From Jejubacter calystegiae (GTDB taxonomy: Bacteria; Pseudomonadota; Gammaproteobacteria; Enterobacterales; Enterobacteriaceae), in contig NZ_CP040428.1 in NCBI RefSeq assembly GCF_005671395.1, positions 558,001 to 622,000 on the forward strand: DNA of 64,000 bases. Reading direction: 5' to 3'. Positions 1 to 64,000 of this stretch are shown here, piece after piece. How positions within the stretch are numbered: the stretch's first letter is position 1; every line of letters starts with the position of its first letter. The notes beneath the pieces are model-generated. The model made no database searches, was not told where the DNA came from, and saw only the letters and a list, made by a program, of their open reading frames with translations. A program made the translations under genes and the position numbers.

Positions 1-255
1 GCCGATACTCTGGAAGAGGTGCTGAACGCCTCAGGCGAGAAAAGTAAGGCCGAGCTGGAAACCCTGCGCGAAAAAGCGCGCCGTGCGCTGCAGGACAGCC
101 GCAGCCGCCTGCATGATACGGGCGATGCCATCGCCCGTCAAACCCGCGAAGCGGCCTCCCGCGCCGATAACTACGTGCACGATAACCCCTGGACCGGCAT
201 CGGTATTGGCGCCGCCGTGGGCGTCGTGTTGGGCGTTCTGCTGTCCCGCCGCTGA
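1..255 (+). CDS. yqjD: YqjD, membrane-anchored ribosome-associated protein (5' partial)
   Basis: The frame is open from base 1 and ends at the stop at 253-255, so 84 C-terminal residues are visible and the start lies outside the window. The residues match E. coli YqjD (about 101 aa, ElaB/YqjD/DUF883 family): an alkaline, helical coiled region rich in Lys, Glu and Arg, the NPWTGIGIGAA segment, and a C-terminal glycine-rich membrane helix ending LLSRR. In E. coli this tail anchors the protein to the inner membrane while the N-terminal part binds ribosomes in stationary phase. A GTG at 19 could be read as a start, but homology runs upstream of it. It heads yqjD-yqjE-yqjK, with yqjE two bases downstream. 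Confidence 0.93.
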   Translation, partial: ADTLEEVLNASGEKSKAELETLREKARRALQDSRSRLHDTGDAIARQTREAASRADNYVHDNPWTGIGIGAAVGVVLGVLLSRR

Positions 256-257
256 TT

Positions 258-653
258 ATGGCCGATAACCGTCAACATCAGGGACCAGGGAGTAGCCTGG
301 TCGGGATCGGACAGCGGGTTCTGACCCTGTTGATCCAGATGGTGGAGACGCGTCTGCGCCTGGCAGTCGTTGAACTGGAAGAGGAGAAGTCCCGCCTGTT
401 CCAGCTTTTACTGCTGCTGGGCCTGACGATGCTGTTCGCCGCCTTCGGCCTGATGAGTCTGCTGGTACTCATTATCTGGGCCGTAGATCCGCAATACCGG
501 CTGGCCGTGATGATCGCCACCACCGCCACGCTACTGCTTCTGGCTCTGATTGGCGCCATCTGGACTCTGCGTAAGGCGCGCTCAACCTCGCTGCTGCGCT
601 ACACCCGCCGCGAACTCAAAACCGACAGAGAATTACTGGAGGAGAAAGAATGA
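258..653 (+). CDS. yqjE: YqjE, inner-membrane DUF1469 family protein
   Basis: The protein has 131 residues, close to E. coli YqjE (134). An amphipathic N-terminal part is followed by two hydrophobic helices at about residues 50-73 and 83-106 separated by a short polar turn, then a charged C-terminus. This is the layout of the phage holin superfamily III / DUF1469 proteins. No enzymatic role is known. The ATG lies two bases after the yqjD stop, and the gene overlaps yqjK by four bases, so the three genes are almost certainly one transcript and translationally coupled. In E. coli the yqjDEK group is expressed in stationary phase under RpoS; no such promoter is visible because the upstream region is outside the window. 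Confidence 0.93.
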   Translation: MADNRQHQGPGSSLVGIGQRVLTLLIQMVETRLRLAVVELEEEKSRLFQLLLLLGLTMLFAAFGLMSLLVLIIWAVDPQYRLAVMIATTATLLLLALIGAIWTLRKARSTSLLRYTRRELKTDRELLEEKE

Positions 654-937
654 GTCGCGAGCGCGAACAGCGTAAGGCGCTGTTGCTTAGTCAGATTCAG
701 CAACAGCGTCTGGATTTGAGCGCCTGTCAGCGCAACTGGCTGCAGGCGACTGAATCATTCGATCGCGGCTGGCTTACACTGCTCAACCTGCGTACCTGGG
801 CCGTGGCCGGCGGCGGCCTGATGGCTATCTGGGGGCTACGCCGTCCCCGTATGTTGATGCGCTGGGGCAGGCGTGGGCTGGGGCTGTGGAGTTCCTGGCG
901 ATTAATTCGCAACACCCTGAAGCGCGTGCAGCGCTAA
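650..937 (+). CDS. yqjK: YqjK-like small membrane protein
   Basis: This 95-residue protein matches E. coli YqjK (about 99 aa) in position and character: a basic, Gln-rich N-terminal half followed by one hydrophobic stretch at about residues 44-62 and a very basic C-terminus. The ATG overlaps the yqjE stop in an ATGA arrangement, which supports the start. Its function is unknown. In E. coli the next gene is yqjF (DoxX family). Here the gene is followed after 63 bases by lptG on the other strand, so this is the left edge of the rearranged block described in the findings. Confidence 0.88.
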   Translation: MSREREQRKALLLSQIQQQRLDLSACQRNWLQATESFDRGWLTLLNLRTWAVAGGGLMAIWGLRRPRMLMRWGRRGLGLWSSWRLIRNTLKRVQR

Positions 938-967
938 TTCACAACCGCGTCCAGAGCCAAAAGAGAA

Positions 968-1000
968 ACGTGCTCCGCCTTTGCAGACGGAGCACGTATT
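968..1000. terminator. Terminator hairpin between yqjK and lptG
   Basis: ACGTGCTCCG (968-977) pairs perfectly with CGGAGCACGT (988-997) across a 10-base loop. T-rich tracts follow on both strands (ATTTTAA on +, TTTCTCTTTT on -), so it can stop transcripts converging from yqjK and lptG. It sits exactly at the synteny break. Confidence 0.8.
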
Positions 1001-2089
1001 TTAACTGCGTTTCATTAGCATCCAGAGGCTAATAAGCAGGAAGGTTCCGCTGGGAATCAACGCCCCAAGTAACGGCGGAATATGGTAGACCAGACTCAGC
1101 GGACCGAAGATCTTATCCAGCACGTAGAACAGGAAGCCGAAGCTGATACCGGTGACCACGCGAACCCCCATCGGCACGCTACGCAGCGGCCCAAAGATGA
1201 AGGAGAGCGCCATCAGCATCATGACCGCCACTGAAACGGGCTGGAATATCTTACTCCACATATTGAGCTGATAGCGCCCGGCATCCTGACCGCTCGATTT
1301 CAGGTATTTCACGTAGTTATGCAGACCGCTAATGGAAAGCGCATCGGGATCCAGCGCCACAACGCCCAGTTTGTCCGGCGTCAGGTTAGTTTTCCAGGTA
1401 CCGCTTACGGTCTGGGTTCCGGTAATCTGTTTTGGATTACTCAGAATTGATTCATCCACCTGGGACAGCTTCCACACCTTCTGTTGTGGATCGAAGGTGG
1501 CCGAGGCCGCGTGGCGCACGGACTGCAGGCGGCGCTGCTTGTTAAAGCTGTAAATGCTGATGCCGGTCAGCTCGTTATTGCCGCGCACCCGCTGGATATA
1601 GACGAAGTTATCGCCATCTTTGGCCCACATGCCCTCATCCTTGGTGGAGAGCAGCGAACCGCCATATACCATCTGGGCCCGGTAGTTACGCGCCATCTGC
1701 TCGCCCTGAGGCGCCACCCATTCGCCAATGGCCATGGTCAGCAACACCAGAGGAATCGCAGTTTTCATTACCGAAGCAGCCACCTGCATACGGGTAAAAC
1801 CCGAGGCCTGCATCACCACCAGTTCGCTGCGCTGAGCCAGCATCCCCAGCCCCAGCAGCGCGCCAAGCAGTGCCGCCATCGGGAAGAAGATCTGAATATC
1901 CTTAGGCACGCTGAGCAGGGTATACATCCCGGCCCCCGAGGCGGTATAGGCCCCTTTACCGGCACGTTTAAGTTCATCGACGAACTTAATAATGCCCGAG
2001 AGCGACACCAGCATAAACAGCGTCATCATGATGGTGTTAAAGATGGTTTTACCGATATAACGGTCGAGTACGCCGAATCCGAGCATCAT
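1001..2089 (-). CDS. lptG: LptG, permease subunit of the LPS transporter LptB2FG
   Basis: LptG is one of two inner-membrane permease halves that, driven by the ATPase LptB, extract lipopolysaccharide from the inner membrane and pass it to the LptC-LptA bridge. The 362 residues match E. coli LptG (360 aa) throughout. Three hydrophobic segments come first (about residues 12-37, 60-85 and 105-120), then a large periplasmic beta-jellyroll domain (about 130-265), then three more helices (about 270-355). The region around residues 65-92, PMAALLGALLGLG then RSELVVMQASG, holds the coupling helix that contacts LptB. The ATG overlaps the lptF stop by four bases. The family member LptB lies at the far right of this same window. 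Confidence 0.97.
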   Translation of the reverse strand: MMLGFGVLDRYIGKTIFNTIMMTLFMLVSLSGIIKFVDELKRAGKGAYTASGAGMYTLLSVPKDIQIFFPMAALLGALLGLGMLAQRSELVVMQASGFTRMQVAASVMKTAIPLVLLTMAIGEWVAPQGEQMARNYRAQMVYGGSLLSTKDEGMWAKDGDNFVYIQRVRGNNELTGISIYSFNKQRRLQSVRHAASATFDPQQKVWKLSQVDESILSNPKQITGTQTVSGTWKTNLTPDKLGVVALDPDALSISGLHNYVKYLKSSGQDAGRYQLNMWSKIFQPVSVAVMMLMALSFIFGPLRSVPMGVRVVTGISFGFLFYVLDKIFGPLSLVYHIPPLLGALIPSGTFLLISLWMLMKRS

Positions 2090-3186
2090 ACGGCTCCTTT
2101 TGTGGCAAATCGGGCACGGAACTTACGCATCGCCACCGTATCCCACATGTTCAGAACCAGCGCCATACCCAGGTAGAGCAGGTTGACTACCCACATCCAG
2201 ACCACCGGATCCAGCTTACCCTTGCCACCGTTGGATTTCAGCGAGGTCTGCAACAGGAAAAAGATCAGATACAGCAGCATCGCCGGCAACATCGACAGTA
2301 CCCGGCCCTGACGCGGGTTCACCACGCTGAGCGGCACCACCATCAACGCCATTACCACCACTGCGAAGATCAGCGTGATACGCCAGTGCAGTTCGGCACG
2401 CGCCTTGTCTGTGTGGGTATTCCACAGCGTGCGCATATCCATCTGCTCGGTATCATCCGGATCCAGGGTGACGGTCTGGTGACCGATAATGGCCTGGTAA
2501 TCCTGGAATTCGGTGATTCGGAAATCGCGCAACATAGCGGTTCCCTCAAAGCGAGTGCCTTTGTTCAGAGTCACCACCTGAGAGCCATCCTTACGCAGGA
2601 CGAGATGGCCGGAATCCGCCACCACCACGGAAGGACGCGCGTTCCCTTTCGGCCGCAGCTGGGCCAGGAAAACGTCGTTAAAGTTGCTGCCATCCACGCT
2701 TTCGATAAACAACACCGCGTTACCGTCAGACGACGAACGGAACTGCCCCTGGGCCAGCGAGGCCAGACCGGGGTTGGATTTGACTTCCCCCAGCACTTCA
2801 TCCTGATAACGCGCTGACCACGGGCTGGCCCACATCACATTGACGGCCGCCAGGATACCGGTAAACAGTGCCAGCAACATCGCCGCTTTGATCAGCACCA
2901 TCCGGCTCAGGCCACAGGCGTGCATCACGGTAATTTCGCTCTCGGTGTACAGCTTACCGAAGGTCATCAACAGGCCAAGGAAAAGACTAAGCGGCAGAAT
3001 CAGCTGCGCCATTTCAGGCACGCCGAGGCCGAGTAACGAAAGGACAAGATTGGTCGGGATCTCTCCGTCAACCGCGGCTCCCAAAATCCTGACGAGCTTC
3101 TGGCAGAAGAAGATCAGTAACAGGATGAACAGAATCGCCAGTTGGCTTTTGAGCGTCTCCCGGACAAGATATCTTATGATTATCAC
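2086..3186 (-). CDS. lptF: LptF, permease subunit of the LPS transporter LptB2FG
   Basis: LptF pairs with LptG to form the transmembrane channel of the LPS exporter. The 366 residues match E. coli LptF in full. Helices lie near residues 10-35, 55-80 and 100-120, a periplasmic beta-jellyroll domain spans about 130-260, and three C-terminal helices follow. The opening residues MIIIRYLVRETLKSQLAILF are typical of the family. The gene is first in the lptF-lptG operon, with lptG overlapping its end. It is divergent from pepA across a 276-base region. Both genes are essential in E. coli. Confidence 0.97.
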   Translation of the reverse strand: MIIIRYLVRETLKSQLAILFILLLIFFCQKLVRILGAAVDGEIPTNLVLSLLGLGVPEMAQLILPLSLFLGLLMTFGKLYTESEITVMHACGLSRMVLIKAAMLLALFTGILAAVNVMWASPWSARYQDEVLGEVKSNPGLASLAQGQFRSSSDGNAVLFIESVDGSNFNDVFLAQLRPKGNARPSVVVADSGHLVLRKDGSQVVTLNKGTRFEGTAMLRDFRITEFQDYQAIIGHQTVTLDPDDTEQMDMRTLWNTHTDKARAELHWRITLIFAVVVMALMVVPLSVVNPRQGRVLSMLPAMLLYLIFFLLQTSLKSNGGKGKLDPVVWMWVVNLLYLGMALVLNMWDTVAMRKFRARFATKGAV

Positions 3187-3462
3187 ATTAAATACGCCTG
3201 TGAAAACGAGTCTTTTTGCAGGAAAATCGCTTGTTTCAACGCTTAAACGTCATTTATTCTCCCGGAACAGCGAAAACGTCGCTAAGATTACTATACTTAG
3301 CGTTTTCGCACGCGGGCAAAAAATGTGCTGTCGTGCCGAAACCGCATATCGCATTCGTTAAGATTAACACGAAGTCACCACAACAGCGGAATGAGTTATA
3401 TAAACGGCGTGATTTTATACCGCATAACCCGCTGTTGTCTTTAAGATTCAGGAGCGTAGTGC
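3187..3462 (+). promoter_or_regulatory. lptF-pepA divergent region with two large inverted repeats
   Basis: The 276 bases between the divergent starts hold two striking structures. The first is GCGAAAACG (3270-3278) and GCTAAG (3281-3286) pairing with CTTAGCGTTTTCGC (3296-3309), leaving TC bulged. The second has perfect 10-base arms, ACAACAGCGG (3380-3389) and CCGCTGTTGT (3429-3438), enclosing inner pairings GTTAT/ATAAC and CGG/CCG. It ends 24 bases before the pepA ATG, just upstream of the ribosome binding site AGGAG. Divergent promoters must lie here; I could not assign -10 and -35 boxes with confidence. Confidence 0.6.
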
Positions 3463-4974
3463 ATGGAGTTCAGTGTAAAGAGCGGTAGTCCAGAAAAACA
3501 GCGGAGCGCCTGCATCGTTGTGGGCGTATTCGAACCGCGCCGCCTGTCCCCGATTGCCGAACAACTCGATAAAATCAGCGACGGCTACATCAGCGCTTTG
3601 CTGCGCCGCGGCGAGCTGGAAGGGAAAGCGGGGCAAACCTTGCTGCTGCATCACGTTCCCAACGTTTTGTCGGAGCGTATTCTGCTGATTGGTTGCGGTA
3701 AAGAGCGTGAGCTCGACGAGCGCCAGTACAAGCAGGTGATACAAAAAACCATTAATACCCTTAACGATACCGGTTCGATGGAAGCGGTCTGCTTCCTGAC
3801 CGAACTGCACGTGAAAGGGCGCAATACCTACTGGAAAGTCCGCCAGGCGGTGGAAACCGCAAAAGAGACGCTTTACAGCTTCGACCAGCTAAAAACCACC
3901 AAAAGCGAGCCGCGCCGCCCGCTGCGTAAAATGGTGTTTAACGTGCCGACCCGCCGCGAGCTAACCAGCGGCGAGCGCGCTATCCAGCACGGCCTGGCAA
4001 TTTCGGCAGGTATCCGCGCCGCCAAGGATCTCGGCAATATGCCGCCGAATATCTGTAACGCCGCCTATCTGGCTTCCCAGGCGCGTCAGCTGGCGGACGC
4101 CTTCGCCAGCAGCGTGAATACCCGGGTAATTGGCGAACAGCAGATGAAAGAGCTGGGTATGAATGCCTACCTGGCGGTGGGCAACGGCTCCCAGAACGAA
4201 TCGCTGATGTCGGTCATCGAGTACCGCGGCAGCACCGATCCCGAAGCGCATCCCATCGTACTGGTAGGTAAAGGACTGACCTTCGATTCCGGCGGTATCT
4301 CCATTAAGCCTTCCGCCGATATGGACGAAATGAAATATGACATGTGCGGCGCGGCGGCTGTCTACGGCGTGATGCGGATGGTGGCGGAGCTTCAGTTGCC
4401 GATCAATGTCACCGGCGTGCTGGCGGGCTGTGAAAATATGCCTGGTGGCCGCGCCTATCGCCCCGGCGATGTGCTGACCACCATGTCAGGCCAGACCGTA
4501 GAGGTGCTGAACACCGATGCCGAAGGGCGACTGGTGCTGTGCGACGTGCTGACCTACGTGGAACGCTTCGAGCCGGAAGTGGTGATCGATGTCGCAACGC
4601 TGACCGGCGCCTGCGTGATTGCGCTGGGTCATCATTTGACCGGTCTGATGGCGAACCATAATCCGCTGGCGCACGAACTGATCGGCGCTTCCGAGCAGGC
4701 AGGCGATCGCGCCTGGCGCCTGCCGCTGAGTGATGAATTCCAGGAACAGCTGGAGTCCAATTTTGCCGATATGGCCAACATCGGCGGTCGCCCAGGCGGC
4801 GCCATTACCGCAGGCTGCTTCCTGGCGCGCTTTACCCGCAAGTATAACTGGGCGCACCTGGATATCGCCGGTACCGCCTGGCGTTCCGGTAAAGCCAAAG
4901 GCGCCACTGGCCGTCCGGTGGCCATGCTCTCTCAGTTCCTGCTGAACCGCGCGGGCCTGAACGGCGATGAGTAA
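3463..4974 (+). CDS. pepA: PepA, cytosol aminopeptidase (leucyl aminopeptidase) / DNA-binding cofactor
   Basis: PepA is a hexameric M17 metallo-aminopeptidase with two metal ions. In E. coli it also binds DNA: it is an accessory protein for XerCD recombination at ColE1 cer and represses carAB. The 503 residues equal the E. coli length. The metal and active-site motifs are present: [17 protein letters not shown] near residue 270, and [10 protein letters not shown] near residue 350, the family signature. The N-terminal domain (1-165) is the DNA-binding macro-like domain. Start is the ATG with AGGAG upstream. holC and valS follow on the same strand. Confidence 0.97.
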
Positions 4975-4985
4975 CCATTAGGTCA

Positions 4986-5010
4986 CTGGCGGCGCTCACA
5001 GCGCCGCCAG
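4986..5010 (+). terminator. Hairpin between pepA and holC
   Basis: CTGGCGGCGCT (4986-4996) pairs perfectly with AGCGCCGCCAG (5000-5010) around a three-base loop. There is no T-run, so it may stabilise the pepA mRNA end or attenuate read-through into holC-valS rather than fully terminate. Confidence 0.6.
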
Positions 5011-5067
5011 TCTGTGATAAAGTATCGCCCTTTCCCGTCTCCCGACGCAGTCAAAGAACCAAACGCC

Positions 5068-5526
5068 ATGAAAAACGCAACGTTCTACCTTATGGATAAC
5101 GACGCCGCAGCGGACGGCCTGAGCGCCCAGGAGCTGCTGGTATGCGAACTGGCGGCGGTTCGTTGGCGGGCGGGCAAACGCATTCTTATCGCCTGCGAAG
5201 ATGAACAGCAGGCGATCCGGCTGGATGAAGCGCTGTGGCAGCGCGATCCCCACAGCTTTGTGCCCCATAACCTGGCGGGCGAAGGCCCCCGGGCCGGCGC
5301 GCCGGTGGAGCTGGCCTGGCCAGCGCGACGCGGCAGCCACTCGCGGGATCTGCTCATCAGCCTGCTGCCGCACTTTGCAGATTTTGCCACCGCTTTCCAT
5401 GAAGTGATAGACTTCGTACCCTACGACGAATCCCTGAAACAGCTGGCGCGCGAACGCTACAAAGCCTATCGCGTGGCCGGTTTTCACCTGACCACGGCCA
5501 CCTATACGGCGCCCGGAACGACATAG
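5068..5526 (+). CDS. holC: HolC, DNA polymerase III chi subunit
   Basis: The chi subunit of the clamp-loader complex pairs with psi (HolD) and links the polymerase to SSB on the lagging strand. The 152 residues match E. coli chi (147 aa) from MKNATFYL through the conserved [11 protein letters not shown], the RDxLISL segment, and VDFVPY followed by [14 protein letters not shown]. The C-terminus is slightly longer and divergent ([11 protein letters not shown]). The frame is open upstream to 5014, but homology starts at the ATG at 5068. valS begins five bases after the stop, as in E. coli. Confidence 0.95.
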
Positions 5527-5531
5527 CAGAA

Positions 5532-8387
5532 ATGGAAAAGACATATAACCCGCAAGATATCGAACAGCCGCTCTACGAGCACTGGGAACAGCAGGGCTAC
5601 TTTAAGCCAAACGGCGATAAGAGCCAGGAAAGCTTCTGCATCATGATCCCGCCGCCGAACGTCACCGGCAGTTTGCATATGGGTCACGCCTTCCAGCAGA
5701 CCATCATGGATACCATGATCCGCTACCAGCGCATGCAGGGGAAAAATACCCTCTGGCAGGCGGGCTCTGACCATGCCGGTATCGCCACCCAGATGGTGGT
5801 TGAGCGTAAGATCGCCGCTGAAGAAGGTAAGACGCGTCACGATTATGGCCGCGATGCCTTTATCGACAAGATCTGGCAGTGGAAGGCGGAATCTGGCGGC
5901 ACCATCACCCGTCAGATGCGTCGTCTGGGCAACTCTGTGGACTGGGAGCGCGAGCGCTTCACCATGGACGAAGGGCTGTCCAACGCGGTGAAAGAGGTGT
6001 TCGTTCGCCTGTGGCAGGAAGATCTGATCTATCGCGGCAAGCGCCTGGTGAACTGGGATCCGAAACTGCGTACCGCTATCTCCGACCTGGAGGTGGAAAA
6101 CCGCGAATCCAAAGGCTCGATGTGGCATATCCGCTACCCGCTGGCAGACGGCGTGAAAACCGCCGAAGGTAACGATTATCTGGTGGTCGCCACCACCCGT
6201 CCGGAAACCCTGCTGGGCGATACCGGCGTGGCGGTTAACCCGGAAGATCCGCGCTACAAAGATTTGATTGGCAAATATGTGATGCTGCCGCTGGTAAACC
6301 GCCGCATCCCCATCGTCGGCGACGAACATGCCGATATGGAAAAAGGCACCGGCTGCGTGAAGATCACCCCGGCCCACGACTTTAACGACTACGAAGTCGG
6401 TAAGCGCCACCAACTGCCGATGATCAACATCCTGACCCTGGATGGCGATATCCGTGCCAGTGCCCAGGTGTTTGATACCAACGGCACTGAATCCGACGCC
6501 TATTGCGCCGATATCCCGGCCGAATTTCAGAATCTGGAGCGCTTTGCCGCACGTAAAGCCGTGGTCGCCGCCATCGACGCCCTTGGCCTGCTGGAAGAGG
6601 TCAAACCCCACGACCTGACGGTGCCTTACGGCGACCGCGGCGGCGTGGTGATTGAGCCGATGCTCACCGACCAGTGGTACGTACGCGTAGCGCCGCTGGC
6701 TAAACCGGCTATCGAGGCTGTAGAAAACGGCGATATCCAGTTTGTGCCGAAGCAGTACGAAAACATGTACTTCTCCTGGATGCGCGATATTCAGGACTGG
6801 TGTATATCCCGTCAGCTATGGTGGGGCCACCGCATTCCGGCATGGTACGACGCCGAAGGCAATGTCTTTGTCGGCCGTAGCGAAGAAGAAGTCCGTCAGC
6901 AAAACAATATCCCGGCGGATGTGGCGCTGAGCCAGGACGAAGACGTGCTGGATACCTGGTTCTCTTCCGCCCTGTGGACTTTCTCTACCCTGGGCTGGCC
7001 GGAGCAGACCGATGCTCTGAAGACCTTCCACCCCACCAGCGTGATGGTCAGTGGCTTCGACATTATCTTCTTCTGGATTGCCCGCATGATCATGATGACC
7101 ATGCACTTCATCAAAGATGAGGATGGCAAACCTCAGGTGCCGTTTAAGACCGTCTACATGACCGGGCTTATCCGCGACGAAGAGGGCCAGAAGATGTCCA
7201 AGTCTAAGGGTAACGTTATCGACCCGCTGGACATGGTGGACGGCATCTCTCTGGAAGCGTTGCTGGAGAAACGCACCGGTAATATGATGCAGCCGCAGCT
7301 GGCAGAGAAAATCCGCAAGCGCACCGAGAAGCAGTTCCCCAACGGTATCGAAACCCACGGTACCGACGCCCTGCGCTTTACCCTGGCGGCGCTGGCCTCT
7401 ACCGGCCGCGACATCAACTGGGATATGAAGCGCCTGGAAGGCTACCGTAACTTCTGTAATAAGCTGTGGAACGCCAGCCGTTTCGTGCTGATGAACACCG
7501 AAGATCAGGATTGCGGCTTCAACGGCGGCGAAATGACGCTGTCGCTGGCGGATCGCTGGGTACTGGCTGAATTCAACCGCACCGTGAAAGCCTACCGCGA
7601 AGCGCTGGACAACTACCGCTTCGATATCGCGGCCGGCATCCTGTATGAGTTCACCTGGAACCAGTTCTGCGACTGGTATCTGGAGCTGACCAAGCCGGTG
7701 ATGAACGGCGGCAGCGAAGCCGAGCTGCGCGGCACCCGCCATACCCTGGTAACGGTACTGGAAGCGCTGCTGCGTCTGGCGCATCCGATCATTCCGTTTA
7801 TTACCGAAGCTATCTGGCAGCGTGTGAAGGTCCTCAAGGGCATCGATGCCGATACCATTATGCTGCAACCGTTCCCGGCATATGACGCGGCTCTGGAAGA
7901 CGATATCGCCACCGCAGATACCGAATGGCTGAAGCAGGCCATCGTCGCCGTGCGTAATATCCGTGCCGAGATGAACATCGCGCCGGGTAAACCGCTGGAA
8001 CTGCTGCTGCGTGGCGCCTCTGCTGACGTTCAGCGTCGGGTGAACGACAACCTGAACTTCCTGAAGAGCCTGGCGCGTCTGGAAAGCATTACGCTGCTGC
8101 CCGCCGACGATAAAGGTCCGGTTTCCGTTACCAAACTGGTGGATGGTGCCGAACTGCTGATTCCGATGGCGGGTCTGATCGACAAAGAAGCCGAGCTGGC
8201 ACGTCTGGCGAAAGAAGTGGCGAAGGTCGAAGCGGAAATTGGCCGTATTGAAAGCAAACTGGCTAACGAAGGCTTTGTGGCTCGCGCGCCGGAAGCGGTG
8301 ATCGCTAAAGAGCGTGACAAGCTCAAAGGCTACGCGGAAGCAAAAGCGAAGCTGATTGAGCAGCAGGCAACTATCGCCGCGCTGTAA
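5532..8387 (+). CDS. valS: ValS, valyl-tRNA synthetase
   Basis: This class Ia synthetase charges tRNA-Val with valine and hydrolyses mischarged threonine in its CP1 editing domain. The 951 residues equal the E. coli enzyme. The signatures are visible: the HIGH-type motif HMGH at residues 49-52 (in [14 protein letters not shown]), the editing domain around residues 190-340 ([12 protein letters not shown], then [15 protein letters not shown]), and KMSKSKGN at about 554. The anticodon-binding helical domain follows, and a coiled-coil arm occupies about residues 880-951, rich in Glu, Lys and Ala. It is co-directional with pepA-holC. Confidence 0.98.
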
Positions 8388-8396
8388 TTCCCTTCC

Positions 8397-8438
8397 CCTC
8401 ACCCTGGCCCTCTCTTCCTGGAGAGGACCGGGGTGAGG
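8397..8438. repeat. Imperfect palindrome after valS (dispersed-repeat type)
   Basis: Two 18-base arms (8397-8414 and 8421-8438) are complementary at 16 of 18 positions around a six-base centre, reading CCTCACCCTGGCCCTCTC on the left arm. CCTCACCC...CCTCTC palindromes of this kind recur between genes in many Gram-negative genomes and often act as mRNA-end hairpins. Only one copy is in the window, so dispersal cannot be shown here. Confidence 0.55.
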
Positions 8439-8514
8439 ACGCTTTCCCTCTTGCGTTCACGCCCGCCGGGTGCTATTTACTTTTCCTTACCTGTCATTTT
8501 CCGGACATCCCCCT

Positions 8515-9018
8515 ATGAGCGTTGCCACACCGGTCAAATTGATGATGCGTCCGTTGCGCGCTGACGATAACGCGGTGATTGCCCGCGTGATTCGCACCGT
8601 CTCGGCGGAATTTGGCCTGACGGCGGATAAAGGCTACACCGTCTCCGATCCAAATCTGGATGAACTCTACGCCTTGTATCATCATCCCGGGCATGCGTTC
8701 TGGGTGGTTGAGCTGGCAGGCGAAATCGTAGGTGGAGGAGGCCTGGCGCCGCTGAGCGGCGGTGCGCCTGGCATTTGTGAGCTACAAAAAATGTATTTTT
8801 TGCCCCAGGGGCGAGGCAAGGGACTGGCGAAACAGCTGGCGTTAACGGCGCTCGCTTTCGCCCGGGATGCTGGTTTCACCCACTGTTATCTGGAAACCAC
8901 CGCCTCCCTGACCCGGGCAATACGCCTGTATGAGCGCCTTGGCTTCCGCCATATCGATCGGGCGTTGGGCAACACCGGACACGTTGACTGCGAAGTGCGG
9001 ATGCTGAAAACGCTGTAG
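8515..9018 (+). CDS. yjgM: GNAT family N-acetyltransferase, YjgM type
   Basis: The 167 residues equal the length of E. coli YjgM and share MMRPL-type start residues, [16 protein letters not shown], the beta-bulge VGGGGLAPL, and the acetyl-CoA-binding [20 protein letters not shown] (Q/RxxGxG/A motif at about residues 102-107). C-terminal [10 protein letters not shown] is typical of the fold. The natural substrate is not established. The start is the ATG at 8515; the frame is open to 8470, but homology does not extend there. In E. coli yjgN follows; here it is replaced by an unrecognised gene and miaE on the other strand. Confidence 0.88.
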
Positions 9019-9118
9019 CGACCACATCGATGAGACTATCCCCACGGCTTTGTCAGTCGCACGGAGAAAAGCATTTCACTAAGCGGAAAATGAAATCCGC
9101 GGACGAATTCCAGTAAAT

Positions 9119-9922
9119 TCAGCGCGACGGCGTTGCTCCCATTGATAGCGTCAGACGAATAATAGCCGCAGCCTTCTCTGGCGGTAGCGCCAGTACCTGA
9201 CGCCAGAGTGCCAGCACCATATCGCACACCAGCGTCTCTTTACCCTGAGCCTGCTGTGGCGCCGCCATCAGCGCAATATCCTGACCGTACAGTTGCTGCA
9301 TGTGCTTAACGACCGGCTCCAGCGCAGCGCGTGCCTGTTCGCGCTCCTGTTCGCTAACCTTATGCCGCCCCGCTCCCCTGGCGGCCCGCATCATTCGGGC
9401 ATCGACCTCGAAACGGTACTGCATTTGTTCAGGTGTCAGGTACTGCGTTACATCAATGCCACCTTTCACCCCCGGAAACTGATAGCGAAAGCAGGCGTCG
9501 CCGCTGACCTTCTGAATCTGCGCCGTTTGCTCAATACTGGCGCGCATCCACGCCACCACATTGTCGTCCGGCGCCTCCTGTAAACGCTGCGACATAAGCG
9601 TATTGAACTGCGGCTGTAGCAGATCGATAATTCGCTGCTGCGACTCTCCGGCCTGTTCCAGCTCCTGCGCCCGCCGGTTCAGTTGGCTGTAGAGCGCCGG
9701 CTCCTGCTCCCGAATCACTCTCCAGACCGGAATATCTTCCAGCGCCATCTGCGATCCGGCATCGGGTTTACCTGAACGAGCCGAAATCGTCAGCAGCGCG
9801 ATAACAATACCCGCAAGCGCTATCGCCACCGCAATGCCCCGACGCTGCCGACGCCAGAACAGCGCAGCCAGGGCAACAACCAGCACCAGCCAGGCGATAA
9901 ATACAGGGATCGTCCAGTTCAT
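9119..9922 (-). CDS. Unrecognised membrane-anchored protein, 267 aa
   Basis: I do not recognise this protein. Two hydrophobic helices (about residues 3-22 and 29-46) are separated by the basic loop RRQRRG. By the positive-inside rule both termini would face the periplasm, placing the roughly 220-residue soluble part there. That part is mostly helical and rich in Gln, Glu and Arg, and has two cysteines, one in DACFRYQFPG near residue 143 and one in LVCDMVLALW near 233, which could form a disulfide. The ATG has a strong site (GAGGAG, six bases upstream) and lies 24 bases after miaE, so it probably ends a rraB-miaE-orf operon. Composition resembles its neighbours; it looks like an intact, expressed gene of unknown function. 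Confidence 0.8.
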   Translation of the reverse strand: MNWTIPVFIAWLVLVVALAALFWRRQRRGIAVAIALAGIVIALLTISARSGKPDAGSQMALEDIPVWRVIREQEPALYSQLNRRAQELEQAGESQQRIIDLLQPQFNTLMSQRLQEAPDDNVVAWMRASIEQTAQIQKVSGDACFRYQFPGVKGGIDVTQYLTPEQMQYRFEVDARMMRAARGAGRHKVSEQEREQARAALEPVVKHMQQLYGQDIALMAAPQQAQGKETLVCDMVLALWRQVLALPPEKAAAIIRLTLSMGATPSR

Positions 9923-9946
9923 CCTTTTCTCCTCAGGATTCAGATA

Positions 9947-10705
9947 TTACAGCGGAACACCGCTGTGAAAGCGAAACTCGTCGTCAGGATCCAGAATCAG
10001 TTGCGCTTCCAGCTCGCCAAAATCACGCACCCTGGCGTCGATATCCTGGGGCGCGATCAGACGAGCCAGCGCCAGATAATCCTGGTAATGGCGCGCTTCC
10101 GAGCGCAGCAGCGACAGGTAAAACTTACCCAAATCGTCATCCAGATACGGTGCCAGAGCGGCAAAACGCTCGCAGGAGCGCGCCTCGATATAGGCGCCGC
10201 AAATCAGCTTATCGACCAGGGTCGCCGGTTCCCAGGTGCGCAGTCCTTTCAGCAGACCGCGGGCATAGCGGCTGGCGCTGACTTTCACGTAGGGAATCTC
10301 GCGGGCGAGCATCACTTCACGCACCTGCCAGAAGTGGTGTAGCTCCTCTTTGATGAGTAACACCATGCTGTCGATAAGCGCGCGGCCCCAGGGATCGTCA
10401 GTGTGGGGCATCTCACTTTTACCAATACGCCGGTGCAGCGCTACAAAGTCCGGCTCCGGTCCGTCGCGAAAAGTGAAGGCTTCATAGGGTTCCAGCCAGG
10501 CGAGCAACGCTTCTGCGCCGCGCTTATCCGCTACGTATTTGCGGATCAGCAACATCGCGGTCTGGGCCGCTTTCAGCTCGCAAATCATATGGTCGGTGAG
10601 CAGTAACGGCAGGTTAGCCGGATCTCGCGCCCGATCGATCCAGGCCTGTGGCGTCCGGCACGGCAAGAAGTCGAGCACCGGCGCGATAAGTTGTGGGTCA
10701 ACCAT
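9947..10705 (-). CDS. miaE: MiaE, tRNA 2-methylthio-N6-isopentenyladenosine-37 hydroxylase
   Basis: MiaE is a non-haem diiron mono-oxygenase that hydroxylates ms2i6A37 to ms2io6A37 in tRNAs reading U-starting codons, using O2. The 252 residues match Salmonella MiaE. The ferritin-like diiron ligands are visible as paired E-x2-H type motifs in KEELHHFWQV and SEARHYQDYL, plus EARSCERFAAL between them. The open frame reaches 10855, but homology begins at the ATG at 10705, preceded by AGGAC. E. coli K-12 lacks this gene while Salmonella, Klebsiella and others have it. It lies 52 bases downstream of rraB on the same strand. Confidence 0.93.
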   Translation of the reverse strand: MVDPQLIAPVLDFLPCRTPQAWIDRARDPANLPLLLTDHMICELKAAQTAMLLIRKYVADKRGAEALLAWLEPYEAFTFRDGPEPDFVALHRRIGKSEMPHTDDPWGRALIDSMVLLIKEELHHFWQVREVMLAREIPYVKVSASRYARGLLKGLRTWEPATLVDKLICGAYIEARSCERFAALAPYLDDDLGKFYLSLLRSEARHYQDYLALARLIAPQDIDARVRDFGELEAQLILDPDDEFRFHSGVPL

Positions 10706-10757
10706 GGTGTCAGTCCTGATAACAGTGCGGCGGCACCGGGCCGCCGCAACCTCTTCC

Positions 10758-11177
10758 TTAATGGCGTACGCCGTCATCATCCTCATCAATATAGTCGCCG
10801 CCGTCGCCATCCGGCTCGCCGTTCGGATCTTCGAAATAGGTGCCCCAGCCGTCATACTCCACGCCGAACTTTTCAGCCAGCGTCATCAGTTGCTCCACCT
10901 GGGCATCGATAAGCTCGGCATTGAGCGCGCATTCGCTCAGCGCATCGCAGCAGATGACGGTATCGCCCTCTTCCACTTCCAGCTCTTCAGGATCGGTCAC
11001 TTCATAGCCCAGTTTGAAGATCTCAACGGCCGCCTTTTCCAGAGTTTCAAAGTCATCCGCCGAGAGGTGATGCTCAATGGTGTACAGCGCATCCGGATCG
11101 CTGCCATCCTCAAGGAGTTCTTCAATAATCAGCCGCGTCTCTTCGCGCTGTTCTTCCAGTAGTTCCGGGTTTGCCAT
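10758..11177 (-). CDS. rraB: RraB, regulator of RNase E activity B
   Basis: RraB binds the C-terminal scaffold of RNase E and inhibits degradosome activity on a subset of mRNAs. The 139 residues match E. coli RraB (138 aa): [20 protein letters not shown] at the N-terminus, [11 protein letters not shown] in the middle, and a very acidic C-terminal tail rich in Asp, Gly and Glu. The frame is open upstream to 11288, but the true start is the ATG at 11177, preceded by GAGGACA. It is divergent from argI, whose ARG boxes lie about 100 bases upstream of this start. Confidence 0.95.
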
Positions 11178-11270
11178 GGATCTGTCCTCAGTGTGTCGGC
11201 AGTTACTGTTATTTTCACACAGCCCTGTGATTGCCTCCACGCTTATGGGAAAAAAAGATTTACCCGGGGG

Positions 11271-11315
11271 TTGAAAATGCATATTCATACTTATAAATTG
11301 AATATTAATTCAATT
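11271..11315 (+). promoter_or_regulatory. argI promoter with paired ARG boxes (ArgR operator)
   Basis: Box 2 (11297-11314) contains TGAATATTAATTCA, matching the ArgR consensus (TGAAT-4-ATTCA) at all ten arm positions, with arms extending to AATTGAAT/ATTCAATT at 11296-11315. Box 1 (11276-11293) is weaker (TGCAT and ATACT, 7 of 10) and lies three bases upstream, the spacing seen in E. coli arg operators. A possible -35 TTGAAA (11271-11276) and a -10 near 11292-11299 (TATAAA/TAAATT) overlap the boxes, so ArgR-arginine should occlude RNA polymerase. Confidence 0.85.
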
Positions 11316-11343
11316 GATGGCATGGTGCCATGCGAGGTGAAAG

Positions 11344-12348
11344 ATGACCTTTTATAAGAAGAATTTCCTTAGATTACTTGATTTTAGTTCAACAGAAATC
11401 GATGAACTCGTCACTCTTGCCGCCCAACTAAAAGGTGCAAAAAAACAGGCAACCGAAATTCAGCATCTTAAAGGCAAAAATATCGCGCTCATCTTCGAAA
11501 AAGACTCGACCCGTACCCGATGCTCTTTCGAAGTTGCCGCATATGATCAGGGCGCCCGCGTAACCTATCTGGGCCCGAGCGGCAGCCAGATCGGCAATAA
11601 GGAGTCCATTAAAGATACCGCCCGGGTGCTGGGCCGTATGTACGATGGCATTCAGTATCGCGGCTACGGACAGGGCGTCGTTGAAACTCTTGCACAATAT
11701 GCAGGCGTGCCAGTGTGGAACGGTCTGACCGACGAATTTCATCCCACCCAGTTGCTGGCAGATCTGCTTACCATGCAGGAGCACCTGCCGGAGAAGCGCT
11801 TTAACCAGATGTCGATGGCCTATCTGGGCGACGCCCGCAACAATATGGGTAACTCCATGATGGAAGCGGCGGCGTTAACGGGTCTGGATCTGCGCCTGGT
11901 GGCGCCCAAAGCCTGCTGGCCGGAGGAAAAACTGGTTCAGGAGTGCCAGGCGCTGGCAAGTCAGACCGGCGGCAGTATTACGCTGACGGAAGATATCGGC
12001 GCTGGCGTTAACGGCGTGGACTTTATCTATACCGATGTCTGGGTCTCTATGGGCGAGCCGAAAGAGAAGTGGGCGGAACGTATCGCGCTACTGAAACCGT
12101 ACCAGGTAAACGGAGAAGTGCTGATGCTGTCCGGCAATCCGCAGGTCAAATTCCTGCACTGTCTGCCCGCATTCCACGACGATCAAACCGTGGTCGGCCA
12201 GCAGATGGCCCAGGAGTTCGGGCTGCACGGCGGTATGGAGGTGACCGATGAAGTGTTCGAATCCGAGCACAGCATCGTCTTCGATCAGGCGGAAAACCGT
12301 CTGCATACCATTAAGGCCGTAATGGTCGCCACGCTGTCACAGCAGTAG
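11344..12348 (+). CDS. argI: ArgI, ornithine carbamoyltransferase
   Basis: ArgI makes citrulline from ornithine and carbamoyl phosphate in arginine synthesis, acting as a cytoplasmic trimer. The 334 residues match the E. coli enzyme. The carbamoyl-phosphate loop STRTR lies at residues 55-59, the family HPTQ motif near 133, and the ornithine-binding Cys in [10 protein letters not shown] near 273. The first 40 or so codons are AT-rich, use rare codons such as AGA and TTA, and encode a more divergent N-terminus than the rest. The gene stands alone, with ARG boxes upstream and a hairpin after its stop. Confidence 0.97.
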
Positions 12349-12355
12349 TGGCAGC

Positions 12356-12379
12356 CCCCTCCCGCGGCGGCGGGAGGGG
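12356..12379 (+). terminator. Hairpin after argI
   Basis: CCCCTCCCG (12356-12364) pairs perfectly with CGGGAGGGG (12371-12379) around six bases. No T-run follows on +, so it may act as a 3' stabiliser or as a bidirectional end between convergent argI and tabA. Confidence 0.6.
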
Positions 12380-12389
12380 AAGCAAGGCG

Positions 12390-12857
<468 letters not shown>

Positions 12858-12990
12858 TCAAAACAACGTTTCATATTTCACGTTATACACCCGGCGATAC
12901 TGCCATACTACCAATAGCCCCATAAAATATGCGCCAGCTCACCTCTGCAGGCGCAATCGATTACTGGCGCAAAAAATGTGCTTATTTTCC

Positions 12991-13018
12991 TTGATACGTC
13001 GAAAAACACGGGTATAAT
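12991..13018 (+). promoter_or_regulatory. pyrL-pyrBI promoter
   Basis: A -35 TTGATA (12991-12996) and a perfect -10 TATAAT (13013-13018) are separated by 16 bases, about 25 bases before the pyrL start. An initial T-run after the likely start point (TTTTGCC) fits the UTP-sensitive reiterative initiation known at E. coli pyrBI. Confidence 0.8.
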
Positions 13019-13043
13019 TTCGGGCGTTTTGCCGGGAGGAAAT

Positions 13044-13154
13044 ATGGTTCAGCTAACTGAGCATCGTGATTTACACCAGCGCCTGACTGCAGGCGTGGCG
13101 CACGCTTTTTTTCTTCCGCATCATTTACCGATTATCAAAAAGCCCCTCGTTTGA
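13044..13154 (+). CDS. pyrL: pyrBI leader peptide PyrL
   Basis: This 36-codon frame starts at ATG 13044 behind GGGAGGAA and ends with a TGA inside the attenuator hairpin. The amino-acid sequence differs from E. coli PyrL, but the logic is kept: a T-rich run encoding Ala-Phe-Phe-Leu (13104-13115) lies shortly before the terminator. When UTP is scarce RNA polymerase pauses on the T-tract, the ribosome catches up, translates to the stop and disrupts the terminator, allowing pyrBI expression. With ample UTP transcription stops. Confidence 0.88.
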
Positions 13155-13168
13155 GGGGCTTTTTTTTG
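13137..13168 (+). terminator. pyrBI attenuator
   Basis: AGCCCCTC (13141-13148) pairs with GAGGGGCT (13153-13160) around GTTT, followed by a run of T. The pyrL stop codon lies in the stem, as required for coupling of translation to antitermination. Confidence 0.92.
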
Positions 13169-13206
13169 CCCGATACGCGCCGGGGCGTCGAAAACAGGAG
13201 AGAACG

Positions 13207-14139
13207 ATGGCTAATCCGCTCTATCAGAAACATATTATTTCCATCAACGACCTCAGCCGCGAGGAGCTGGAGCTGGTGCTGGACACCGCCGCAAGCCTGA
13301 AGGCTCACCCACAGCCGGAACTGCTGAAGCATAAAATGATCGCCAGTTGCTTCTTTGAAGCCTCCACCCGTACCCGCCTCTCCTTTGAAACCGCCATTCA
13401 GCGCCTGGGCGCATCGGTCGTTGGCTTTTCCGACAGTAGCAACACCTCGCTGGGAAAGAAGGGAGAGACCCTGGCCGATACCATTTCGGTTATCAGCACC
13501 TATGTCGACGCCATTGTGATGCGTCACCCCCAGGAGGGCGCCGCGCGTCTGGCCACCGAGTTTTCCGGGGCGGTACCCGTGCTGAACGCCGGTGACGGCG
13601 CTAACCAGCATCCGACCCAGACGCTGCTGGATCTGTTTACCATCCGTGAAACCCAGGGTCGGCTGGAGAACCTGAATATCGCCATGGTGGGCGATCTGAA
13701 ATACGGGCGCACCGTGCACTCTCTGGCCCAGGCGCTGGCGAAATTCAACGGTAACCGTTTCTACTTTATTGCGCCGGATGCCCTGGCGATGCCGCAGTAC
13801 ATCCTCGATATGCTCGACGAGAAAGGCATTACCTGGAGCCTGCACGGCAGCATTGATGAAGTGATGGCTCAGACGGATATTCTGTATATGACCCGGGTAC
13901 AGAAAGAGAGACTGGATCCGTCAGAATACGCCAGTGTGAAGGCGCAGTTTGTTCTACGCGCCGCCGATCTGGAAGGCGCTCGCGCCAATATGAAGGTACT
14001 GCACCCGCTGCCCAGAGTGGACGAAATCACCACCGATGTCGACCGCACGCCCCATGCCTGGTATTTCCAGCAGGCCGGGAACGGCATCTATGCGCGCCAG
14101 GCGCTGCTGGCGCTGGTACTGACTCAGGATTTGGCTTAA
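13207..14139 (+). CDS. pyrB: PyrB, aspartate carbamoyltransferase catalytic chain
   Basis: PyrB condenses carbamoyl phosphate with aspartate, the committed step of pyrimidine synthesis. Two catalytic trimers assemble with three PyrI dimers. The 310 residues match E. coli PyrB (311). The carbamoyl-phosphate loop STRTRLSF is at residues 53-60, the mobile 80s loop [15 protein letters not shown] follows, and HPTQTLLD and HPLPRVDEI are present. It lies 52 bases after the leader stop and 16 bases before pyrI, in one operon. argI, a paralogous transcarbamylase, is close by, as in E. coli. Confidence 0.98.
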
Positions 14140-14155
14140 GTAAAGGGGAAGCAAA

Positions 14156-14617
14156 ATGACACAGGATAATAAACTGCAGGTTGAGGCGATTAAGCGCGGC
14201 ACGGTGATCGATCATATTCCGGCCCGGGTGGGCTTTCGCCTGCTGACGCTGTTCCGTCTGACCGAAACCGACCAGCGTATTACCATTGGCCTGAACCTTC
14301 CCTCCGGCGAGCTGGGTCGCAAGGATCTGATTAAAATTGAGAATACTTTTCTGACCGATGAGCAGGTGAATCAGCTCGCCATCTATGCCCCTCAGGCCAC
14401 CGTTAACCGTATCGACAATTATGAGGTGGTGGGTAAGAGCCGTCCGGCGCTGCCGGAGCGGATTGAAAACGTGCTGGTGTGCCCGAACAGCAACTGCATC
14501 AGCCGCAATGAACCGGTCGCCACCAGCTTTACGGTGAAAAAGCGCCAACAGGATATTGCACTGAAATGCAAATACTGTGAGAAAGAGTTCTCACACCAGG
14601 TGGTTCTGGCCGGGTAA
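14156..14617 (+). CDS. pyrI: PyrI, aspartate carbamoyltransferase regulatory chain
   Basis: PyrI binds ATP, CTP and UTP and transmits allosteric control to PyrB. The 153 residues match the E. coli chain. The allosteric N-terminal domain starts at [17 protein letters not shown]. The C-terminal zinc domain keeps all four ligands: Cys109 and Cys114 (CPNSNC) and Cys138 and Cys141 (CKYC). The ATG is preceded by AAGGGGAAG. The terminator before ridA marks the end of the pyrLBI unit. Confidence 0.98.
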
Positions 14618-14635
14618 GGTGATGGAAATAAAAGC

Positions 14636-14661
14636 AAGGCTCCCTATAATGGGGGAGCCTT
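14636..14661 (+). terminator. Terminator hairpin between pyrI and ridA
   Basis: AAGGCTCCC (14636-14644) pairs with GGGAGCCTT (14653-14661). The loop contains TATAAT, which might instead be a -10 box for ridA; the two roles cannot be separated by eye. Confidence 0.65.
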
Positions 14662-14696
14662 ATGCTAATAACGAACGACTTTTTCAGGAGAGGACT

Positions 14697-15083
14697 ATGT
14701 CTCGCGCAATCAGTACGGAAAATGCACCGGCCGCTATCGGCCCCTATGTTCAGGGCGTTGACCTGGGCAGCATGATCATTACCTCCGGTCAGATCCCTGT
14801 AGATCCAAAAACCGGCGGCGTATCAGAAGATGTAGCAGCACAAACCCGCCAGTCGCTGGAAAATGTCAAAGCGGTGGTCGAAGCTTCCGGTCTGAAAGCG
14901 AGTGATATTGTGAAAACCACGGTTTTCGTGAAGGATCTGAACGACTTCGCCATCGTTAACGCCGCTTACGAGGCCTTCTTCACTGAAAATGATGCGCCGT
15001 TCCCGGCGCGCTCCTGCGTGGAAGTGGCGCGTCTGCCGAAAGACGTGAAGATCGAGATCGAAGCTATCGCGTTACGCCGCTAA
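14697..15083 (+). CDS. ridA: RidA, reactive enamine/imine deaminase
   Basis: RidA (YjgF/YER057c/UK114 family) hydrolyses 2-aminoacrylate and related enamines made by PLP enzymes such as threonine dehydratase, protecting other PLP enzymes. The 128 residues equal the E. coli length. IGPYVQGVDLGSMIITSGQIP and the family signature around PARSCVEVARLPKD, with the catalytic Arg, are present. The frame is open upstream to 14577, but homology starts at the ATG at 14697, behind GGAGAGGA. Confidence 0.97.
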   Translation: MSRAISTENAPAAIGPYVQGVDLGSMIITSGQIPVDPKTGGVSEDVAAQTRQSLENVKAVVEASGLKASDIVKTTVFVKDLNDFAIVNAAYEAFFTENDAPFPARSCVEVARLPKDVKIEIEAIALRR

Positions 15084-15092
15084 TCGGCGCAT

Positions 15093-15114
15093 GCCGCAGC
15101 CAGACGGCTGCGGC
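15093..15114 (+). terminator. Hairpin after ridA
   Basis: GCCGCAGCC (15093-15101) pairs perfectly with GGCTGCGGC (15106-15114) around AGAC. It lies between convergent ridA and the GH20 gene; the following CTTCC is only weakly T-rich. Confidence 0.6.
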
Positions 15115-15124
15115 CTTCCATCCG

Positions 15125-17533
15125 TTATTGATTCAGTTCCACGCCAGCACGCAACAGTTTTTCCAGCGGATATACCGCCGCAATCACCAGTTCATCACGC
15201 ACCCGGGCGGCTTCATCCAGTTGACTCTGCCACAGGGCCCGCTCTGCAGCACTGATACGCTCCCGTTTTTCTATCCGTTCGATCATTTTCAGCCCCAATG
15301 CCGCCAGATGCGCCACATCCTCCGCGACCGGTTTAATCGCCCGTAACTGATAGCTTCCTTCCAGCAATGGCAGGAGATCCTGATAGTTATCCTGCCAGCG
15401 GATAAAGAGACGGCGCAGCGCCTGAGCGCTCTCTTTATCCCGGGGATTGGCGATCAGCGCATCCACCCAGCCCTGCACCTGTCGCGTTGTCATACTCTCT
15501 GGCCCCAGCGCATCCGCCAGTCGATTAAGCGGCTCGAACTGGTGGTAGTTTCCGGCCTGGAATTTCAGATGGTTGCGGGTATAGTACTGGGCGGGCTCCA
15601 GCGCCTGAGCCAGAATCTGCAATGGCAAAATATCGGCAGTGCCCGCCAGGCGCATCATCTGACGCTGAGACTGGTCATGCTGCTGCAATCCCACAGAGAT
15701 GGTCGACCAGGCGTCCGTCTGCGCCAGCCGGCGGTACATATTGTCCACATCGTTAACGTCACGGGCAGACCACAGCCGCTCGGCAACCGAAAAAGCCCGC
15801 GGCCAGAGTTTGATATCCATCACCGGCGCTATCACGTTTTCGGCCCAGAGAGCGGCTTCGCCACCGAGAATATTAGCCATTTGCTCCTGTTCAGGAACCA
15901 CCGGCGCCCTCCCTTCGGGTATATCCTCCAGACGTTTACCGCTGGCCGGATAGCGCGTATTCCCCACCAGGAAATATCCGCTCAGCACATTTTCCCGCAG
16001 CGTCAGTACCGGACGCGTTTCGCCCATCCAGGTATCAACGCTAAAGCTCACCTGTCCGTCACCGGGCCAGGTGATATCACGCACGGCACGCCGTGACTTC
16101 CCCTTGAAGTCAATAAAACCCCGCCACGTGCGATTTTCGGCATCGGCAATCAGTGTGAAGCTACCTTCCACCGCACTCCCCTTCAGCCGAGGCATGGTAA
16201 AGGACCAGCTTTGCGCCCTGTCCCCTTTCCGGGGCTTATCGATATCATTAAGACCCTGGGGCAGAACTTCATTACGGTAGTGATAGGCGGTGGCGTGAGG
16301 CTGGTCGAGGTAAAAGCCGGTGGACAAAATGCCCTGATAGCCCGCTCTGGCAATACTACCCAGCGCATCCTGCCCCTGCCAGGACTGAATCAGGCTCCGC
16401 TTAGGCAGAGAGGGATGAAAAATCTCGTCCCAGCCCACCATGCGCCGCTGATGTTTTGCCAGAATGGTCTCCAGCCGCTGGTTAAACCAGGTATGCAGCG
16501 CGTGACTGTCGGCCAACTGGTGCTGACGCATAAAATTCTGGATATCGGGGTTGTTGCGCCACTGGGTATCATCCACCTCATCGCCGCCAATATGCAGATA
16601 GCTGTCCGGGAAGATATCGGCCAGCTCCCCGACCAGGGTATCGATGAACCGGTACGTCTCCTCTTTTGTAGGATCCAGCACCGGCTTTAACACACCCCAT
16701 TCGCGCTCCATCGCATAAGGCCCTGGCGCACTCATCAGTTCGGGATAGGCCACGGCAATGGCCGAGGCATGTCCGGGAACATCAAACTCGGGCACGACGC
16801 GGATTCCCCGTTCAGTGGCATAGCGCACCACTTCCCGCATTTGCGCCTGGGTATAAAACTGACCATCGCTCGCCAGCTGCTGAAGCTTAGGATAGTGGGT
16901 AGAGGCGAAACGCCAGCCCTGATCGTCGGTCAAATGCCAGTGAAACACGTTAAGCTTCGCCGCCGCCATACCGTCGAGCTGGCGCAGAATAGTGCTGACC
17001 GGCATAAAATGACGGGCAGAATCGATTAGCAGTCCGCGCCAGGGAAAGCGCGGCCTGTCTTCGATTTCTATCCAGGGGATAGCCACTCGCTCCGCTCCCG
17101 GACGGATCAACTGCAGCAGCGTCTCCATACCGCGCAGCGCACCAAAGCGCGTGGCGGCATTGAGCTTCACCCCTTCGGCAGTGATACTCAGGTGATAGCT
17201 TTCATCGCTGTCCAACCGGGGTTGGGGGTCCAGTCGTTGGGCGATGGTAACCGTTATGGTCGGGGGCCGGTGGCTGCCGGACTGAGGCTTTAGCTCCCAG
17301 CCAGTCTGTAAGGCAATACGCTGGCGCCAGCGCTCGACAGCGCCTTCCAGATCGTCGCCCCGTATCGCTATCGATACTTCATTATCCAGCGTCAGATAAC
17401 CGGCCTGCGCTGAAAGTTCCACCTTCTGCGGCCAGGGCATCAGAGGCAGATCACCAGCTGGCGCGGCCTGGCCGCAAAAACTCAATGAGAGCGCTCCGGC
17501 CAGTACGGCATAACGCACTGATTTTAGCATCAA
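15125..17533 (-). CDS. Secreted GH20 beta-N-acetylhexosaminidase with inserted domain
   Basis: A signal peptide (MMLKSVRYAVLAGALSLSF, cleavage likely after GQA near residue 23) is followed by the GH20 N-terminal alpha/beta domain (about 27-155) and the catalytic barrel. The barrel carries VFHWHLTDDQGWR near 196-208, PEFDVPGHASA, and HIGGDEVDD with the catalytic pair Asp318-Glu319. These enzymes remove terminal GlcNAc or GalNAc through substrate-assisted catalysis, here probably periplasmic or outer-membrane exposed and acting on chitooligosaccharides or glycans. At about residues 425-545 a roughly 120-residue segment interrupts the barrel before LGGEAALWAE. A helical tail (about 620-802) follows. 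It is monocistronic, 111 bases after mgtA on the same strand. Confidence 0.9.
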   Translation of the reverse strand: MMLKSVRYAVLAGALSLSFCGQAAPAGDLPLMPWPQKVELSAQAGYLTLDNEVSIAIRGDDLEGAVERWRQRIALQTGWELKPQSGSHRPPTITVTIAQRLDPQPRLDSDESYHLSITAEGVKLNAATRFGALRGMETLLQLIRPGAERVAIPWIEIEDRPRFPWRGLLIDSARHFMPVSTILRQLDGMAAAKLNVFHWHLTDDQGWRFASTHYPKLQQLASDGQFYTQAQMREVVRYATERGIRVVPEFDVPGHASAIAVAYPELMSAPGPYAMEREWGVLKPVLDPTKEETYRFIDTLVGELADIFPDSYLHIGGDEVDDTQWRNNPDIQNFMRQHQLADSHALHTWFNQRLETILAKHQRRMVGWDEIFHPSLPKRSLIQSWQGQDALGSIARAGYQGILSTGFYLDQPHATAYHYRNEVLPQGLNDIDKPRKGDRAQSWSFTMPRLKGSAVEGSFTLIADAENRTWRGFIDFKGKSRRAVRDITWPGDGQVSFSVDTWMGETRPVLTLRENVLSGYFLVGNTRYPASGKRLEDIPEGRAPVVPEQEQMANILGGEAALWAENVIAPVMDIKLWPRAFSVAERLWSARDVNDVDNMYRRLAQTDAWSTISVGLQQHDQSQRQMMRLAGTADILPLQILAQALEPAQYYTRNHLKFQAGNYHQFEPLNRLADALGPESMTTRQVQGWVDALIANPRDKESAQALRRLFIRWQDNYQDLLPLLEGSYQLRAIKPVAEDVAHLAALGLKMIERIEKRERISAAERALWQSQLDEAARVRDELVIAAVYPLEKLLRAGVELNQ

Positions 17534-17644
17534 AGATTCCTTCTTTATGATGTCAAATGGTCAACGCATCTGGTATCACGAGAAGAAGATTTGAGCAAAC
17601 CGGGTAACGGGACGCCGTTCACACATCGCCACAATTAAGGCTTA

Positions 17645-20314
17645 CTACCAACCATAACGTCGGCTATAGAATCCTTTCACCGCCTGAGTCAGCGCCATAT
17701 AGCCAGCCAGAATCGCCGCCAGCCACGGGAAGTAGCTTAACGGCAGAGCCTGAAGATGCAGGCATTCGGCCCAGGGCGAAAAAGGCAGCAGGATCCCCAG
17801 CGCCATCACCACCAGAGTCATCACTATCAGCGGCCAGGCGGCGCGGCTTTGCAGGAATGGCAGGCGCCGGGTGCGAATCATATGGACGATCAGCGTCTGG
17901 GACAGCAGACCGACCACAAACCATCCTGACTGGAACAGAGTCTGGGCCTCCGGTACCCTGGCCTGGAATACCCACCACATCAGGCAGAAGGTCAGGATGT
18001 CGAAGATGGAACTGATCGGGCCGAAAAACAGCATAAAGCGCCCAATCTGCGCCGGCTCCCAACGCTGGGGCCGAGCCACCTGCTCCTCATCCACGTTATC
18101 AAACGGAATCGCCACCTGTGACATATCGTAAAGGAGGTTCTGAATCAGCAGATGCAGCGGTAGCATCGGCAGGAAAGGCAAAAAGGCGCTGGCCACCAGC
18201 ACGCTAAAGACGTTGCCGAAGTTGGAGCTGGCGGTCATTCTGATGTACTTAAGCATGTTGGCAAAGGTGCGGCGCCCTTCGCGTACCCCTTGTTCCAGCA
18301 CCATCAGGCTCTTTTCCAGCAGAATAATATCCGCCGCCTCACGGGCGATATCCACCGCGCTATCGACCGAGATACCAATATCTGCCGCGCGCAGCGCCGG
18401 AGCGTCGTTAATACCATCGCCCATAAAGCCCACGACGTGCCCCTGTTCGCGTAGCAGACAGACCACACGCGACTTCTGCAGCGGCGTCAGGCGGGCGAAC
18501 AGCACGCACTCCCGCGCCCTGGCGGCCAGGGTGGCATCGTCCATCTCCTCAATCTGGCTACCGGTGAGGGCTTCGCCTGGCGCCAGCCCGACCTCATGGC
18601 AGACTTTCGCCGCCACCAGTTCGCTGTCACCGGTCAGCACTTTAATCGCCACGCCGCCCGCCTGTAGCGCCCGCAGCGCAGGCGCCGTGCTCTCTTTCGG
18701 CGGATCGAGGAAGGTCAGAAAACCTTCCAGGATCAAATCCGACTCATCCCTTTGTCCATACTCGCTGTCGCGCATCGGCAGCGGCTTACTGGCAACCGCC
18801 ACCACCCGTAGCCCTTCACGATTGAGCCGCTCCGCTGTCTGGCGAATCCTGGCGCGTAGTGCGCTATCCATCCTGATAACGTCGCTCCCCTGACGTATCC
18901 GGGTCGAGACATTCAGCATCTCTTCCAGCGCGCCTTTACAGATCAGCCAGTGGCTATCCACCGTCTGGCTCACCACCACCGTCATCCGACGTCGGCTGAA
19001 GTCGAAGGGCACCTCATCCACTTTGCGCCAGCGGGCTGCGATCTCCTCCCCCTGAACCTGCGCCATTTTTTCTTTTATCGCCTCATCCAGCGGGCTGTTC
19101 AGACCGGTCTGGTAATGGCTGTTAAGCCACGCCATCTCCAGTACCTGCTGGCTTGTTTGGCCATCGAGATTCATGTATCCCTCAAGCCGGATACGGTCCC
19201 GGGTCAGGGTGCCGGTCTTATCGGTACACAGAAGGTCCATCGCGCCGAAATTCTGAATGGCGTCCAGCCGCTTGACGATCACCTTCTGACGCGACAGTTT
19301 CATAGCGCCCCTCGCCAGCGTGGAAGTGACGATCATCGGCAGCATTTCCGGCGTCAGTCCTACGGCCACCGAAAGCGCAAACAGCGCGGCGTCCCACCAG
19401 TCACCTTTGGTAAACCCGTTGATCAGCAGTACGATCGGCGCCATCACCAGCATAAAGCGGATCAGCAGCAGGCTGACCCGGCTGATGCCCTGACGAAACG
19501 CATTAGGCTCAGGATCCTTCCCCAGCGTCTGACGGGCAAGTTGCCCGAACCAAGTGTTCTCTCCGGTGGCCACCACTAAAGCCAGGCCGCTGCCGCTGGC
19601 CACGCTGGTGCCCATAAAGCACAGGTTGCTGCTTTCTAACGGACTGCCGGTGGAATCACAGGGCTGAGCCGATTTCTCTACCGGCAGCGATTCGCCGGTC
19701 AGCGTCGCCTGCGAAACAAACAGCGCCCGACCGTTCAACAGGCGAAGATCGGCAGGAACAATATCGCCCGCAGCCAGCTTGACGATGTCGCCCGGCACCA
19801 GATCTTCAACCGGAATGGTCACGTAGCCGCTTTCGCCCCGCTGGTTCAGGGTGCGCAGTACAGTCGCATTACTACTGACCATGGCCTTCAGGACCTGCGC
19901 TGCCCGGGAAGAGCGCAGCTCCTGAATCGCGTTTAACAGCGTAGAGATAAACACCATCAGCGCAATAATTACCGTGGCGGAAAGATCGTCCGTAGCCCAG
20001 GAGATCGCCGCCAGTGCCGTCAGCAGCAGGTTGAAGGGGTTGACGTAGCTACGAACCAGATAGCGCCACCATGGCGTGGAACACTCCGACGCCACCTGAT
20101 TCAGACCGTGGCGCACTCTGGCTTTCACTACCTCTCCGGGGGTCAGCCCTTCCGGATGGCTGGCGAAATGGCGCATCAGGGCAGCCTCATCCATACGGGC
20201 ATAGTGCAGGCAGGCGCGAGCCAGTTCGGCATCGCTCCCGGCTCTGGCGCGCTTTTCCCGGTTCAGTAAGCCACGCGCAGCAGTAAAAGGGGAAGAAAGT
20301 AAAGTAAACAGCAT
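17645..20314 (-). CDS. mgtA: MgtA, Mg2+-importing P-type ATPase
   Basis: MgtA imports Mg2+ through the inner membrane under Mg2+ limitation. With the chosen start it has 889 residues (Salmonella 902), the shortening being at the N-terminus. P-type hallmarks are present: TGES near 206-209, the phosphorylated Asp in CTDKTGT near 365, GDGINDAPAL, and ten membrane helices. The C-terminal third (NVDEEQ, FFGPISSIFDILTFC, HMIRTRRLPF) is nearly identical to Salmonella as I recall it. A TTG at 20350 would add 12 residues, but the ATG at 20314 has GGAGGG seven bases upstream and is preferred. The leader, mgtL and a PhoP box lie upstream. Confidence 0.96.
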   Translation of the reverse strand: MLFTLLSSPFTAARGLLNREKRARAGSDAELARACLHYARMDEAALMRHFASHPEGLTPGEVVKARVRHGLNQVASECSTPWWRYLVRSYVNPFNLLLTALAAISWATDDLSATVIIALMVFISTLLNAIQELRSSRAAQVLKAMVSSNATVLRTLNQRGESGYVTIPVEDLVPGDIVKLAAGDIVPADLRLLNGRALFVSQATLTGESLPVEKSAQPCDSTGSPLESSNLCFMGTSVASGSGLALVVATGENTWFGQLARQTLGKDPEPNAFRQGISRVSLLLIRFMLVMAPIVLLINGFTKGDWWDAALFALSVAVGLTPEMLPMIVTSTLARGAMKLSRQKVIVKRLDAIQNFGAMDLLCTDKTGTLTRDRIRLEGYMNLDGQTSQQVLEMAWLNSHYQTGLNSPLDEAIKEKMAQVQGEEIAARWRKVDEVPFDFSRRRMTVVVSQTVDSHWLICKGALEEMLNVSTRIRQGSDVIRMDSALRARIRQTAERLNREGLRVVAVASKPLPMRDSEYGQRDESDLILEGFLTFLDPPKESTAPALRALQAGGVAIKVLTGDSELVAAKVCHEVGLAPGEALTGSQIEEMDDATLAARARECVLFARLTPLQKSRVVCLLREQGHVVGFMGDGINDAPALRAADIGISVDSAVDIAREAADIILLEKSLMVLEQGVREGRRTFANMLKYIRMTASSNFGNVFSVLVASAFLPFLPMLPLHLLIQNLLYDMSQVAIPFDNVDEEQVARPQRWEPAQIGRFMLFFGPISSIFDILTFCLMWWVFQARVPEAQTLFQSGWFVVGLLSQTLIVHMIRTRRLPFLQSRAAWPLIVMTLVVMALGILLPFSPWAECLHLQALPLSYFPWLAAILAGYMALTQAVKGFYSRRYGW

Positions 20315-20570
20315 AAGCGTCCCTCCGGCGCTTCTTGCGAGGCGCCGCAATCCCTACGGATACGACAAGGCCGTCCCGTCAGGGCAATAAATCAACGAGC
20401 AGGCAGGGACACAACGCGTGTCGCTGCCTTCCGCTTCCGGAAGGCAGCCATCAAAAGAAGAGAACTGACTTACCGGAAGAAATTACACAACTGGGGATAA
20501 GGATCGGGGTCCATAACGCCTCCGGTAACGGCAGAAAGAAGAAAGGGCGACACTATGCCGCCGATAATCG
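20315..20570 (-). ncRNA. mgtA 5' leader (Mg2+/proline-responsive regulatory RNA)
   Basis: From the inferred start point (about 20570) to the mgtA ATG is about 256 bases, close to the 264-base mgtA leader of Salmonella. The leader carries the mgtL reading frame and a strong hairpin, GCTGCCTTCCG (20423-20433) with CGGAAGGCAGC (20438-20448) around a tetraloop, just downstream of mgtL. In Salmonella such stems switch with Mg2+ and with translation of the proline codons of mgtL, controlling Rho-dependent termination. The fold here has not been computed. Confidence 0.7.
20470..20514 (-). CDS. mgtL: MgtL leader peptide
   Basis: A 14-codon frame, MDPDPYPQLCNFFR, sits behind a perfect GGAGG 5 bases upstream of its ATG. 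E. coli and Salmonella MgtL begin MEPDPTP; the Asp-Pro-Asp-Pro-x-Pro core is kept while the rest differs. In those species ribosome stalling or destabilisation on the acidic/proline codons couples low proline or low Mg2+ to mgtA expression. The position within the leader, before the strong hairpin, agrees. Confidence 0.85.
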   Translation of the reverse strand: MDPDPYPQLCNFFR

Positions 20571-20576
20571 GGATAA

Positions 20577-20611
20577 ATCCTAATGTCCGGTCACTAAACC
20601 GCACGTCAACC
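20577..20611 (-). promoter_or_regulatory. mgtA promoter with PhoP box
   Basis: Read on the minus strand: GGTTGA, five bases, GGTTTA (20611 down to 20595), then 12 bases and a -10 TAGGAT (20582-20577). The PhoP consensus is two (T/G)GTTTA repeats five bases apart, and in E. coli mgtA the second repeat is also 12 bases from the -10. One mismatch is in the first repeat. Confidence 0.8.
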
Positions 20612-20712
20612 AACACGGCCGCAGAATGACTTAAATCTGAACGGGCAATCGATTTATTAGAAAACACCCTCTTTGTTCCAGGCCGCGTCATTTCAGGAGC
20701 GGGAATTTTACT

Positions 20713-20726
20713 TTGATCTGAGTCAA
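20713..20726. promoter_or_regulatory. FNR site upstream of nrdDG
   Basis: TTGATCTGAGTCAA matches the FNR consensus (TTGAT-4-ATCAA) at nine of ten arm positions. nrdDG of E. coli is activated by FNR without oxygen, which suits an oxygen-sensitive reductase. Confidence 0.75.
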
Positions 20727-20752
20727 CAACAGCGCAAACATCTTTAGTGAAA

Positions 20753-20800
20753 ACACCATATATAGGCAATAAAATCACAACCAACCCCAACATGTTGTAG
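20753..20800. promoter_or_regulatory. Tandem NrdR boxes upstream of nrdD
   Basis: Two 16-base boxes, ACACCATATATAGGCA (20753-20768) and CCCCAACATGTTGTAG (20785-20800), both keep the core C4, A6, A8-T9, T11 and G13 of the NrdR consensus. Their centres are 32 bases apart, about three helical turns, the spacing seen in other nrd operons. NrdR is the ATP-cone repressor of ribonucleotide reductase genes. Confidence 0.8.
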
Positions 20801-20850
20801 TTGGTGCATATTGACTGATACCACACCCGGCCCGGAAACAGGCGCCGGGC

Positions 20851-20859
20851 TGTGGATAA
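20851..20859 (-). promoter_or_regulatory. DnaA box 1 upstream of nrdD
   Basis: TGTGGATAA on the + strand is the exact complement of the high-affinity DnaA box TTATCCACA. It lies about 105 bases before the nrdD ATG, downstream of the NrdR boxes, between two GC-rich half palindromes (GCCGGGC/CCGGGCGG). Confidence 0.65.
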
Positions 20860-20929
20860 TGCCGGGCGGGTATTGCGAAAAGCCTCTAATTAACAAGCCG
20901 CAAAGGATGTACTGCCCAACGGTCAACGC

Positions 20930-20938
20930 TGTGGATAA
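20930..20938 (-). promoter_or_regulatory. DnaA box 2 upstream of nrdD
   Basis: A second exact TGTGGATAA, in the same orientation and 79 bases from the first, ends 23 bases before the nrdD ATG. Paired DnaA boxes are known to control nrdAB in E. coli. Confidence 0.65.
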
Positions 20939-20961
20939 CCTGTTTTTAAAATGGAGAGATC

Positions 20962-23097
20962 ATGACACCGCATGTGATGAAACGGGATGGGTGCAAAGTA
21001 CCTTTCACTTCAGCGCGTATTCAAGAAGCGATTATACGCGCCGCCGTCGCCGCGGGGGTCGATGACGCAGACTATTGCGCCACCGTCGCGGAGACTGTTA
21101 GCAACCTGATGCAGGATCGCAGTCAGGTCGATATCAACGAGATTCAGACCGCGGTGGAAAACCAGCTGATGTCCGGTCCGTACAAACAGCTGGCCCGCGC
21201 CTATATCGAATACCGCCATGACCGCGATGTTGCCCGTGAAAAACGCGGCCAGCTCAATCAGGAGATCCGGGGGCTGGTCGAACAGACCAACGCCTCACTG
21301 CTGAACGAAAACGCCAATAAAGACAGTAAAGTGATCCCCACCCAGCGCGACCTGCTGGCGGGTATCGTTGCCAAACACTACGCCAAACAGCATCTGCTGC
21401 CGCGCGATGTGGTGCGCGCTCACGAGCGCGGAGAGATCCATTACCACGATCTCGACTACTCCCCCTTCTTCCCGATGTTCAACTGTATGCTGATCGATCT
21501 GAAAGGCATGCTGACCCGCGGTTTTAAGATGGGCAATGCGGAGATCGAACCACCGAAATCTATCTCTACCGCGACGGCGGTCACTGCCCAGATCATCGCC
21601 CAGGTAGCCAGTCATATTTATGGCGGTACCACCATTAACCGTATCGACGAAGTGCTGGCACCTTTCGTCACTGCCAGCTTTGACAAGCACCGTAAAACCG
21701 CCGACGAATGGCAGATTCCGGATGCCGAAGGTTATGCCCGCGCCCGCACCGAAAAAGAGTGCTACGACGCCTTCCAGTCGCTGGAATATGAGGTGAACAC
21801 CCTGCATACCGCCAACGGCCAGACGCCGTTCGTGACCTTCGGTTTTGGTCTGGGTACCAGTTGGGAATCGCGTCTGATCCAGACCTCTATCCTGCGTAAC
21901 CGCATCGCCGGCCTGGGCAAGAACCGCAAAACCGCGGTCTTCCCGAAGCTGGTGTTCGCCATCCGCGATGGCCTGAATCACCAGTTTGGCGATCCCAACT
22001 ACGACATTAAGCAGCTGGCCCTGGAGTGCGCCAGCAAGCGCATGTATCCGGATATCCTGAACTACGACCAGGTGGTGAAAGTCACTGGCTCCTTTAAGAC
22101 CCCGATGGGCTGCCGCAGCTTCCTGGGGGTGTATGAAGAAAACGGCGAACAGATTCACGATGGCCGTAACAACCTGGGCGTCATCAGCCTCAACCTGCCG
22201 CGTATCGCGCTGGAAGCTAAAGGTGATGAGGCGCGTTTCCATGCGCTGCTCGACGAACGCCTGTTGCTTGCGAAAAAAGCGCTGATGACCCGTATCGCAC
22301 GCCTGGAAGGGGTTAAGGCCCGGGTTGCGCCAATCCTCTATATGGAAGGTGCCTGCGGCGTACGCCTGAAAGCGGACGATGACGTCGCAGAGATCTTTAA
22401 AAACGGTCGCGCTTCTATCTCGCTGGGTTATATCGGCATCCACGAAACCATTAACGCGCTATACGGCAATCAGCACGTTTATGACAGCGAAACGCTGCGC
22501 GCTAAAGCGCTCGACGTTGTTCAGCGCCTGCGCCAGGCTGTAGACAGTTGGAAAGAGGAAACCGGGTACGGCTTCAGCCTCTACAGCACCCCGAGCGAAA
22601 ACCTGTGCGATCGCTTCTGTCGTCTGGATACCGCTGAATTCGGCGTAGTACCGGGCGTAACCGATAAGGGCTACTACACCAACAGCTTCCACCTGGACGT
22701 GGAGAAGAAGGTGAATCCTTACGATAAGCTGGACTTCGAAGCGCCCTACCCGCCCGTCGCCAGCGGCGGTTTCATCTGCTACGGCGAATATCCCAACCTG
22801 CAGCATAACCTGAAAGCGCTGGAAGATGTCTGGGATTACAGCTACCAGCACGTGCCCTATTACGGCACCAACACGCCGATCGATGAATGTTACGAATGCG
22901 GCTTCACCGGCGAGTTCGACTGCACCAGTAAAGGCTTTACCTGCCCGAAATGCGGTAACCATGACGCCAGCCGGGTTTCAGTTACCCGCAGGGTCTGCGG
23001 CTACCTGGGCAGCCCGGACGCGCGCCCGTTTAACGCCGGTAAACAGGAAGAGGTGAAACGCCGCGTTAAGCACCTGGGCAACGGCCAGTTGGGCTGA
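20962..23097 (+). CDS. nrdD: NrdD, anaerobic ribonucleoside-triphosphate reductase
   Basis: NrdD is the class III reductase that makes dNTPs without oxygen, using formate as reductant and a glycyl radical. The 711 residues match E. coli NrdD (712). An ATP-cone allosteric domain occupies about residues 3-92. The radical Gly is Gly680 in RRVCGYLGS. The zinc site is formed by two Cys pairs, CYECGF and CPKCG. The ATG is preceded by GGAGAG. nrdG starts two bases after the stop, as one operon. In E. coli mgtA and treRBC lie next to nrdDG; here treRBC is absent, leaving mgtA directly divergent. Confidence 0.98.
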   Translation: MTPHVMKRDGCKVPFTSARIQEAIIRAAVAAGVDDADYCATVAETVSNLMQDRSQVDINEIQTAVENQLMSGPYKQLARAYIEYRHDRDVAREKRGQLNQEIRGLVEQTNASLLNENANKDSKVIPTQRDLLAGIVAKHYAKQHLLPRDVVRAHERGEIHYHDLDYSPFFPMFNCMLIDLKGMLTRGFKMGNAEIEPPKSISTATAVTAQIIAQVASHIYGGTTINRIDEVLAPFVTASFDKHRKTADEWQIPDAEGYARARTEKECYDAFQSLEYEVNTLHTANGQTPFVTFGFGLGTSWESRLIQTSILRNRIAGLGKNRKTAVFPKLVFAIRDGLNHQFGDPNYDIKQLALECASKRMYPDILNYDQVVKVTGSFKTPMGCRSFLGVYEENGEQIHDGRNNLGVISLNLPRIALEAKGDEARFHALLDERLLLAKKALMTRIARLEGVKARVAPILYMEGACGVRLKADDDVAEIFKNGRASISLGYIGIHETINALYGNQHVYDSETLRAKALDVVQRLRQAVDSWKEETGYGFSLYSTPSENLCDRFCRLDTAEFGVVPGVTDKGYYTNSFHLDVEKKVNPYDKLDFEAPYPPVASGGFICYGEYPNLQHNLKALEDVWDYSYQHVPYYGTNTPIDECYECGFTGEFDCTSKGFTCPKCGNHDASRVSVTRRVCGYLGSPDARPFNAGKQEEVKRRVKHLGNGQLG

Positions 23098-23099
23098 GG

Positions 23100-23564
23100 A
23101 TGAACATACACCAGTATTACCCGGTCGATGTGGTTAACGGGCCGGGTACCCGCTGCACGCTGTTTGTGGCGGGTTGCGTTCATCAGTGCCCCGGTTGCTA
23201 CAACAAAAGCACCTGGCGTCTGAACTCCGGCGTTGCCTTTACGCCAGAGATGGCGCAAAAAATCATTGATGACCTCAATGACACCCGGGTACGGCGCCAG
23301 GGACTATCGCTCTCTGGCGGCGATCCGCTCCATCCGCAAAATGTGCCCGATATTCTGAAACTGGTGCAGCGGGTTCGTCGCGAATGCCCCGGCAAAGACA
23401 TCTGGGTCTGGACCGGCTACAAGCTGGATGAGCTGACCCCCCAGCAAATGGAGGTGGTGAGTCTGATTAACGTTCTGGTGGACGGTAAGTTCGTTCAGGA
23501 CCTGAGAGATCCGGCGCTCATCTGGCGCGGCAGCAGCAATCAGGTGATTCACCATCTGCGCTGA
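23100..23564 (+). CDS. nrdG: NrdG, radical-SAM activase of anaerobic RNR
   Basis: NrdG uses S-adenosylmethionine and a [4Fe-4S] cluster to generate the glycyl radical on NrdD. The 154 residues equal the E. coli protein. The radical-SAM cluster motif Cys26-x3-Cys30-x2-Cys33 (GCVHQCPGCYN) and the SAM-binding GGDPLHPQN are present. The ATG lies two bases after nrdD, so the two are translated from one message. Its stop is followed by the hairpin array at the right synteny break. Confidence 0.98.
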   Translation: MNIHQYYPVDVVNGPGTRCTLFVAGCVHQCPGCYNKSTWRLNSGVAFTPEMAQKIIDDLNDTRVRRQGLSLSGGDPLHPQNVPDILKLVQRVRRECPGKDIWVWTGYKLDELTPQQMEVVSLINVLVDGKFVQDLRDPALIWRGSSNQVIHHLR

Positions 23565-23569
23565 ATGGA

Positions 23570-23718
23570 AGGGACCCGAAGGTCCCTGAGACTAATGGCA
23601 AACCTGGGCCGAACGCGTTCGGCCAGAATCACCAGAAAAATAAACAAGGAAAATCAATTCATTGATTTTCGGCAGCTCAACCACAAAGAAGGAAAAACCA
23701 CGTTTTTTCCCTCTTTGT
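23570..23718. repeat. Array of four stem-loops downstream of nrdG
   Basis: Four structures stand in a row. AGGGACC-CGAA-GGTCCCT is at 23570-23587. The perfect 18-base palindrome GGCCGAACGCGTTCGGCC is at 23607-23624. GAAAATCAAT-TC-ATTGATTTTC is at 23649-23670. A near-perfect 15-base stem (ACAAAGAAGGAAAAA with its complement) is at 23683-23718. The first hairpin is copied in the terminator at 23729. No coding frame fits this stretch. Confidence 0.75.
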
Positions 23719-23728
23719 CATCAACCTG

Positions 23729-23752
23729 AAGGGACCCGAAGGTCCCTTTTTT
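23729..23752. terminator. Bidirectional terminator between nrdG and mtr
   Basis: AAGGGACC-CGAA-GGTCCCTT (23729-23748) is followed by TTTT on the + strand. The 20 bases around it repeat the first hairpin of the array 159 bases upstream. Confidence 0.88.
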
Positions 23753-23759
23753 ATGGCTG

Positions 23760-25004
23760 TTACTGAAACACCGGCAACAGATTAAAGCTGGAAAAAATAT
23801 GCACCAGCGCGTTACCGACGCCAAATACCAGAATCAGCGCAATCATCGGCTTACCGCCCCATACCCGAAAGCGAGGACTGCCAAAGCGCTTGCGTGACGC
23901 CCGCGCCAGCAGCGCTGGTACGATAGCGGCCCAGATGGTCGCCGCCAGCCCGGCATAGCCGATAGCATACAGGAACCCGTTCGGCCACAGCAGGCCCCCC
24001 ACCATCGGCGGCAGGAAGGTGATGAGCGCCGTCTTCAGACGACCCAGCGGTGAATCGTCGAAACCAAACAGATCCGCAAGGTAGTCAAACAGTCCCAGCG
24101 TTACGCCAAGGAAAGAGCTGGCCACCGCAAAGTTAGAGAAAATCACCAGCAGCAGATTGAGCGAACGGCTGTTCAGCACACCGCTCAGTGCCTGAACCAG
24201 CACATCGATATTACCGCCCTTCTGAGCAATGCCGATAAAGTCCTGGCGCGGAATATTGCCCATAGTGCCCAGAAGCCAGATAACGTACAGCCCCAGGGCA
24301 ATCAGCGTCCCCCAGAGCAGACAGCGGATAATCAGCTTAGGCTCGCGGCCATAGTATTTCATCAGGCTGGGAACGTTACCGTGATAGCCGAAAGAGGCAA
24401 GACAGAACGGCAGCGTCATCAGCAGGTAGGGGGCATAGCGCGGGCTTTCTTCACTCAGGTTCAGAAGCGTGCCCGGCTCAACGTGACCCAGCAGGCTGCC
24501 GAAAGTCAGGAAGAAGGTGATCACCTTGGCCCCCAGCACAATCGCGGTCATCCGGCTGACCGCCCGGGTACTCAACCAGACGATAAAGGCCACCGCCAGT
24601 GCAAACAGCAGCCCCGCCATCCGTGCCGGAAAAACAACGCCCATCTCCCCCAGAGTATGGTGGATGATCGAGCCGCTGGCCGAGATATAGGCATAGGTCA
24701 GGATATAGAGCACAAAGGCAATGGACAGGCCATTCACCAGGTTCCAGCCACGGCCCAGCAGATCTTTGGTCAGGGTGTCGAAGCTGGCGCCCGGCGGGTA
24801 GTTCAGGTTGGCTTCCAGAATCATCAGCCCCGAATGCAGCATGCAGAACCAGGTGAATACCAGCGCCGCCAGCGACCAGAAAAACCAGGCACCAGACATC
24901 ACTACAGGCAGAGAGAACATACCGGCACCAATAATGGTGCCCCCGATAATCATCACACCGCCCAGAATGGAGGGCGTCGGACGGGAAGTGGAGAGTGCGG
25001 TCAT
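23760..25004 (-). CDS. mtr: Mtr, tryptophan-specific permease
   Basis: Mtr is a high-affinity tryptophan/indole-proton symporter of the HAAAP (aromatic amino acid permease) family. The 414 residues equal the E. coli length and contain 11 hydrophobic segments. The N-terminal [20 protein letters not shown] motif and the stretches [20 protein letters not shown] and [19 protein letters not shown] are near-identical to E. coli. The ATG has AGGAAT upstream. A TrpR operator lies about 60 bases before the start, fitting repression by tryptophan. In E. coli mtr also lies next to deaD. Confidence 0.97.
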
Positions 25005-25059
25005 CTGATGCTATTCCTGTAAGGTAAATCGTGGCGGGCCATCTGCCTGCCGCTGCATT

Positions 25060-25077
25060 GTACCAGTACATGAGTAC
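25060..25077. promoter_or_regulatory. TrpR operator of mtr
   Basis: GTACCAGTACATGAGTAC matches the TrpR operator consensus (GTACTAGTTAACTAGTAC) at 13 of 18 positions, including both outer GTAC ends. It lies 56-73 bases upstream of the mtr start. Confidence 0.7.
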
Positions 25078-25086
25078 AAAAGGGAT

Positions 25087-25116
25087 AAAAAAATCCCGAT
25101 CGGGCAGATCGGGATT
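25087..25116 (-). terminator. deaD terminator
   Basis: On the minus strand AATCCCGATC pairs with GATCGGGATT (25107-25116 with 25092-25101) and is followed by a T-run (25093-25087). Confidence 0.9.
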
Positions 25117-25164
25117 CGTTTATTTTACTTTACAGCGGGTAAAGCAGCATTTTCCGCTTAATTT

Positions 25165-27021
25165 TTATGCATCACCGAAGCGACGACGATTGCCGCTCTC
25201 TTCGCGACGACCGCGACCGCCTTCACGACGCTCACCGGAGAAGCGACCACCGCCTTCACGACGTTCGTTGTTAAAGCGACGACCTTCACCGCCACCGCGA
25301 CGCTCGCCGTTGAAGTTACGACCACCGCCACCGCCACCGCCGCGACGTTCGCCGCGCGGCTGGGCATCGCCCAACAGCTGCATGTTCATCGGCTTGTTCA
25401 GAATGCGGGTACGGGTAAAGTGCGACAGCACATCGCCCGGCATCCCTTTCGGCAGCTCGATGGTTGAGTGGGAAGCAAACAGCTTGATGTTACCGATATA
25501 ACGGCTGCTGATGTCACCTTCGTTGGCGATGGCGCCCACGATATGGCGAACTTCCACACCGTCATCACGGCCCACTTCAATGCGATAAAGCTCCATATCG
25601 CCAACGTCGCGACGTTCACGGCGCGGGCGCTCGCTGCGCTCGCCACCGCGGCGGTCGTCACGCTCACGGAATTCGCGCTTGGGACGACGCTCGACAACCG
25701 GATCCGGCGGCAGAATCAGCGGACGCTCACCCTGTGCCATTTTCAGCAGCGCGGCGGCCAGAGTTTCCATATCCAGCTCGTCTTCCGGCTGCAGCTTGCT
25801 CAGCAGTTCGCGATACTGATCCAGATCGCTGGCTTCCAGCTGCTGATGAACGCGACCGGCGAATTTCGCCAGACGGCGCTGGCCCAGCAGTTCTGCATTC
25901 GGCAGTTCCACTTCCGGGATGGTCAGCTTCATGGTGCGCTCGATGTTGCGCAGCAGGCGACGCTCGCGGTTTTCCACGAACAGCAGCGCGCGCCCTGCAC
26001 GACCAGCACGACCGGTACGACCGATACGGTGTACATAAGATTCGGCATCCATCGGGATATCGTAGTTCACGACCAGGCTGATGCGATCCACATCCAGACC
26101 ACGGGCAGCAACATCGGTGGCAATCAGGATATCCAGGCGGCCATCCTTCAGACGCTCCAGGGTCTGCTCACGCAGCGCCTGGTTCATGTCGCCGTTCAGC
26201 GCGGCGCTGTTGTAGCCGTTACGCTCCAGCGCTTCGGCCACTTCAAGAGTGGCATTTTTGGTACGCACGAAGATGATTGCAGCGTCGAAATCTTCCGCTT
26301 CCAGGAAACGAACCAGCGCTTCATTCTTACGCATTCCCCAGACGCTCCAGTAGCTCTGGCTGATGTCCGGACGAGTGTTAATGCTGGTCTGGATACGCAC
26401 TTCCTGCGGATCCTTCATAAAGCGCTTAGTGATGCGGCGGATCGCTTCCGGCATGGTGGCGGAAAACAGCGCGGTCTGATGCCCTTCCGGGATCTGCGCC
26501 ATGATGGTTTCCACATCTTCGATAAAGCCCATACGCAGCATTTCGTCGGCTTCATCCAGTACCAGCCCTTTCAGGTTGGAGAGATCCAGGGTACCGCGCT
26601 TCAGGTGGTCAAGCAGACGACCCGGGGTACCCACAACGATCTGCGGTCCCTGACGCAGGGCGCGCAGTTGCACGTCGTAACGCTGGCCGCCGTAAAGCGC
26701 CAGAACCTGTACGCCGCGCATGTGTTTAGAGAAATCATTACAGGCTTCAGCAACCTGCACCGCCAGTTCGCGGGTCGGCGCCAGCACCAGAAGCTGCGGA
26801 GCGCGCAGGTTTGCGTCAATGTTGTTCAGCAGCGGCAGGGAAAATGCCGCGGTCTTGCCACTACCGGTCTGGGCCATCCCCAGCACATCGCGACCTTCCA
26901 GCAGGTGCGGGATACAGGCAGCCTGGATCGGAGAAGGCTTCTCATAGCCCAGGTCGTTAAGTGCTTCAAGAATGGGGGCTTTCAGGCCCAGCTCGCTAAA
27001 AGTGGTTTCGATATCAGCCAT
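25165..27021 (-). CDS. deaD: DeaD (CsdA), cold-shock DEAD-box RNA helicase
   Basis: DeaD unwinds structured RNA, assists large-subunit assembly in the cold and joins the cold degradosome. The 618 residues carry all helicase motifs: AQTGSGKT near residue 50, [15 protein letters not shown] near 155, SAT, and [11 protein letters not shown] in the second RecA domain. An RNA-binding domain lies at about 485-555 ([25 protein letters not shown]). A Gly/Arg-rich tail with RREGG-type repeats ends the protein. The frame extends upstream to 27069, but homology starts at 27021. The only GAGG lies about 14 bases upstream, so translation is probably coupled to the overlapping yrbN. Confidence 0.97.
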
Positions 27022-27094
27022 GTAGTACAAGTGCCTCAGTATCAATGGCGGCCAGTCTACATAACTCATCTTGAAAATGGTCTGTAATTTTCAT
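27014..27094 (-). CDS. yrbN: YrbN, small protein overlapping the deaD start
   Basis: A 26-codon frame starts with ATG-AAA-ATT-ACA and contains the segment DELCRLAAI, then ends with TGA eight bases inside deaD. Its position and sequence fit E. coli YrbN, a validated 26-aa protein upstream of deaD, as far as I recall it. No clear ribosome binding site precedes it. The overlap with deaD and the poor site in front of deaD suggest a translational coupling or leader role. The function is unknown. Confidence 0.65.
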
Positions 27095-27312
27095 TGAAAA
27101 GTGTGAACCGGCTCAAATTGTATGGATTAACAAACAAAAACCCCCTCACCCGCTAAGATGATGACTTAAAAGGGATTTCACCCGTCACATTCGGGTTGCC
27201 GAACCAAAGGCCGTTCGCATTCGCCGGGTACTGACATTGTGTCAGTGACTCGGTAGTACGTTGCCTGCCTGCAACACGAATTCTTTAAGGTTAATGGGTT
27301 AATGTTCGTCAG

Positions 27313-28200
27313 CTATTGCTGGTCCGATTCTGCCAGGTCATCTTGCTCCTGGCCCAGGAGCGCTAATTCCAACAATGCATAACGGTGCTCAACGTAGTTG
27401 TGGACGTTGTTCGCGACCGTCAACTTGAACAGTGCACTGGCACTGCTCTTATCCCCCAGACTCAGGTAGTACTTACCTAAATAGAAGTTGGTTTCACTGA
27501 GATGCTCAGCGAGCGAGGTGTTATCCGTTGCGTCTGCCTTCAGTCTTTCCATCAGCGTCTTTTCGCTGATGCGACCAAGGTAGAATTCGACGATGTTCCA
27601 TCCCCACTGCTCTTTATCCGCTTTGTCAAAGTGCTGCTTAAGCATCACTTTGGCCTGGTCTTCGTCTATCCTGCTTCCGGCAAGGTAGACCCAAAGACTA
27701 CGGAAAGGATCATTGGGATCGTCTTGATAAAACGCCAGCAGATCATCTTGCGCTAGCCGGTAACGTCCACCGTAATAGAGGGCGATTCCCCGGTTCAAAT
27801 GCGCGTAGTTATATGTTGGATCAAGCTCAAGTACAGAATCAAACGCTTCATAGGCGGCATCAAAATTGCCCGCCTGCGTTAAATAAATGCCCAGGTAATT
27901 AAATACCTCGGGCATATCCGGGCGGATCACCAGCGCTTGTGAAAAATCATTTCGCGCCAGAGCCCGCAAGCCGAGACTATCATACAATACTCCGCGCTCA
28001 TATAAAAGCTGAGCGCGTTCATCATCGGTTAAAGCCCGACTGGCAAGAATCTGTTCCATGCGCGCCAGAATCACCTCCTGCTGGAGGGTCGGCTGTAGCG
28101 GCACGGCCAGTACTTCATTCTGACGCCAGGCAGTGCTACTGCTGCATCCTGCCAGCGCCAGAGCGGTCGCAACGAGACACCAGCGCAAAAAAGGCTTCAT
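27313..28200 (-). CDS. nlpI: NlpI, outer-membrane TPR lipoprotein
   Basis: NlpI is an outer-membrane lipoprotein adaptor that binds peptidoglycan endopeptidases such as MepS and brings them to the protease Prc. The 295 residues match E. coli NlpI (294). A lipobox LAGC places the modified cysteine at residue 19, with Ser at +2 favouring the outer membrane. TPR-like helical pairs follow, for example [27 protein letters not shown] and [24 protein letters not shown]. It lies between pnp and yrbN-deaD on the same strand, as in E. coli. The roughly 220 bases on its 3' side (27095-27312) hold only a small hairpin (ACTGACATTGTGTCAGT). Confidence 0.97.
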
Positions 28201-28252
28201 TTCCTACTCCCGAAGACACTATTGGATGAACGTCCTGTTCCCCGGCTGGAAC

Positions 28253-28306
28253 GCAGAGCTTCCAGCTCTGCTTACCGGCACTCTGCCATTACTGGCAGAG
28301 TGCCGG
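28253..28306 (-). terminator. Two tandem hairpins between pnp and nlpI
   Basis: GCAGAGC (28253-28259) pairs with GCTCTGC (28265-28271). Next, CCGGCACTCTGCCA (28275-28288) pairs perfectly with TGGCAGAGTGCCGG (28293-28306). No T-run follows on the minus strand, so these may protect the pnp 3' end or attenuate nlpI rather than end transcription. Confidence 0.7.
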
Positions 28307-28317
28307 AAAAGCGCATC

Positions 28318-30453
28318 TTATTCAGCTTCAGGTGCGGCAGGCGCCGCAGCCGGAGCCGCTTCAGCAGCAGCTTCCTTCATGCTCAGTCGGACGCGGCCCT
28401 GACGGTCCACTTCCAGTACCTTAACCGGCACTTCCTGGCCCATTTCCAGGTAATCGGAGACTTTCTCTACACGCTTATCGGCGATCTGAGAAATGTGCAC
28501 CAGCCCTTCTTTGCCGCCGCCAATGGCAACAAAAGCACCGAAATCAACGATGCGGGTAACTTTACCGTTGTAAATACGGCCTACTTCGATCTCAGCGGTA
28601 ATCTCTTCGATACGGCGGATGGCGTGTTTCGCTTTATCGCCATCGGTCGCCGCAATCTTCACGGTACCGTCGTCTTCGATCTCAATGGTGGTGCCTGTCT
28701 CTTCGGTCAGTGCGCGAATAACGGAACCGCCTTTACCGATAACATCTTTGATCTTATCAGGACTGATCTTGATGGTATGGATACGCGGCGCAAATTCAGA
28801 GATGTCACCACGCGGTGCGTTGATAGCCTGCTCCATAACGCCCAGGATGTGCAGACGCGCACCCTTAGCCTGGTTCAGCGCCGCTTGCATGATTTCGCGG
28901 GTGATACCTTCAATTTTGATATCCATCTGCAACGCAGTGATACCGTCGCGGGAACCGGCAACTTTAAAGTCCATATCGCCCAGGTGATCTTCGTCGCCCA
29001 GGATATCGGACAGCACGACGTAGTTGTCGCCTTCTTTCACCAGACCCATCGCGATACCCGCCACGGCGGCTTTCACCGGTACGCCAGCATCCATCAGGGC
29101 CAGAGAGGCGCCACACACGGAGGCCATGGAAGAAGAACCGTTGGATTCGGTGATTTCAGAAACCACGCGCACGGTGTACGGGAAACGCTCAGCGTCCGGC
29201 ATGATAGCCAGCACGCCACGCTTCGCCAGACGACCGTGACCAATTTCACGACGCTTCGGCGAACCTACCATCCCCGTTTCGCCTACGCAGTACGGAGGGA
29301 AGTTGTAGTGGAACAGGAAGCGATCGGTACGCTCGCCCATCAGTTCGTCGATGTTCTGGGCGTCACGCTCGGTACCCAACGTCGCGGTAACCAGAGCCTG
29401 AGTTTCACCACGGGTGAACAGCGCGGAGCCGTGAGTACGCGGCAGAACGCCTGTGCGCACATCCAGACCACGAATCATATCTTTTTCACGACCGTCGATA
29501 CGCGGCTCGCCAGCCAGTACGCGGGAACGCACCACGCTCTTCTCGATGGCGTGCAGAATATCACCCAGCTCGTTTTCGTCGAGCGGCTGGTCTTCCGGCT
29601 GTTCCGCCTGCAACGCAGCAATGGTTTCAGATTTGATCGCGTCGATCTGCGCATAGCGTTCCTGCTTATCGGTAATGCGATAAGCGTCGCTCAGGCGAGA
29701 TTCAGCCAGGGCAGCAACGCGCGCGTTCAACGCTTCGTTTGCGGCTTCTGGCTGCCAGTCCCAACGCGGTTTACCCGCTTTAGCCACCAGCTCATTGATG
29801 TTCTGGATAACAACCTGCTGTTGATCGTGGCCAAATACCACGGCGCCCAGCATCTGCTCTTCGCTCAGCAACTCAGCTTCGGACTCAACCATCAGAACGG
29901 CGCCTTCAGTACCGGCAACCACCAGATTCAGCTGACTGGTTTTCAGTTCATCAGTGGTCGGGTTGAGCACGTATTGATCGTTGATGTAACCCACGCGCGC
30001 ACAGCCGATCGGTCCGTTAAACGGAATACCGGACAGGGAAAGCGCGGCGGAAGCGCCAATCATTGCCACAACGTCCGGGTTAACCTGCGGGTTTACCGAA
30101 ACAACGGTCGCGATGACCTGAACTTCGTTAACAAAACCTTCCGGGAACAGCGGGCGGATAGGGCGGTCGATCAGACGCGCAGTCAGGGTTTCGCCTTCGC
30201 TCGGGCGGCCTTCACGACGAAAGAAGCTGCCAGGAATGCGGCCAGCAGCGTAGGTACGCTCCTGGTAGTTAACGGTCAGCGGGAAGAAGTCCTGACCCGG
30301 TTTAGCTTTTTTAGCACCAACGGCCGTAACGAAAACCGCGGTATCATCCATGCTCACCATGACAGCGGCGGTAGCCTGACGCGCCATCATGCCGGTTTCT
30401 ATCGTTACCGTATGCTGACCATACTGAAATTTTTGAACGATCGGATTAAGCAA
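28318..30453 (-). CDS. pnp: Pnp, polynucleotide phosphorylase
   Basis: PNPase degrades RNA 3' to 5' with phosphate and is a core degradosome enzyme. The 711 residues match E. coli. Domains in order are the first RNase PH domain (about 1-140), a helical linker, the second RNase PH domain (about 310-545), a KH domain ([19 protein letters not shown] near 560) and an S1 domain ([34 protein letters not shown] near 615-660). The start is a TTG (30453-30451), as in E. coli; homology begins exactly at MLNPIV. The tail is Ala/Pro-rich. Expression is probably autoregulated through the leader hairpin. Confidence 0.97.
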
Positions 30454-30600
30454 AATAGTACCCTTACTCTCATTAACATGGCAGCGCGCCCTGTGGCGCG
30501 CTGTCGTTAGAACCCGATCTTAGCCGCATCCTCGCGACTAATGACAACCCTGCACCGCCCCTGGCGGTCAAGCCTCTCATTAGCCGCGCGAACCTCTGCG
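30454..30600 (-). promoter_or_regulatory. pnp leader with RNase III-type stem-loops
   Basis: The leader between rpsO and pnp holds a perfect 10-base stem (30481-30490 with 30495-30504) near the pnp start. A longer irregular stem forms where TCATTAGCCGCGCGA (30577-30591) can pair with TCGCGACTAATGA (30532-30544). In E. coli pnp the equivalent double-stranded leader is cut by RNase III and then destabilised by PNPase itself, giving autocontrol. Confidence 0.65.
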
Positions 30601-30690
30601 GTAAAGATCACTCTTAGCAACAATACATGAGTTTACCTGCAATTGCTGCCATCTGGTTGAAAAAAGGGGCCGTAAAGGCCCCTTTTCTGA
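30500..30690 (+). ncRNA. Possible SraG small RNA (antisense to the pnp leader)
   Basis: E. coli encodes the small RNA SraG on this strand between pnp and rpsO, ending at the shared terminator. Here the + strand keeps a hairpin followed by TTTTC at 30686, which could end such an RNA. The boundaries are a guess and no promoter was identified. Confidence 0.3.
30662..30686. terminator. rpsO terminator, bidirectional
   Basis: GGGGCC (30666-30671) pairs with GGCCCC (30677-30682), flanked by AAAA and TTTT, so the stem extends and both strands have U-tracts. It ends most rpsO transcripts; read-through feeds pnp. Confidence 0.9.
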
Positions 30691-30702
30691 AACTTGCAAA
30701 AA

Positions 30703-31020
<318 letters not shown>

Positions 31021-31101
31021 TCAGCAACCCCCGAATAAAGCCGGTGTATTCTACCTGTCGCCGCCTTTTATCGCAAGATAAGGGCTCGTCAGTAACGCAT
31101 C

Positions 31102-31126
31102 GGGCGCGGAGAATACCTCCGCGCCC
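31102..31126 (-). terminator. Hairpin after kdgT
   Basis: GGGCGCGGAG (31102-31111) pairs perfectly with CTCCGCGCCC (31117-31126). No T-run follows on the minus strand. Confidence 0.65.
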
Positions 31127-31132
31127 TGGCTG

Positions 31133-32131
31133 TTATGGCTTATCCGCCGCGGCCCCGGGGAGCGGTGGAACCCCGGGCTTATGTCCGCCCACGTGTCGGG
31201 CATACAGCGCGGTAATAATCGGCACCAGAATCGCCGTGACGATAACGCTGGCGGCCACCAGTGCGGTCGCCGATGCGGCCACCGGTTCGAATGCCGGGTT
31301 AATCTGCGCGATGATAACCGGATTAGCGACCGCAGCACCCGCTGCTGAGGAAGCCGCAACCCCTGCGGTGCCGTTACCACCACCGATAAACTTATCGGCA
31401 AGAATCAGCGGAATACCGGTAATCACAATCACCGCCACGCCCAGCAGCACGCCAAGCAGGCCGGTATCGAGGATCACGCCAAGATTAATGGTGTTACCCA
31501 GCGCAAATCCGAAGAATGGAATCAGTACCGGCGTTGCCTTGCTGAAAAAGGTGCGGAAGTCATGATCGATATTGCCCAGCGCGAAGCCAATCAGGAACGG
31601 CAGTACCGCACCGATAAAGTGGTGAGCCTCAAAGGAAGCCAGACCTGCGGAGCCCAGAATCACCATGGTCATCAGCGGGCCGGATTCTAGCGACATCAGA
31701 ACGAAAGCGCCAGACTCCTCTTTGGTGCCGTACTGATTCATCAGGCTGGCGTACAGACCGCCGTTGGTCATATCCATTGCCGAAACAATTGCCAGTACCG
31801 ACAGGCCAGCAAAGACGCCAGTCTGAATACCGGTTTCCGGAATAAAAGAAGCGGCGATGATAGCCACAATCCAGGCTACGGCAATTTTAGTCAGCACCAA
31901 AGTGCCAGACTTACGCAGTACCGTGCCGGTGGCGCGCAGGTCGATCGATGCGCCGATACAGAAGAACCAGACGGCAAGAATCGGCACCGTCCCTGAGATC
32001 ATTCCCTTAGTGAAGGAACCAAAATACTCCCCCGTCGACGGCGCCAGGGTGTTCAGTATCGCGCCAAGTAACAGAGGGACCAGCATCATCCCGCCTGGGA
32101 TACGTTCAATCGTGGCTTTAATCTTCATCAT
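31133..32131 (-). CDS. kdgT: KdgT, 2-keto-3-deoxygluconate permease
   Basis: KdgT imports 2-keto-3-deoxygluconate by proton symport, feeding the pectin/hexuronate route through KdgK and KdgA. The 332 residues match E. coli KdgT through about ten hydrophobic helices. Signature runs include [32 protein letters not shown] in the first third, [22 protein letters not shown] near 118-139, [14 protein letters not shown] near 147, and [22 protein letters not shown] near 250. It starts with two successive ATG codons behind AAGGA. It is divergent from kduI across a region with a KdgR operator. It is not found between rpsO and truB in E. coli. Confidence 0.95.
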
Positions 32132-32469
32132 TAATCCTTACCGTTTTATCAGACCGGGGCATGGCCGGATCCTCTACGGCGATAAACAGTGACCCTATAT
32201 CCTCGGCGTGAGTCAGACGGGCGAACCACCGCGTAAACGCGGAGTGGCAGACCATTGCCTGGATACGCTCTGGATGAATTCTTCGCGCTTAGCTATAACA
32301 CGGAACGTGTGTTTGAACAGAATGAAACATTGTTTTAGTTATGCGCGTCACACTCTTATTTTTTGGCGCTGATAGAATGAAAAGAAGTTGATGAAGAAAA
32401 GTTTCGTCAGTATTAATCAGACAGCATTGCGGGGTTGCGGGATACCGCCTCCCCATGAGAGGAGAGAGA
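32132..32469. promoter_or_regulatory. kdgT-kduI divergent regulatory region with KdgR operator
   Basis: The 338 bases between the divergent starts hold one clear operator, GAATGAAACATTGTTTTAGTT (32320-32340, first twenty shown elsewhere as the KdgR type AATGAAAC-ATTGTTTT). This matches the KdgR consensus of pectinolytic enterobacteria almost fully. A TAGAAT at about 32374 could be the kduI -10. A TCACA half-site just after the operator (near 32350) might belong to a poor CRP site. The part near kdgT (32132-32280) shows nothing I can name. Confidence 0.75.
32320..32339. promoter_or_regulatory. KdgR operator
   Basis: GAATGAAACATTGTTTTAGT fits the IclR-family repressor KdgR box (AATGAAAC, three to four bases, GTTTTATT). 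KdgR releases DNA when 2-keto-3-deoxygluconate binds, inducing both flanking genes. Confidence 0.85.
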
Positions 32470-33306
32470 ATGGACGTACGTCAGAGCATTCATAGCGAGC
32501 ACGCCAAAACACTGGACACTACCGGTCTGCGCAAAGAGTTTTTAATTGAACAGATCTTTGTGGCCGATGAGTACACCATGACCTACAGCCATATCGATCG
32601 CATCATTGTCGGCGGCGTTATGCCGGTCACCCGCACGGTCAGTGTGGGTGGCGAGGTCGGCAAGCAGTTGGGTGTGAGCTACTTCCTGGAACGCCGTGAG
32701 TTGGGCGTTATCAATATCGGTGGTGCGGGCCGCATCACCGTGGACGGTAAAGCCTGGGAGATGAGCCATCGCGACGGTCTGTACGTGGGTAAGGGCGCAA
32801 AGGAGGTGGTTTTCGAATGCCTGGATCCGCAAAATCCGCCGCGCTTCTACTATAACTGCGCACCGGCGCACACGAGCTACCCAACCCGTCGGGTTACACC
32901 GGCGGATGTCTCCCCCCAGACGCTGGGCGACGATGTCACCAGTAACCGTCGTACCATCAATAAGTATTTTATTCCCGACGTACTGGAAACCTGCCAGCTC
33001 AGCATGGGGCTGACCGAACTGGCGCCGGGCAACCTGTGGAACACCATGCCCTGCCACACCCACGAACGCCGTATGGAGGTCTACTTCTACTTCGGGATGG
33101 AAGAGGACAGCTGCGTTTTCCATATGATGGGGCAGCCTCAGGAAACCCGTCACATCGTGGTTCGCAATGAGCAGGCAGTGATCTCGCCAAGCTGGTCGAT
33201 TCACTCAGGAGTCGGCACCCGCGCCTACACCTTTATCTGGGGAATGGTTGGTGAAAACCAGGTCTTCGACGATATGGATCACGTCGCCGTTAAAGATCTG
33301 CGTTAA
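32470..33306 (+). CDS. kduI: KduI, 5-dehydro-4-deoxy-D-glucuronate isomerase
   Basis: KduI interconverts 5-keto-4-deoxyuronate (from unsaturated oligogalacturonate cleavage) and 2,5-diketo-3-deoxygluconate, upstream of KduD. The 278 residues equal the E. coli enzyme and start [17 protein letters not shown]. The cupin zinc site is visible as [16 protein letters not shown] near residues 194-209, with a second histidine-bearing strand near [12 protein letters not shown]. The frame is open to 32455, but homology and GAGAGGAGAG upstream favour the ATG at 32470. kduD is not adjacent. A strong terminator follows. Confidence 0.97.
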
Positions 33307-33318
33307 TCCCTGAATAAC

Positions 33319-33352
33319 AAAGGGGGGAGCACCATCAGCGCTCCCCCCTTTT
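33319..33352 (+). terminator. kduI terminator
   Basis: AAAGGGGGGAGC (33319-33330) and GCTCCCCCCTTT (33340-33351) form a strong stem with a T-tract. It is effective in both directions, separating kduI from convergent truB. Confidence 0.9.
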
Positions 33353-33379
33353 CTTTGTTATATCGCACAGACGCCAGAT

Positions 33380-34324
33380 TTACTCCTGGTGTTCCACCAC
33401 CAGACGTCGCGGGGCCACGCGCCCGTCGTCGGCGATTTCCGCCATGCCAATAAACTTGTGCTCTTCGCCTTCAGTCACCCGAACCAGCCCTTCAGCAGGG
33501 GCGCCATTCACCCGTACCGGCTGGCCGTTCTTAAACCAGAAAGCCACTTCCGACAGCAGATTAACCACCGGGAAGTCGGCAGCCGGGCTGTCCATCGGCA
33601 TCAGTAGCGGATCCAGCAGCGCTGCCGAATCAGACTCTTCGGCTTCCGCCCGGGCGACCAGCGCATTGAGCTGCTCCAGCGTCACCATCCGTTCGGTCGG
33701 ATAACGTCCCACCGCCAGACGGCGCAGGAAGATAACGTGAGCGCCACAGCCCAGTTTTTCCCCGAGATCGTCGATGATGGTTCGAATATAGGTGCCCTTG
33801 GAGCAGTGAATCTCCAGCTCCAGCTCGTCGCCTTCATGACGAATAAACAGCAGTTCATACACCACTATCGGCCGGGGCTCACGCGGGACTTCAATGCCCT
33901 GACGCGCATACTCATACAGGGGACGCCCCTGATGTTTCAGCGCCGAGTACATCGAAGGCACCTGCTGAGTTTCGCCACGAAACGATTCCAGCGCCTGCGC
34001 CAGCTCTGCTGCGCTGAAGTTCACCGGGCGCTCTTCCACCACCTGGCCGTCGGCATCGGAGGTGTCGGTACGCTGCCCAAGACGGGCAATCACCCGATAG
34101 CGCTTGTCGGTATCCAGCAGATAGCGGGAAAACTTCGTCGCTTCTCCAAGACAGATGGGCAGCATGCCGGTCGCCAGCGGATCCAGGGCGCCGGTATGGC
34201 CAGCGCGATTAGCCCGATAGAGACGCTTAACCTTCTGCAACGCATCGTTGGAGGAGAGCCCGCCGGGTTTATCCAGCAGCAGCACGCCGTGAATGTCGCG
34301 ACCGCGACGACGTGGACGACTCAT
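33380..34324 (-). CDS. truB: TruB, tRNA pseudouridine-55 synthase
   Basis: TruB makes pseudouridine 55 in the T-loop of nearly all tRNAs and acts as a tRNA chaperone. The 314 residues equal E. coli TruB. The catalytic Asp48 lies in [12 protein letters not shown]. The RGDIEQ-type thumb is here [15 protein letters not shown], and [18 protein letters not shown] follows. A C-terminal PUA domain (about 250-314) ends in [12 protein letters not shown]. The ATG overlaps the rbfA stop by one base (TAATG). In E. coli rpsO follows directly; here kduI and kdgT intervene. Confidence 0.98.
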
Positions 34325-34728
34325 TACTCCTCCTTGTCGCCATCGTCAGCACGCCCACGACGCGCTTCATCCTGCTTAATCACGTTGGAAACCAGGTTGG
34401 ACATGCGCATCCCTTCCACCAACGAGTTATCGTAAAAGAAGGTCAGCTCCGGCACGATACGCAGACGCATGGCCTTACCCAGCAGGGTACGGATGTAGCC
34501 GGAAGCTTCTTTTAGCGCCTTCAGGCCCTGCTTCACGTTTTCTGCATCATCGTCATTCAGGAAGGTGACATAGACTTTGGCGTAGGCCAGGTCACGTGAG
34601 ACCTCAACGCCAGATACGGTAGTCATCAGGCCTAAGCGCGGGTCCTTGATTTCGCGCTGCAGGATGATGGCAATCTCTTTCTGCATCTCCTGAGCGACGC
34701 GCTGCGAACGACCAAATTCTTTCGCCAT
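34324..34728 (-). CDS. rbfA: RbfA, 30S ribosome-binding factor
   Basis: RbfA is a KH-fold protein that binds immature 30S subunits, aids 16S 5'-end maturation and is required in the cold. The 134 residues match E. coli RbfA (133): [48 protein letters not shown], and [22 protein letters not shown]. The frame extends to 34746, but the ATG at 34728 has GGAGA upstream and matches the homologue. It lies between infB and truB, coupled to truB by TAATG. Confidence 0.97.
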
Positions 34729-34749
34729 GGTAATTTCTCCAGACAAACA

Positions 34750-34767
34750 GGGGGGCCGTAGCCCCCC
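34750..34767 (-). terminator. Hairpin between infB and rbfA
   Basis: GGGGGGC (34750-34756) pairs with GCCCCCC (34761-34767) around four bases, with only a weak T-rich tail on the minus strand. It probably marks an mRNA processing or pause site inside the operon. Confidence 0.6.
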
Positions 34768-34791
34768 ATGATTACGCCGATATGTGGTCTA

Positions 34792-37467
34792 TCAGTCGAT
34801 AGTGCGCTGAATTTCGATAATCTCGAAGACTTCGATCATATCGCCAGTACGCACGTCGTTGTAGTTCTTAACGCCGATACCACATTCCATGCCGTTACGG
34901 ACTTCGTTAACGTCATCCTTGAAGCGACGCAGGGACTCCAGCTCGCCTTCGTAGATCACCACGTTCTCGCGCAGGACGCGGATCGGGTTGTGACGTTTGA
35001 CGACGCCTTCGGTAACCATACAGCCCGCGATAGCACCAAACTTCGGCGACTTGAACACGTCGCGGACTTCGGCCAGACCGATGATCTGCTGTTTGTACTC
35101 CGGCGCCAGCATGCCGCTCATGGCCTGCTTCACTTCGTCGATCAGGCTATAGATAACGGAGTAGTAGCGCAGATCCAGGCTTTCCGCTTCAATGACCTTA
35201 CGCGCAGAGGCGTCGGCACGAACGTTAAAGCCCACGATGATGGCGTTGGATGCCGCAGCCAGGGTCGCATCGGTCTCGGTGATACCACCAACGCCGGAAC
35301 CGACAATCTTCACCTTCACTTCGTCGGTGGAGAGTTTCAGCAGCGAGTCGCAGATAGCTTCGACAGAACCCTGAACGTCGGCCTTAAGCACGATGTTCAC
35401 TTCGGAGACTTCGCCTTCGGTCATGTTGGCGAACATGTTTTCCAGCTTCGCCTTCTGCTGACGAGCCAGTTTCACTTCGCGGAACTTACCCTGACGGTAG
35501 AGCGCCACTTCACGGGCTTTCTTCTCGTCACGTACAACCGTCGCCTCGTCACCGGCAACCGGCACGCCAGACAGGCCCAGAATCTCAACCGGAATGGAAG
35601 GACCAGCTTCGGTCACTTCTTTGCCCAGTTCGTTACGCATCGCACGTACACGGCCATATTCAAAGCCGCAGAGCACGATGTCGCCTTTGTGCAGCGTACC
35701 TTCACGTACCAGAACGGATGCCACCGGACCACGACCTTTATCCAGGAAGGATTCGATAACCACACCGCTCGCCATACCGTTACGTACCGCTTTCAGTTCC
35801 AGAACTTCGGACTGCAGCAGGATGGCATCCAGCAGTTCGTCAATACCGGTACCGGCCTTAGCGGAAACGTGGACAAACTGGCTTTCGCCGCCCCACTCTT
35901 CCGGAATAACGCCGTACTGCGCCAGTTCGTTCTTCACGCGATCCGGATCGGCTTCCGGCTTATCGATTTTGTTCACCGCAACCACGACCGGCACCTGCGC
36001 CGCTTTAGCGTGCTGGATAGCTTCGATGGTCTGCGGCATCACGCCGTCATCGGCTGCAACCACCAGAACCACGATATCGGTGGCCTGAGCACCACGCGCA
36101 CGCATTGCGGTAAACGCGGCGTGCCCCGGGGTATCCAGGAAGGTGATGTTGCCGTTGTCGGTGTGAACGTTATAAGCACCAATGTGCTGGGTAATGCCGC
36201 CCGCTTCGCCAGAGGCGACTTTGGTGGAACGAATGTAGTCCAGCAGAGAGGTTTTACCGTGGTCAACGTGGCCCATGATGGTGACGACCGGCGCACGCGG
36301 TTCAGCCTGAGCGCCGGTATCACGGTCGCTCATTACCGCCTCTTCCAGCTCGTTTTCACGGCGCAGAGTCACTTTATGGCCCATCTCTTCCGCAACCAGC
36401 TGCGCGGTTTCCTGGTCGATAACCTGGTTGATAGTCGCCATGGCACCCAGCTTCATCATCACTTTGATAACCTGGGAGCCTTTTACCGCCATCTTGTTAG
36501 CCAGTTCAGCAACGGTGATGGTCTCACCAATCACCACGTCGCGGTTAACAGCCTGCGCAGGCTTCTGGAAGCCCTGCTGCAGCGCGCTGCCGCGGCGATT
36601 ACGACCGCCTTTGCCACCGCGCCCTGCGGCACGTGCTTCTTCACGATCGGCCTTGGACTCGGAATGCTTGTTGCCTTTCTTATGACGGCTGGCCTTGCTG
36701 GTACGGCTACGTCCACGTCCGCCTTCCACTTCGCGGTCGTTTTCATCTTCAGCCTGACGGGCATGCTGGGAGGTGGTTACGTGATAGTCGCTATCATCCG
36801 TCGTCCCTTCCCAGTCTTTGGTACCGGCTTCGGCCATGCGGCGCGCTTCTTCAGCGGCTCGTTTGGCGTCTTCCTCGAGTTTGCGGCGCGCCTCTTCTTC
36901 GGTCTTGCGCTTCAGCTCAGCGGCTTCGGCTTCCAGGCGGGCTTTCTCGGCGTGTCTGGCTTTGGTCACTTCGTCGGTCTGTTGATTGCTCACTTTCTCT
37001 TTTTCCGCAGCTTCACGTTTCGCTTTATCAGCGGCTTCACGTTTGGCCTTTTCTTCAGCTTCACGCTTCGCTTTTTCTTCTGCCTCACGTTTGGCAGCTT
37101 CCTCTGCCTCACGACGGGCCGTTTCTTCCGCTTCACGCTTCGCTTCTTCTTCCGCTGCCAGACGTTCGGCCTCTTGCGGATCGCGTTTTACAAAGGTGCG
37201 CTTTTTGCGGACTTCGATCTGTACCGACTTACTCTTCCCGCCGGTACCCGGAATATTTAAAGTACTGCGCGTTTTACGCTGCAATGTCAACTTGTCTGGC
37301 CCTGAAGCGTGTTCGCGATTCAGGTGTGCCAGCAAAGCTTCTTTTTCTTGCGCCGTCACAGAGTCATCAGCAGACTTCCGGATCCCTGCGTCAGCGAATT
37401 GCTGTACCAGGCGGTCCACGGGAGTCTGGATCTCTGCGGCCAGCGCTTTTACGGTTACATCGGTCAT
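34792..37467 (-). CDS. infB: InfB, translation initiation factor IF-2
   Basis: IF-2 is the GTPase that places fMet-tRNA on the 30S subunit and drives subunit joining. The 891 residues match E. coli (890). The N-terminal domain starts [11 protein letters not shown] long charged helix (about 100-215) made of AKREAEEK-type repeats follows. The G domain shows GHVDHGKT at 399-406, DTPGH at 445-449 and NKID at 499-502. Domains II-IV end in [14 protein letters not shown]. An in-frame GTG at 36993 (residue 159) matches the IF-2 beta start. AAGGA precedes the ATG. Confidence 0.98.
36991..36993 (-). other. Internal GTG start for IF-2 beta
   Basis: Codon 159 of infB is GTG in the context KVSNQQ, the same position and sequence as the E. 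coli IF-2 beta start (codon 158). It would give a second, shorter IF-2 isoform of about 733 residues. Use here is inferred from conservation. Confidence 0.6.
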
Positions 37468-37490
37468 GCTGTTCCTTCCTGCTAAGTTGA

Positions 37491-38978
37491 TTACGCGTCG
37501 TCGCCGAACCAGCAGATATTTCGTGCCGCCATGATAAGCGTCCCGGCCCGCTCTGCGGTCAGGCCTTCGATATCGGACAGGTCGTCCACGCCCTGCTCAG
37601 CAAGATCTTCCAGCGAACAGACACCACGTGCAGCCAGCTCTAAGGCCAGAGAATGCTCCATCCCCTCAAGGTTGAGCAGGTCGTCAGCCGGCTTGTTATC
37701 GCCGAGACTCTCTTCCTTCGCCAGCGCCAGCGTGGTCAGCGCGTTTTTAGCGCGCTCGCGTAATGCTTCCACGGTTGGTTCATCGAGACCTTCGATCTCC
37801 AGCAGTTCCGACATCGGAACATAAGCCAGCTCTTCGAGCGAGGAGAAGCCCTCTTCCACCAGAACCGTGGCGAAATCTTCGTCAATATCGAGATATTTGG
37901 TAAACGTATCGATCGCAGCATTGGCCTCGGCCTGGTGTTTGGCCTGCAGGTCTTCCATGGTCATCACGTTCAGCTCCCAGCCGCTCAGTTGGGAAGCCAG
38001 GCGAACGTTCTGCCCGTTACGGCCAATGGCCTGCGCCAGGTTACCGGCCTCAACGGCGATATCCATGGTGTGTTTATCTTCGTCCACAACGATGGAGGCG
38101 ACATCTGCCGGCGCCATAGCATTGATGACGAACTGCGCCGGGTTATCGTCCCACAGCACAATATCGATACGCTCGCCGCCCAGTTCAGTAGAAACCGCCT
38201 GAACGCGCGCACCGCGCATACCTACGCAGGCGCCCACCGGGTCGATGCGTTTATCGTTAGTTTTCACCGCGATTTTGGCACGGGAACCCGGATCGCGGGC
38301 CGCGGCTTTAATCTCGATAACCTCTTCACCAATTTCCGGCACCTCAATGCGGAACAGTTCGATCAGCATCTCCGGCTTGGAACGGGTGACAAACAGCTGC
38401 GCTCCACGCGCTTCCGGACGCACGGCGTAAAGCACGCCACGCACGCGGTCGCCCGGGCGGAAGTTTTCCCGCGGCAGCATATCTTCACGCAGAATCACCG
38501 CCTCGGCATTGCTGCCCAGATCCAGCGAGATACTGTCGCGATTTACCTTCTTCACCACCCCGGTCACGATTTCGCCTTCGCGATCGCGGAACTGATCCAC
38601 CACCATTGCGCGCTCGGCTTCACGCACTTTTTGTACGATGACCTGCTTGGCGGTCTGGGTGGTAATGCGGTCAAAGGTGACGGATTCAATCTGGTCTTCA
38701 ACATAGTCGCCAGGGTTGAGTTCCGGATCTTCAAAGCGCGCAGCCTCCAGCGTAATTTCGCGGGTTGGCAGAGTCACCTCTTCCACAATGAGCCAGCGGC
38801 GGAAGGTATCAAAATCACCGCTACGGCGATCGATGCTGACACGCACATCGATCTCTTGCTCATATTTCTTCTTGGTCGCCGTTGCCAGGGCAGTTTCCAG
38901 CGCTTCGAAAATCTTTTCGCGCGGTACCGCTTTCTCGTTGGAAACAGCTTCGACAACGGCCAAAATTTCTTTGTTCAT
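37491..38978 (-). CDS. nusA: NusA, transcription termination/antitermination factor
   Basis: NusA binds RNA polymerase near the RNA exit channel, promotes pausing and termination and joins the lambda N and rRNA antitermination complexes. The 495 residues equal E. coli NusA. Domains are the N-terminal RNAP-binding domain (1-130), S1 (about 135-200, [21 protein letters not shown]), KH1 and KH2 (about 200-345, including [15 protein letters not shown] and [13 protein letters not shown]) and two acidic AR repeats (about 360-495). It lies between rimP and infB, 23 bases from infB. Confidence 0.98.
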
Positions 38979-39004
38979 CCTGGGTTTCGCCTCAATCCAG
39001 AGTG

Positions 39005-39463
39005 TTAAAAGTGGGGTACCAGGTTCGCCTTCTGAACGTTGCTCAGCGCGAACACTTCATCTTTGCCTTCGACCGTGACGGTCACCATTTCACCTTCCAC
39101 GGCTTTAATCGTGCCCTGCCATTTACGACGGTTCTGCACCGCCATGCGCAGGACAAGGCTCACCTCTTCACCGATATAACGGTGGTAGTGATCGGCGGTG
39201 AACAGCGGACGATCCAGGCCAGGCGAGGAAACTTCCAGGTTGTAAGCCACAGTGATGGGATCTTCGACATCCAGTACGGCACTTACCTGGCGGCTGGCAT
39301 CAGCGCAATCATCAACATTTATGCCATCTTCACTATCAATATAGATGCGCAGCGTAGATGTGCGACCGCGAATGAATTCGACGCCAACCAGCTCGTAACC
39401 CAGCGCCTCCACAGGCGCGGTGATCATCTCTGTTAACTTCTGCTCTAATGTGGACAAATCCAC
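39005..39463 (-). CDS. rimP: RimP, ribosome maturation factor
   Basis: RimP helps assemble the 30S head and central pseudoknot. The 152 residues match E. coli RimP (150), e.g. [53 protein letters not shown] and the C-terminal [11 protein letters not shown]. The start is uncertain: GTG at 39463 gives MDLSTLEQ; TTG at 39457 gives STLEQ, as in E. coli. GGGGG sits close upstream. It heads rimP-nusA-infB-rbfA-truB, behind two terminator-like hairpins after tRNA-fMet. NusA made by the operon may feed back on these. Confidence 0.96.
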
Positions 39464-39474
39464 CCCCAGGACAT

Positions 39475-39495
39475 AAAAAAAGGGCCAAAAGCCCA
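39475..39495 (-). terminator. Terminator-like hairpin just before rimP
   Basis: On the minus strand GGGC-TTTTG-GCCC is followed by seven T (39481-39475), about 10 bases before the rimP start. It would act as an attenuator of the rimP-nusA-infB operon. Confidence 0.75.
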
Positions 39496-39515
39496 GTTAT
39501 TCTCTCGTCAGATAA

Positions 39516-39540
39516 CAAAAAACCCCGATTAACGGGGCTT
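39516..39540 (-). terminator. Terminator after tRNA-fMet
   Basis: On the minus strand AGCCCCG-TTAAT-CGGGGT is followed by TTTTTTG (39522-39516). It lies between the initiator tRNA and rimP, and should trim most tRNA transcripts while some read through. Confidence 0.88.
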
Positions 39541-39693
39541 TATATAACTGAACCCTGTCACCCGTCATACCTCAGGTTGCCGTAATGCAATCTGAACTAT
39601 TCCGGATGTCACCTTCCGGGAGAATTTTTTTCAAAATTCATCGCGAAGGCGATGCTCTTCACAGTATATTTGAAAAAGAACTCTCAGGGAAAG

Positions 39694-39770
<77 letters not shown>

Positions 39771-39785
39771 TCAGAAAACGTTGCG

Positions 39786-39814
39786 ATGATACGCCTGAAC
39801 TGCCAAAAAAGCAA
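39786..39814 (-). promoter_or_regulatory. Promoter of the metY-rimP-nusA-infB operon
   Basis: On the minus strand -35 TTGCTT (39814-39809) and -10 TATCAT (39791-39786) are 17 bases apart, placing the start point about 10 bases before the tRNA. It lies in the short gap after tRNA-Leu. Confidence 0.7.
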
Positions 39815-39826
39815 GTTAACAGGATT

Positions 39827-39913
39827 TGGTACCGAGGACGGGACTTGAACCCGTAAGCCCTATTGGGCACTACCACCTCAAGGTAGCGTGTCTACCAATT
39901 CCACCACCTCGGC
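39827..39913 (-). tRNA. leuU: tRNA-Leu (GAG anticodon)
   Basis: This 87-base class II tRNA starts GCCGAGGTGGTGGAATTGG and ends with CCA. It has the long variable arm TGCCCAATAGGGCTTA typical of leucine tRNAs, and the anticodon loop reads TTGAGGT. It fits E. coli leuU. It follows secG, as in E. coli. Confidence 0.97.
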
Positions 39914-39958
39914 ACGTAAAGTGCGGCTCTCGCATTAGCCGCACCCGATGCTGGCTGA

Positions 39959-40288
39959 TTAGTTCGGGATATCGCTGGACGGCTTAGCCGGTGCCGCCGG
40001 TTGAGTCTGCTCAGTTTTCGGCTGAGTCAGGTTTTCCCATTCGCTTCCCTTACTGGTTTTGTTGCTGTTCAGGTTACCCAGCACGAGGCTGATGATAAAA
40101 AACAGCGTCGCCAGTACAGCCGTTACGCGGGTCATAAAGTTCCCGGAACCGCTCGAACCAAACAGCGTAGTAGAAGAGCCTGCGCCGAAGGAGGCTCCCA
40201 TATCAGCACCTTTGCCTTGCTGCAGCATGATCATGGCGATCAGCGCCACCGCTACAATAAGGAAAACGACTAAAAGAGCTTCGTACAT
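39959..40288 (-). CDS. secG: SecG, protein translocase subunit
   Basis: SecG is the auxiliary small subunit of SecYEG and boosts SecA-driven export. The 109 residues match E. coli SecG (110). Two membrane helices (about 2-22 and 53-73) flank the conserved cytoplasmic GADMGASFGAGSSTTLFGSSGSG. The Pro/Ala/Gln-rich C-terminus ends in DIPN. It lies directly upstream of tRNA-Leu on the same strand. Confidence 0.97.
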   Translation of the reverse strand: MYEALLVVFLIVAVALIAMIMLQQGKGADMGASFGAGSSTTLFGSSGSGNFMTRVTAVLATLFFIISLVLGNLNSNKTSKGSEWENLTQPKTEQTQPAAPAKPSSDIPN

Positions 40289-40471
40289 AATCGACCTGTT
40301 CCTTGCGGGGTTTCCGCGTACCTTTGCTTCAAACCAAGTAATAGTGAGATGGCATTAGCCTTCCCCACTGAAGCGGGTCTGAATACTATCTAAAGCCTGT
40401 GCCGCACGCAAGGGCAATTTCTCAACTTGATGTTATGTGCGGAAAAAAACAGCAATCGCGCGCAACCTGCA

Positions 40472-40500
40472 GCGGAAAAGCCCCTGAGGAGCCTTTCCGC
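40472..40500 (-). terminator. Hairpin after glmM
   Basis: GCGGAAA and TTTCCGC, with inner AGC/GCT-type pairs, form a stem of about ten pairs around CCCTGAGG. There is no clear T-run on the minus strand, so termination strength is uncertain. Confidence 0.55.
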
Positions 40501-40508
40501 TTCGGAGA

Positions 40509-41846
40509 TTAAACCTTCTTCACCGCGTCGGCGATGCGATTTGCCATAGCGGTGACCTGGGTTTCATCCTCCCCTTCGACCATCACGCGAATCAGCGGTT
40601 CGGTCCCTGACTTGCGCAGCAGCACCCGGCCACGCCCTGCCAGTTCACGTTCCACTTCAGCGGCCACCTTCTGAACTTCCGCATTCTGGAGCGGATCGTC
40701 GCTGCCAGCGGTATAGCGTACGTTCACCAGTACCTGCGGGAAAAGTTTCATACCGCGGCACAGGTCCTGAAGGCTCATGCGATTGCGCACCACAGCCGCC
40801 AACACCTGCAGACCCGCGACAATGCCGTCACCGGTCGTGGTCTGATCGAGAAGAATCACATGACCGGAGTTTTCCGCACCAATGCGCCAGCCTTTCTCCT
40901 GCATCTTTTCCAGCACGTAGCGGTCGCCCACTTTCGCACGCTCGAAGGGAATACCGAGCTCTTTCAGCGCCAGTTCAAGCCCCATATTGCTCATCAGCGT
41001 ACCCACGGCGCCGCCGTTCAGCCGCCCCTGGCGCAGCCCTTCCCGGGCGATGATATAGAGGATCTGATCGCCATCGATCTTGTTACCTTCATGGTCGACC
41101 ATAATGATGCGATCGCCGTCGCCATCCAGGGCAATGCCCAAATCCGCATGCTCTGTCACCACCCGCGCCTGCAACATTGCCACATCGGTGGCGCCGCACT
41201 TATCGTTGATGTTAACGCCATTCGGTTCGCAACCGACCGCGATCACTTCAGCGCCCAGCTCGCGCAGTACGTTAGGGGCGATGTGGTAAGTCGCCCCGTT
41301 GGCGCAATCCACCACAATCTTCAGACCGTTAAGGCTCAGCGCGTTCGGGAAGTTCGCCTTACAAAATTCAATATAGCGACCTGCCGCATCGACAATACGG
41401 CTGGCCTTACCGAGATCGGCGGAATCGACACAGCAGATCTCTTTTTCCAGTTCAGCCTCAATCGCCTCTTCCACATCGTCCGGTAGTTTGGTGCCATCGG
41501 TAGAGAAGAACTTAATCCCGTTATCGTAGTAAGGGTTGTGGGAGGCAGAAATCACAATCCCCGCTTCAGCACGGAAGGTACGCGTCAGGTAGGCCACCGC
41601 CGGTGTCGGCATCGGGCCGGTAAAGGCAGCAGAGAGCCCCGCCGCGGCCAGACCCGCTTCCAGCGCGGACTCCAGCATATAACCAGAGATACGCGTATCC
41701 TTACCGATGATGACCTGGCGTGAGCCATTACGCGCCAGGACCTTGCCTGCGGCCCAGCCCAGTTTCAACACAAAATCCGGCGTTATAGGGCTGTCGCCCA
41801 CCCGGCCACGGACACCATCGGTACCAAAATATTTGCGGTTACTCAT
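40509..41846 (-). CDS. glmM: GlmM, phosphoglucosamine mutase
   Basis: GlmM converts glucosamine-6-phosphate to glucosamine-1-phosphate on the way to UDP-GlcNAc for peptidoglycan and LPS. The 445 residues equal E. coli GlmM. The phosphorylated active-site Ser102 lies in ISASHNP. The metal loop DGDGDR is near 242, and the phosphate-binding [15 protein letters not shown] is near 410. It overlaps the end of folP by eight bases, so the two are coupled. murA, farther along, uses the UDP-GlcNAc product. Confidence 0.98.
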
Positions 41847-42687
41847 AGTAGCTTTTTTCCTTTGCTGAAAGCGTTGCTTCCGTCACCCGCAGCGCCTCTA
41901 CGGTTTCTTTAACGTCGTGGACGCGAATAATCTGCGCGCCCTGCATTGCCGCGATCACGGCGCAGGCCAGGCTCCCGCTCAGACGCTGATCGGGACCCAC
42001 GTTCAGCAGTTGCCCAATCATAGACTTACGCGACATTCCGACCAGTAATGGCAGACCAAAGCGGTGAAACTCAGAGAGTCTGGCCAGAAGCTGATAGTTA
42101 TGTCCTAAATTTTTACCGAAACCAAAGCCCGGGTCGAGCAACAATTTCTCTTTTCCGATTCCTGACGCTTCACAGCGCGAAATCTGTTGATTGAAATACG
42201 CCACCACATCATGGAAAACATCGTCGTAGCGCGGCGCCTGTTGCATCGTGCGCGGTTCACCCTGCATATGCATCAGACAGACCGGCAGGCCCGTTTTTGC
42301 CGCCGCTTCCAGCGCCCCCGGCTCGCTTAGCGAGCGGATATCGTTGATAATATGAGCGCCCGCACGCGCGCTCTCAAGAATCACCTCGGGTTTAGAAGTA
42401 TCTACCGAAATCCACACCTCAAAGCGCCGGGAAAGCGCCTCGACTACCGGCACCACCCGTGACAGCTCTTCGTCAACGCTCACCTCATCGGCCCCGGGAC
42501 GCGTGGACTCACCGCCGATATCGATAATGGTCGCGCCTGCGTTGATCATATCGTTGGCATGCCTGACCGCATCGATCAGCGCATTATGGCATCCGCCGTC
42601 GGAAAAAGAGTCCGGCGTCACGTTGAGAATCCCCATAACCTGAGGGTGCGAGAGATCCAGAGAGGATCCCTGGGCGAAGAGTTTCAT
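41839..42687 (-). CDS. folP: FolP, dihydropteroate synthase
   Basis: FolP condenses p-aminobenzoate with dihydropterin pyrophosphate in folate synthesis; it is the sulfonamide target. The 282 residues equal the E. coli enzyme, a TIM barrel. [15 protein letters not shown] (residues 18-32), GGESTRPGA near 58, the DPGFGFGK motif near 185 and the SRKSMIG substrate loop near 219 are all present. No insertion is seen in the loops linked to sulfonamide resistance. It precedes glmM on the same strand. Confidence 0.98.
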
Positions 42688-42716
42688 CAGTTTTCCTTGT
42701 GGTTACGACTGGTGAC

Positions 42717-42749
42717 AGAAAAACAAAACCCCGGTCTTAGCCGGGGTTT
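42717..42749 (-). terminator. Terminator between ftsH and folP
   Basis: On the minus strand AAACCCCGG (42749-42741) pairs with CCGGGGTTT (42734-42726), followed by TGTTTTTC. It should limit rlmE-ftsH read-through into folP-glmM. Confidence 0.85.
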
Positions 42750-42781
42750 ACTTATAACGATACGGACACTGCAGTCAGCGC

Positions 42782-44722
42782 TTATTTGTCGCCGGTCTGC
42801 TCTGACACGGTGTTGCCTGGCGTCGGACCACGCGGCTCGTCAGTCGGACGCGGCGTGCCGTTGCTGCTACCGGTGTTGTTGCCGGAATCACCGGAAGTTC
42901 CCGGATCTTCCCAACCCGCTGGCGGGCGGACTTCACGGCGCGCCATCAGATCGTCGATCTGAGGTGCATCGATAGTCTCATACTTCATCAGCGCGTCTTT
43001 CATCGAGTGCAGAATATCCATATTGTCGTTCAGGATCTGGCGGGCACGATTGTAGTTACGCTCAATCATCGCCTTCACTTCCTGATCGATAATACGTGCG
43101 GTCTCATCCGACATATGCTTCGCTTTCGCGACGCTACGGCCCAGGAAGACTTCGCCGTCTTCTTCCGCATACAGCAGCGGCCCCAGCTTCTCGGAGAAGC
43201 CCCACTGGGTCACCATGTTGCGCGCCAGGTTAGTGGCTACTTTAATGTCGTTGGAGGCGCCGGTGGAGACATGCTCGACACCGTAGATAATCTCTTCCGC
43301 CAGACGACCGCCGTACAGCGTTGAGATCTGGCTTTCCAGCTTCTGACGGCTGGCGCTGATGGCGTCCCCTTCCGGCAGGAAGAAGGTCACACCCAGCGCG
43401 CGACCGCGCGGGATAATCGTCACTTTATGCACCGGATCGTGTTCCGGCACCAGGCGGCCGATAATGGCATGGCCCGCTTCGTGATACGCCGTGGATTCCT
43501 TCTGAGCTTCGGTCATCACCATGGAGCGGCGTTCCGCACCCATCATGATCTTATCCTTCGCCTTCTCGAATTCCACCATGGACACAACGCGTTTGTTACC
43601 GCGAGCAGCGAACAGTGCCGCTTCGTTAACGAGGTTAGCCAGGTCGGCGCCGGAGAAGCCCGGGGTACCGCGCGCGATAATCGCAGCATCGATATCGGTC
43701 GCCAGCGGCACGCGACGCATATGCACCTTCAGGATCTGTTCACGACCGCGTACGTCCGGCAGGCCGACAACAACCTGACGGTCGAAACGACCAGGACGCA
43801 GCAGCGCCGGGTCCAGAACGTCCGGACGGTTGGTCGCGGCGATAACGATAATGCCTTCATTGCCTTCGAAGCCGTCCATCTCAACCAGCATCTGGTTCAG
43901 GGTCTGCTCGCGCTCGTCGTGACCGCCGCCCAGACCTGCACCACGCTGACGACCCACGGCATCGATCTCATCGATGAAGATAATGCAGGGAGCCGCTTTC
44001 TTCGCCTGTTCGAACATATCACGGACACGGGACGCACCCACACCCACGAACATTTCTACGAAGTCGGAACCCGAAATGGTAAAGAACGGGACTTTCGCCT
44101 CACCGGCGATCGCTTTCGCCAGCAGGGTTTTACCGGTACCCGGCGGGCCCACCATCAGCACGCCTTTCGGAATCTTACCGCCCAGTTTCTGGAAGCGGCT
44201 CGGTTCGCGCAGATACTCAACCAGTTCACCCACCTCTTCTTTGGCTTCGTCGCAACCTGCAACGTCGGCAAAAGTGGTTTTGATTTGGTCTTCGGTCAAC
44301 ATCCGCGCCTTGCTCTTACCGAATGACATGGCGCCTTTACCGCCGCCGCCCTGCATCTGGCGCATAAAGAAGATCCAAACCCCGATCAACAGCAGCATCG
44401 GGAACCAGGAAATAAAGATAGAAGCCAGCAGGCTCGGTTCTTCTGGCGGCTCACCAACGACTTTTACGTTTTTGGTAACCAGGCTGTCGAGCAGTTTGGG
44501 ATCGTTGATGGGGATATAAGTCGTGTATCGGTTACTATCTTTCTTGGTAACGTTGATTTCACGTCCGTTGATACGCGCTTCGCGAACCTGGTCCTGATTG
44601 ACCTCTTGCAGGAAGGTAGAGTAATCCACCCTACGGCCATTTGACTCGCTGGGCCCAAAGCTCTGGAATACTGACATCAGCACGACTGCGATGACCAGCC
44701 AGAGTATTAGGTTTTTCGCCAT
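42782..44722 (-). CDS. ftsH: FtsH, ATP-dependent zinc metalloprotease
   Basis: FtsH is the membrane AAA+ protease that degrades LpxC, sigma-32, SecY and others. With the ATG at 44722 it has 646 residues (E. coli 644); a TTG at 44731 would add three. Two membrane helices lie at about 5-23 and 97-120. Walker A GPPGTGKT is at 192-199, with Walker [10 protein letters not shown] and the second-region-of-homology sequence RPGRFDRQV. The zinc site is HEAGH near residue 414. The C-terminal tail has a Gly/Ser/Asn stretch longer than in E. coli. It is co-directional with rlmE. Confidence 0.97.
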
Positions 44723-44778
44723 GTCACTCAAGGGATTAACCTCATATTACAACTGCGTTAACAAACAGCGTCAGGGTA

Positions 44779-45408
44779 CTATAGTTTACGCCCGGTCGCT
44801 ACAATGTACACTTCGCGTGAACGGGCACGAGAAGAGTCCGGTTTACGAACTTTCACTTTCGTAAACAGGGAGCGAATTTCCCGCAGGTACTCATCGAAAC
44901 CTTCGCCCTGAAAAACTTTCACTACAAAACTTCCGCCCGGCGCCAGCACATCGCGACACATATCGAGCGCCAGTTCGACCAGATACATGGCGCGGGGAAT
45001 ATCTACTGCCGGAGTCCCGCTCATGTTTGGCGCCATATCTGACATGACAACCTGAACTTTACTATCGCCCACACGCTCCATTAGCGCATTCACGACTAAT
45101 TCATCACGAAAGTCGCCCTGAAGAAAGTCCACACCAACAATAGGATCCATAGGTAAAAGATCGCAAGCGATGATGCGGCCCTTGCCCCCAATTTGGCTTA
45201 CCACATATTGTGACCAACCTCCGGGTGCGGCGCCAAGATCGACAACGGTCATTCCCGGCTTAAAAAGTTTGTCACTTTGCTGTATTTCATCAAGTTTAAA
45301 CCAGGCCCGGGAGCGTAACCCCTTTTTCTGTGCCTGTTGAACATATTTATCGCTAAAGTGTTCCTGAAGCCAGCGACTGGAGCTGGCAGAACGCTTTTTA
45401 CCTGTCAT
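44779..45408 (-). CDS. rlmE: RlmE (RrmJ/FtsJ), 23S rRNA 2'-O-methyltransferase
   Basis: RlmE methylates U2552 in the A-loop of 23S rRNA on the 50S subunit and is heat-induced in E. coli. The 209 residues equal the E. coli protein. The SAM-binding [16 protein letters not shown] is at about 58-73, and the K-D-K-E tetrad residues are in conserved context ([27 protein letters not shown]). The frame is open to 45420, but the ATG at 45408 begins the homologous [18 protein letters not shown]. ftsH follows. Confidence 0.97.
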
Positions 45409-45534
45409 TTCGCATTCCATCCGGGTTCATCGTAAAGCCGCTGCTCAAAAAAACTGCGCCAGCTTAGCTATACTCTCAATGGGAGATGGCGGTAGAATGG
45501 CCCGTTTTCAATCCCAATGTAAGTAAAAAACACG

Positions 45535-45828
45535 ATGAATCTGAGTACTAAACAAAAACAGCACCTGAAAGGTCTGGCACATCCGCTTAAGCCCGTCGTA
45601 CAGCTTGGCGATAATGGTTTGACCGAAGGGGTACTGGCCGAGATTGAACAAGCGCTGGCGCATCATGAGTTAATCAAGGTGAAGATTGCCGCGGAAGACC
45701 GCGATACCCGGGCCCTGATTGTGGATGCTATCGTGCGGGAGACCGGCGCCTGCAATGTCCAGGTCATCGGTAAAACCCTTGTGCTGTATCGTCCCTCTGA
45801 AGAGCGCAAAATTTCGCTTCCTCGCTAA
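45535..45828 (+). CDS. yhbY: YhbY, CRM-domain RNA-binding protein
   Basis: YhbY binds pre-50S particles and has the CRM fold. The 97 residues equal E. coli YhbY. The conserved LKGLAHPLKPVVQLGDNGLTEGVLAEIEQAL holds the GxxG-type loop (GDNG), and RETGACNVQVIGKTLVLYRP ends the domain. It is divergent from rlmE across 126 bases and is followed by a strong terminator. Confidence 0.96.
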   Translation: MNLSTKQKQHLKGLAHPLKPVVQLGDNGLTEGVLAEIEQALAHHELIKVKIAAEDRDTRALIVDAIVRETGACNVQVIGKTLVLYRPSEERKISLPR

Positions 45829-45918
45829 GAAACCCTCTCGGTTTCGGGCTACTGTAACAGCCAGAAACGGCGATTTCTTGCCGGAGTGTGTGCAAAATGC
45901 CACGCCCCTTCAGTTGTT

Positions 45919-45942
45919 AAAAGGCCGCATCGCGGCCTTTTT
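45919..45942. terminator. Terminator between yhbY and greA
   Basis: GGCCGC (45923-45928) pairs with GCGGCC (45932-45937), flanked by AAAA and TTTTT. It serves yhbY and can also stop greA from the other side. Confidence 0.88.
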
Positions 45943-45986
45943 CTTATCTTTACAATCAGACATCACTGACACAAGCGTAGCAGAAA

Positions 45987-46463
45987 TCAGAGGTACTCAA
46001 CCTTAACGATCTCATACTCGACTTCTCCGCCCGGCGTCTTGATCACCACCACGTCATCCACCTCTTTGCCTACCAGCCCACGGGCGATAGGGGAATTGAC
46101 GGAGAGAAGATTCTGCTTAATATCCGCCTCATCATCACCCACGATACGGTAGCACTGCTCTTCATCGCTATCGAGGTTCAGAATGGTAACGGTAGCTCCA
46201 AAGATAACGCGACCGTTGTTCGGCATTTTAGTGACATCAATCACCTGCGCGTTAGAGAGCTTGCCCTCAATATCCTTGATGCGCCCCTCGCAGAAGCCTT
46301 GCTGTTCGCGGGCGGCATGGTATTCAGCATTCTCTTTCAGATCGCCGTGCTCACGCGCTTCCGCAATCGCCGCAATGATCTCAGGGCGGCGGACGGATTT
46401 CAGGTGATCCAGCTCTTCGCGAAGTTTTTCTGCACCACGTAAAGTCATCGGAATAGGTTGCAT
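45987..46463 (-). CDS. greA: GreA, transcript cleavage elongation factor
   Basis: GreA enters the secondary channel of RNA polymerase and stimulates cleavage of backtracked RNA. The 158 residues equal E. coli GreA. The N-terminal coiled coil with the acidic tip [18 protein letters not shown] near residues 39-56 carries the catalytic Asp-Glu pair (Asp41 and Glu44). The C-terminal FKBP-like domain spans about 80-158. It starts [19 protein letters not shown]. Its leader contains a strong hairpin, and it is divergent from dacB. Confidence 0.97.
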
Positions 46464-46571
46464 TTCTTATACCTCTTAAAACTGTCCTGTTGGGATCGGT
46501 ACACCACAGTCGGCACTCGGGCCTGGCCCGGAAGTCCTGCTTTTAGCCGGGAAAGAAACAAAAGAAAACCG

Positions 46572-46594
46572 ACCCGGGGAAGACCCCCGGGTCA
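46572..46594 (-). terminator. greA leader hairpin (possible GraL-type attenuator)
   Basis: GACCCGGGG (46572-46580) pairs perfectly with CCCCGGGTC (46586-46594). On the minus strand it is followed by GGTTTTCTTTTG. E. coli greA has a leader terminator at a similar place that yields the small RNA GraL, so most greA transcripts may end here. Confidence 0.6.
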
Positions 46595-46715
46595 GTGATA
46601 ATTTTTCAATTTGATACTCATTTTACCCGGAAGTTCCCCGGGGGTCATCGTTTACTTTGCGGTGCAATGCACCGTAGTATGACGGGCACGTTTCCAGGCC
46701 GTAACCGCGAGATTT

Positions 46716-48149
46716 ATGCGATTTTCCAGTTTTATAATCGGGTTGACCAGCATTTTTACATTGAGCGCCCAGGCTGCCAGTGTGGATGAATACGTTCAGC
46801 AGCTCCCCGCCGGGAGCAACCTTGCGTTCCTGGCTCAGAAGGTGGGTGCGAGTTCGCCAACTATGGATTACCACGGTCAGCAGATGGCGCTACCGGCCAG
46901 TACCCAGAAGGTGATTACCGCGCTGGCGGCTCTGCTGCAGTTGGGGCCGGACTATCGCTTTACCACCACACTGGAGCGCCGCGGCGATGTGGAGGATGGC
47001 GTACTTCAGGGGGATTTGATCGCGCGCTTTAGTGGCGATCCTACTCTGCGTCGTCAGAATATTCGCAATCTGGTGACGGCGCTGAAAAAAGAGGGCGTAC
47101 AGCGCATTAGCGGCAACATCCTGATCGACACCTCGGTCTTTACCAGCCACGATAAAGCGCCGGGTTGGCCATGGAACGACATGACCCAGTGCTTCAGCGC
47201 CCCCCCCTCGGCCGCCATTATCGACCGCAACTGTTTTTCCGTCTCGCTCTACAGCGCGCCGAAAGCTAACGACACCGCCTTTGTGCGTATCGCCTCATAC
47301 TATCCGGTCACCGTTTTCAGTCAGGTGCGTACCCTGGCTCGCGGCTCGGCGGACGCCCGCTACTGTGAACTGGATGTGGTGCCGGGCGATCTTAACCGCT
47401 ATACCCTGACCGGCTGCCTGCCCCAGCGCAGCGATCCGCTGCCGCTCGCCTTCGCGATTCAGGATGGTGCCGGCTATGCCGGCGCGATCATCAAAGACGA
47501 ACTGAAAACCGCAGGCATTAGTTACGACGGCTCCCTGATGCGCCAGACCAAACCGGAAGAGCCCGGCACCGTCATTGCCAGCGTGAATTCGCCGCCACTG
47601 CACGATCTGCTGCGCATTATGCTGAAGAAGTCCGATAACATGATCGCCGATACCGTTTTCCGTACCATTGGTCGCGAATACTTCGGCGTTCAGGGTACCT
47701 GGCGCGCCGGTGCCGATGCGGTACGCCAGTTGCTGCGACAAAAGGCGGGTATCGATCTGGGTAATACCATCGTGGTGGACGGCTCAGGCCTGTCACGTCA
47801 CAACCTGATCTCGCCAACCACCATGATGAAGGTGCTGCAGTACATTGCTGCCCACGACAGCGAGCTGAACTTTATTTCAATGCTGCCGCTGGCGGGTCAC
47901 GACGGCTCGCTGCAGTATCGCGCCGGTCTGGATATCGCGGGGGTCAATGGCAAAGTTTCCGCCAAGACCGGATCGCTGCAAGGGGTGTATAATCTGGCTG
48001 GCTTTATCACGACTGCCAGCGGTCAGAAAATGGCGTTCGTCCAGTTCCTGTCCGGCTACGCCGTACCGCCGGCCGATTATCGTAACCGTCGTATTCCTTT
48101 ATCCCGCTTCGAAGGGCGGCTTTATAAGGATATCTACCGGAATAACTGA
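46716..48149 (+). CDS. dacB: DacB (PBP4), D-alanyl-D-alanine carboxypeptidase/endopeptidase
   Basis: PBP4 is a periplasmic class C penicillin-binding protein that trims and cleaves peptidoglycan cross-links. The 477 residues equal E. coli DacB. A signal peptide ends near AQA (residue 20). Active-site motifs are Ser62-x-x-Lys65 (ASTQK), SDN in KKSDNMIAD near 306 and KTG in SAKTGSLQG near 417. The pmrA start is two bases after the dacB stop with no terminator between, so dacB-pmrA-pmrB are probably one transcript. Confidence 0.97.
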   Translation: MRFSSFIIGLTSIFTLSAQAASVDEYVQQLPAGSNLAFLAQKVGASSPTMDYHGQQMALPASTQKVITALAALLQLGPDYRFTTTLERRGDVEDGVLQGDLIARFSGDPTLRRQNIRNLVTALKKEGVQRISGNILIDTSVFTSHDKAPGWPWNDMTQCFSAPPSAAIIDRNCFSVSLYSAPKANDTAFVRIASYYPVTVFSQVRTLARGSADARYCELDVVPGDLNRYTLTGCLPQRSDPLPLAFAIQDGAGYAGAIIKDELKTAGISYDGSLMRQTKPEEPGTVIASVNSPPLHDLLRIMLKKSDNMIADTVFRTIGREYFGVQGTWRAGADAVRQLLRQKAGIDLGNTIVVDGSGLSRHNLISPTTMMKVLQYIAAHDSELNFISMLPLAGHDGSLQYRAGLDIAGVNGKVSAKTGSLQGVYNLAGFITTASGQKMAFVQFLSGYAVPPADYRNRRIPLSRFEGRLYKDIYRNN

Positions 48150-48151
48150 CT

Positions 48152-48814
48152 ATGAAGCTACTCATTGTCGAAGACGATTTACTGCTGCAACAGGGACTGG
48201 CCCAGGCGCTGGGTAACGAAGGCTATGCCCTGGATTGTGCGGCCAGCGCCGCCGAAGCGGACGCGCTGATCCAGAGCGGCGAATACAGTCTGGTGATCCT
48301 CGATCTCGGCCTGCCGGACAAAGACGGCGCCACGCTGTTAAGCCAGTGGCGTCGCCGCGGCACCAGTAATCCGGTCCTGATCCTGACCGCCCGCGACGCG
48401 CTGGAAGATCGGGTTCAGGGGCTGGATGCCGGTGCTGATGACTACCTGGTCAAGCCTTTCGCCCTGACTGAACTTCAGGCCAGGGTGCGGGCGCTGATCC
48501 GCCGCTGGCAGGGCCAGAGCGATAACCTGCTGCAGCAAGATGATTTGACCCTCAACCTGCAAACTCAGCAGGTACTTTTGGGCGGCCAACCGGTGGAAGT
48601 CACCCCCAAAGAATTTGCTCTGCTTTGCCGCCTGATAATGCGGGTCGGCCAGACCGTTCACCGCGAAACGCTCCAGCAGGATATCTATAGCTGGCAGGAC
48701 GACCCCGGCTCCAACACCCTGGAAGTGCATATCCATAACCTGCGCCGCAAGCTGGGCAAAGAGCGCATTAAAACGGTGCGCGGCGTCGGCTACCGGCTGG
48801 AGAAAATCCAGTGA
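48152..48814 (+). CDS. basR: PmrA/BasR-type response regulator
   Basis: This OmpR-family regulator has a receiver domain (1-115) with Asp8-Asp9 and the phosphorylated Asp51 in LVILDLGLPDKDG. A winged-helix DNA-binding domain (about 125-220) ends in NTLEVHIHNLRRKLG and KTVRGVGYRLEK. The 220 residues resemble E. coli BasR (222) more than QseB, especially HRETLQQDIYSWQDDPGSNTLEVHIHNL versus the BasR equivalent. PmrA activates lipid A and LPS modification genes. In E. coli it follows eptA; here it lies directly after dacB. An orthologue/paralogue distinction cannot be made from the window. Confidence 0.85.
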   Translation: MKLLIVEDDLLLQQGLAQALGNEGYALDCAASAAEADALIQSGEYSLVILDLGLPDKDGATLLSQWRRRGTSNPVLILTARDALEDRVQGLDAGADDYLVKPFALTELQARVRALIRRWQGQSDNLLQQDDLTLNLQTQQVLLGGQPVEVTPKEFALLCRLIMRVGQTVHRETLQQDIYSWQDDPGSNTLEVHIHNLRRKLGKERIKTVRGVGYRLEKIQ

Positions 48815-49869
48815 ACAGCATGCGCCGCCGTCTGATGATTATGCTGGCGGCGATTCTGCTGTTCTTTCAACTGGTGAGCGTTATCTGGCTGTGGCATGAA
48901 AGCCAGGAGCAAATCGGCTTTCTGGTTAATGAGACGCTGTCAGCACAAACCCGCAATCAGCACGTGGAAAAAGAGATTCACGAGGCCATCGCCTCCCTGC
49001 TGGTGCCTTCGCTGGTGATGGTGGGTTTCACCCTGTTCTTCTCGTTCTGGGCCGTAAGCTGGATCACCCGGCCGCTGAACCGTCTGCGCAGTAGCCTTGC
49101 CAGCCGTTCCGCCGATAATCTTTCGCCGTTGCCGATGTATACCGATATGGAAGAGGTGGCGGCCGTCACCACCTCCATTAACCAACTGTTGGCGCGTCTG
49201 GACAGCACCATTCAGCAGGAGCGGCTGTTCACCGCCGACGCCGCCCACGAGCTCCGCACGCCGCTGGCAGGCATCCGCCTGCATCTGGAACTGCTGGAGC
49301 AGCAGGGAATGCCCCAGGCCGGGTTGCTGATTGAGCGCATCGATCGCCTGATGCATACCGTTGGTCAGCTACTGATGCTGTCACGGGCCGGTCAGGCGCT
49401 GGCCAGCGGCCACTACACCACCGTGAACTGGCGCAACGACATTATCGCCCCGTTAACCATGGAGGCGGAAGAGATGGCGCAGCAGCGCCAACAACGCATT
49501 ATTTGGCCGGCGTCTTCCCCCCTGATGGTGGAAGGCGACGCGGTGTTGTTACGCCTGATGCTGCGTAATCTGCTGGAGAATGCCTGCCGTTACGGACCGG
49601 AGGGCGGCGTTATTGATGTGCGGCTTAGCCAGCAGCAGGAAGGAACGCAGCTGACGGTTATCGATGAGGGCCCCGGCATTGATGAGGAACATCGGCTGAA
49701 AATTACCGAGCCGTTTCGCCGCCTCGATCAGCGCTACGGCGGCAGCGGCCTTGGGCTAAGTATTATTCAGCGCATCGTGCAGCTTCATCGGGGGAAAATT
49801 ATTCTGGAAAACCGTCGCGATAGCGAAGGTCTTGAGGCGGGCTGCTGGCTACCAACCCATATCGATTAA
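48811..49869 (+). CDS. basS: PmrB/BasS-type sensor histidine kinase
   Basis: PmrB senses Fe3+, Al3+, acidity or cationic peptides and phosphorylates PmrA. The 352 residues include a first helix (about 8-28), a short periplasmic loop (about 29-62), a second helix (about 63-82), a HAMP linker, the H-box His146 in ADAAHELRTPLAGI, and ATPase motifs NLLENACRYG, DEGPGI and GSGLGLSI. Two ExxE motifs, as in Fe3+-binding PmrB, occur in the loop (Glu30-Glu33 and Glu55-Glu58). The start is GTG at 48811, overlapping pmrA by four bases; ATG at 48820 is an alternative. Confidence 0.87.
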   Translation: MNSMRRRLMIMLAAILLFFQLVSVIWLWHESQEQIGFLVNETLSAQTRNQHVEKEIHEAIASLLVPSLVMVGFTLFFSFWAVSWITRPLNRLRSSLASRSADNLSPLPMYTDMEEVAAVTTSINQLLARLDSTIQQERLFTADAAHELRTPLAGIRLHLELLEQQGMPQAGLLIERIDRLMHTVGQLLMLSRAGQALASGHYTTVNWRNDIIAPLTMEAEEMAQQRQQRIIWPASSPLMVEGDAVLLRLMLRNLLENACRYGPEGGVIDVRLSQQQEGTQLTVIDEGPGIDEEHRLKITEPFRRLDQRYGGSGLGLSIIQRIVQLHRGKIILENRRDSEGLEAGCWLPTHID

Positions 49870-49916
49870 AAAACGCCCCGCGTCCCTTCTTCTCTTGTGA
49901 AGGTAACGCAGGGCGT
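49867..49916 (-). terminator. obgE terminator
   Basis: On the minus strand ACGCCCTGCGTTACCTTC (49916-49899) pairs imperfectly with GAAGGGACGCGGGGCGT, followed by TTTTTT (49872-49867). It separates convergent pmrB and obgE. Confidence 0.85.
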
Positions 49917-49926
49917 ATTCTGACGA

Positions 49927-52090
<2,164 letters not shown>

Positions 52091-52130
52091 CACTCTTTCC
52101 CCTGTTGCGGCAACTGCCTGCCCCAGAATA

Positions 52131-52160
52131 ATAAAAAGCCCCGCAACGTGTTGCGGGGCT
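52131..52160 (-). terminator. rpmA terminator
   Basis: On the minus strand AGCCCCGCAAC (52160-52150) pairs perfectly with GTTGCGGGGCT (52147-52137), followed by TTTTATT. It should end most rplU-rpmA transcripts before yhbE-obgE. Confidence 0.92.
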
Positions 52161-52186
52161 CTATCCGTTACCGGGACTCGAAAAAC

Positions 52187-52831
<645 letters not shown>

Positions 52832-53034
52832 TCACAATAGGGCGCGAATATTACGCAAATAGTGAGGCTTTGACAAGCCCGATCGACGTTCTGTACAGAA
52901 AAAAAACGCAACTGCGACGGCGCCGTTTATCTGCCGCGTTTTTACGGTACAATCCGTACAATTGAGTATACGATTCCCCATTACGTTATCCCGTAGGGAT
53001 GTGTGGTCAACAGGACGATAGCCAGATTTTTGCG

Positions 53035-54006
53035 ATGAATTTAGAGAATATTAATCAGTTAACCGCGCAAGATATGGCGGGTGTCAACGCAGTCATCCTT
53101 GAGCAACTCAGCACTGATGTTCAGCTTATCAATCAGTTGGGATACTACATCGTTAGCGGCGGTGGAAAGCGCATTCGCCCCATGATCGCCGTGCTTTCTG
53201 CCCGGGCGCTCGACTATCAGGGGGATGCCCACATCACGCTCGCCGCGCTGATTGAGTTTATCCACACGGCCACCCTGCTGCACGACGATGTTGTGGACGA
53301 GTCGGATATGCGTCGCGGCAAGGCGACAGCCAACGCCGCCTTCGGAAACGCCGCCAGCGTGCTGGTGGGTGACTTTATCTATACCCGCGCCTTCCAGATG
53401 ATGACCCGTCTGGGCTCATTAAAGGTGCTGGAAGTGATGTCCGAAGCGGTCAACGTTATCGCTGAAGGCGAAGTACTGCAGTTGATGAACGTCAACGATC
53501 CGGACATCACGGAAGAAAGCTATATGCGGGTTATCTATAGCAAGACTGCCCGCCTGTTCGAGGCCGCCAGCCAGTGTGCGGGAATTCTGGCCGGTGCGAC
53601 GCCGGAGCAGGAACAGGCGTTGCAGGATTATGGCCGTTATCTGGGTACCGCTTTCCAGCTTATCGACGATCTGCTGGATTACAGCGCCGATGGCGAAACT
53701 CTGGGCAAGAATGTCGGCGACGATCTGAATGAAGGCAAGCCGACACTACCGCTACTGCACGCCATGCAGAACGGCACGCCGGAACAGGCCCGGATGATCC
53801 GTCAGGCTATTGAGGAAGGCAACGGCCGTCATTTATTGGAACCGGTTCTGGAAACAATGGCCGCCTGCGGATCGCTGGAATGGACCCGTCAGCGTGCGGA
53901 GGAAGAGGCCGATAAAGCCATCGCCGCCCTCGCCGCCCTGCCGGACACGCCGCAGCGTGAAGCCCTGGTGGCGCTGGCGCATATCGCCGTACAGCGTAAT
54001 CACTAA
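53035..54006 (+). CDS. ispB: IspB, octaprenyl diphosphate synthase
   Basis: IspB extends farnesyl diphosphate with isopentenyl units to the C40 chain used for ubiquinone and menaquinone side chains. The 323 residues equal E. coli IspB. The first Asp-rich motif is LLHDDVVDESDMRRG near 84-98 and the second is QLIDDLLDYSAD near 211-222; GGGKRIRP near 46-53 binds the diphosphate. The frame is open to 52999, but homology starts at the ATG at 53035. It is divergent from rplU. Confidence 0.97.
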   Translation: MNLENINQLTAQDMAGVNAVILEQLSTDVQLINQLGYYIVSGGGKRIRPMIAVLSARALDYQGDAHITLAALIEFIHTATLLHDDVVDESDMRRGKATANAAFGNAASVLVGDFIYTRAFQMMTRLGSLKVLEVMSEAVNVIAEGEVLQLMNVNDPDITEESYMRVIYSKTARLFEAASQCAGILAGATPEQEQALQDYGRYLGTAFQLIDDLLDYSADGETLGKNVGDDLNEGKPTLPLLHAMQNGTPEQARMIRQAIEEGNGRHLLEPVLETMAACGSLEWTRQRAEEEADKAIAALAALPDTPQREALVALAHIAVQRNH

Positions 54007-54011
54007 TCTCC

Positions 54012-54031
54012 CCCGCGTCGTCCGGCGCGGG
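54012..54031 (+). terminator. Hairpin after ispB
   Basis: CCCGCG (54012-54017) pairs with CGCGGG (54026-54031), followed by TTTC. It is a short, moderate terminator. Confidence 0.6.
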
Positions 54032-54179
54032 TTTCACCCGTTTCATTCTCCTCTGTGCATCAGTCCACATTTCAGCGCGTATTAGAAACTTACAGGAACC
54101 ATTGGTAACTGTTTATGTTATAAACAGAAGGCAATGAAGTCACCGGAGCTATGGCACATTCTGCTGACAGGGAGAAAAC

Positions 54180-54443
54180 ATGAAAAACCAATTCGTCGAC
54201 TGGCACTCTGCCGATATCATCGCAGCGCTTCGTAAAAAGGGAACATCACTGGCGGCGGTTTCACGCAGTGCCGGTCTTAGCTCGTCCACGCTTGCCAACG
54301 CGCTTAGCCGCCCCTGGCCGAAAGGCGAACGGTTGATCGCCGAAGCGTTAGGCATTGACCCGTGGGTGATCTGGCCATCCCGCTACCACGATCCTGTTAC
54401 CCACGAGTTTATCGACAGAAGGCGTTCCATTCGCCAGCGCTAA
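54180..54443 (+). CDS. sfsB: SfsB (Nlp/Ner-like), DNA-binding regulator
   Basis: The 87 residues match E. coli SfsB (Nlp, about 92 aa): DWHSADIIAALRKKGTSLAAVSRSAGLSSSTLANALSRPWPKGERLIAEALG contains a helix-turn-helix like that of phage Mu Ner, followed by IDPWVIWPSRYHDP and THEFIDR. In E. coli it is linked to maltose gene control in crp mutants, but its regulon is not settled. The ATG has AGGGAG upstream. It lies between ispB and convergent murA. Confidence 0.93.
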   Translation: MKNQFVDWHSADIIAALRKKGTSLAAVSRSAGLSSSTLANALSRPWPKGERLIAEALGIDPWVIWPSRYHDPVTHEFIDRRRSIRQR

Positions 54444-54448
54444 AAACG

Positions 54449-54476
54449 AAACGGGGCCAATCAGGCCCCGTTTTTT
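54449..54476. terminator. Bidirectional terminator between sfsB and murA
   Basis: AAACGGGGCC (54449-54458) pairs with GGCCCCGTTT (54464-54473), with further T on + and A before the stem, so both converging genes are served. Confidence 0.92.
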
Positions 54477-54492
54477 GCTCTTATCTCAGCGA

Positions 54493-55755
<1,263 letters not shown>

Positions 55756-55805
55756 TCAACAGTTCTCTATTATTCAATCTCTGCTACCGGCGCACTGCCC
55801 ATAGC

Positions 55806-56060
55806 TTAAAAGCCGTTTAATTTACGGTCGCGTTCCCACTCCTGCGGGGTATAAGCCTTAATGGAGACCGCGTGAATGCGGTTTTCGGCAATCAGCTCCA
55901 TCAGCGGCGCATAAACAGCCTGCTGCTTCTTAACGCGACTCATATCGGCGAACAGGTCACCCACCGCGATAACCTGAAAGTGGCTGCCATCGCCAGAGAC
56001 GTGGGCTTCCTGAAGGGGCAGTGCATTCATCAGCACTGTCTGAATTTCATGATTTTCCAT
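55806..56060 (-). CDS. ibaG: IbaG, BolA-family protein
   Basis: IbaG is a BolA-like protein that binds monothiol glutaredoxin with a shared [2Fe-2S] cluster and is linked to acid resistance. The 84 residues equal the E. coli protein: [37 protein letters not shown], then [14 protein letters not shown], then [22 protein letters not shown] with the conserved His. The frame is open to 56150, but homology starts at 56060. It lies between mlaB and murA in the usual order. Confidence 0.96.
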
Positions 56061-56181
56061 GGGATCACTTCGTCGGATAGTAAAACAGCCCCACATCTTA
56101 GAGGAAAGTGGCGCACGCTTAAACAGGCAAAGCGGCCCGGATTGTAACAATCATCCGGGCCGCCAGGTAAAGTGCTGAAAA

Positions 56182-56484
56182 TTAGAGGCCGTCTGTGGGA
56201 AAGGCGCCTGACGGCAAATTGTAGAGCCGGGCCAGGGTCTGCAGGCTGGGGCTAACGCCGCTAATCGTCACCGACTGACCAGAAGATGAGGCGAGAGCAA
56301 CCAGATGCACCAGCAACGCCAGGCCTGCGGTATCTACCCGTTCCAGCCCCTGCAACGCGATATACCGCAGGTCGCGGCTCACTTCAGCCCGTGCGTCCCA
56401 CAGTGGACGCAGGGTCTGCTCCTCGAGTACGCCTTCCAGGTTCAGGGTCTCGCCCTGACGTGCCCAGCGTAGCGATGCGGACAT
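56182..56484 (-). CDS. mlaB: MlaB, STAS-domain subunit of the Mla complex
   Basis: MlaB is the cytoplasmic STAS protein that stabilises the MlaFE ATPase core. The 100 residues match E. coli MlaB (97) weakly at the N-terminus and well in the STAS core: VDTAGLALLVHLVALA with the conserved Thr52-type residue (VDTAG), and LARLYNLPS near the end. Its ATG overlaps the mlaC stop by one base (TAATG). Confidence 0.95.
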   Translation of the reverse strand: MSASLRWARQGETLNLEGVLEEQTLRPLWDARAEVSRDLRYIALQGLERVDTAGLALLVHLVALASSSGQSVTISGVSPSLQTLARLYNLPSGAFPTDGL

Positions 56485-57119
56485 TACTTTTTCTCGTCCA
56501 GGGTGATTTTCTGTTTAGAGATAGATTTTAGCTGTTCGGTCAGACCATCAATGCCTTTAGTGCGCAGCAGATCGCTCCATTCATTCTGTTTGGTGGTGAT
56601 CATGCTGACGCCTTCGGCAATCATGTCGTAGGCCTGCCAGTTGCCGCTCTGGGTGTTCTTACGCCACTGGAAGTCCAGGCGTACCGGCGGACGGCCGTTG
56701 GGATCGATGATAGTGACGCGAATCGGCACTATGGTGGCGTCGCCCAGCGGCTTTTCGGGAGCGACCTGATAAGTCTGGCCGTGATACATCGCCAGCGCCT
56801 GGCCGTAGGCCTGTTTCAGATATTCGCGGAAAGCAGCGAAGTAGGCTTCACGCTGCGCCGGAGTCGCCTCTTTATAGTAACGACCCAGCACCAGGGCACC
56901 GGCATATTTTACCTGCACGTAGGGCAGCAGTTCCTGATCGACCACGTCGCGCAGATGGTCCGGGTTCTGACGAATCTGCGGCTGCTCGCGTTTCAGACGA
57001 TCGAAGGTTTTTTTCGCCGCTTCGTTCATCACCTGATAAGGATTGGACATATCCGCGGCTACCGCTGTTGCCAGCGGCGCAATCACCAGCATAGCGACCA
57101 TTAACATACGTTTAATCAT
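56484..57119 (-). CDS. mlaC: MlaC, periplasmic phospholipid carrier
   Basis: MlaC shuttles phospholipids between the outer-membrane MlaA-porin complex and MlaFEDB. The 211 residues equal E. coli MlaC. A signal peptide ([21 protein letters not shown], cleavage near residue 22) is followed by [18 protein letters not shown], the [16 protein letters not shown] segment and [26 protein letters not shown]. It is the fourth gene of mlaFEDCB. Confidence 0.97.
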
Positions 57120-57136
57120 ATGAATTTTCTCCTGAA

Positions 57137-57688
57137 TTACTTCGTCGTGCCGGGTTGCGGCTGTGTTCCATTATCTCCGGCCGCGGCCTTATCGCCATCG
57201 CCCGGGTTCTTATTATCGTCGCTGTTGCTCTTGTACAGGAACTGACCGATCAGATCCTCCAGCACCATCGCCGACTTGGTGTCCTGAATGGTATCACCAT
57301 CCTTAAGAATAGCGGTTCCCAGCTCAGGATCCTCGAAGCCGATATTCATCGCCAGGTACTGCTCTCCCAGAAGCCCGGAGGTGCGGATCGCCAGCGAGCT
57401 GGTATCCGGAATATGGTTATAACGCTGTTCGATGTCCATCGCTACCCGCGGCAGATAGCTCTTCGGGTCAAGGGAGATATCGTGCACCCGGCCAATAGTC
57501 ACCCCGCCGATACGAATAGGCGAGCGCTCCTTCAGACCGCCGATATTATCGAAGGTCGCATACAGACGATAAGTTGGCTCGCTGTTCAGCGCGGTGACGT
57601 TAGCCACCTTCAGACACAGGAAAATGGCGGCCACCAGCGCTATCAACAAAAACGCGCCGACCCAGATTTCAGATTTCTTGGTTTGCAT
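57137..57688 (-). CDS. mlaD: MlaD, MCE-domain lipid-binding subunit
   Basis: MlaD forms a hexameric ring anchored in the inner membrane that passes lipid between MlaC and MlaFE. The 183 residues match E. coli MlaD. One N-terminal helix (about 7-27) is followed by the MCE domain (about 38-115, [29 protein letters not shown]) and a pore-loop region with [17 protein letters not shown]. The C-terminus is Asp/Gly/Gln-rich and disordered. Confidence 0.97.
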
Positions 57689-57692
57689 TCAC

Positions 57693-58475
57693 TTAATTCC
57701 CAAACATCAGTGCCGTCAGCACAAAATCCAGACCCAGCACCGCCAGCGACGCATGCACGACGGTACGCGTGGTTGCCCGACTAATTCCCGCGGAGGTCGG
57801 CACCGCATCATAGCCGTTAAACAGCGCTATCCAGCTTACGGTTACGGCGAACACTACGCTCTTAATCACGCAGTTCACCAGATCCATACGCCAGTCAACC
57901 GCGTTCTGCATGGCGGACCAGAAGAAGCCGGCGTCGATGCCTTTCCAGGTCACGCCCACCAGCGCGCCGCCCAGAATCCCGACGGCGACAAAAATCACCG
58001 ATAGCAGCGGCAGCGAAATCATACCGGCCCAGAAGCGCGGCGAAACGACCCTGCGCAGCGGATCCACCGCCATCATCTCCATACTGGAAAGCTGCTCGGT
58101 GGCCTTCATCAGGCCAATCTCCGCCGTCAGGGCGGAGCCCGCACGTCCGGCGAACAGCAGCGCCGTCACCACCGGCCCCAGCTCCCGCAACAGCGATAGC
58201 GCCACCATCATGCCAAGACTGGTTTCCGCACTGTAGGTGGTCAGCACCAGATAGCCCTGGAGCCCCAGCACCATCCCGATAAACAGCCCGGAAACGATGA
58301 TGATCATCAGCGACAGTACGCCAACGTTATAGAGTTGCTTAACCAACAGTGGGGCGTGTTTACGGAATTCCGGCTTGCCCACCAGCGCGTTAAACAACAT
58401 TAACCCGGCACGCCCGAACGCGGCGCAGGTCGCTATCCCACGACGGCCGAACGACGCCAGTGCATTTAGAAGCAT
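57693..58475 (-). CDS. mlaE: MlaE, permease subunit of the Mla complex
   Basis: MlaE is the ABC permease partner of MlaF. The 260 residues equal E. coli MlaE and contain five to six hydrophobic helices. The family motif [39 protein letters not shown] lies at about 114-152, holding the coupling helix. It is followed by mlaD after four bases. It starts [13 protein letters not shown]. Confidence 0.97.
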
Positions 58476-58482
58476 GAGTGGC

Positions 58483-59295
58483 TCAACTCCCTGTTCCTGT
58501 TAGATCGTGTTGGTAGTCCCCGGCGGGGTAGCGGAACGGAACCGGACCGTCGGCGATGCCGTCCAGGAACTGGCGCACCCGGGGATCCTGATTATCCGCA
58601 AGCGACTGGGGCGAACCTTCAGCCACCACCCGACGATCCGCGATAATCCAGGCGTGATCCGCGATGCTCAGCACCTCTGGCACGTCGTGGGAAACCACAA
58701 TACAGGTGACACCCAGCGAGCTGTTCAGCTCGGAGATCAGCTTCACCAGCACTCCCATGGTAATGGGATCCTGACCGACAAAAGGCTCATCGAACATGAT
58801 CAGATCCGGCTCAAGCGCGATAGCGCGCGCCAGTGCTGCACGGCGCGCCATACCGCCGGACAGTTCGGAAGGCATCAGCGACGCCGCGCCCCGCAGTCCT
58901 ACCGCCTCCAGCTTCATCATCACCGTGCTATGCAGCAGCGGCTCCGGCAGCCGGGTATGCTCGCGCAGCGGCCAGGCCACGTTTTCAAATACGGTGAGAT
59001 CGGTAAAGAGCGCCCCGGACTGGAACAGCATACTCATCCGTTTGCGCACCTGGTAAAGCCGCGAGCGTGACATGGCGGGTATGTTTTCTCCGTCGAAGAG
59101 AATCTCCCCGGTATCCGGCGGGATCTGGCCGCCGATCAGGCGCAACAGCGTCGTTTTACCGATGCCTGAAGGGCCCATAATCGCCGAGATCTTGCCCCGG
59201 GGTACCGAGAGCGTAATCTCGTCAAAGATACGCCGCTCCCCTCTCGAGAAGCTGACTCCCCGAACCTCGACCAGATTCGTCTGCGTCTGGCTCAT
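58483..59295 (-). CDS. mlaF: MlaF, ATP-binding subunit of the Mla complex
   Basis: MlaF powers the phospholipid transporter that keeps outer-membrane asymmetry. The 270 residues match E. coli MlaF (269). Walker A GPSGIGKT lies near 41-48, the signature LSGGMARR near 147, Walker [14 protein letters not shown] near 165-177 and the switch His in VSHDVPEVL. The C-terminal tail [12 protein letters not shown] wraps the partner in known structures. The ATG at 59295 is preferred; a TTG one codon upstream is an alternative. It is first in mlaFEDCB and divergent from yrbG. Confidence 0.97.
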
Positions 59296-59526
59296 CAATT
59301 GAGTTCCTGTTTACCGCATAAGATTCGCTCTGTGGCAGAGCATTCATCAAAACCCCGCATTCTTACAGAAGAATAACGCGCCGGGTTAGCTAAAGCTGGC
59401 ATTTGTTTTACTTTTTCCCTTCTAAAAGTCAAAATTAAGAATTAAACGCAACTAACACAGAACTGTATGCGCGCCCGGGGTTTCCAGCCAATGGACCGGC
59501 GATTATACCTTCCTTGAGGATTCTGC

Positions 59527-60504
59527 ATGCTTTTAGCTACGGCTCTGTTAATCATCGGGTTACTTCTGGTTGTTTATGGCGCAGACCGGCTGGTATTTGC
59601 CGCGTCGATTCTTGGCCAGAGCCTGGGCGTTCCACCTCTGATTATTGGTCTGACCGTAGTCAGTATCGGTACTTCCCTGCCAGAAATTATTGTTTCGGCG
59701 GCGGCCGGGCTGCATGGCCAGTTGGATCTGGCAGTAGGAACGGCGCTTGGCTCTAATATCACCAATATTCTGCTGATACTGGGTCTGGGCGCGTTACTGC
59801 ACCCCTTTACCGTGCATTCCGATATTCTGCGCCGCGAGTTACCCTTAATGTTGGCGCTCAGCGTTCTGTGCGGCTTTTTGCTGTATGACGGCAACCTGAG
59901 CCGACTGGATGGCGTGATATTGCTGGCAACCGCCGTGCTTTATCTGCTGTTTACCGTTAAGATTGCCCGTCTCGCCCAACGTCAGGGTAATGATAGCCTG
60001 ACCAATGAGCAAATGCTGGAATTACCGCGCGGCGTAAGCCAGCCGGTCGCGTTTCTCTGGCTGGGCGTTGCGCTGCTGATTATGCCGGTGGCCACCCGAA
60101 TGGTGATCGATAACGCCACCGTGCTGGCTAACGCCTTTTCAGTGAGCGAGCTGCTGCCAGGCCTGACGATCATCTCCGTTGGCACCAGTTTGCCTGAGCT
60201 GGCGACGGTGATTGCTGGCGCACGTAAAGGCGAGGACGATATCGCTATCGGTAATATTATTGGCGCTAACATTTTTAATATCGCCATTGTGCTTGGGCTG
60301 CCGGCGCTGCTCTCGCCTGGCGCCTTTGACCCGCAGGCTATAGTTCGGGACTATGGTCTGATGCTGGTGGTCAGCGTACTTTTTGCTCTGCTGTGCTGGC
60401 GTAAGACGCGCCATATCGGACGCACGGTGGGCGCCCTGTTAACCTGTGGATTTTTAATATGGATGACGGTGCTGTTTATCACGGCTCCTCGTCTCGTTGA
60501 ATAA
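59527..60504 (+). CDS. yrbG: YrbG, sodium/calcium exchanger family protein
   Basis: This inner-membrane protein of 325 residues matches E. coli YrbG, a member of the Ca2+/cation antiporter superfamily. The two alpha-repeats are clear: VVSIGTSLPEIIVSAAAGLHGQLDLAVGTALGSNITNI near 45-82 and IISVGTSLPELATVIAGARKGEDDIAIGNIIGANIFNI near 217-255, each with the acidic cation-binding Glu. Ten helices are expected. The physiological role is not well defined. It leads yrbG-kdsD-kdsC-lptC-lptA-lptB, 12 bases from kdsD. Confidence 0.96.
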   Translation: MLLATALLIIGLLLVVYGADRLVFAASILGQSLGVPPLIIGLTVVSIGTSLPEIIVSAAAGLHGQLDLAVGTALGSNITNILLILGLGALLHPFTVHSDILRRELPLMLALSVLCGFLLYDGNLSRLDGVILLATAVLYLLFTVKIARLAQRQGNDSLTNEQMLELPRGVSQPVAFLWLGVALLIMPVATRMVIDNATVLANAFSVSELLPGLTIISVGTSLPELATVIAGARKGEDDIAIGNIIGANIFNIAIVLGLPALLSPGAFDPQAIVRDYGLMLVVSVLFALLCWRKTRHIGRTVGALLTCGFLIWMTVLFITAPRLVE

Positions 60505-60516
60505 CTGGAAAAGATT

Positions 60517-61503
60517 ATGTCGCAGATTGCTATACCGCCCGGTTTCGACTTTCAGCAAGCGGGTAAAGAAGTGCTGGAGATCGAACGTGAAGGGATCAAT
60601 CAACTGACGCAGTATATCAATGAGGACTTCACGCGCGCCTGCGAAATGATTTTCCACTGCCCCGGCAAAGTCGTGGTCATGGGCATGGGGAAATCGGGCC
60701 ATATTGGCCGCAAGATGGCAGCCACCTTCGCCAGTACCGGCACACCTTCCTTCTTTGTGCATCCCGGTGAGGCCAGCCACGGCGATCTGGGCATGGTGAC
60801 GGCGCAGGATGTCGTTATCGCCATCTCCAACTCCGGCGAATCCAGCGAGATTCTGGCGCTGATCCCGGTGCTGAAGCGCCTGCGGGTACCGCTGATCTGC
60901 ATCTCTGGCCGCCCGGAAAGCGCCATGGGGCGCGCCGCCGACGTCCATCTGTGCATCACAGTTCCCCAGGAGGCCTGTCCGCTGGGACTGGCGCCGACCA
61001 CCAGCACGACCGCAACACTGGTCATGGGCGATGCCCTGGCGGTGGCGCTGCTGAAAGCCCGCGGTTTTACCGCCGAAGATTTCGCGCTCTCCCACCCCGG
61101 CGGCGCGCTGGGGCGCAAACTACTGCTACGGGTTAACGACATTATGCATACCGGCGATGAAATTCCCCGCGTCAGTAAAGAGGCGACACTACGCGACGCG
61201 CTGCTGGAGATCACTCGCAAAAATCTGGGGATGACGGTTGTCTGCGACGACGATATGACCATTGAAGGCATCTTCACCGACGGCGACCTGCGCCGGGTAT
61301 TCGACACCGGCGTCGATCTCTATCAGCTCCATATCACCGATGTGATGACCTCAGGCGGTATTCGCGTACGTCCGGATATTCTGGCCGTCGATGCACTCAA
61401 CCTGATGCAGAACCGCCATATCACCTCGGTGATGGTTGCCGATGGCGACAAACTACGCGGTGTGTTACATATGCATGACTTACTGCGCGCTGGCGTAGTG
61501 TAA
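60517..61503 (+). CDS. kdsD: KdsD, D-arabinose-5-phosphate isomerase
   Basis: KdsD isomerises ribulose-5-phosphate to arabinose-5-phosphate, the first step toward Kdo for LPS. The 328 residues equal E. coli KdsD. The SIS domain (about 40-180) includes VVVMGMGKSGHIGRKMAATFASTGTPSFFVHPGEASHGDLGM with the catalytic His region and ISNSGESSEIL. Two CBS domains (about 205-328) hold LRDALLEITRKNLGMTVV and DALNLMQNRHITSVMV. It is followed 16 bases later by kdsC. Confidence 0.98.
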   Translation: MSQIAIPPGFDFQQAGKEVLEIEREGINQLTQYINEDFTRACEMIFHCPGKVVVMGMGKSGHIGRKMAATFASTGTPSFFVHPGEASHGDLGMVTAQDVVIAISNSGESSEILALIPVLKRLRVPLICISGRPESAMGRAADVHLCITVPQEACPLGLAPTTSTTATLVMGDALAVALLKARGFTAEDFALSHPGGALGRKLLLRVNDIMHTGDEIPRVSKEATLRDALLEITRKNLGMTVVCDDDMTIEGIFTDGDLRRVFDTGVDLYQLHITDVMTSGGIRVRPDILAVDALNLMQNRHITSVMVADGDKLRGVLHMHDLLRAGVV

Positions 61504-61519
61504 AGAAGGATAAGCGGTA

Positions 61520-62086
61520 ATGAGCAACCAGGAAGCAATGCTTGCCACCTGTTATGGTCCGGTAAGCTCGCAGGTCATGAATCGGGCGCAGAATATTCGC
61601 CTGCTGATTCTCGATGTCGACGGCGTGATGTCCGACGGCCTGATCTATATGGGCAACAACGGCGAAGAGCTAAAAGCCTTTAACGTGCGTGACGGTTACG
61701 GTATTCGCTGCGCCCTGACCTCCGATATCGAGGTGGCGATCATCACCGGACGCGATGCGAAGCTGCTTGAGGATCGCTGTAAAACGCTCGGTATTACACA
61801 TCTTTACCAGGGGCAGTCAGATAAACGGCTGGCCTTTCAGGAGCTGTTGCATAAACTCTCATTAACAGCCGATCGGGTAGCATACATCGGCGATGATCTT
61901 ATCGACTGGCCGGTCATGGCTGAAGTGGGGCTGAGCGTCGCCGTTGCCGATGCCCATCCGCTGCTGCTGCCGCGAGCAGATTATGTGACCCGCATTGCAG
62001 GCGGCCGCGGCGCGGTACGCGAAGTGTGCGATCTGCTACTGCTGGCGCAGGGCAAGCTGGAGGAGGCTAAAGGGCAATCCCTATGA
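61520..62086 (+). CDS. kdsC: KdsC, Kdo-8-phosphate phosphatase
   Basis: KdsC removes phosphate from Kdo-8-P to give Kdo. The 188 residues match E. coli. It is a capless HAD phosphatase acting as a tetramer: Asp32 and Asp34 in LILDVDGVMSDG, IITGRDAKLLEDR with the Thr, and YIGDDLIDWPVM with the metal-binding aspartates. The stop overlaps the lptC ATG by four bases. Confidence 0.98.
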   Translation: MSNQEAMLATCYGPVSSQVMNRAQNIRLLILDVDGVMSDGLIYMGNNGEELKAFNVRDGYGIRCALTSDIEVAIITGRDAKLLEDRCKTLGITHLYQGQSDKRLAFQELLHKLSLTADRVAYIGDDLIDWPVMAEVGLSVAVADAHPLLLPRADYVTRIAGGRGAVREVCDLLLLAQGKLEEAKGQSL

Positions 62087-62667
62087 GTAAGCTGAAACGT
62101 TGGATCATTATCGGGCTGGCCATTGTGGCACTGGTACTGATCGGCTTTAATCTGACCGACCTCGATGATGCTGCGCCTGAAGCCGTGAACAGTAACGAGC
62201 CGACCTACAAGAGCGAGCACTCCGACACTGTCGTTTACAACCCTCAGGGGGCGTTGAACTATCGACTGGTCGCTCAGCACGTGGAATATTTCTCCGCAGA
62301 AGAGCTTTCGTGGTTTACTCTGCCAGTGATGACCGTTTATGACGCCAACGACGCAAATAAGACCGCCACCTGGTCAGTTCGCGCCGATCGCGCCAAACTG
62401 ACTAAAGATCGTATGCTGTATTTGTACGGAAATGTGGTGGTGACCGCGCTGGCGCCAGATTCGCAATTGCGTAAAATCACCACCGATAATGCCCAGGTGA
62501 ACCTTGTGACACAGGATGTTACTTCTGATGACCTCGTCACGCTGTACGGGACCACATTTAATTCCAAAGGCCTAAAAATGCGCGGAAACCTGCGCAGCAA
62601 AACTGCCGAGCTGATTGAAAAGGTTAGATCCTCATATGAAATCCAGAATAAACAAACACAGCCTTAA
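62083..62667 (+). CDS. lptC: LptC, inner-membrane bitopic LPS transport protein
   Basis: LptC joins LptB2FG to the periplasmic LptA bridge. The 194 residues match E. coli LptC (191). A single N-terminal helix (about 6-25) is followed by a beta-jellyroll periplasmic domain. YKSEHSDTVVYNPQGALNYRLVAQHVEYF and RMLYLYGNVVVTALAPDSQLRKITTDNAQVNLVTQDVTSDDLVTLYG are conserved segments. Its last 32 bases overlap lptA in another frame. Confidence 0.97.
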   Translation: MSKLKRWIIIGLAIVALVLIGFNLTDLDDAAPEAVNSNEPTYKSEHSDTVVYNPQGALNYRLVAQHVEYFSAEELSWFTLPVMTVYDANDANKTATWSVRADRAKLTKDRMLYLYGNVVVTALAPDSQLRKITTDNAQVNLVTQDVTSDDLVTLYGTTFNSKGLKMRGNLRSKTAELIEKVRSSYEIQNKQTQP

Positions 62668-63178
62668 TCTCCTGCTGGCCGGTACGCTTTTTGCCGCAGC
62701 GCTCCCGGCCTTTGCAGTTACCGGTGACACCGATAAACCGATCCATATCGAATCCGACCAGCAGTCGCTGGATATGGAAGGCAACGTGGTGACCTTTACC
62801 GGCAACGTAGTGGTGACTCAGGGCACGATTAAGGTGAACGCCGACAAAGTGGTGGTGACCCGTCCGGGCGGCGAAAAAGGTAGAGAGGTGGTGGAAGCCT
62901 ATGGTAAACCTGCCACTTTCTACCAGATGCAGGACAACGGCAAACCGGTGAAAGGCCACGGCAGCAAGATGCGCTACGAGCTTCAGAATGATTATGTCAT
63001 CCTGACCGGTAATGCATACCTGGAGCAGCTCGACAGCAACATCAAGGGCGATAAGATCACCTATCTCGTAAAAGAGCAGAAAATGCAGGCTTCCAGTGAG
63101 AAAGGCAAACGCGTGACAACCGTTCTGGTACCGTCACAGCTTCAGGATAAAAACAATTCCGGTCAGAAGAGTAACTAA
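62636..63178 (+). CDS. lptA: LptA, periplasmic LPS bridge protein
   Basis: LptA oligomers form the beta-jellyroll bridge that carries LPS to LptDE. The 180 residues match E. coli LptA (185), the shortfall being at the Lys-rich C-terminus. A signal peptide ends after PAFA (about residue 26), giving the mature start VTGDTDKPIHIESDQQSLDMEGNVVTFTGNVVVTQGTIKVNADKVVVTRPGGE. The frame is open to 62615, but homology begins at the ATG at 62636, inside the end of lptC, so translation is coupled. lptB starts six bases after the stop. Confidence 0.97.
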   Translation: MKSRINKHSLNLLLAGTLFAAALPAFAVTGDTDKPIHIESDQQSLDMEGNVVTFTGNVVVTQGTIKVNADKVVVTRPGGEKGREVVEAYGKPATFYQMQDNGKPVKGHGSKMRYELQNDYVILTGNAYLEQLDSNIKGDKITYLVKEQKMQASSEKGKRVTTVLVPSQLQDKNNSGQKSN

Positions 63179-63184
63179 TTTCGT

Positions 63185-63910
63185 ATGGCAACACTCACTG
63201 CAAAGAACCTCGCCAAGGCCTATAAGGGCCGAAAGGTGGTAGAAGATGTCAGCCTGACCGTGGAGTCCGGCGAAATCGTCGGTCTGCTTGGCCCTAACGG
63301 CGCCGGTAAGACCACAACCTTCTACATGGTGGTGGGCATCGTCCCGCGCGATGCCGGTAATATCATCATCGACGATGAAGACATCAGTCTGCTGCCGCTG
63401 CACGCCCGCGCCCGCCGCGGCATCGGCTATCTGCCTCAGGAAGCGTCCATTTTTCGGCGCCTGAGCGTCTTCGACAACCTGATGGCGGTGCTGCAAATTC
63501 GCGACGATCTGTCGGCGGAACAGCGTACCGATCGCGCCAACGAGCTGATGGAAGAGTTCCACATCGAGCACCTGCGCGATAACCTGGGTCAATCCCTCTC
63601 CGGTGGGGAACGTCGACGGGTCGAAATCGCCCGCGCGCTGGCGGCTAATCCCAAATTTATCCTGCTGGATGAGCCCTTCGCAGGGGTCGATCCCATCTCG
63701 GTTATCGACATCAAACGCATTATCGAACACCTGCGCGACAGCGGTCTTGGCGTCCTGATCACCGACCATAACGTTCGCGAGACGCTGGCCGTCTGCGAAC
63801 GCGCTTATATCGTCAGCCAGGGGCACCTGATTGCCCATGGTACGCCTGATGAGATCCTCAAGGACGACCAGGTGAAACGCGTGTATCTTGGGGAAGAGTT
63901 CAGACTCTGA
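63185..63910 (+). CDS. lptB: LptB, ATPase of the LPS transporter
   Basis: LptB supplies ATP energy to LptFG. The 241 residues equal E. coli LptB. Walker [12 protein letters not shown] is near 37-47, followed by the Q-loop LPQEASIF near 81-88. The signature [19 protein letters not shown] is near 138-156, Walker [14 protein letters not shown] near 158-170 and the H-loop ITDHNVRE near 190. The start is the ATG at 63185. Its partner genes lptF and lptG lie about 60 kb away at the left of the window. Confidence 0.98.
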
Positions 63911-63991
63911 TAGGGTAAGGACTGGACGCCGCACGCCCCTATGAGTGCGCGGTTTCATCGAAACATTGACCTGAGGTAGCTTGTTCTGAAC

Positions 63992-64000
63992 ATGAAGCAA
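63992..64000 (+). CDS. rpoN: RpoN, sigma-54 (first three codons only)
   Basis: The window ends with ATG-AAG-CAA, encoding Met-Lys-Gln, 81 bases after the lptB stop. E. coli RpoN begins MKQGLQLR, and rpoN follows lptB in E. coli and relatives. The assignment rests on position and these three codons only. Confidence 0.7.

Follow-up and report, generated by a model that had tools for sequence, protein, structure and literature searches.

The nrdDG locus and its leader

The window analysed here is a stretch of 64,000 nucleotides from the chromosome of Jejubacter calystegiae (contig NZ_CP040428.1, positions 558,001 to 622,000). It carries the genes of an anaerobic ribonucleotide reductase and its activating protein behind a leader with the following features, counted from the first letter of the window:

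20713..20726, + strand: upstream FNR-like site TTGATCTGAGTCAA, in columns conserved at ca. -137 to -124 from the outer DnaA box across 98 leaders
20743..20756, + strand: degenerate second FNR-like site TTTAGTGAAAACAC, recognised by eye in place of E. coli TTGATGCAAAGCAC, ca. 31 bp from the first
20753..20768, + strand: NrdR box 1 ACACCATATATAGGCA, positioned by comparison by eye with the nrdDG oligonucleotides of E. coli in the available text of PMC12176259
20770..20775, + strand: -10 element TAAAAT, one site in a promoter scan against 0.4 expected and a conserved column block in the 98 leaders
20784..20799, + strand: NrdR box 2 ACCCCAACATGTTGTA, by eye, with the E. coli distance of 31 bp to box 1
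20851..20859, - strand: outer DnaA box, exact TTATCCACA, with flanks poorly conserved in the 98 leaders
20930..20938, - strand: inner DnaA box, exact TTATCCACA, whose MG1655 counterpart is part of the double box of PMC11317965
20941..20949, - strand: weak partner box TTAAAAACA, 2 bp from the inner box (E. coli counterpart TTAAGAACA)
20962..23097, + strand: nrdD, class III anaerobic ribonucleoside-triphosphate reductase (NCBIfam NF006732, 1196.8 bits)
23100..23564, + strand: nrdG, activating protein (NCBIfam NF008335, 296 bits)

The site at 20713..20726 is called FNR-like by its resemblance to the FNR consensus, and the NrdR box pair of the window scores low in a pair scan (17 of 32). Judging from the -10 element, transcription of nrdD would start at about 20782, and the DnaA boxes would then lie in the transcribed leader, ca. 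69 and ca. 148 bases downstream of this putative start. Both are in any case downstream of the -10 element itself (20770-20775) and not upstream of the promoter like a DnaA double box of the E. coli nrdA type. Dependence of nrdDG on FNR has been described in PMC2892513, where the portion available marks FNR boxes at nrdDG and DnaA boxes at nrdAB of Salmonella, and the available text of PMC12176259 lists H-NS and Fnr at nrdDG, not DnaA.

The first-pass annotation of this DNA had pointed to two exact DnaA boxes in the same orientation, 79 bases apart, between the NrdR boxes and the start of nrdD. Both copies of TGTGGATAA are indeed found at 20851-20859 and 20930-20938 (plus-strand letters; read as TTATCCACA from the minus strand), with 79 bases between their starts, and the pair falls between NrdR box 2 (20784-20799) and the nrdD ATG (20962). 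The two boxes agree with the high-affinity DnaA box consensus, exact TTATCCACA, as given in the available text of PMC11317965. The chance rate offered by the annotation, once per ca. 130 kb per strand orientation, needs correction because an exact nine-mer is expected once per 262 kb on each strand and once per 131 kb on both. Its view that two copies in 90 bases are notable is borne out, with 0.04 pairs within 79 bp per genome expected from random placement of 52 sites.

Across the window, three exact copies are present where dinucleotide shuffles average 0.33 (none of 100 gets to three), and the relaxed motif TTWTNCACA is not enriched (5 versus 2.7 expected, 13 of 100 shuffles as high), so that the signal resides in the exact form. 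The third exact copy, at 53258-53266 with TTATCCACA on the plus strand, lies inside the octaprenyl diphosphate synthase gene (52999-54006). The whole genome of 5.18 Mb contains 52 exact copies of TTATCCACA versus 9 of the reversed control, and three pairs of exact boxes within 200 bp where random placement predicts 0.10. Apart from the nrdD leader, only the oriC region and DARS2 have such a pair, which they share with the leader while differing from it in spacing and in the genes around them: 119 bp in the rppH-mutH interval and 180 bp in the mioC-mnmG interval (genes by NCBIfam). In MG1655, rppH and mutH flank DARS2 and mioC and mnmG flank oriC, with spacings equal to those of J. calystegiae. 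Sites of the DARS or datA type are clusters of DnaA boxes with an IHF site. The leader in the window is of a different kind, with no further match to TTWTNCACA, and the one IHF consensus tried is absent from the final 260 nt of all 120 leaders with same-orientation boxes.

As 0.04 such pairs per genome is not negligible for a single genome, a chance pair without function deserves mention. Its conservation across two genus groups and the reported occupancy by DnaA in E. coli, both described below, stand against this reading, and we give it next to no weight.

Conservation of the box pair and its spacing

The search for NrdD covered 295 genomes of the order, 225 of which gave a match, and 217 genomes of the family, of which 136 did so at E 1e-100; to these were added the best 80 of 582 relatives from the genome collection. 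This yielded 272 nrdD leaders, which were not deduplicated and in which the named and family sets share species; three loci without a match to the NrdD N-terminus (L243, L252, and L276) and loci fetched for other purposes were left out. With no more than one mismatch tolerated over the two boxes together, 120 leaders carry the two boxes in the same orientation and 56 in a convergent form with the outer box reversed, while 6 have a single exact box and 90 have none. The family set (n = 141) contributes 59 same-orientation, 38 convergent, and 2 single-box leaders besides 42 without boxes, and the named set (n = 80) contributes 60 same-orientation and 18 convergent leaders besides 2 without, with the 59 and 60 counted at spacings of 74 to 81 and at most one mismatch in total per pair. 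E. coli MG1655 is of the same-orientation type, and leaders from other families (n = 50) have a single box in 4 cases and none in 46. Exact boxes are concentrated close to the gene, with 343 in positions -160 to -1 (43,520 nt) versus one in positions -400 to -161 (65,280 nt) of the 272 leaders.

Absence of conservation in close relatives, which the annotation had named, jointly with absence of DnaA binding in vitro, as grounds for abandoning its proposal, is not what we see, as the pair is present across many genera. Together with ChIP-seq occupancy of the E. coli nrdD leader (PMC11317965, in the part available), this conservation gives good support to its suggestion of DnaA sites at the anaerobic reductase. 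Against the module proposed below stand the 42 of 141 family leaders that have neither pair nor single box.

For measurements of spacing, leaders repeated by their last 200 nt or lacking two exact boxes were removed, leaving 98 distinct same-orientation and 46 distinct convergent leaders. Among the 98, selected for having both boxes exact, the spacing is 77 in 59, 78 in 33, 79 in 5 (the value of the window), and 76 in a single one. The 68-nt spacers of the 59 leaders at spacing 77 have a mean identity of only 44% and a minimum of 19%, and the shorter interval from inner box to ATG varies from 29 to 47, so that the length of the spacer is kept and its sequence is not. As far as we searched, this maintenance of 76 to 79 bp in 98 distinct leaders despite a diverged spacer is new. 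Eight further same-orientation leaders have one exact box (L034, L044, L133, L159, L161, L163, L165, and L166, of which L159 and L161 are probably repeats of L034 and L044), and all eight have a one-mismatch box at a spacing of 76 to 79. The exact box nearest to the gene reads TGTGGATAA in 179 of 182 leaders with an exact box in their last 150 bases; the remaining three are probably L080, L197, and L202, in which the inner box reads TGTGGACAA.

The 46 convergent leaders have spacings of 55 (20 leaders), 56 (14), 57 (5), 49 (4), 43 (2), and 52 (1), and their outer box starts exactly at the end of NrdR box 2 in 35 cases. This convergent pair of the sister group around Yersinia, Serratia, Brenneria, and Dickeya, with 55 to 57 bp in 39 of 46 leaders and an outer box adjoining NrdR box 2 in 35, is likewise new as far as searched. 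Strict helical phasing was considered and rejected: the 77 to 79 and 55 to 57 classes differ by about two turns, but convergent spacings of 43, 49, and 52 also occur. A loop assisted by IHF was rejected as well, given that the one consensus used has no match in the final 260 nt of any of the 120 same-orientation leaders and matches in 5 of the 56 convergent ones, always more than 200 bases before the start.

A double DnaA box is defined in the available text of PMC11317965 by a second box 2 to 3 bp away, and the inner box of the window forms one with TTAAAAACA, 2 bp away in the same orientation. In the 98 same-orientation leaders, the partner position at 2 bp from the inner box has a mean of 4.96 of 9 matches to TTATCCACA versus 1.4 to 3.4 at seven other positions. 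Around the outer box, the four partner positions have means of 2.27 to 3.39 of 9, and 25 of the 98 leaders reach 5 to 7 matches at one of them. In the convergent group, a weak partner lies beside the outer box at 3 bp, with 7 or 8 matches in 34 of 46 leaders.

Could the motif instead be an incidental part of an element acting at the RNA level, such as a leader hairpin, a riboregulator, or an upstream ORF containing TGTGGATAA? In the convergent form the two boxes would make an RNA stem of 9 bp, 54 of the 98 leaders contain an ORF of 15 or more codons that starts with ATG, and 52 have a frame that stays open across both boxes. However, same-orientation copies are not complementary to each other, positions 20600-21000 have no Rfam match, the folding z-score is -0.42 with 64 of 200 shuffles folding as well, the spacer is poorly conserved, and the spacing falls in all three reading frames (59, 33, and 6 of 98). 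We regard an RNA element as highly improbable.

Two broader searches contribute little here. A blastn search over 5,426 E. coli genomes matched 5,375 of them at 60 to 80% identity, which is uninformative on single boxes, and a pattern search for the same-orientation pair across the order matched 48 of 394 genomes, a result left out of the counts because the matches are not tied to nrdD. Outside the family, four leaders (L263, L264, L265, and L282) each carry just one exact DnaA box, located at -39 to -41 and shortly after an NrdR-like box. They are all four examined of one family, perhaps Vibrionaceae, and three of them lie on contigs of 1.58 to 1.75 Mb that are perhaps a second chromosome.

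DnaA at the E. coli nrdD leader

The nrdD leader of MG1655 has exact boxes at -112 and -35, 77 apart, and DnaA ChIP-seq in E. coli K-12 detected 16 bound regions with 62-fold enrichment at nrdD and 14-fold at nrdA (PMC11317965). The available text of this study gives TTAAGAACAggTTATCCACA as the nrdD double box, mentions that sites had been predicted there before but binding not demonstrated, and does not describe the growth condition as anaerobic. The core of our finding is therefore already known: it is the same gene with the same two exact boxes, and DnaA is bound there in vivo. The table of PMC11317965 lists only the inner double box at E. coli nrdD, and its available text is silent on the exact box further out, on the distance between the two, and on how the pair is distributed over genera; these are also absent from the open-licence literature searched, a scope outside which lie subscription papers including the reviews with the predictions. 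The open-licence literature consulted gave neither expression data on nrdD box mutants nor in vitro DnaA binding at the nrdD leader.

We asked what the ChIP peak says about the outer box. Table 1 of PMC11317965 gives its coordinates as NC_000913.2, and we note that the oriC peaks fit NC_000913.3. On the latter reading, the two boxes enclose the nrdD peak (4462739), at a distance of 29 bp for the outer and 48 bp for the inner one. Across 12 loci (leaving out the dnaN peak and one of two DARS2 double boxes), the peaks at polA, datA, and purH lie 1, 2, and 12 bp from their own double boxes, those at rne, dnaA, mioC, rpoH, nrdA, and DARS1 are 18 to 200 bp off, and those of the multi-site loci DARS2 and oriC are further away. 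With other peaks 18 to 200 bp from their boxes, the peak position is soft evidence and hints, no more, at occupancy of both E. coli boxes.

For the control by DnaA-ATP and the replication cycle that the annotation had considered, the only hint from expression comes from PMC12371093, according to the available text of which NrdD protein is raised in a datA/DARS1/DARS2 triple deletion at intermediate and fast growth and in a DARS2 deletion at slow growth. In the latter strain at slow growth, the bound fraction of DnaA, the DNA content, and dnaA promoter activity were unaltered, so that the rise in NrdD may not act through DnaA. The authors of PMC12371093 conclude that the DnaA regulon did not respond to changes in DnaA-ATP or titration, and this conclusion, together with the DARS2 deletion, weakens the case for a repressing sign.

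A proposed DnaA module in the nrdDG leader

We propose that the two boxes make up a module for binding DnaA within the nrdDG 5' leader, downstream of where transcription would begin. DnaA would occupy the inner box jointly with its weak neighbour, as a double box, and would bind separately at the outer box, a high-affinity site at a distance of 79 bp. Occupancy of the pair would lower transcription of nrdDG, either as an obstacle to RNA polymerase or through a DnaA bridge between the boxes, and the promoter would read oxygen through FNR, dATP through NrdR, and the replication state through DnaA together. The parts of this proposal differ in strength. DnaA binding is near certain for the E. coli nrdD leader from the published ChIP-seq and very likely for that of J. 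calystegiae. A regulatory role of the pair is likely in view of the near-fixed spacing, the use of such sites at two operons of one pathway, and the placement beside NrdR sites. Occupancy of the outer box, a repressing sign, a roadblock or loop, and dependence on DnaA-ATP are what we infer beyond that; repression from the leader has the position of the boxes in its favour and, to a weak degree, the increase of NrdD in the deletion strains. The explanation as a whole, with leader-bound DnaA lowering nrdDG output beside FNR and NrdR, is in our view the most likely one, at about even odds.

Like nrdDG, E. coli nrdAB is a ribonucleotide reductase operon with DnaA boxes, and NrdR boxes likewise belong to its promoter region, but the exact box of nrdA, at -162, lies ahead of the NrdR box, while both nrdD boxes are downstream of the putative start. 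According to the part available of PMC8203912, DnaA can either activate or repress nrdAB, depending on how much of it is present and which nucleotide it carries, and by analogy, DnaA-ADP or low DnaA-ATP, as is said of nrdAB, might activate nrdDG. Against activation, the boxes lie downstream of the putative start and not upstream of the promoter as at E. coli nrdA, shortened leaders retain their promoter elements (see below), and NrdD goes up, not down, in the triple deletion that is said in the available text of PMC12371093 to lower the DnaA-ATP fraction. We find activation quite unlikely.

For the mechanics of repression, a parallel is a DnaA roadblock reportedly described at asnC/mioC, where a DnaA box stands in the path of transcription as proposed for the nrdD leader. 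An argument for the roadblock from box orientation was rejected, as the mioC box is oriented relative to transcription in the way opposite to both nrdD boxes. No exact box was found in the portion of guaB examined.

The annotation had also raised the possibility that the boxes titrate DnaA; the pair would then be mainly a sink that helps to time initiation, with little effect on nrdDG. The company of the oriC region and DARS2 in the short list of exact pairs fits this idea, as does a distance of ca. 0.6 Mb between nrdD and the oriC region of J. calystegiae, and the available text of PMC12371093 supports titration in E. coli and allows promoter boxes to serve both roles. Yet a sink needs neither a location in the nrdD leader nor a near-fixed spacing, similar sites recur before nrdA, in an operon of the same pathway, and two boxes are few among 52. 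Titration as the main function is the foremost alternative but appears doubtful to us, though it may coexist with regulation.

The coupling of dNTP supply to replication initiation is an old question that has mostly been studied at E. coli nrdAB, the operon on which the reviews consulted concentrate. The conserved pair suggests a link between anaerobic DNA-precursor synthesis and chromosome copying, and a conserved DnaA module at the anaerobic reductase would extend the link between dNTPs and replication to life without oxygen. Natural variants, i.e., the two geometries and species with a shortened leader, are ready test material.

Evolution of the two geometries

On a tree of 129 distinct NrdD proteins, built by a quick method without identical proteins and rows after L147, the three box states require 6 changes compared to 38.9 in shuffles. 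The convergent rows comprise Yersinia, Serratia, Brenneria, Dickeya, Symbiopectobacterium, and relatives on a branch with support 87 that includes two rows without boxes, and the same-orientation rows comprise Escherichia, Enterobacter, Klebsiella, Citrobacter, Kosakonia, and others on a branch with support 97 that includes four rows without the pair.

Four leaders (L099, L054, L135, and L148) are shortened by roughly 100 to 145 bp, with NrdR box 1 only 63 to 102 bases from the ATG versus 202 to 209 in 107 of the 120 same-orientation leaders. All four lack both exact boxes; L054 and L099 have no box at all, and L135 and L148 retain a one-mismatch inner box. FNR, NrdR, and -10 elements are still visible by eye in L054, L099, and L135, and the DnaA module is thus separable from the promoter. 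In four other leaders without boxes (L068 and L184, probably from the same genome, as well as L173 and L175), NrdR box 1 is 176 to 197 from the ATG.

A composite of NrdR and DnaA boxes at nrdA

In the nrdA leader of J. calystegiae (L300, G000:C1:4733953-4734042), an NrdR-like box runs into TTATCCACA-gag-TTAGTCACA, followed by TGTGAATAA; that is, the NrdR-like box adjoins a DnaA double box, and a one-mismatch reversed box lies 31 nt further. A pattern for this composite, ATRTAGTNNTTATCCACA, has 87 matches, spread over 86 of the 217 family genomes (reversed control: 1 match), with 65 of them at 65 to 93 bp before nrdA, 21 at 84 to 137 bp before nrdD, and one elsewhere, at G443:C14:16589-16606, that matches neither gene.

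Of the 198 genomes in which nrdA was matched, 128 could be typed for the region before nrdA (the composite pattern served for 65, fetched leaders for 60, and search loci for 3), and the box lies in the leader in 72, upstream in 49, and in neither place in 7. E. coli K-12 nrdA, with its exact box at -162 ahead of the NrdR box, is of the upstream type. Both genes were typed in 125 genomes: same-orientation nrdD comes with leader-type nrdA in 53, upstream-type in 2, and neither in 1, and convergent nrdD with upstream-type nrdA in 29, leader-type in 2, and neither in 2. Box-less nrdD is split between leader-type (15), upstream-type (15), and neither (4), and single-box nrdD is paired with upstream-type nrdA in 2 genomes. 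We read this association as a pattern and not as a test because the two groups are not independent trials.

The composite is present in the nrdA leader of J. calystegiae and of most typed genomes of its clade, where the E. coli nrdA layout is rare, and this is new as far as searched. Should this nrdA result hold up, the nrdAB promoter of E. coli would represent most of its close relatives poorly. We tentatively extend this to a composite NrdR-DnaA operator in transcribed reductase leaders of enterobacteria, with NrdR box 2 immediately followed by a high-affinity DnaA box and a second box at a preferred distance, placed on nrdA in one genus group and on nrdD in the sister group; dATP sensor and initiator would act as one switch on dNTP supply, and E. 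coli, the basis of the current model for nrdAB control by DnaA, would be the exception in its own clade. This generalisation seems plausible to us, if somewhat short of an even call.

A minor difference between the two groups concerns a GATC that lies at 20958-20961 of the window, immediately 5' of the nrdD ATG. Of the 120 same-orientation leaders, 102 have a GATC in their final 30 nt, versus 1 of the 56 convergent ones.
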